From: a virus
Virus record (IMG/VR): IMGVR_UViG_3300033179_000007
Span: 1-23,137 of that record
Length of the DNA: 23,137 nucleotides
Direction: 5' to 3' (one strand)
Part shown: piece by piece, positions 1 to 23,137 of the stretch
How the letters are laid out: each line of letters begins with the position of its first letter
Position numbering within the stretch: the first letter of the stretch is position 1
The notes under the pieces: model-generated
Told to the model about the DNA's origin: nothing
Databases searched by the model: none
The model's input: the letters and a program-made list of their open reading frames with translations, nothing else
Program-made: the position numbers and the translations under genes

Positions 1-2
1 CG

Positions 3-392
3 GCCGCGCAGCGGCCCGGGGCGATCGTGCTCCCGCCGAGCCCTGCGCCCGCCGCGGGCGCCGCCGCCGGCGCCACCCTCGGGGCGGCGCCGCCCACGAC
101 TCCGCCCACGACTCCGCCCCCGGCCGCGCCGGCGCCCGCCGTGGCGGCGCCCGGGCCGGTGTCCGCGTTCGGCAACGGCACGTGGCTGGTCGGCGCCGAG
201 CTCGTGCCCAACCGGTACCGCAGCCCGGGCAGTGACGGCAGCATCGGCTACTGCTACTACGACGTGACCGACGCGAACGGCAAGATCGTCGATCAGGGTG
301 TCGTTCCCGACGGGCCTGCCCGGGTCGACCTGCGGCGCCGCGCCGGGGACACGTTCACCTCGACGGCCTGCCTCGGCTGGGTGAAGGGATGA
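3..392 (+). CDS. Secreted-type protein with Pro/Thr linker and C-terminal Cys-pair domain, 5' end outside window
   Basis: The frame is open to the left edge, so the gene probably starts outside the window; the first in-window candidate start is a GTG at 27. The visible part opens with an Ala/Pro/Thr-rich low-complexity stretch containing two copies of a TPPT unit, then a compact domain beginning GNGTWLVGAELVPNRYRSPG and ending TACLGWVKG. That pattern (G-t-W-x-VG near the start, a YCYY cysteine, a late C-x-x-W) resembles a small domain found in many actinobacterial secreted and lipoprotein-like proteins, where the two cysteines probably form a disulfide. The Pro/Thr linker fits an exported or surface-displayed protein, but no signal peptide can be checked because the start is missing. 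It is the first gene of the plus-strand group, separated from the next by about 50 bases. The function is unknown; export is inferred. Confidence 0.65.
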   Translation, partial: AAQRPGAIVLPPSPAPAAGAAAGATLGAAPPTTPPTTPPPAAPAPAVAAPGPVSAFGNGTWLVGAELVPNRYRSPGSDGSIGYCYYDVTDANGKIVDQGVVPDGPARVDLRRRAGDTFTSTACLGWVKG

Positions 393-441
393 CCCGGCCC
401 TGCGTGTGGCCGATCAACGCCGACCGCGGGCGGGCAGGCTG

Positions 442-618
442 ATGCCGTTCTGGAAGAGCAAGCCGCCCATGGACGACGAGGGCCGGGACAACGATCTCGT
501 GAATGAGCCACCGGAGGGCGAACAGACAGGGACCGTGCACCGCATGCAGGTGTTCGACAACACCGGCCTGCCCTCGCACAAGCAGATCTGCCACTGCCAG
601 CTGAACAGGGACCACTGA
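442..618 (+). CDS. Small charged phage protein, unknown function
   Basis: This encodes 58 residues from the ATG at 442, beginning MPFWKSKPPMDDEGRDND and ending HCQLNRDH. An in-frame GTG at 406 would add 12 Arg-rich residues, but the MPFWKxKPP opening looks like a natural N-terminus, so 442 is preferred; neither start has a strong ribosome-binding site. The protein is acidic in the middle (EPPEGEQ) and has a late C-x-C-type element (ICHCQ) that might bind metal, although only two cysteines are present. Its stop codon shares a base with the ATG of the next gene (TGATG), indicating translational coupling within the plus-strand cluster. I do not recognise a family with a known function. Confidence 0.6.
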   Translation: MPFWKSKPPMDDEGRDNDLVNEPPEGEQTGTVHRMQVFDNTGLPSHKQICHCQLNRDH

Positions 619-851
619 TGTACATGTCCGCGACGGTGTACCTCGAGCAGGGTGTCGAGTTCCAGATCGTCGCGCCGGGTGATGGCACCGATCCGGCGAT
701 CGTGGTCTCGCAGGGCATGTCGAACCTGTTCCTCGGGCTCGTTGACCGGGACGCGGCGATCGGGCTGCGTGACGCCATCGACACCGCGCTTGCCGCAGTG
801 GCGGAGGTCGACGACCCGGCGCCCGTGCTGGGCCCGGCGCCGGGCGGGTGA
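618..851 (+). CDS. Small hypothetical phage protein
   Basis: This 77-residue protein starts at an ATG overlapping the previous stop (TGATG), and its own TGA overlaps the next ATG in the same way. The N-terminal half alternates hydrophobic and polar residues in a beta-like pattern (ATVYLEQGVEFQIV). The C-terminal half is a predicted helix (DAAIGLRDAIDTALAAVAEV) followed by a Pro/Gly-rich tail. The double overlap with its neighbours and the acidic, non-shadow composition support real coding. Small proteins of this build, with a helix of the type LRDALDxALA, are common in actinophage accessory regions but have no assigned role. The function is unknown. Confidence 0.6.
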   Translation: MYMSATVYLEQGVEFQIVAPGDGTDPAIVVSQGMSNLFLGLVDRDAAIGLRDAIDTALAAVAEVDDPAPVLGPAPGG

Positions 852-988
852 TGCCCCGCCCGCCCGCACCGCCGCCGCCGCAGCCGGCGAAGTGCCCGCC
901 GCACCGGTGGGTGGTGGTCAACGGGCCGGACGGGCAACCCGCCGGGACAGCATGCGCGAACGGCTGCGGGGGATGGATCCCCCGATGA
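851..988 (+). CDS. Tiny zinc-ribbon-like protein (45 aa)
   Basis: A 45-codon gene starts at the ATG sharing a base with the preceding stop (TGATG at 849-853) and ends with TGA at 986-988. It begins with a proline-rich run, then CPPHRWVVVNG, and later CANGCGGW. The spacing Cys-x-x-His followed about 20 residues later by Cys-x-x-x-Cys gives four potential zinc ligands in one compact fold. The Trp and Gly positions around them (HRWVVV, GCGGW) also look structured rather than random. Between this gene and the next ATG at 1005 lies GAGAGG, a reasonable ribosome-binding site for the following gene. Coding is inferred from the overlap and the Cys/His pattern. The function is unknown; zinc binding is a guess from spacing. 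Confidence 0.55.
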   Translation: MPRPPAPPPPQPAKCPPHRWVVVNGPDGQPAGTACANGCGGWIPR

Positions 989-1004
989 TCGAGAGGACCA
1001 GGCC

Positions 1005-1208
1005 ATGACGATGCAGGTGACCCGGCAGGACTTCCCGGGCGGTGAGCGATCGGACTTCGTCGAGATCGTCGACGATGGCGGCGAGCGGATGTTCGTCGAG
1101 GTGGAGTCATTCGACGACTTCGTCCGGCGCGCGAAGGCCGGTGAGTTCGACCGGAAGTTCGACCCGACGACCGGAGCGTTCACCGGGGGTGGGACAGCCC
1201 CCCGATGA
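1005..1208 (+). CDS. Small acidic phage protein, unknown function
   Basis: The 67-residue product starts at an ATG preceded by GAGAGG about ten bases upstream. It is rich in Asp, Glu and Phe (SDFVEIVDDGGERMFVEVESFDDFVRRAKAGEFDRKF), reading as two or three beta-strands then a short amphipathic helix, with a Gly/Thr-rich end. The TGA at 1206-1208 overlaps the ATG of the following Cys-rich gene (ATGA), so both are probably co-translated. Base composition and the charged hydrophobic pattern fit a genuine soluble small protein. No family with known function is recognised. Confidence 0.6.
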   Translation: MTMQVTRQDFPGGERSDFVEIVDDGGERMFVEVESFDDFVRRAKAGEFDRKFDPTTGAFTGGGTAPR

Positions 1209-1306
1209 AACAGTGCAAGTCGTGCGGCAAGAGCATCGGCGAGTGCCAGGCCAGTCAAGCCCACAAGGGCGAGGCCTGTTGCGGCGGGTGCGACCACAGC
1301 GAGTAG
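1205..1306 (+). CDS. Tiny cysteine-rich protein (33 aa)
   Basis: A 33-codon gene starts at the ATG overlapping the previous stop (ATGA at 1205-1208) and ends with TAG at 1304-1306, just before the terminator hairpin. The peptide begins MKQCKSCGKSIGEC and ends EACCGGCDHSE, giving six cysteines plus two histidines in 33 residues. The opening C-x-x-C and later C-C-x-x-C resemble the two knuckles of a miniature zinc ribbon. Such mini zinc-binding peptides are encountered at ends of actinophage operons, with unknown roles. The last position in the plus-strand cluster, the coupled start and the Cys density argue for a real gene despite its length. The function is unknown. Confidence 0.55.
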   Translation: MKQCKSCGKSIGECQASQAHKGEACCGGCDHSE

Positions 1307-1309
1307 TGA

Positions 1310-1348
1310 CAGAACGGCCCCCCTCGGGATCCGAGGGGGGCCGTTCTG
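1310..1348. terminator. Bidirectional terminator between convergent operons
   Basis: A perfect 18-bp inverted repeat (arms 1310-1327 and 1331-1348) closes on a 3-base GAT loop, with six consecutive G:C pairs in the middle of the stem. It lies 3 bases after the last plus-strand stop and 36 bases after the last minus-strand stop, exactly where the two transcription units converge. There is no strong T-tract on either side, as is common for terminators in high-GC actinomycetes. Being symmetric, it would act on transcripts from both directions. Confidence 0.85.
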
Positions 1349-1384
1349 CGTGCGGGGGTCATTCCCGTGTGTAGGACCGGGACG

Positions 1385-2056
1385 CTACCACCGCCCGCTG
1401 TACTGCGAGATGAACGGCGGGTTGCTCGGCAGGCCAGCCGACAGCAGCACCGCCGCCGCCACCGCCGCGCCGGCCGGGGTCTGCCCGGCCGTCGGGTTCG
1501 ACGTCCCCGACGAGTTCAACCGGTACGCGAACACGTTCGTGAACGCGGTGTCGTGGTTGTACAGGAACCCCGACGTCGCCCCGTCCAGGCCCTGCGCCTG
1601 CGGCAACGCGCACCCGGCGTACAACTCGCCGGTGCCCGACGCCACCAGCGACGGGTAGGTCATCGTCGTCGACGACGCGTTCGATGTGGTGCCCTGCGCG
1701 TCGACTGTCCACACGGTCGCCGCGCCCAGCCCGGCGGTGAACATCCACCCGTCGAACTCGCGCTGCGTCGACCCGATCGCCGCCGAGTACGTCGCGGTCA
1801 GCGTCGACGACCCGGTCGCGCCGGCCTTCGCCCAGAACAGCGCCCCCGAACCGGCGAACGCCCCGGACGCGATCGGCCCGGTCGTGGAGAACGCGCCCAT
1901 CGAGTTCGTCCCCGACATCCCGGTCGGGGTGATCGTCGCGGACGCGGTCGCCGCGAACATGACGACGATGTCCCCGACGTTCGCGACCGTCACCGCGATG
2001 GTCGACACGGTGGTCGAGTTCGCGTTCAGGAACGAGCCCGTCGTCGTGATCGCCAC
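1385..2056 (-). CDS. Putative minor tail or surface protein, beta-rich
   Basis: This 223-residue protein is made almost entirely of Ala, Thr, Ser, Gly and Val with regular hydrophobic alternation, typical of phage tail-tip or receptor-facing beta-sandwich proteins. The N-terminus (MAITTTGSFLNANSTTVSTIAVTV) and the C-terminus ending FISQYSGRW are of a kind seen in minor tail or virion proteins of actinophages. There are no transmembrane segments and no signal peptide. The GTG start at 2056 lies 4 bases after the stop of the upstream lyase-like gene and has no strong ribosome-binding site, so it is probably read by coupling. It is the last gene of the minus-strand operon before the terminator. 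The structural role is inferred from composition and location, not from a recognised domain. Confidence 0.6.
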   Translation of the reverse strand: MAITTTGSFLNANSTTVSTIAVTVANVGDIVVMFAATASATITPTGMSGTNSMGAFSTTGPIASGAFAGSGALFWAKAGATGSSTLTATYSAAIGSTQREFDGWMFTAGLGAATVWTVDAQGTTSNASSTTMTYPSLVASGTGELYAGCALPQAQGLDGATSGFLYNHDTAFTNVFAYRLNSSGTSNPTAGQTPAGAAVAAAVLLSAGLPSNPPFISQYSGRW

Positions 2057-2059
2057 GGG

Positions 2060-3496
2060 TCAGCCCAGGGCCTGTTGCGTGGTGGCCACCCGGAACCCGT
2101 CGTGGTGCACCACCCCGACACCGTTGATCGCGGCGTCACGGTAGTAGGTCAGCATCGGCCGGTTCCCCGGGTCGCCCGGGTAGATGTCGGAGATGTGGCA
2201 GGTCTGCGTGCCGGCGCAGGTGCCGTTGCTGTTCTCCGGTGGGGTCGCGGTGAACGTCTGGCGCACCCCGTCACGCCACAGCTCGACCAGCCCGATGTTC
2301 GCGTTGCTGCTCCAGCGCACGTGGACCTGGTAGGCGTGCCACACGCCCTTGTCCAGCGGCCCGGTCCACACGTTCGTGATCCCGGTGTACGGCTGGTTCG
2401 GCCGCGGCCGGGTCTCCAGGACGATGTTGTTGTTCTCGGCGAGGAAGTTCAGCGGCGGTGACCCGTCGACGGTCGAGTGCCACTGCATCAGGACCTGCCA
2501 CGAGTTCGACGTCGGGAACTGGGTGTCGACCTTGACGTCCCACGAGTACCAGAGGTCGCGGCCCTCGGTCTCGTTCGACGGGCCGACCAGCTGCGCCCGC
2601 TCACCGCAGCAGAACGGCTGGTCCCCGTCGTGGACCTCGAGCCGGGCCGCGCTGTTGCCCTGGAAGCCGGGGTGCTCGATGGTCAGGGCGTAGTCGCCGC
2701 CGGGCATCCCGGTGCACGGGTTGTTGTAGACGTGGGTCTGGCACAGCGGCCACTGGTTGAAGTTCCCGGTCTCGAAGTCGCCGTTGAATAGCACCGTGCC
2801 CGGCGGCGGCCCGGCGGTGGTGGTGGGCGGCACCGTGGTGGGCGGCACCGTGGTGGGTGGCACGGTGGTGGGTGGCACCGTGGTGGTCGGCGGCGGCGGG
2901 GTCGCCTTCGGCAGGTAGGTGCACATCGTGGTCGCGATTCCGGACCCGGCGTCGAGGCCCTGCGCGCGCACGATCACGTCGGCGACCGTCGCGGCCGGCG
3001 GCGCGGTCTCGGTGGCCGCGATCCGCAGGTACGGGCGGGCCCCGTCGACGTCGAACCAGGCGCCGTCGTCGTGGCCGACCAGCGCGGCGCCGGCGAGCCA
3101 GTCGACCTCGACGCGGGCCTGCGCCGGGTCACCGCCGGTGCGGACGTCCGCGGAGAACTCCCACGTCTGCCCGGCGGCGACCGGGCGGGGCGGCAGCCCG
3201 ATCCCGACCGGGCCGGTGTTGTCGCCGTTGCGGGCGTTGTAGTCCCAGCCGGCGACGACGTGGTCGCCGGGCAGTCCGCGGGCCGCGGTCATCCCGGGTG
3301 TCAGCGTCGACCAGCCGGCTGTGTCGGTCTCCAGGATCGGGTTCCCGCAGCCGTTGACCGGTGTGCCGTACGGGTTGAACCCTGGCAGCGGGCCCGTCTG
3401 GGTGGGGGCCGCGGCGGCGCTGAGGCCAGCGGCTGTGATCGCGAGGACGGCCACGGCGCACACGACGCCGGCGACCCCCCGCTTCCGGATCATCAT
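2060..3496 (-). CDS. Secreted two-domain protein with C-terminal polysaccharide-lyase-like domain
   Basis: The 478-residue product begins with a positively charged then hydrophobic segment (residues about 4-30, ending SAAAAPT) that reads as a Sec signal peptide. Residues 31-195 form a beta-rich domain of carbohydrate-binding-module type (ETDTAGW, WEFSADVRTGG, ARVEVDWLAG). A TTVPP repeat linker spans about 197-230. The remainder starts NGDFETGNFNQW and contains WYSWDVKV, WQVLMQWHS, NIVLETRP, GVWHAYQVHVRWSS and VELWRDGVRQ. This arrangement matches my knowledge of the heparin lyase I-like polysaccharide lyase family (Pfam Polysacc_lyase), a jelly-roll fold cutting uronate-containing polysaccharides. 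The substrate cannot be predicted. Several Cys (CCGE, CAGTQTC) fit an extracellular protein. The ATG at 3496 has GGAAG upstream. It lies 15 bases after the holin gene, inside the phage late operon, which is unusual for a signal-peptide enzyme. Fold assignment is likely; activity is unproven. Confidence 0.72.
   Translation of the reverse strand: MMIRKRGVAGVVCAVAVLAITAAGLSAAAAPTQTGPLPGFNPYGTPVNGCGNPILETDTAGWSTLTPGMTAARGLPGDHVVAGWDYNARNGDNTGPVGIGLPPRPVAAGQTWEFSADVRTGGDPAQARVEVDWLAGAALVGHDDGAWFDVDGARPYLRIAATETAPPAATVADVIVRAQGLDAGSGIATTMCTYLPKATPPPPTTTVPPTTVPPTTVPPTTVPPTTTAGPPPGTVLFNGDFETGNFNQWPLCQTHVYNNPCTGMPGGDYALTIEHPGFQGNSAARLEVHDGDQPFCCGERAQLVGPSNETEGRDLWYSWDVKVDTQFPTSNSWQVLMQWHSTVDGSPPLNFLAENNNIVLETRPRPNQPYTGITNVWTGPLDKGVWHAYQVHVRWSSNANIGLVELWRDGVRQTFTATPPENSNGTCAGTQTCHISDIYPGDPGNRPMLTYYRDAAINGVGVVHHDGFRVATTQQALG
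2821..2880. repeat. 15-bp tandem repeats encoding the TTVPP linker
   Basis: Four near-identical 15-bp units (TGGTGGGCGGCACCG with C/T and C/G variants) lie head to tail, with a decayed fifth unit after 2880. They are in frame and encode the proline/threonine linker of the lyase-like protein. Copy number may vary by slippage without disrupting the reading frame. Confidence 0.85.
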
Positions 3497-3511
3497 GATG
3501 GGGCTTCCTGC

Positions 3512-3775
3512 TCAGGGGGTCGAGCTCGGGTAGGTCGGGGACTGGCCGGGGGGCAGCGCGTCCGGGTCGGCGCGCGGGGTGTGCCGGGCCAGCCACCCGG
3601 CGGCGAACGTCGACCCGGTCACGATGATCAGGTCGGCGAGGCCTGCGACCGGGGCGGGGACGGCGTCGGTGACGAACACGTAGGTGTCCAGCGCCCACAG
3701 CACCGCCGAGGACACCGCGGCCGCGATCGCCGCTGCGGTCACCTTCGCCTCGACCGGGCCGGTGGACACGCTCAC
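3512..3775 (-). CDS. Putative holin
   Basis: This 87-residue protein has two predicted membrane segments (about 13-35 and 43-62) separated by a short Asp/Pro turn (DTYVFVTDAVPAP), followed by a basic then Pro-rich cytoplasmic-type tail (LARHTPRADPD). The opening VEAKVTAA and the AAGWLARHTPR element are characteristic of small holins that sit beside endolysins in actinophages. Holins oligomerise in the host membrane and time lysis. Its GTG start overlaps the endolysin stop (GTGA at 3775-3772), so the two are translated as a lysis pair. Only 15 bases separate its stop from the start of the secreted lyase-like gene. Confidence 0.8.
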   Translation of the reverse strand: MSVSTGPVEAKVTAAAIAAAVSSAVLWALDTYVFVTDAVPAPVAGLADLIIVTGSTFAAGWLARHTPRADPDALPPGQSPTYPSSTP

Positions 3776-4698
3776 TTCCCCTTCACCAGCAGCGCCACGG
3801 CGGGCTGCACACCCGGGTGCGCGCGCCTGCCCTCCACGGTGAACCCGCGCGTCCCGGCCGGGAGCTCCCAGTTGTCCACGCCGGGCGGGGCCTCACCGAT
3901 CGGGGCGTTCGCGTTCCACGCGACGACCCGCCATCCGGCGACCTGCCCCCAGTACGCCACCCACCGCACGAACGCCCGGTCGATGACCAGGCTGTTCGTC
4001 GCTGTCTCGGCCGGGCACGACCCCCGGAAGTTCAGGCCGTCGGGGTCGGGCTCGAAGTGGTCGTCGTAGTAGCGCAGCTCGATCAGGTCCATGGTGTCCT
4101 CCGCAGTCGGGGTGGGCAGGGTCGACCCGGCGGCGATCTGCCGGGCCAGTTCGATGACGTGCGGGACCTGCGCGATGCGCCGGTCTCCGGGGCACACCTT
4201 CCCCGGTGCGGCCGACCACAGCTCCCCGCCGGGCACCCGGTAGGGGTCGCAGCCCAGCCGGTGGTAGCCGACGCCGCGACGCTCAGGGCGGGAGTCGGGG
4301 ATCAGCTGCAGCGGGATGTCGTAGTACACGGCCAGGGCGGCGGTGATGACGGCGAGTTCCTCGACCTGCGCGGGTGTCCACGCCGGTACCTGCGCGCCGT
4401 CGCGGGCGTCCCACACCGGGAACTCGGGGCCCATGTCGGCGGTCTCGATCGACACGATGCGGCGGTTCCCGTTCAGGTTCGCGTCGGCCTGGTAGTCGGT
4501 GTGCTGCCACTGGTAGGTGGTGCCGTCGCCGCCGACACCGAAGTGGGATTCGTTGCCGCGGTAGCCCCCGGCCCGGAACATGGCGTCGGTCCCGGGGAGG
4601 GTCCCGACCATCGTGTGGTAGCAGATGATGTCGTGGGAGATCAGCCGTGGTTGCGTCTGCGGGCCCAGCGGCCGCCAGTCCCCGACGCGGACGTTCAC
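3772..4698 (-). CDS. Endolysin, N-acetylmuramoyl-L-alanine amidase (Amidase_2 type)
   Basis: The 308-residue enzyme would cut the amide bond between N-acetylmuramic acid and the stem peptide of peptidoglycan, releasing progeny at lysis. Residues 18-175 form the amidase domain. Zinc ligands are visible as His28 (CYHTMVG), His146 (GYHRLGCD) and Cys169 (GKVCPGD), and the family signatures ESHFGVGGDG, YQWQHTDYQADAN and IVSIETADM are all present. Residues about 200-308 form a separate C-terminal part (LIELRYYDDHFEPD to LLVKGK) that probably binds the cell wall, although I do not recognise its fold. The GTG start at 4698 overlaps the stop of the preceding small gene (GTGA), and its stop overlaps the holin start. 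There is no signal peptide, consistent with holin-dependent release. Confidence 0.92.
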   Translation of the reverse strand: MNVRVGDWRPLGPQTQPRLISHDIICYHTMVGTLPGTDAMFRAGGYRGNESHFGVGGDGTTYQWQHTDYQADANLNGNRRIVSIETADMGPEFPVWDARDGAQVPAWTPAQVEELAVITAALAVYYDIPLQLIPDSRPERRGVGYHRLGCDPYRVPGGELWSAAPGKVCPGDRRIAQVPHVIELARQIAAGSTLPTPTAEDTMDLIELRYYDDHFEPDPDGLNFRGSCPAETATNSLVIDRAFVRWVAYWGQVAGWRVVAWNANAPIGEAPPGVDNWELPAGTRGFTVEGRRAHPGVQPAVALLVKGK

Positions 4699-4892
4699 CG
4701 GTCGGCCCTCCCGGTCAGTGCGTCGATCTCCGCCACGGTGACGAGGTAGGGCCCGACCTGCCTGCCCGGTCGGGTGGCATCTCCGCCGTCGTCGAACCGG
4801 TCGGCCAGCGCGGCTGGCGCCATCGGGTTCGTTCCGACCCGATCACACCACGCGGCGTACGCGGCGACCTCGAGCTGCCGACGGCGGGTCAC
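4695..4892 (-). CDS. Small hypothetical protein in the lysis cassette
   Basis: This encodes 65 residues. Its GTG start overlaps the stop of the exoribonuclease gene (GTGA at 4892-4889) and its TGA overlaps the GTG of the endolysin gene, so it is locked between two confident genes by 4-base overlaps on both sides. The N-terminal half is helical (QLEVAAYAAWCDRVGT) and the rest contains PAALADRFDDGGD and YLVTVAEIDALTGR, the latter resembling a small helix-turn element. There are no membrane segments. Real coding is well supported by the double overlap; the function is unknown. Confidence 0.65.
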   Translation of the reverse strand: MTRRRQLEVAAYAAWCDRVGTNPMAPAALADRFDDGGDATRPGRQVGPYLVTVAEIDALTGRADR

Positions 4893-5416
4893 CGGTGCCC
4901 GACCCAGCGGCCGAGGTCGCGGGCGTGGCGGGCGTCGTCGAGGGCGTGATGGATGTTCCCGACCTTCGGGCCCGGGTCACCGGCCGGCATCTTCTCGATC
5001 TCCTGCTGCAGGTCGTGGGTGAACATCGGCAGCCGCATCGGCAGGTCGGCCATGGTGCCCCACAGCTGGCAGAGCACGACGTGGTCGTACGCCGCGTAGT
5101 CCGCCCACAGCTCGGGTGTCTCGCCGTCGGCGAGCAGGAACGCCCGGACCTCGTGCGCGATCCGCTCGCGGCTGCGGACCGTGGGGTTCAGCAGGTCCAG
5201 GCGGGCGGCCGCCGCCGCGCCGCCGCCGGCGGCGCTGATCTTGGGTAGCTGCGGCCACACGTTGTCCCGTAGCCACGGGTGCGTCCGCACCCGGTCGACG
5301 GGCATGTCGGCGTTGACCGCGTAGTACTCGCGGTTGTACTGCGTGACCAGCCCGATCGAGATGAGGTCGATGGTGCGGCCGTCCTCGATGAACTCGGTGT
5401 CGTAGTAGATCCTCAC
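4889..5416 (-). CDS. 3'-5' exoribonuclease, Rv2179c-like (DEDDh)
   Basis: The 175-residue protein starts at GTG 5416, which has GGAGGA about ten bases upstream; longer upstream extensions in the same frame are Pro/Arg-rich and not protein-like. It begins VRIYYDTEFIEDGRTIDLIS, matching the actinobacterial Rv2179c family of DnaQ-fold 3'-5' exoribonucleases. Candidate acidic metal ligands are Asp6 and Glu8 (DTEF), Asp111 (YAAYDHVVLCQLWG), and the final pair His156 with Asp161 (NIHHALDDARHARD). All four DEDDh positions appear intact, so the enzyme is likely active on RNA with a 3' overhang. It is the first gene of the endolysin-holin run and overlaps the next small gene by 4 bases. A phage may use it in RNA turnover or to alter host transcript stability; that role is inference. 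Confidence 0.85.
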   Translation of the reverse strand: MRIYYDTEFIEDGRTIDLISIGLVTQYNREYYAVNADMPVDRVRTHPWLRDNVWPQLPKISAAGGGAAAAARLDLLNPTVRSRERIAHEVRAFLLADGETPELWADYAAYDHVVLCQLWGTMADLPMRLPMFTHDLQQEIEKMPAGDPGPKVGNIHHALDDARHARDLGRWVGHR

Positions 5417-5577
5417 GGGGCGGGGTCTCCTCCGGGTCGTATGTGCTGGCGGGTGCACTATCCCTCGCCGGGGCGGCGCTCGTATCGTCGAGGACAGCCG
5501 CCCGGCGTGTAGGGCCGGGCGGTGACGGGTGGTGGCCGGGTCGGGCGAGAGCCTGTTCACCGACCACCACCCCGCGT
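5417..5577. other. Non-coding gap with a 9-bp hairpin
   Basis: About 160 bases lie between the coiled-coil membrane protein stop and the exoribonuclease start. I see no convincing gene in either direction. A perfect inverted repeat with 9-bp GC-only arms (5498-5506 and 5514-5522) and a 7-base loop could form a hairpin in the minus-strand transcript. It may attenuate or process the message before the lysis genes; there is no T-tract. The exoribonuclease ribosome-binding site lies at the left end of the gap. Confidence 0.45.
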
Positions 5578-5985
5578 TCAGCGCCGCCGCCGGCGGGCGG
5601 CCTGCTCCTGCTGGATCGCCGGGGGGCGGGGCATCGGCGGCACCGCGAGCCCCGCACCGCGGATGATGTCCGCCAAGGTCTCGACGTGCGCGGTGAGCCG
5701 GTCGATCTTCTCCAGGGCCTCGTCGAGTTCCTCTTGCATCCGGTCAATCACTCTCTCGTACGGCTGCACCAGCGACACCTGCGTCGAGGCGCGGCGGTGG
5801 TAGGCCTCGGAGAACGCGGCGTCGGCCTCGGCGTCGGTCCGGCCGGACTCGGAGATCAGCTTTCGTTTCTGGGCGCGGACCGTGAACAGCGACACCACAC
5901 CCGCCAGCCCGCCCAGACCAACCAGGATCTGCACGATCAGGTTGACGACCTGCTCAGACGCCACCGGGGCCGCCGTCGCGGTCAC
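5578..5985 (-). CDS. Single-span membrane protein with coiled coil
   Basis: About 135 residues are encoded if GTG 5985 is the start; GTG codons at 5964 and 6042 are alternatives and none has a strong ribosome-binding site. The protein has one membrane segment (residues about 14-36, VNLIVQILVGLGGLAGVVSL), a basic stop-transfer patch (RAQKRK), and a long heptad-like helix at 74-110 (YERVIDRMQEELDEALEKID). It ends in a basic Arg-rich tail. Genes of this layout commonly sit in actinophage lysis cassettes beside holins and may regulate hole formation or act as spanin-like links; neither role is shown here. Its 5' end overlaps the preceding four-span membrane protein gene. Confidence 0.7.
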   Translation of the reverse strand: MTATAAPVASEQVVNLIVQILVGLGGLAGVVSLFTVRAQKRKLISESGRTDAEADAAFSEAYHRRASTQVSLVQPYERVIDRMQEELDEALEKIDRLTAHVETLADIIRGAGLAVPPMPRPPAIQQEQAARRRRR

Positions 5986-6475
5986 CGTCGCGTCCGGGTC
6001 TACCGGTGGCGCGCAGCTCGGCGGGCAGCGCGGCGAGGTCACGGCGGATCTGCACGACCCGGAACAGGTTCGACACCGCGAAGCACAGCGGCAGGCACGC
6101 GAGCGCCCACCCGGACATGCCGCGGTTCCCGACGATCGCGACCGCGTACGCGGCGAACCATGCGGCCTGCACGGACAACCCGATCCTTTCGATCAGCAGC
6201 CCTTCGAGTCGGTAGCGGGCGACTCCGTAGAGGGTGAGCGCCCCGGACGCGACGAGACCAGCGAAGTACAGGGCGTCGTAGGGCGGCGGGAACACCTCGT
6301 TGATCACCGGGCTGATCGACTGGTCGAGCAGCAGACCAGTCAGCCCGATGATGATCGCGGTGATGCACACGAGGACCTCGTGGCTGGATCGGCCGGTGCG
6401 GATCACCGCGGTCCGGGGCCGGTCCAGCCATGCGCGGACCCGGCCGGGCCGGGTCCACCGCCGCCACGACGTCAT
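5954..6475 (-). CDS. Polytopic membrane protein (four spans), lysis region
   Basis: The 173-residue product starts at ATG 6475, whose ATGA overlaps the stop of the GH16-type gene. Four hydrophobic segments are visible: about 34-50 (VLVCITAIIIGLTGLLL), 67-86, 103-116 and 122-137 (WALACLPLCFAVSNLF). They are framed by a basic N-terminus (SWRRWTRPGRVRAW) and a basic, Gly-rich C-terminus. Small multi-span proteins next to the holin and coiled-coil membrane protein are typical of actinophage lysis regions and could be a second holin, an anti-holin or an exclusion protein. I cannot choose among these from sequence. Confidence 0.72.
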   Translation of the reverse strand: MTSWRRWTRPGRVRAWLDRPRTAVIRTGRSSHEVLVCITAIIIGLTGLLLDQSISPVINEVFPPPYDALYFAGLVASGALTLYGVARYRLEGLLIERIGLSVQAAWFAAYAVAIVGNRGMSGWALACLPLCFAVSNLFRVVQIRRDLAALPAELRATGRPGRDGDRDGGPGGV

Positions 6476-7617
6476 CCCGGCATGGTGTCGGGATGTCGGT
6501 ACACGCGGTAGGCGTCGACCAGCATCACCCCGGGGCCCGTGGTCTTCGCGCTCTCGGGGAACCAGTCCAGCTGGATGGTGCCGTGCATCGCCCCGAACGC
6601 GCCGTAGTTGAAGTGCGCCTGGTTCGTGTCGGTGAAAAACAGCATCCCGTCGCACCAGCCGCGGACCCCGGTGCGGCACCACTCCATCTCGTACCAGTGC
6701 CACTGCGTCACGTCGACGTCCAGGGCGCCGGTGGTCTGCTCGGTGCTCAACCCGCCGCTGCTGGAGTAGTGCAGGAAGAACTGCATGCGGTTCGCGCCGC
6801 ACTTGCCCTCGGCGTAGTCGATCTCCCCGCCGCCCTTGGACCAGTTCTCGGCGTGCGGCCAGGTCAGCAGCACCGGGTGCCAGCGGGGATCCCCGGACGG
6901 CACCTTCATCCGGGCGGCCCACCGCCCGAACCGCTGTGCTCGCTTGTTGGCCATGCCGCCGGTCGTGCCCTCCGCGGTGCCGTCAACGCGCAGCGCCCGC
7001 CCACCCAACGCGGTCGGATCGTCGACGAACGAGAACTGCCCGGGCCGGCGCAGCCCCTTGCCGCCGTGCCCCACCGAGTCGTACGGCGACCAGCGGTCCG
7101 GGTCGAGCGGCCCGGTGAAGTCGTCGCGGTGCACCTCCATCGGGACCCACCCGTCCGCGACCGCGCGCGGGCCGTGCTGCCCGCTTCCGGTGGGCAGCGG
7201 CGGCGGGCCCGGCGGCTCGGGGATGGTGCTCGCCACGATGGTGACGACGCTGCCGCCGTCGGGGACCAGCGCGATGGTGTACGCGGTCGCGGGGTGCAGC
7301 GACCCGAACGTGAGGTGATCCGCCGTCCCGGGCAGCGTCGTCGACCACGCCGCGGTGCCCTTCGTGTCGGTCTTGTCGCGCCCGATGGTCCACTTCGCGA
7401 CGTCGGCCCGGTCGGTCTCCCACGCCACCGTGACCGAGCTCGACGTCGCCTCGGTGACCTTCATCGTGACGGTGCCGGGGATCGGCGGGTCGACCTGCCC
7501 GAGCAGGGTGACGAGGTCGGCAGCCTGCAGTGACAGTGCGCCGGCCTGGCGGGCGAGAGCACCGGCAGCGCCGGCGACGTCGAGAGCGGCCGCGCGGATC
7601 GCGTCGTTGTTGACCAT
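6472..7617 (-). CDS. Tail-associated GH16-family glycoside hydrolase with FN3 domain
   Basis: The 381-residue protein starts at ATG 7617 with GGAAGG upstream. Residues 1-42 are a helical Ala/Leu-rich segment (IRAAALDVAGAAGALARQAG), possibly a virion-attachment or trimerisation helix. Residues about 45-130 form a fibronectin type III domain (VTEATSSSVTVAWETDRADV, LHPATAYTIALVPDGG). A Pro/Gly linker (131-145) leads to a concanavalin-like GH16 domain. Its catalytic signature is visible as Glu265-x-Asp267-x-x-Glu270 (GGEIDYAEG), with flanking FGRWAARMKVPSG, WHPVLLTWP and WHWYEMEW. GH16 enzymes hydrolyse beta-1,3/1,4-glucans or galactans; the substrate here cannot be predicted. There is no signal peptide, and the location just after a collar-type fibre gene suggests a virion component that degrades host surface glycan. 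Its stop overlaps the next gene start (ATGA). Confidence 0.85.
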   Translation of the reverse strand: MVNNDAIRAAALDVAGAAGALARQAGALSLQAADLVTLLGQVDPPIPGTVTMKVTEATSSSVTVAWETDRADVAKWTIGRDKTDTKGTAAWSTTLPGTADHLTFGSLHPATAYTIALVPDGGSVVTIVASTIPEPPGPPPLPTGSGQHGPRAVADGWVPMEVHRDDFTGPLDPDRWSPYDSVGHGGKGLRRPGQFSFVDDPTALGGRALRVDGTAEGTTGGMANKRAQRFGRWAARMKVPSGDPRWHPVLLTWPHAENWSKGGGEIDYAEGKCGANRMQFFLHYSSSGGLSTEQTTGALDVDVTQWHWYEMEWCRTGVRGWCDGMLFFTDTNQAHFNYGAFGAMHGTIQLDWFPESAKTTGPGVMLVDAYRVYRHPDTMPG

Positions 7618-7667
7618 GCGGGGGAGTCCTTCCGGGGCGGAGCGTGCGGGCGGGGTCTGGGCCCACG

Positions 7668-8378
7668 TCAGTAGTAGATCATCCAGTTCAGGGCCATGGA
7701 CACCTGTCGGTTCTCGTGGGCGCCGCTACCACCGATGGTCGACTCGGTGATCGACACGGTGTGGGAGTGCGAGCCCTGGGTGTCGGTGCCGAACCCGTGG
7801 GAGTGGTCGCCGGGGAAGTTGTTGTACGACGCCGGCAGGGTGACCCCGGAGCCGGGGGGGACGACGTTCGTGGTGCCGGTGGTGTGCCCGCCGTGGTTCC
7901 CGGAGTTCCCGGTGGTGCCGCCGTGGGAGTGCGACCCGGCGGAGTTCGTGCCGGACCCGGTGACGTTGTGGTCGTGGCCGGGCATCTCCCCGGTCGTCAG
8001 GGTGTGCCGGGCCTCGCCGACCATCGCCCCGAGAGCGTAGGTGTCGGCGCCGAACGTCCCCACCCCGACGATGACCTTCCCACCGAGGGAGGGCAGCCCG
8101 AACGTGGTGGAGCCGTCCCCGACGGTGAACAGGTTCGTCACCGCGGTGAGGCCCTGGTCCTGCACCCACTGCCACAGCACCGGGTAGTCCGCGCGCAGCA
8201 GCGTCTGCCCCAGGCAGAACACGGTGCCGGTCTTCGCGGCGCCGCGGAACGTCGGCTCGAGGTCCCCGACCGGGCGCGTCGAGGTCCGCGCGAGCAACGT
8301 CTCCTTCAGGTCCTTCAGGTCGGCGGTGACCTTCGCGAGCTGGTCGACGACGTCGTCGACCGGGCGGTCGTCGGCCAC
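7668..8378 (-). CDS. Tail collar-domain fibre protein with HxH-rich tip
   Basis: The 236-residue protein has a short N-terminal heptad helix (VVDQLAKVTADLKDLKETLLA) and then a phage tail collar domain. The collar domain is recognisable by GTVFCLGQTLLRADYPVLWQWV, FGLPSLGGKVIVGVG and the characteristic end ENRQVSMALNWMIYY. Between about 125 and 215 is a Gly/Ser/Thr-rich region carrying repeated His-x-His pairs (GHDHN, GSHSHGG, GDHSHGFG, GSHSHTV). In trimeric phage needles and short fibres such pairs bind iron or zinc along the fibre axis. The protein probably forms a trimeric receptor-binding fibre. Start GTG 8378 lies just after the stop of the upstream small gene at 8383. Confidence 0.85.
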   Translation of the reverse strand: MADDRPVDDVVDQLAKVTADLKDLKETLLARTSTRPVGDLEPTFRGAAKTGTVFCLGQTLLRADYPVLWQWVQDQGLTAVTNLFTVGDGSTTFGLPSLGGKVIVGVGTFGADTYALGAMVGEARHTLTTGEMPGHDHNVTGSGTNSAGSHSHGGTTGNSGNHGGHTTGTTNVVPPGSGVTLPASYNNFPGDHSHGFGTDTQGSHSHTVSITESTIGGSGAHENRQVSMALNWMIYY

Positions 8379-8382
8379 CGGG

Positions 8383-8703
8383 TCAGCCCCGGTGCAGGCG
8401 CGGCCCGGCGGGGAACGCGACCGGGCGGATCCTGGTCACCGCATGCCACGGGATCAGCACCCGGTTCCCGCTCTCGTCGGTACCGGTGACCGCGAGGATG
8501 TGCACCTGCGGCGGGATCGCGGCCACGATGATCGCGAGCTCCTCGACCGGGGTGGACTCCCCACTCGAATCGTCGACGACACCGGCCCCGCCCGGGGGGA
8601 TCCCCGCGGCGCCCATGAGGGTGTTCTGCACCCACGACGCGACGTCGGGCTGCGCCGCGTGGGACAGGTCGGGCACGTTCAGCGGCAGACCGTTGTTCAT
8701 CAT
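8383..8703 (-). CDS. Small protein of unknown function upstream of the collar fibre
   Basis: This 106-residue protein starts at tandem ATG codons (8703 or 8700) preceded by a strong AAAGGAG ribosome-binding site. The N-terminal part is Pro/Gly-rich (LPLNVPDLSH, GIPPGGAGVVDDSSG), and residues about 52-95 look like a small alpha/beta fold (VEELAIIVAAIPPQVHILAVTG, NRVLIPWHAVTRIRPV). It is placed directly between the Gp37-like tail protein and the collar fibre, so it may be a virion component or fibre chaperone. I do not recognise the family. Confidence 0.6.
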   Translation of the reverse strand: MMNNGLPLNVPDLSHAAQPDVASWVQNTLMGAAGIPPGGAGVVDDSSGESTPVEELAIIVAAIPPQVHILAVTGTDESGNRVLIPWHAVTRIRPVAFPAGPRLHRG

Positions 8704-8729
8704 GCGGGGCGGACTCCTTTATACAATGG

Positions 8730-10091
8730 CTACACGAACTCGACGGTAACCGTTTCGACCTTATTCTTGTCGACGGACACGGAACGTTTCCTGATTCGGA
8801 ATGCGCCGTCCAAACCGAGACGTTCGTGAACGCGATAGGCGACCGTATCACCGACGTTGTACGAGGACAGCGGAGCATCCGCGACGACCCGCATCTGCGG
8901 GCCCGGGACGATCAACTGATCGTTGCGGGCATGCAGCGTGCCCAGCAGATGATCGTTCAGCGTGGCGGTCTCGGACACCCCGTCGTAGGACTCGGTGACC
9001 GCGGCCCGCCCGAACTGGGCGCGCACGTTCGCGTCGAACACCGTCCCCCAGATCGGGTCACCGGTCCCGGTGCCCGACCCCATCACATCCGAGGCGACGT
9101 CCCCGGGCGCCACCGACGCGGCCGCATCGTTGGACGTGATCGACTGCCCGTCGAACACGATCGCGTTCTCGCCCGTGGAGCGGTCGACACCCTTCAGCGG
9201 GTACCACAGCATCAGGTCCCGCGTCGTCGGATCGACCTCGATGTCGAACCCGTTCTCGCGGCGCGACAACTCCTCGATCCGCTGCCCGACGTTGTGGTTC
9301 TCGGCCTGCAGATACGTGGCGTCGCGGGTCACCCCGGACGTGGCGACGTGGGATGTGCCGATCCCGTAGTTGCCGTAGCTGCTGTTCTGCCAGTTGCCGA
9401 TCAGCGTCTTCACGATGGTGAACTGGTCGGTGTTCGCGAACACGGTGTCGGTGTCGACGTCCCAGTACCGCAGGTAGCCCAGCAGCCCGATCGCCTGCAT
9501 CGTCACCGTCTCCGACTGGGTGTTCCACACGATCAGCGGACCGGCGAAGATCAGTTCACCGTCGCGGTAGAGCCACAGCTCCGACGGCATCTGCCGCAGC
9601 GCCCGCAGCCGCTGCACCACATCATCGGACAGCGACGAGATCCCCGCGCCGGCCTGCAGCGTCGGGACTTTCGACAGCTCGTCGACGTAACTCAGCCCGG
9701 TCCACAGGATCGAGTCGACCGCCACGAACGTCGGCGGCCCGGACGGCTGCATCAGCCGGGCGACCATCTGCAGCTCGTAGCCGGTGGTGCGCCCGGGCCG
9801 GCGGTGCAGCGTCGTCAGGTCGAACTTGATGACGATGACCGGGGTGCCCCACGACTCCCCGGAGGGGATCGACGTCGGCGACACCGTGACGGTGCCGGGG
9901 GTGATCGTCGGGGTGCCCCACGACTCCCCGGAGGGGATCGACACCGGCCGCACGACGCCGTCGTTGATCGTCGGGATGCCCCATGCCTCCCCCGACGGGA
10001 TCGACACCGGCGAGATCAGCTGCGTCAGCGACGGGGGCGGATCGAACCTGCGGGCCCGCCGGCGTACCGGGATCCGCCAGCGGCGGGACAC
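8730..10091 (-). CDS. Minor tail protein, siphovirus ReqiPepy6 Gp37-like
   Basis: The 453-residue protein starts at GTG 10091 with GAGGAG ten bases upstream. The first 28 residues are Arg-rich. Residues about 29-88 hold three copies of a SIPSGExWGxP unit. The body (residues 95-453) has the layout of the Gp37-like phage family: TTGYELQMVARLM, WLYRDGELIFAGPLI, ETVTMQAIGLLGYLRYW, GFDIEVDPTTRDLMLWYP and a C-terminal VGDTVAYRVHERLGLDG. These proteins form part of the distal tail hub or baseplate-like tip. The last 80 or so bases, near 8730-8825, are much poorer in GC than the surrounding sequence. Family assignment is confident; the structural detail is inference. Confidence 0.85.
   Translation of the reverse strand: MSRRWRIPVRRRARRFDPPPSLTQLISPVSIPSGEAWGIPTINDGVVRPVSIPSGESWGTPTITPGTVTVSPTSIPSGESWGTPVIVIKFDLTTLHRRPGRTTGYELQMVARLMQPSGPPTFVAVDSILWTGLSYVDELSKVPTLQAGAGISSLSDDVVQRLRALRQMPSELWLYRDGELIFAGPLIVWNTQSETVTMQAIGLLGYLRYWDVDTDTVFANTDQFTIVKTLIGNWQNSSYGNYGIGTSHVATSGVTRDATYLQAENHNVGQRIEELSRRENGFDIEVDPTTRDLMLWYPLKGVDRSTGENAIVFDGQSITSNDAAASVAPGDVASDVMGSGTGTGDPIWGTVFDANVRAQFGRAAVTESYDGVSETATLNDHLLGTLHARNDQLIVPGPQMRVVADAPLSSYNVGDTVAYRVHERLGLDGAFRIRKRSVSVDKNKVETVTVEFV
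9841..10005. repeat. Three in-frame 33-bp repeats encoding SIPSGExWGxP units
   Basis: Copies begin at about 9841, 9910 and 9973. The first two are nearly identical over 33 bp and the third is diverged. Spacings of 69 and 63 bp are multiples of three, so they encode a repeated protein motif (SIPSGESWGTP) at the N-terminus of the Gp37-like tail protein. The high identity of the first two suggests a recent duplication or gene conversion. Confidence 0.8.
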
Positions 10092-10097
10092 GTGGGT

Positions 10098-10562
10098 CTA
10101 CTCCTCGGTTTCGATCGACACGACGTACGACGTCGACGCCGGCAGCGCGTTGTTGCGGTTGACCAGCACGATCGGGGTGGCCACGGCGGCCGGGACCCAC
10201 AGCTCCTCGAGCAGCTCGAAAGGCAGATCGACTCCGGACTTCGCGTTGAACGGGACCCGGAACAGGTCCTGCGCGGCCAGCGTCGGCGCACCCGACCAGA
10301 CGGTGTCGATGCCGGTGATCGCTGCCGCCGCGGTGCCGTCGTCCAGTTTGCCCGGCGTGAGGGTGGTGGTCGCAGTACCGCGGGCCGACGCCCGGTTGAC
10401 GCCAACGACCAGCTGCTGATCGGCGACCGATGAGGTGCCGGCGACGGTGCCGATGATGATGCGGCGGATCCGGGCGCGCACGTTCGTTGACACCACCGCA
10501 GCGAACGCGGTGTCGACGGCCAGCGCGGCCGCGGACGTGACGGGTGTGATGAAGCGAGCCAC
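10098..10562 (-). CDS. Virion-type beta-rich protein, unknown role
   Basis: The 154-residue protein starts at GTG 10562 with TAGGAGG upstream. It opens MARFITPVTSAAALAVDTAFAAVV and then shows beta-strand patterns (RARIRRIIIGTVAG, QQLVVGVNRASARGTATTTLTPG) followed by LFRVPFNAKSGVDLPFELLEELWVPAA and a closing strand TSYVVSIETEE. The pattern resembles small jelly-roll virion proteins found among minor tail genes of actinophages. It lies 9 bases downstream of the next virion gene and 6 bases upstream of the Gp37-like gene. The structural role is inferred from position. Confidence 0.65.
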   Translation of the reverse strand: MARFITPVTSAAALAVDTAFAAVVSTNVRARIRRIIIGTVAGTSSVADQQLVVGVNRASARGTATTTLTPGKLDDGTAAAAITGIDTVWSGAPTLAAQDLFRVPFNAKSGVDLPFELLEELWVPAAVATPIVLVNRNNALPASTSYVVSIETEE

Positions 10563-10571
10563 GGGCCCCTC

Positions 10572-10997
10572 CTACAGGGTGAAGATTTTGTCGGTGCCGG
10601 TGGCCCACCCGACTGTGATGTCCCCGCCGTTCGGGGTGACCGGCAGGTTCAGGGCGTTGTCGATGTAGCCGATGAGCCGCTGCGCCGACGTCGCGAGGTC
10701 GGCGCCGCCGGCCGGCGCCGAGCTCTGGTAGATCAGCATGGAGGTGCAGGCCGCGCCGGCGCCGACGGCGGTGAAGGTCGGGTTGGCCGCGTTCGCGTGC
10801 CCGCTGGTCCCGGTCTTCGTTCCCAGCGTCACCGTCGCCACCAGCGACGCTCCGGCACCGGTGGCGTCGGTGAGGAACTTGTGCGACGCCGTGAGTGTGT
10901 ACGACCGCACCAGCGAGCACTTGATCGTGCCGGTGCCCCACGCGATCTCCGCCAGGAGGAACCCCTCACGCCCGGGGTCGAACAGCGTGTTCGCCAT
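10572..10997 (-). CDS. Conserved small actinophage virion-associated protein
   Basis: This 141-residue product begins MANTLFDPGREGFLLAEIAW and ends PNGGDITVGWATGTDKIFTL. I recognise both ends as belonging to a widespread actinophage and siphophage protein family with conserved REGFL, SYTLTASHKFLTD and IGYIDNALNLPVTPNGGDI elements; no biochemical function is assigned to it. It is beta-rich with no membrane segment, fitting a decoration or tail-tip protein. The ATG at 10997 lies 3 bases after the upstream stop. It is translated in the run of minor tail genes after the tape measure. Confidence 0.72.
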   Translation of the reverse strand: MANTLFDPGREGFLLAEIAWGTGTIKCSLVRSYTLTASHKFLTDATGAGASLVATVTLGTKTGTSGHANAANPTFTAVGAGAACTSMLIYQSSAPAGGADLATSAQRLIGYIDNALNLPVTPNGGDITVGWATGTDKIFTL

Positions 10998-11000
10998 GGG

Positions 11001-12671
11001 TCAGCCACTCCAGGTGTCGCGGTAGGTGATGGTGCAGGTCACCGGGGCCCCGGCCGGCACGGTGCGCAGGTAGAGCAGGTTCAACCCGCCGTCGGCCTCG
11101 GGTGCCGGCGCCAGGTAGAACGGCTCCCGCGGAGACTGCCAGGCCGCGTACTTCGTGACGCCGTTCAGGGTGACCACCGACGTCTTCCCGCCCACGATCC
11201 GGGTGCGCATGTCCCCGACGATCTCCGCGGACCGCTGCAACGTCGTCACCACGTCGAACGACACGTCCGCGGTGGCGTTGACCAGGGTGACCCGGGTGAC
11301 GTCGGGGCCCGAGCTCGGGCCGGTGATGGAGATCCGCGGGTAGGCGCGCGCGTTGCCGGCGTTGATCCCCGACGCCACGATGACGACTTCGGTCTCCCCG
11401 ACGGTCGGCGGCACGGTCAGGGTGTGCTCGACCGCCGAGTAGATCCGCGGGTCCGAGCAGCGGATCGTGAACGCCTGCTGCCCGGCCAGGGCCTGGACCA
11501 GGTTCATCTGCCGAACCAGGTCGATCGGGCGGTAGTACACCGACCGCAGCGGCCGCCCCGGATGCCGGAAGATCAGTTCGGAGTCGTCCTCCCGGGACGG
11601 GGACAGCGCCGCGTACAGCACCTGCAGCAGCTGCTCGACGCTCGATCGGCTCCCGTCGTCGGCGGGCGCGGACAGCTTGAACACCGGCTGTCGTGGCTGC
11701 TGCAGGTCGATGCCGCGGATCGCGCCGTCGCTGCGGGGCAGGTCGGTGTCGTTGACCGACATCGTCCAGCCCTCCAGGCCGTCGACGGACTCGACCGGGT
11801 AGTCGGTGCCGGCGCCGATGAGGGTGCCGCCCCACCCGCCGAACCGGTACTGGTAGTCGAACGGCCCGATGCGTGCGCGGGCGACCCCGACGTCGGGGAT
11901 CGCCATGCTGTTCGCCTGGTTCGTGAGCTTCAACCGCCCGAACACCGACAGCCCGGCGTGACCCTGCACGCTGATCGCGTTCTGGTTCGTGGCGGTGAAC
12001 TTCACCGGCCCGGTGACCCCGGACTTGAACGTCGCCAGGAACCCGATCCACCGCTGCGTCGACGAGAGCCGCGCGGACAGCCGCTGCGCCGCGGTCCCGG
12101 ACGCGGTGCCCTGGTGGAACGACACACGCCCGCGTTCCCAGTCCTCGTTGCTGGTGTCGGGCACGGTGTTCTCGAACAGGCGGGTCAACCCGCCGGTGAA
12201 CCCCGACTGCGCCGCGCTCGCGTACTGCGACCCGATGACCGCGAACACGTACTCCCCGGACTGGGCGAGCGTGCCGGTCTGCCCGGAGAACGGGTCCTGA
12301 TTCTCCCCGCTGCTCCACACCAGCTTGTCCTTCGACGATGCCTGCGCGATCCCCGACACCTCGAACAGCCGCAGCACCACCCCGCGGTAGGAGTCCATCG
12401 AGATCGACACCGAGGTCATCGACGGCGCGTTCTCCATGTACCACGCGGCCATGCTGGTATCGCGCAGGAACACCGGGTCCAGCAGCGAGGAGAACCCGCC
12501 GCTGTTCATCCGCAGCCCCGTCTGCAGGCCACCCGTCGCGAACACCACCGCCACCACCAGCCGGCCCTTGACCGTCGGCTGCTGGAACGTCGCGGTCAGA
12601 TACACCGACCCGCGGTCCCCGGGCCCCTGCTTGCGGACCTGGTTGAAGGTGGTCTGCTCGAGGTTCGCCAC
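11001..12671 (-). CDS. Large minor tail protein, distal-tail-like C-terminus
   Basis: The 556-residue protein begins directly after the stop of the preceding gene (TAG at 12674-12672, then GTG 12671). Residues 1-210 are a beta-sandwich domain of lectin type (LVVAVVFATGG, VVLRLFEVSGI, EYVFAVIGSQYA, WIGFLATFK). From about residue 240 there is a tail-component region: FGRLKLTNQANSMAIPDVGV, DYPVESVDGLEGWTMSVNDTDLP, the central AFTIRCSDPRIYSAVEHTLT and the C-terminal LLYLRTVPAGAPVTCTITYRDTWSG. That order fits siphovirus distal tail (Dit-like) proteins fused to an N-terminal accessory domain. It is located two genes after the tape measure, where distal tail proteins are normally encoded. The Dit-like assignment is moderately sure. 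Confidence 0.72.
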   Translation of the reverse strand: MANLEQTTFNQVRKQGPGDRGSVYLTATFQQPTVKGRLVVAVVFATGGLQTGLRMNSGGFSSLLDPVFLRDTSMAAWYMENAPSMTSVSISMDSYRGVVLRLFEVSGIAQASSKDKLVWSSGENQDPFSGQTGTLAQSGEYVFAVIGSQYASAAQSGFTGGLTRLFENTVPDTSNEDWERGRVSFHQGTASGTAAQRLSARLSSTQRWIGFLATFKSGVTGPVKFTATNQNAISVQGHAGLSVFGRLKLTNQANSMAIPDVGVARARIGPFDYQYRFGGWGGTLIGAGTDYPVESVDGLEGWTMSVNDTDLPRSDGAIRGIDLQQPRQPVFKLSAPADDGSRSSVEQLLQVLYAALSPSREDDSELIFRHPGRPLRSVYYRPIDLVRQMNLVQALAGQQAFTIRCSDPRIYSAVEHTLTVPPTVGETEVVIVASGINAGNARAYPRISITGPSSGPDVTRVTLVNATADVSFDVVTTLQRSAEIVGDMRTRIVGGKTSVVTLNGVTKYAAWQSPREPFYLAPAPEADGGLNLLYLRTVPAGAPVTCTITYRDTWSG

Positions 12672-13094
12672 CTACGCGCCCCAGGTCATGATGAGCTGGC
12701 CGATGTCGAACTGGACCGGGGTGTTCCCGTTGTTCACGGTGATGGCGGCGTCGAGTTTGAACCAGTACTCCGGGGTGCCACCGGAGACGATGATGAAGAA
12801 CCCGAAGTGGGTGATGAGCCCCCACGTGCCCGTCGGGTTCGCCAGCGTGAACGCTGTCCCGTTCGACTTCGTCGTCGTCCCCGCCGAGGTGGTCGCCGCC
12901 GGGAAGTTCGTGGCGTTGTTCGTGATCGACGGGCGGGCGTAGGACCCGCCGACCGGTTCGGTGAACCCCGACGCGTCGGTCGCCGGCGTGGTCGTCGACA
13001 GCCCGAGGAACCAGTTCGCGGGCGCCCACGTGGTCGCACCACCACCGAACTGGCTGTCCGCGATGGCGCGTTCCCTGCCGTCTACTGCTCCCAC
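12672..13094 (-). CDS. Phage tail fibre-like protein (Gp80 type)
   Basis: This 140-residue protein has WFLGLSTTTPATDASGFTEPVGGSYARPSI, WGLITHFGFFIIVSGGTPEYWFKLD and VQFDIGQLIMTWG. This conserved arrangement (xLGLSTT-P, GGSYAR, WG-ITHFG) is one I know from the small Gp80-like tail fibre family in many actinophages. It starts at GTG 13094 with a strong AGGAGG eight bases upstream and ends with a TAG directly abutting the next start. It is the first gene after the tape measure. The exact position in the virion is unknown. Confidence 0.75.
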   Translation of the reverse strand: MGAVDGRERAIADSQFGGGATTWAPANWFLGLSTTTPATDASGFTEPVGGSYARPSITNNATNFPAATTSAGTTTKSNGTAFTLANPTGTWGLITHFGFFIIVSGGTPEYWFKLDAAITVNNGNTPVQFDIGQLIMTWGA

Positions 13095-13129
13095 TGGGTT
13101 GCCTCCTGGGTCATGGGCGCATCATCGCG

Positions 13130-16100
13130 TCACCGCTTCGTGCGCAACAGCATGCGGGTCGACTGCACCGACTCGGCGAGGTCGGGCCCGGAGATGTTGA
13201 ACGTGTCCCCGCCCGCGCCGGCCAACGCCGCGGACAACGACCGCACGTCGGCGCGCAGCCGCGACACCTCGTCGACGACCCGACCCGACCCGTCGCCGCC
13301 GCCCTGGTAGCTGCGCGTCTCCGACGGGGACAACACCCGCTCGGTCTGCCCGGACAGGTTGATCGCGGCGTGCCCCGACGACAGCATCGCGCCGGTGTCG
13401 GCCAGGTGCGCCGGCATGATCCCGCCGCGGCCGTACCAGCCGTGGGCCTGCCAGAACGCCTTCGCCCCGATCGGGTCCCGGTACCGGCTGGCGATGTAGC
13501 GCATGCCGGCCAGGGACTGCAGCGCCGGGTCGGACGTCTTCGCGATCCCGGTGCTGGCCCAGGTGCCGTTGAGGAACTGGAACAGCCCGTACGCCGTGCT
13601 GGTCGGGTTCTGCGCGTTCGGGCGGCCACCGGACTCGTGCTGGATGATCCACTGGAGGGCGGCGTACTCGGCGCCGCCGCCCCACCCGAACTGCGCGGCG
13701 GTCCGCTGGATGACATCCCAGACGGGGCCGCCGGCCACGGCCGACCCGCCGCCGCCGCCCAGCGCCGCGGCGGCGGCGGCGGCCGCGCGGGCTATCGCGG
13801 CTCGTGCCGCTGCCTCGTGCGCGATCAGCTTCGCCTGCACTTCCTTCACCAGCACACCGCGCATCTCCGCGGTCTCACGCTGGAACACCTCGGGTGCCAA
13901 CGTCGAGAACCCCTTCCCGGCGTTGATCCACCCGCCGAGCGCGAGGTGCTGCCCGCCGGTCGGGTCGTAGATCCCGCCGCCGGAGAACTTGCGGGTGTGC
14001 CCGCGGGGCGCCTGCCCGCCGGCCGCGCCGGGCGCCGTGTTCGCCAGGAACGAGGTGACCCCGGAGATCCCGCCGCGGCGCGCGGCCGCGTTCGCGTCGG
14101 CGACGTACTTGCGCCCGTACATCCCGGACACGGCCTGCGTCCACTCCGGGCGCATCACGGCCTCACCACCGGACAGGTGCAGCCCGCCCGCGGTCGGTGA
14201 GAAGAAGTGGTGCACGTCGCGGCCCGGCGTGTTGCCGGGCATCACCCCGGAGTCGACGTAGGCGCGGTCGGTGCCGGGGCCGCCCCACACACCGCCGGCG
14301 GCGAGCCCGGTGTTCCCCGACCCGAGGACCTCCCCGGTGCTGGAGAACTTGTAGGCGGTCACCCCGGTCGCGGTGACGGTGAACGACCCGTTGGGTAGGT
14401 GGCTGACCTGATCGGCCATGGCCTGCAGCGACGCCTTCACCGGCCCGGACGCCATGTCGGCGAGCCTCTGCAGCTCGGCCTTCTGCGCGGCCGCGCGCTG
14501 CTCGGCGGTGGCGTGCGCCCCACCGAGGGTGTCGAAGTTCGACACCGCGGTGTGCATCGCCGCGGCCAGCGGCCCGGTCGCCTGGTCGGCGAGCCGGCCG
14601 AGCTCGTCTTTCTCGGCGCGGGCCGCGATCTCCGCGGTCGACGCCGCCCGCGCCGCGGTGTCGGTGCCGTTGGCCATCGCGAGCAGCGCATCCCGGGTCG
14701 GGCCGGTGGCCTGCCCGGCGAGCCGGATCAGCTCTTCCTTGTAGGCCTGCGCGCCGATCTGCGCGACGTTCGTCGCGCCGGTCGCGGTGGCGTCCGCTTC
14801 GGCCTTGCGCTGCGCCGCGGCGGCCGCGGACAGGTTGGCCTGCATCACCTGCAGGTTGGCCTGCGCGAGGTCGCGCTCCGACACGCCGCGGATGGCGGCG
14901 ACCTTCGCGGCGTTGTCGTTCGCGGCCGCAACGTTGATGACGGCCTGCTGGTAGGCGACGTCGGCGTTCGCTGCGGAAGCCGCGGCCTTCGCGGTCTCGG
15001 TGATCTGGTCGCCCAGCGTCTTCGTCGCCGCCGCTGCCTCGCGCTGCGCTGCCTCGAGGACCGAGGTCGCGATCTGCAGGTTGCCCGCGGCCAGGGTCGC
15101 CTGGTCGGACTGCGGGCCGAACTGCTGGACGGCGTCGTTCCACAGGACCTGCGCGATCTTCACGCGGCCCTGGGCCTGCTCAACCCCGGACAGCTGGTCG
15201 ACCTGCGCGCGCATCGAGTCGACCAGCTTGTTCACCGAGTCCTGGTGCGCCTGCTCGGCGGTCACGGCGTCCCTGGTCGCGGCGGCCGTTTCCTTCGTGG
15301 CGAACCCGGTGCGCTCGACGGTCATCGCCCGCGCGGCGTCGGCTTGGCTTGCTGCCTGTTCCGCAGCGGCCATGTCGTTGACGGCCTGCGTGAAGTCCTG
15401 CGACCCCTTCAGCACGGCCGCCGCGGTCTCGTCGGTCTTGTCGCGCAGGGCGTCGTAGAGGACCCCGAGCCCGATGATGGCCGCACCCAGTACCGGGATC
15501 GCCGCCCCAGCCTTGGAGAACGCGGTCGCGATCCGTCCCGTGGTCTCCTCGGTGGCGCCCAGCCGGCCAGCGAGCCCGGATAGCGACGCCCCGAGGGTGG
15601 TGACGATCCCGCTGACCGGCGACAGGACCCGCCACGACAACGCGAACGCCGACACCGCCGGCGCCAGCGGGCCCAGGGACGTGAGCACGTCACCGATGGC
15701 CCCGACGATCGGGCGCAGCACCGCGGCAACGCCCTGCGCCTCGATCGCCAGCCCATGCAGCACATCACCGGCGAGCTTCGCCAGCTGCGGGATCAGCGGC
15801 GCGACCGCCACGGCGATGTCCGACACCGCGGTCGCCATCTCGTGTAGCCCGCCGGTGCGGGCCGCCGAGGTGAGCGCCTGCGCGATCGCGGTGTCCAGGG
15901 CGCGGACCCCGGGCAGCAGGTTCGAGAACGAGTCGCCAAGCTCGCGGAACCCGGCGGCGATCCCCGACTGCGCGACTGGGGTCTCGAGGAACCGGCGCAG
16001 CTCCGCGGACACCTGCAGGGCGCTGTCGAGGAAGTCGTGCCCGCCGGCCGACGCGGCCTTGAAGAAGTCGACGACGGCATGCCCGACGTTGGACAGGACG

Positions 16101-17251
16101 TCGCCGAGCTCCTTGGTCTTGACGATCCCGGTCTGCATCCATTCCTGGAGCTGACCGGTCTGGCGGGCGTTCTCGATGAACGCCCGGAACTTGCCGGTCA
16201 CCGCGGTGAGTTCGTCGGCCAACATCGGCATGAACTTCGTGCCGACGGTCCCGATGTCCAGGAACGTGGCGGCCACGTTCTGCCCGACCGGGATCATCTC
16301 GTGCATCGCCGAACGGGTGTTCGTGAATATCGTGCCGACGTCCTTCGTCGTCGACGCCGACTTCGCCCAGTCGAGGATGCCGGCCGCGGACTTGTTCAGC
16401 TCGACCGCGATCCCACCGAGCCCGGTCTTCAGGACCGGGAGCTCCGCCCGGGCCAGGCCCTGAACCTGCTCGCGCATCCCCGCGAACAGCTTGGTCTGGA
16501 CGTCGAGGCGGATGTCGGCCCACGCGCCGCCCATGCCGCGGATCGCGGTGATGGTGTCGCGGGCGTTGGGCGGCAGCTGCGCCAACGCCTCGTTGACCTT
16601 CTTCAGCTGCGCGGGAGTGCCGGCCGGGCCCAGGGCGTCGCTGACATGGGAGAACCCGACGGCGAGGGTGCCGGCTGCGGCGCCGCCGGCGAGCAGCACG
16701 GCGGGGAGCAGCCCGGCGACCCCGGTCAGGTCGCTGATCGACGAGGCGATCCCGGCGACCTGAGGGATGATCGACAGCGCGGACGGGCCCAGGGCGATGC
16801 TGTTGAGGGACTTCCCCAGCATCGCGACCTTGATGAGGGTGTCGCTGAAGGTCTTGTCGACGTCGACCTTGACGGTGGCCTTGCGGCCGTCGACCCGGTC
16901 GACGGCCGCGTCGAGCACGCCGAGACGTTCCAGCGCCGCGGCGACGTCGGCGTCGATCTGGATGTCGCCGGAGTTGCGCAGCGCGGCCAGGCGCGCCTTG
17001 AGCTCGTCGAGCTTCGCGGTCGCGTCGGCCGCGGAGATGTCGACGCCGACGCGCTGGTTACCGAGCTCGACCAGCTGGCGGCGGAGCTCGGCCAGCTCGC
17101 GCTGTGCGTCGGTGGAGTTCGCGTCGAGCTGGATCTCCGGCAGGGACCGGACGGCGTCGCTGATCCGGCGGCGCATCCCGAGGGCGAAGGACCCGATGCG
17201 GGCCTCGGCGCGGGCGGTGTCGACGTCGACGTCGTAGTGCAGCGTCGCCAC
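13130..17251 (-). CDS. Tape measure protein with lytic transglycosylase domain
   Basis: From GTG 17251 the product is 1373 residues; an upstream in-frame extension to 17320 is Pro/Gly-rich and lacks coding character. The first 250 residues are helical with heptad character (TDAQRELAELRRQLVELG). Hydrophobic segments lie near 172-197 (LLPAVLLAGGAAAGTLAVGF) and 583-603 (AIPVLGAAIIGLGVLYDAL). The middle is Ala/Gln-rich coiled coil with repeated TGPxxxALxxMA units near 830-970. After an Ala/Gly tract comes a soluble lytic transglycosylase domain (about 1185-1275) with Glu1206 in QHESGGR, AYGLFQFLNGTW and YIASRYRD. The protein sets tail length and probably passes the envelope during DNA entry, cutting peptidoglycan locally. 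By the usual scale of about 1.5 angstroms per residue the tail would be near 200 nm; that is an estimate. Confidence 0.95.
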   Translation of the reverse strand: MATLHYDVDVDTARAEARIGSFALGMRRRISDAVRSLPEIQLDANSTDAQRELAELRRQLVELGNQRVGVDISAADATAKLDELKARLAALRNSGDIQIDADVAAALERLGVLDAAVDRVDGRKATVKVDVDKTFSDTLIKVAMLGKSLNSIALGPSALSIIPQVAGIASSISDLTGVAGLLPAVLLAGGAAAGTLAVGFSHVSDALGPAGTPAQLKKVNEALAQLPPNARDTITAIRGMGGAWADIRLDVQTKLFAGMREQVQGLARAELPVLKTGLGGIAVELNKSAAGILDWAKSASTTKDVGTIFTNTRSAMHEMIPVGQNVAATFLDIGTVGTKFMPMLADELTAVTGKFRAFIENARQTGQLQEWMQTGIVKTKELGDVLSNVGHAVVDFFKAASAGGHDFLDSALQVSAELRRFLETPVAQSGIAAGFRELGDSFSNLLPGVRALDTAIAQALTSAARTGGLHEMATAVSDIAVAVAPLIPQLAKLAGDVLHGLAIEAQGVAAVLRPIVGAIGDVLTSLGPLAPAVSAFALSWRVLSPVSGIVTTLGASLSGLAGRLGATEETTGRIATAFSKAGAAIPVLGAAIIGLGVLYDALRDKTDETAAAVLKGSQDFTQAVNDMAAAEQAASQADAARAMTVERTGFATKETAAATRDAVTAEQAHQDSVNKLVDSMRAQVDQLSGVEQAQGRVKIAQVLWNDAVQQFGPQSDQATLAAGNLQIATSVLEAAQREAAAATKTLGDQITETAKAAASAANADVAYQQAVINVAAANDNAAKVAAIRGVSERDLAQANLQVMQANLSAAAAAQRKAEADATATGATNVAQIGAQAYKEELIRLAGQATGPTRDALLAMANGTDTAARAASTAEIAARAEKDELGRLADQATGPLAAAMHTAVSNFDTLGGAHATAEQRAAAQKAELQRLADMASGPVKASLQAMADQVSHLPNGSFTVTATGVTAYKFSSTGEVLGSGNTGLAAGGVWGGPGTDRAYVDSGVMPGNTPGRDVHHFFSPTAGGLHLSGGEAVMRPEWTQAVSGMYGRKYVADANAAARRGGISGVTSFLANTAPGAAGGQAPRGHTRKFSGGGIYDPTGGQHLALGGWINAGKGFSTLAPEVFQRETAEMRGVLVKEVQAKLIAHEAAARAAIARAAAAAAAALGGGGGSAVAGGPVWDVIQRTAAQFGWGGGAEYAALQWIIQHESGGRPNAQNPTSTAYGLFQFLNGTWASTGIAKTSDPALQSLAGMRYIASRYRDPIGAKAFWQAHGWYGRGGIMPAHLADTGAMLSSGHAAINLSGQTERVLSPSETRSYQGGGDGSGRVVDEVSRLRADVRSLSAALAGAGGDTFNISGPDLAESVQSTRMLLRTKR

Positions 17252-17282
17252 GGGGGGACCCCCTCGGGTTGGAGGTCCCCCC
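17252..17282 (-). promoter_or_regulatory. Hairpin spanning the tape measure ribosome-binding site
   Basis: Perfect 9-bp arms (17252-17260 and 17274-17282) enclose a 13-base loop immediately upstream of the tape measure GTG. In the transcript the Shine-Dalgarno-like GAGGGGG begins in the loop and continues into the 3' arm, so pairing would mask part of it. This may limit tape measure translation, which must be kept low relative to tail tube protein. The effect is inferred. Confidence 0.55.
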
Positions 17283-17500
17283 TGCGGCGGCCCTCGGTAA
17301 GGCAAGCACGTGGCTGTCAACCGTGTCGATCTCTGGAGATCGACATCGCCGATTCGAGATCTTCGTACCCGCTGGTCAGGCTACCTGCGGGGCGATCTTT
17401 CTCTCAGGATCGACGTTCACAACTTTGACAGGTGGTTGTACCGGGGCGGAAAGGATCTAGCGTACGGGCCGCTCAGGGGCCAGGAACGGCCCATCGCGTG
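17283..17500. other. Non-coding segment with palindrome and TGTCAA motifs
   Basis: About 218 bases between the chaperone-like gene and the tape measure hold no convincing gene; the three minus-strand frames all stop soon after 17501. The segment is visibly poorer in GC than its surroundings. It contains a 22-bp imperfect palindrome with 10-bp arms (17324-17333 and 17336-17345), another GATCGAC half-site at 17409-17415, and two TGTCAA motifs in opposite orientation (plus strand 17315-17320, minus strand 17430-17425). The plus-strand motif in context reads CGTGGCTGTCAAC. This looks like a regulatory or protein-binding region rather than a decayed gene. Confidence 0.6.
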
Positions 17501-17881
17501 TCACGCCCGTTGACGAACCGGGGGCATGGCGGCCCCCGCCTTCCCGCCCGCGCGGCGCCGGTCCGTACGGTTCGGCACCACCGCATCGGGCAGCGGCTCA
17601 CCGTCCGTGCTGCGGATCCCGGTCAGCAGGTCGGTCACCTTCAACCCGTCCATGAACTCGTCGTACGGGGTGAGCGTCCCCGCGCGGCGCAACCCGATCC
17701 ACGCGAGCGCCGACCAGGCCAGCACGGAGATGTTCTCGGGATCGCCGAGCTTCAGCCCGAACTCGTACATCGTCAGGCCGGCGTAGCGCTCGACCGCGTT
17801 CATCTCGGCCGCGGTGAACGTCGACACGTCGTCGTCGAGCACGATGGTGTGCTCGCCGATCTTCAGGGTCACCTGCGTCAT
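17501..17881 (-). CDS. Tail assembly chaperone-like protein
   Basis: The 126-residue product starts at ATG 17881 with GAGGAG nine bases upstream. It begins with two beta-strands (QVTLKIGEHTIVLDDD), then helices (TAAEMNAVERYAGLTMYEFGL, ISVLAWSALAWIGLRRAG) and TPYDEFMDGLKVTDLL, with a disordered basic tail (RTDRRRAGGKAGAA). The strand-then-helix plan with YAGLTMxEF and ALAWIGLRRAG is that of small siphovirus tail assembly chaperones, and the position just upstream of the tape measure fits. However, a better-supported frameshifting chaperone pair is present upstream (18356-19230), so this may be a second chaperone or a regulator of tape measure folding. Frameshifting here would extend the product by only about 25 residues. 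Confidence 0.65.
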   Translation of the reverse strand: MTQVTLKIGEHTIVLDDDVSTFTAAEMNAVERYAGLTMYEFGLKLGDPENISVLAWSALAWIGLRRAGTLTPYDEFMDGLKVTDLLTGIRSTDGEPLPDAVVPNRTDRRRAGGKAGAAMPPVRQRA

Positions 17882-17894
17882 CTGGTTTGCTCCT

Positions 17895-18356
17895 CTAGAA
17901 CTCGCGGGCGACTTGCTCCATCCCCCGCTCGGCACCCGCGCGGAAACGCGGTTCGCGCGCGCTGATTGTCCCGAAGAACACCGGGCGCCCCGACTGCACC
18001 TGCCAGCGCGCCCGGCCACCGAACACCGGGTGCCGCCACGGCCACGCCGACGTCGCGTTCAGATACAGCGGCAGCGACCCCCCGTAGCGCGGGTCGACCT
18101 CGCTGGGCCGCACAGAGATCCGCACACCGGTCGGGGTGGCATCCGACGTCGTCGCGGCGGCCACCCGCGCCCGCAGGTGCGTCGAGCGCTGCGGGCGGGC
18201 GGTCCCACCGCGGCTGGACTGCACGTCGATCGACATCCACGCGGCCCGGACCGCGGCCACCGCCGGGCGCGCCTCCCGCCGGATCTCCACGCGCAGCGGC
18301 CCGACCAGATCGCGGCGGCCCTGCGTGACCCGCACGTTCACGATCTCCCAGCCCAT
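17895..18356 (-). CDS. HK97 gp10-like neck or tail-completion protein
   Basis: The 153-residue product starts at ATG 18356, with GAGGAG five bases upstream; a GTG one codon earlier has too short a spacing. Its opening MGWEIVNVRVTQGRRDLVGPLRVEIRRE is followed by an Arg-rich middle and the segment GSLPLYLNATSAWPWRHPVFGGRARW, ending AERGMEQVAREF. The WRHPVFG-x-x-x-W and closing helix resemble HK97 gp10-type neck or tail-completion proteins, which normally lie before the major tail gene. Here it lies between the frameshifting chaperone and the tape measure, an unusual position. The start shares a base with the preceding TGA (TGATG). Assignment is moderate. Confidence 0.6.
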   Translation of the reverse strand: MGWEIVNVRVTQGRRDLVGPLRVEIRREARPAVAAVRAAWMSIDVQSSRGGTARPQRSTHLRARVAAATTSDATPTGVRISVRPSEVDPRYGGSLPLYLNATSAWPWRHPVFGGRARWQVQSGRPVFFGTISAREPRFRAGAERGMEQVAREF

Positions 18357-18721
18357 CACGTCTCCTCACGTTCCGCGGTGAGCCGCATCCCGACGTGCGT
18401 GCCGCGGCGCACGTCCTTGCGGTGTCGCTCCAACCAGTCGTCGCCCTGCGCCTTGATCTCACACCCGCGGCAGTGCGACACGTGCCACTCCCAGGCGTGC
18501 GGGTCCCCGCCCTGCTCGGGGTCGAACTCGCGGGCCGCGAGCCGGCAGCTCGGACACTTCTCCGACTCGTGGATCAGCCACCACAGCGCCTTGTCCCGGT
18601 CGGCCGGCAGCCACACCGGGTCCCCGGGCCCGACGACCCGCCCGAGGAACACCGAGTGCGGGATCCCCCGCGGCGCGCAGTAGTCGAGCTCGTGACGGAC
18701 GACGGGGTCCGTCAGCGTCCT
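18356..18721 (-). CDS. Tail assembly chaperone T segment, expressed by -1 frameshift
   Basis: This frame is entered from the G frame at the GGGAAAA slip site, and its first in-frame ATG, GTG or TTG is a GTG at 18652, inside the conserved part. A CTG at 18715 overlapping the G stop is a weaker alternative start. The T part is about 121 residues: RTLTDPVVRHELDYCAPRG, then IPHSVFLGRVVGPGDPVWLP, RDKALWWLIHESEKCPSC and later HCRGCEIKAQG. The IPHSxFLGRVVGPGxPxW element and paired C-x-x-C knuckles match T-type chaperone proteins I know from actinophages, where the second product is made as a G-T fusion. The fusion here would be about 291 residues (170 from G plus 121). It is probably needed in low amount to deliver the tape measure to tail tube subunits. 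Confidence 0.8.
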   Translation of the reverse strand, partial: RTLTDPVVRHELDYCAPRGIPHSVFLGRVVGPGDPVWLPADRDKALWWLIHESEKCPSCRLAAREFDPEQGGDPHAWEWHVSHCRGCEIKAQGDDWLERHRKDVRRGTHVGMRLTAEREET

Positions 18722-18727
18722 TTTCCC
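18693..18727 (-). promoter_or_regulatory. -1 programmed ribosomal frameshift site
   Basis: The heptamer GGGAAAA (18727-18721) is read G-GGA-AAA in the G frame, the canonical X-XXY-YYZ slip sequence. Six bases later begins a perfect 8-bp stem (TGACGGAC at 18714-18707 and its complement at 18700-18693) with a 6-base loop. This heptamer, spacing and stem is the standard arrangement for -1 frameshifting. The G stop codon lies at the start of the stem, and the -1 frame is open from the slip site to 18356. Confidence 0.88.
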
Positions 18728-19230
18728 ACGGCCGCCGACAACCCGCGCATGTTCAGCATCACCGCCGCGTCGAACAGCCCGGCGAGCTCGCCGGCGGTGA
18801 CCTCACCGGACTTCGCGAGCTGCTCCCAGTCCGGTCGGGCCTGCCCCGCCGGGACCACCACGGCCGCAGCGAGCAGATGCGGGCGCAGCGCCCGGGGATC
18901 CCACTGGTATCCCCGCGCCTGGTCGGCCTCGGTCGGCGGGTGCGCGTCGACGAGGTCCTCCCACTCGTCGGGGGGCAGCGCAGTCAGGGTGACCTGCAGA
19001 ACCGGCTGCGCGTCGAGTTCGACCTGCAGCGCGTCGACACCGGCCCGTAGCGCGGCGGTGTCGACCGCGCCCCGGCCGCGGGCTTCCTCGAGCGCCCACC
19101 GGGCCCCGGCCAGGTCCCGCGCGACGCGGTCGTACTGGTCGGGGTCGCGGGGCAGCGGAACGACCTGGGTGGGAAGCCGCCGGCCGCGGAACTGGTCGGC
19201 CAGCGACTGCGGCTCGGCGGCGTCGCTCAC
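18712..19230 (-). CDS. Tail assembly chaperone G
   Basis: The 172-residue protein starts at GTG 19230, which overlaps the major tail protein stop (GTGA). It begins with SLADQFRGRRLPTQVVPLPRDPDQYDRV, then a helical region (DLAGARWALEEARGRG, LRAGVDALQVELDAQ) and VLQVTLTALPPDEWEDLVDAHPP followed by QWDPRALRPHLLAAAVVVPAG and EVTAGELAGLFDAAVMLNMRGL. The DEWEDLVDAHPPT, PxxFxPxLLAA-type and ELAGLFDAAVMLN elements are those of actinophage tail assembly chaperones, encoded directly after the major tail gene. It ends VGKGR and stop just after the slip site, so most ribosomes make G and a minority make G-T. It probably binds the tape measure and recruits tail tube subunits during assembly. Confidence 0.85.
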   Translation of the reverse strand: MSDAAEPQSLADQFRGRRLPTQVVPLPRDPDQYDRVARDLAGARWALEEARGRGAVDTAALRAGVDALQVELDAQPVLQVTLTALPPDEWEDLVDAHPPTEADQARGYQWDPRALRPHLLAAAVVVPAGQARPDWEQLAKSGEVTAGELAGLFDAAVMLNMRGLSAAVGKGR

Positions 19231-19712
19231 GGGACGGTGACGTTCTCGGCGGGCACGTTCGTCGGGGAGAACGTGAACACCATGGTGTCCGGGTCTGACC
19301 CGGACGCGCTGTACACGTACTTGACGGACGCGACCCGGACCGGCCACACGTGCATCTTGCGGCCGGTGGTGTTCCCACCGGGGAAGATCACGACGTAGCC
19401 GGCGGTGTCCTGCGGCATGAGCTGGCGGGCGTCGGTGCCCAGCACCGACGGGTACATCGTCAGCGTCGAGTCGTCGGCGTTGATCGGGCCGGGGATCTTC
19501 TTCGTGAACCGGTTCGACACGTCCGGGGTGTCGATCTGGTCGGATTCCAGCCCGAACCCGGACAGGTCCATGACCTCCGGGGACAGGTCGGTGCCGGCGT
19601 TGAGCTCGCCCGAGCTCGGGGCCAGGTAGTTCGCGATGGTGACCACCCAGTAGTACCGGGCGGTGCCCCGGGACGTGTACCGGGTGCTCGCGGTGATGTT
19701 CGGTGCGGGCAT
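19227..19712 (-). CDS. Major tail protein (tail tube)
   Basis: The 161-residue product starts at ATG 19712. It begins MPAPNITASTRYTSRGTARYYW and continues with strands (WVVTIANYL, TLTMYPSVLG, GYVVIFPGG, KMHVWPVRVASVKYVYSA) ending TMVFTFSPTNVPAENVTVP. The GTxxYYWV opening, short length and closing FTFSPTNVP match the small beta-sandwich tail tube proteins of actinophages. These stack as hexameric rings around the tape measure to form the non-contractile tail. Its stop overlaps the chaperone G start by 4 bases, the usual order. Confidence rests on sequence pattern plus position. Confidence 0.85.
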   Translation of the reverse strand: MPAPNITASTRYTSRGTARYYWVVTIANYLAPSSGELNAGTDLSPEVMDLSGFGLESDQIDTPDVSNRFTKKIPGPINADDSTLTMYPSVLGTDARQLMPQDTAGYVVIFPGGNTTGRKMHVWPVRVASVKYVYSASGSDPDTMVFTFSPTNVPAENVTVP

Positions 19713-19715
19713 GGG

Positions 19716-20051
19716 TCAGCTCTCCTTCGTCTTCGCGGCCCGGCCCTTGCCGGCAGCGTCGTTCGGGTCGGCGTCGTCGCTGGGCTCGGCGGCGTCGGCC
19801 GGGTCGACGACCGGGCCGTCGACCGGGGCCGGGACGGCCGGGTCCGCGTCGAGCACGGCCTGCGACTCGCCGGACATGGCCTGCTCGGCGGCGACCCGCT
19901 CGGCGTCGGCGGCCGCGAGCATCTCCGCGACGTCGCCCTCGGACATCTGCTCCCACCCGGACTGCCGGTAGATCGCCAACGCGTCGTGGGGGACCTCGGC
20001 GGTGGCTTCCGTGACCGGGTGCTGCACCCAGATCGTGTCCCCGCCGATCAC
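19716..20051 (-). CDS. Small acidic morphogenesis protein with disordered C-terminus
   Basis: This 111-residue product starts at GTG 20051, which overlaps the preceding stop (GTGA). Residues 1-35 form a compact domain (IGGDTIWVQHPVTEATAEVP, LAIYRQSGWEQ) seen in many actinophages just before the major tail gene. Residues about 36-60 are helical and acidic (SEGDVAEMLAAADAERVAAE), and the remainder is Ala/Pro/Asp-rich and probably disordered, ending with Lys/Arg and KTKES. No function is assigned to this family that I know of. Position suggests head-tail joining or tail assembly. Confidence 0.68.
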   Translation of the reverse strand: MIGGDTIWVQHPVTEATAEVPHDALAIYRQSGWEQMSEGDVAEMLAAADAERVAAEQAMSGESQAVLDADPAVPAPVDGPVVDPADAAEPSDDADPNDAAGKGRAAKTKES

Positions 20052-20386
20052 GCCTGCCCCGATCCGAACACCGAGGCGACCGTGAACGTGGCGCCGGGGG
20101 TCTGGTAGACCAGCAGACACGACCCGGTCGCTGGATCGTTGTAGCGGCTCGGGACCGGGATGGCCCGGAACCCGACCGCGCAGGTCACGACGCGGTCCTG
20201 CACGGTGAGCACACCCTCGACCAGCTCGGGAGTGGTGAGGGTGACGGTGAGCGCGCCGCCGCTGGTGTTGTTGCACCACAGCATCACGTTCTGCCCGCCG
20301 ACGATCACGTCGCCGGCCACGGACGTCGCGAACGTAACCTGCGCGCCGAGATAACCCGACGCGTCCTGACGTGGGATTGTCGCCAC
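20048..20386 (-). CDS. Small beta-rich head-tail region protein
   Basis: The 112-residue product starts at GTG 20386 with TAGGAGG eight bases upstream. It shows regular beta-strands: DVIVGGQNVMLWCNNTSGG, ALTVTLTTPELVEGVLTVQD, RVVTCAVGFRAIPVP and CLLVYQTPGATFTVASVF. The alternating pattern NNTSGGALTVTLTTP is one I know from a widespread small phage protein located between connector and major tail genes, with no established function. It may be a head-decoration or tail-joining protein. Its TGA overlaps the GTG of the next gene (GTGA). Confidence 0.7.
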   Translation of the reverse strand: MATIPRQDASGYLGAQVTFATSVAGDVIVGGQNVMLWCNNTSGGALTVTLTTPELVEGVLTVQDRVVTCAVGFRAIPVPSRYNDPATGSCLLVYQTPGATFTVASVFGSGQA

Positions 20387-20407
20387 GGGGTGATCCTCCT
20401 AGGTCGT

Positions 20408-20890
20408 CTACTGCGGTCGGGTCGCGACGACCCGCACCGCGAACTGCACCAGCGCACCACTGTTGTCGTGCTCGTCGATCATCGGCACGTACGACTCGCG
20501 GATCAGCGCCAACCCCACCACCCCGCTCGCCCGGGTCGCCTCCAACACCGCGGCCAGCCGGGCCCGGACCACGTCGACCAGCTCGAACGCCCGCAGCATC
20601 CGGGCGACCCTGCCGGTGTCGTCGTCCAGGCCCTGCCACGCCTTCGCCGCGCACAGGATCTCGTAGGTCGCGGTGTCCGAACCCATCCACTGCGCCGACA
20701 CCCCGGTGATCGCCTCGGTTTCCTCGGTGGCGATCGCGATCCCGATCGCGCCGGGCTCCGCGAAGTTCCCCGGGTCCCCGAGGTCGACCCGCACCACCGT
20801 GTCCGGGTCGTCGGTCACCGTGGCCGCGGCGGCCACCGTGGTCTGCGCGAACAGGGCCGCGGCGACCGCGGCGACCGGGTGGGTGCTCAC
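20408..20890 (-). CDS. Tail terminator-like protein
   Basis: The 160-residue product starts at GTG 20890, overlapping the connector stop (GTGA). It begins MSTHPVAAVAAALFAQTTVAAA, then VDLGDPGNFAEPGAIGIAIATEE, and later FELVDVVRARLAAVLEATRASGVVGLALIRESYVPMID and a closing strand ALVQFAVRVVATRPQ. The terminal strand plus preceding helix and the PMID-x-x-x-x-GALVQF segment resemble lambda gpU-like tail terminators, which cap the tail tube and join it to the head. The position between connector and major tail gene supports this. The assignment is moderately confident; a second connector is the alternative. Confidence 0.65.
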   Translation of the reverse strand: MSTHPVAAVAAALFAQTTVAAAATVTDDPDTVVRVDLGDPGNFAEPGAIGIAIATEETEAITGVSAQWMGSDTATYEILCAAKAWQGLDDDTGRVARMLRAFELVDVVRARLAAVLEATRASGVVGLALIRESYVPMIDEHDNSGALVQFAVRVVATRPQ

Positions 20891-21708
20891 GCGCCCACCA
20901 GCCACGGCGCGCCGATGAGGTCCTGGACCCGCGACACCGTCGTCGGCGCCAGCTGATCGGCGAGGTCGCCGCCCGAGCGGGTGTAGCTGGTCGCGTTCCC
21001 GCGCCCGTAGCGGCTGGACTGGGTGGCCCACAGGTCCGCGATGACCAGACGGGCCGCCATCCGGAACTCGGGCGGGATGACCGTGTACCCGGCCTGGTAG
21101 ACGATCGTCAGGTTCCCGTACAGCGGCCGGCCACCGAGCTGCGTCACCGCCCCGATGTCGGTGTCGACCAACAACTGCGACGGCGACCACGATCCGGCCG
21201 TGTCGGTCCGGGTGATCGACGTGACCGAGATGACCGGCTGCTCGTACAGGAACAGCGCGCACCCCGACCAGACGCGCCGGGCCTCGGTGACGGTGCGGCG
21301 CACGATCGCGTGGTTCGCGAACATCGGGCCCTCCAGCATCGCCCCGGCGGCCACGATGATGTCGCGGATCTCCTCGTCGGCGACAGTGGACTTCGGGTTG
21401 ATCTGCGCGCGGGCGTCGGCGAGCGACACGATCAGCGGGGAGAACGACGGCTCGACGTCGAACGACCCGGTCAGGGCCAGGGCGGGGGCGGTGGTCCGCA
21501 GCCACCACTGATAGTGCCCCTCCACGGCAGGGACGTAGTCGTACAGGTAGGTCCCGGTCGTCGCCGGCGGGTTCGTCACCGTCGGGGTGATCGTCGTCTG
21601 GTCGGGCAGCTGGATCGTCAGCAGCACCGTCGCGGCGTTCGCCGGCGCGCCGGCCGCGTCGCGCACCGACACGGTGATCGGGACGGTGTCACCGAGGTCG
21701 TAGCCCAT
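20887..21708 (-). CDS. Head-tail connector with N-terminal Ig-like domain
   Basis: The 273-residue product starts at ATG 21708 with GGGGAG upstream. Residues 1-85 form an immunoglobulin-like beta domain (TVPITVSVRDAAGAPANAATVLLTIQLPD, GTYLYDYVPAVEGHYQWWLR). From about 90 to 273 lies a gp6-like connector region: LADARAQINPKSTVADEEIRDIIVAAGAMLEGPM, FLYEQPVISVTSITRTD and EFRMAARLVIADLWATQSSRYG. The DEEIRDIIVAA helix and MAARLVIADLWATQ are characteristic of gp6-type connectors that assemble below the portal. The Ig-like addition is common on virion proteins and may contact host surface sugars. Its stop overlaps the next gene start (GTGA). Confidence 0.8.
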   Translation of the reverse strand: MGYDLGDTVPITVSVRDAAGAPANAATVLLTIQLPDQTTITPTVTNPPATTGTYLYDYVPAVEGHYQWWLRTTAPALALTGSFDVEPSFSPLIVSLADARAQINPKSTVADEEIRDIIVAAGAMLEGPMFANHAIVRRTVTEARRVWSGCALFLYEQPVISVTSITRTDTAGSWSPSQLLVDTDIGAVTQLGGRPLYGNLTIVYQAGYTVIPPEFRMAARLVIADLWATQSSRYGRGNATSYTRSGGDLADQLAPTTVSRVQDLIGAPWLVGA

Positions 21709-21775
21709 CGCGTTCTCCCCTTCGTGCGGCCGCTGTGCGGTGGTAGTGCTCGCGGGCCGGTTGGCCCCCAAGGAA

Positions 21776-22426
21776 TCAGCTCGGGGTGAGGTACACCCAG
21801 CCGCGGTTAGCGTCCGGGGTGAACGTCACCACCGTCGACGTCCAGGTCTTCTGCGAGCCCAGGTCGAGCAGGCAGATCACCGACTTGTTCGCCGCGGTCG
21901 CGTTCGTGTCGTCGTAGATCCACCCGTACTGGATGCTGGTCAGGCTCATGGACGGGGACACGATCGCCGCCGACGAGAACTTCGTGATCGACGCCCCGAT
22001 CTCCGACCACACGACCGACCCGTCGATGGTGACGTTGTCGCGGCCGGCGACCGTCGTCCAGGTCGGCTCCCCCGCGGCCGTGGTCCCCGCTCCTGCACAC
22101 ATGTACAGGTGCCCGTTCGTGGTGACCGGCCGGACGACGTCACCGAGCACATAGGGCGTGAGCGTTGTCCACACCGCGCCGTAGCTGTTGGCCTGCACCG
22201 TGGTGATCGCCGGGGTGGGGACGGCGATCCCGCCGGCGACGTACCCGGTCCCGGACGCCTCGGACGCCGAGATGTCGGCGTAGCTGAACGTCGTGGTGAA
22301 AGCCGTCACCGGGTTGTACGCCGTCGCCATCAACGCGAGCTTCAGGGAGTCGGTGTCGAAATCGTGCGCCACGGGCGTCGCGGTCATGATCCGCTGAACC
22401 GTCTGGGTGCCCCATCGGTTGGCCAT
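21776..22426 (-). CDS. Structural protein with inserted carbohydrate-binding-like segment
   Basis: The 216-residue product starts at ATG 22426, sharing a base with the preceding TAA (TAATG), and has CGGAG upstream. The N-terminal part (MANRWGTQTVQRIMTATPVA, TDSLKLALMATAYNPVTAF, TFSYADISASEASGTGYVAGG) and the C-terminal part (KFSSAAIVSPSMSLTSIQYG, TFTPDANRGWVYLTP) read as two halves of one beta-rich virion protein. Between them, about 85-142, sits WTTLTPYVLGDVVRPV, GHLYMCAGAGTTAAGEPTW and GSVVWSEIG. That segment resembles the CBM5/12-type chitin- or cellulose-binding motif (W-x-x-x-x-x-Y-x-x-GD-x-V...Y-x-C...GE-x-x-W) inserted in other phage structural proteins. It may decorate the head or neck and bind host glycan. 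Role inferred. Confidence 0.68.
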   Translation of the reverse strand: MANRWGTQTVQRIMTATPVAHDFDTDSLKLALMATAYNPVTAFTTTFSYADISASEASGTGYVAGGIAVPTPAITTVQANSYGAVWTTLTPYVLGDVVRPVTTNGHLYMCAGAGTTAAGEPTWTTVAGRDNVTIDGSVVWSEIGASITKFSSAAIVSPSMSLTSIQYGWIYDDTNATAANKSVICLLDLGSQKTWTSTVVTFTPDANRGWVYLTPS

Positions 22427-23137
22427 TACGAAGCTCCGCTCATCTTGGGTGCAGGTCGGTCGACGGGTGCGGCACTCGGCGCGGATCTCGCGGAGGATGA
22501 CGCGGCGGGCTGGACACGTTCGGTGGAGACGACGGCGAACACGGGCCCGCGCGCCGTCGACACCATCGACGGGACAGGACGCACGACCATCGACATGTCC
22601 CCTCTCACGATCACCACGAACACGACGTCGGTGACGGCCTGCGACCCGGGCCCGGCGTAGGCGCGCCCCGGGGACGCGGCCACGATGACCGTGACGAACG
22701 CGGCCGCCAGGGAACCGTAGCCGCGGGCGCCGCCGGGCAGCGCCGTCGAGGACGCGACACCCGACGGCGCCACGCTCGCCCCGGCACCCCACACCCGGCC
22801 CGGGACTGTGCCGGCCGTCGACGTGCCGGTCACGGTGACCGCGGCGGGCCCCGAACCCGCCGCGCCGCCGGGCAGCGCGCCCTGCAGCGTCGTGGCCGCA
22901 GCTGCGGCGCCACCAGCGCCGCCGTACGCCCGGCCCGCGGGGCCACCGGCCACGGCCGCTGTGCCCGTGGTGGCTGTGCTGGGCGCCCGCGCGGTGGCAC
23001 CAGAGGGCAGCCCGGCAACCGCGGCCGCGCCGGAGACGGTGGCCGTGGCGCCGGCGGCCAGCGAGGCGCCGGGCAGCGGTGCCACCGACGCGGCCGCGGC
23101 CAGCGAGGTCGTGCCCGCGTCGCCGCGCGCCCCGCCC
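22426..23137 (-). CDS. Ala/Gly-rich repeat protein, 5' end outside window
   Basis: This frame is open to the right edge, so the start lies outside; about 237 residues are visible. It is composed of roughly 22-24-residue units built on (L)PGGAxAxGxxxAAVTVTGT (examples: LPGASLAAGATATVSG, LPGGAAGSGPAAVTVTGTST, LPGGARGYGSLAAAFVTVIV). After the last unit comes VVIVRGDMSMVVRPVPSMVST and a Ser/Ala/Pro-rich end. Such Ala/Gly/Thr repeats recur in actinophage virion proteins. Real coding is supported by the 1-base overlap of its TAA with the next ATG and by regular protein repeats. I do not know the function. Confidence 0.6.
   Translation of the reverse strand, partial: GGARGDAGTTSLAAAASVAPLPGASLAAGATATVSGAAAVAGLPSGATARAPSTATTGTAAVAGGPAGRAYGGAGGAAAAATTLQGALPGGAAGSGPAAVTVTGTSTAGTVPGRVWGAGASVAPSGVASSTALPGGARGYGSLAAAFVTVIVAASPGRAYAGPGSQAVTDVVFVVIVRGDMSMVVRPVPSMVSTARGPVFAVVSTERVQPAASSSARSAPSAAPVDRPAPKMSGAS

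Follow-up and report, generated by a model that had tools for sequence, protein, structure and literature searches.

A predicted exported polysaccharide lyase behind the lysis genes of a phage late operon, with relatives among secreted actinobacterial enzymes

Most of the phage depolymerases that have been studied sit on the virion and aid entry. The virus record IMGVR_UViG_3300033179_000007 carries, directly behind its lysis genes, a gene for a polysaccharide lyase-like protein (P0001) that starts with a predicted signal peptide. The questions are whether this gene belongs to the phage, where it came from, and what an exported lyase would do for a phage at the end of infection. The whole stretch of 23,137 bases was analysed and is called the window below. 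Its GC content is 71%, and the source looks like a virus of high-GC bacteria.

The late block and the lyase gene

The late block of the window lies on the minus strand. Its genes, the parts of the lyase gene and the hairpin behind the block are listed below.

13130-17320, minus strand: tape measure protein (late block)
13475-13669, minus strand: Transglycosylase SLT domain towards the C-terminal end of the tape measure protein (Pfam)
8730-10091, minus strand: minor tail protein (late block)
7668-8378, minus strand: collar-domain tail protein (late block)
6472-7617, minus strand: fn3-GH16 protein without a signal peptide (Pfam GH16, E 9.1e-7)
4889-5560, minus strand: Rv2179c-like 3'-5' exoribonuclease / RNase H family gene, directly preceding the endolysin (Pfam, PHROG)
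3772-4698, minus strand: Amidase_2 endolysin (Pfam, E 2.9e-8)
3512-3775, minus strand: holin-like membrane protein of 87 aa (homologues in actinophage contigs)
3504-3509, minus strand: Shine-Dalgarno sequence AGGAAG, 7 nt upstream of the ATG of the lyase gene (read from the sequence)
2060-3496, minus strand: lyase gene, predicted exported polysaccharide lyase P0001 of 478 aa (ORF and translation; PF14099)
3407-3496, minus strand: predicted Sec-type signal peptide, residues 1-30, with predicted cleavage near AAA/AAP (rule-based scan and hydropathy)
2912-3406, minus strand: N-module, CBM4/9-like, residues 31-195 (homology to Micromonosporaceae N-modules)
2801-2911, minus strand: Pro/Thr linker with TTVPP repeats, residues ~196-232 (read from the translation)
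2063-2797, minus strand: polysaccharide-lyase domain, residues 234-478 (Pfam, fold, profile match to 2ZZJ)
1385-2056, minus strand: final gene of the block, separated from the lyase gene by 3 bases (PHROG tail match, weak, E 0.0088)
1309-1349, no strand assigned: strong hairpin between the convergent gene blocks (folding z-score -6.2)

The endolysin is 42% identical to lysin A of Brevibacterium phage LuckyBarnes, which is its closest lysin A in the phage records. The 87-aa membrane protein has a weak PHROG holin match (E 0.068) and homologues of 41-44% in two actinophage contigs (L072 and L079). In L079 the gene for the homologue immediately follows an endolysin-like gene, in support of a holin-like role. 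As read in the translation, the minor tail protein opens with a VSIPSGEsWGtPtI-like repeat in three copies.

The LuckyBarnes late operon ends with lysin A and the holin, followed by convergent genes. In the window, two more genes follow the endolysin and the holin-like gene before the hairpin and the convergent small genes beyond it. Thus the lyase gene occupies what appears to be an accessory position, where the late operon ends. The hairpin is near-perfect, with 19 bp and GC-rich, and it is likely to be a terminator. No gene within 1-3500 has a firm phage homologue, and the last gene of the block (1385-2056) had no match in the phage records. At the contig edge, 27-392 on the plus strand encodes a Pro/Ala-rich protein of 121 aa whose start is possibly cut; it had no Pfam or phage-record match, and its PHROG match was only at chance level.

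The ORF and its translation bear out what an earlier note on this DNA had read from the letters: the gene runs exactly from 2060 to 3496, its product has a leader and a TTVPP linker, and it begins 15 bases after the end of the holin-like ORF. It lies on the minus strand and has an ATG start, which the Shine-Dalgarno sequence, a good one, supports. The leader consists of the n-region MMIRKRG, the hydrophobic core VAGVVCAVAVLAITAAG and an Ala-rich c-region. We applied a crude Sec rule that asks for a net positive n-region, an uncharged hydrophobic core and a small-X-small site. P0001 was the only one of the 145 window ORFs of at least 60 aa to pass. The Mangrovihabitans homologue described below (P0005) also passed, and that of Mycobacterium neglectum failed. 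With its n-, h- and c-regions and its small-X-small site, the start of P0001 has the make-up of a Sec signal, with cleavage predicted near AAA/AAP.

The lyase domain

PF14099 (Polysacc_lyase, Pfam) matched residues 241-417 of P0001 far above chance (E 3.4e-29). The score of 102.7 bits exceeds the cut-off of 29.9 and the match covers profile positions 1-174 of 210, placing the domain in this family. A structure model of the lyase domain built from six diverse relatives had moderate confidence (pLDDT 66, pTM 0.71); a model of full-length P0001 was too poor (pLDDT 43) and was set aside. The nearest solved fold to the domain model was the PL20 glucuronan lyase 2ZZJ of Trichoderma reesei (E 4e-9, TM 0.66), and the second was the PL13 heparinase I 3IMN (E 1.3e-7). 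Further fold matches were to structures of GH131, PL36-type and PL7 alginate lyases.

By sequence, a profile of the same six relatives found 2ZZJ with E 3e-5 and 15% identity, the sole profile match at that level, and heparinase I was absent from this search up to E 10, so that the domain does not fall into PL13 by sequence. A direct PDB search with the P0001 sequence alone returned no lyase. We discarded as spurious a phmmer match of P0001 to an antibody light chain.

The earlier note had left its lyase assignment to a structure check, and the predicted fold is indeed related to lyases. Its term 'heparin lyase I-like' is right only as far as the superfamily goes, because both the fold ranking and the profile match put PL20 nearer, with heparinase I second. 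On the model, the domain would thus be a member of the jelly-roll lyase superfamily that is closer to PL20 than to heparinase I. H340, Y452 and D466 do not vary among the six relatives, and five of the six retain R300 and Q338, suggesting a preserved site. By analogy with the descriptions of Cip1, 2ZZJ and vAL-1, Q338 may be the cleft glutamine and D466 the calcium-binding aspartate (PMC3764139).

Cellular and phage relatives

Close relatives of P0001 were found in cellular genomes and not among the phages searched. A tblastn search against 50,697 phage records gave no match, and IMG/VR scans with P0001, with the lyase domain alone and with an N-module alignment found nothing; an alignment of three lyase rows found only one IMG/VR lineage, at 23% (L106/L107). 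The GTDB genome scan found Mangrovihabitans endophyticus (72%) and Mycobacterium neglectum (40%). The Mangrovihabitans protein (P0005, Micromonosporaceae; NZ_BMMX01000001.1, L003:7878-8726) is 72% identical over 241 residues and has 282 aa with its own leader. Its gene is flanked by GH32/43, FG-GAP and DUF2961 genes to one side and by a regulator to the other, none of them phage genes. In a tree of 21 domains, the window and Mangrovihabitans grouped with support of 100/99, followed by M. neglectum (98/97). A close cellular homologue of this kind, at 72% and with tree support of 100/99, is what would be expected of a soluble, host-derived phage EPS depolymerase. Near relatives are rare, since samples of 61, 81 and 118 actinobacterial genomes returned only Mangrovihabitans itself. 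When 61 Micromonosporaceae genomes were searched with the endolysin and with the last gene of the block, matches were weak or absent, and thus the host stays 'actinobacterium, perhaps Micromonosporaceae'.

PF14099 was also found in other phage proteins. Among 50 virus records, two (G066/G067) have it in a tail-like protein of 2024 aa, and one (G111) has a double PF14099 preceded by an fn3-like start, in a protein that follows a long collagen-like fibre. These records were picked mainly by tape-measure similarity, and therefore the counts are no census. The PF14099 proteins of the two IMG/VR lineages are distant versions, and no signal peptide was seen at their starts. The first ~260 residues of the 2024-aa protein (L032:12500-18571) look alginate-lyase-type by eye and are followed by the PF14099 domain; the stretch is present in four metagenome contigs. 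In the other lineage (L106:4996-11419), a large phage contig, a collagen-like fibre of 1572 aa precedes the fn3-double-PF14099 protein, and this double-lyase protein had no match in the phage records. The L032 (2024 aa) and L106 (564 aa) proteins share the Pfam family with P0001 but differ in identity (22-29%), in lacking a signal peptide, in their tail-like or fibre-adjacent context and in their cysteines. In the tree, the three virion-style domains lie apart from the window group, with their own placing unsure. Judged from these sequences, virion-style PF14099 proteins do occur in phages, and the putatively exported form with an N-module is the unusual one.

The cysteines divide the relatives in the same way. 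Mature P0001 would have eight, two in the N-module and six in the lyase domain. The N-module pair is present in all four N-modules without exception, as are the six lyase cysteines in the three cellular-type proteins. Of the six lyase positions, five are without cysteine in all of the virion-style phage domains, which number three, and the sixth has it in only one of these domains. This pattern is consistent with folding outside the cytoplasm, where disulfides may form.

The N-module (residues 31-195) is 33-37% identical to the N-terminal modules of three Micromonosporaceae secreted proteins with leader-like starts and a GH16-like catalytic domain. Most matches in this search were to the linker only; a check of each domain in turn retained L005, L007, L008, L009 and L010. 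The earlier note had called the module carbohydrate-binding-like. In P0001 itself the N-module has no Pfam match to CBM4/9 (PF02018), and the sole CBM_4_9 match of the protein is at residues 235-271, at the start of the lyase domain (E 0.049). One of the Micromonosporaceae N-modules matched CBM_4_9 over nearly its whole length (E 2.9e-4), with 21.7 bits against a gathering score of 25.9. The description is thus upheld for the homologues below the gathering score and not for P0001 directly, and we call the module CBM4/9-like in the sense that it may work like one, claiming no family membership.

The GH16 domain encoded at 6472-7617 shares 31-36% identity with the GH16 domains of the same Micromonosporaceae proteins. 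Therefore the phage holds relatives of both halves of one host enzyme type, in two genes: the lyase gene with a predicted signal peptide and the GH16 gene without. The fn3-GH16 protein had no match in the 50,697 phage records, and none of the genomes sampled was seen to combine the N-module with this lyase. The fn3-GH16 protein is a possible partner enzyme of P0001. More tentatively, and with more doubt than confidence, the two might attack one extracellular matrix, with the exported lyase from the dying cell opening the matrix before virion release and the GH16 protein, encoded among the tail genes, as the other arm; the parts would include two that Micromonosporaceae have fused in secreted N-module-GH16 proteins.

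Origin, role and known systems

We consider it probable (roughly 60%) that the lyase gene is a captured actinobacterial secreted enzyme, carried as phage cargo next to the lysis genes where the late operon ends. The sequence gives good support to export and to the identity of the domains; substrate, timing and benefit are what we infer from it. The earlier note had favoured a host-type secreted enzyme over a virion depolymerase, and several independent lines agree with it: the predicted signal peptide, secreted proteins encoded on chromosomes that are homologous to each half (72% in the case of the lyase), the conserved cysteines, the lack of a recognised tail domain in P0001 and the location after the lysis genes. 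In the proposed mechanism, the lyase would be made late, together with the lysis proteins, and exported via Sec in the last part of infection, before or during membrane failure. It would fold outside the cell with disulfides, the N-module would keep it on the polysaccharide, and the lyase domain would cleave a uronic-acid-containing acidic exopolysaccharide by beta-elimination. Progeny might then be freed from the capsule or matrix of their own host, or the matrix of neighbouring cells might be opened, and the enzyme need not be carried on the virion. Lysis alone would also release P0001, as with PghP of phiNIT1 (PMC6966330), and the leader would give a head start.

The gene might instead serve a lysogen, by remodelling its surface or by allowing the use of uronans from the environment, and not phage release. 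Such a role would suit a secreted enzyme of host type that has its own Shine-Dalgarno sequence and fills an accessory position where the operon ends, and the sugar-degrading enzyme genes that adjoin the Mangrovihabitans homologue would fit it as well. We find this unlikely, since the fragment showed neither an integrase nor a repressor, and since the close packing with the lysis genes on one strand points to expression late in infection, at a stage when the enzyme would not be produced by a lysogen. The host-like character of the lyase gene also makes it worth excluding that the gene comes from a chromosome beside a prophage end or from a wrong join within 1-3500, where firm phage homologues are absent. 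The same strand, the spacings of 15 and 3 bases, a third-position GC similar to that of the neighbours, the small and closely packed genes beyond the lyase gene, the weak tail match of the next gene, and the absence of the N-module together with this lyase from every genome sampled make a flank or join quite unlikely.

P0001 could also be attached to the tail and act at entry, with the leader as a membrane anchor or a leftover. PF14099 does occur in phage tail-like proteins (the 2024-aa protein of L032 and the fn3-double-lyase protein after the fibre gene of L106), and the next gene (1385-2056) has a weak tail match. P0001 itself, however, matches no PHROG, and neither Pfam nor PHROG shows a known tail or adsorption domain in it; its predicted signal peptide and its position after the lysis genes do not suit a virion protein, and its cysteine pattern and phylogeny side with exported cellular proteins. 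We thus regard a virion component as very unlikely. Finally, a CBM-like module joined to a lectin-like jelly roll might make a non-catalytic, sugar-binding or wall-anchored protein, for example one that blocks superinfection. Cip1 has the same fold without convincing activity (PMC3764139), and for ORF22 of Thermobifida phage P1312, which has a signal peptide and CBM4_9, anchoring in the wall and the prevention of superinfection were proposed (PMC4569894). The invariant H340, Y452 and D466, with R300 and Q338 in five of the six relatives, point to a preserved site, and a non-catalytic role seems highly improbable.

A phage enzyme made to be exported by the infected cell would mean that some phages also handle the host matrix at exit, and the locus would then be a clear case in which a phage took a secreted sugar-cutting enzyme from its actinobacterial host.

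Among known proteins, P0005 of Mangrovihabitans resembles P0001 in its lyase domain (72%), its own leader and six common cysteines, but it is chromosomal, has only 282 aa without the N-module and the TTVPP linker, and lies beside CAZyme genes. PL20 2ZZJ, the nearest solved fold by TM (0.66) and profile (E 3e-5), is fungal and only 15% identical, and a glucuronan activity of P0001 is putative. PL13 heparinase I 3IMN of Bacteroides thetaiotaomicron, the second fold match (E 1.3e-7), is larger (a 372-aa chain), 12% identical and missed by the sequence profile.

Among phages, PghP and LevP of phiNIT1 are soluble capsule-lytic enzymes, apparently host-derived, that act on host capsule or EPS, and PghP is a non-virion protein released at the end of infection (PMC6966330). 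Like P0001 they are phage-encoded and apparently host-derived, but the enzyme classes differ. Related phage GH32 enzymes were described without a signal peptide (PMC4595243), unlike P0001, and Sec export of a late phage enzyme is known for the endolysin Lys44 of fOg44 (PMC6116005). P1312 ORF22, compared by its published description, is likewise an actinophage gene whose product is predicted to be exported and has a CBM4_9-type module; it differs in its metallophosphatase domain, its C-terminal placement of the module and its 1096 aa (PMC4569894). Host-derived soluble phage EPS enzymes (phiNIT1) and an annotated actinophage protein with signal peptide and CBM4_9 (P1312) are thus already known, and what appears to be new here is a PF14099 lyase with a predicted signal peptide and an N-module, which was not found in the other viruses searched here.
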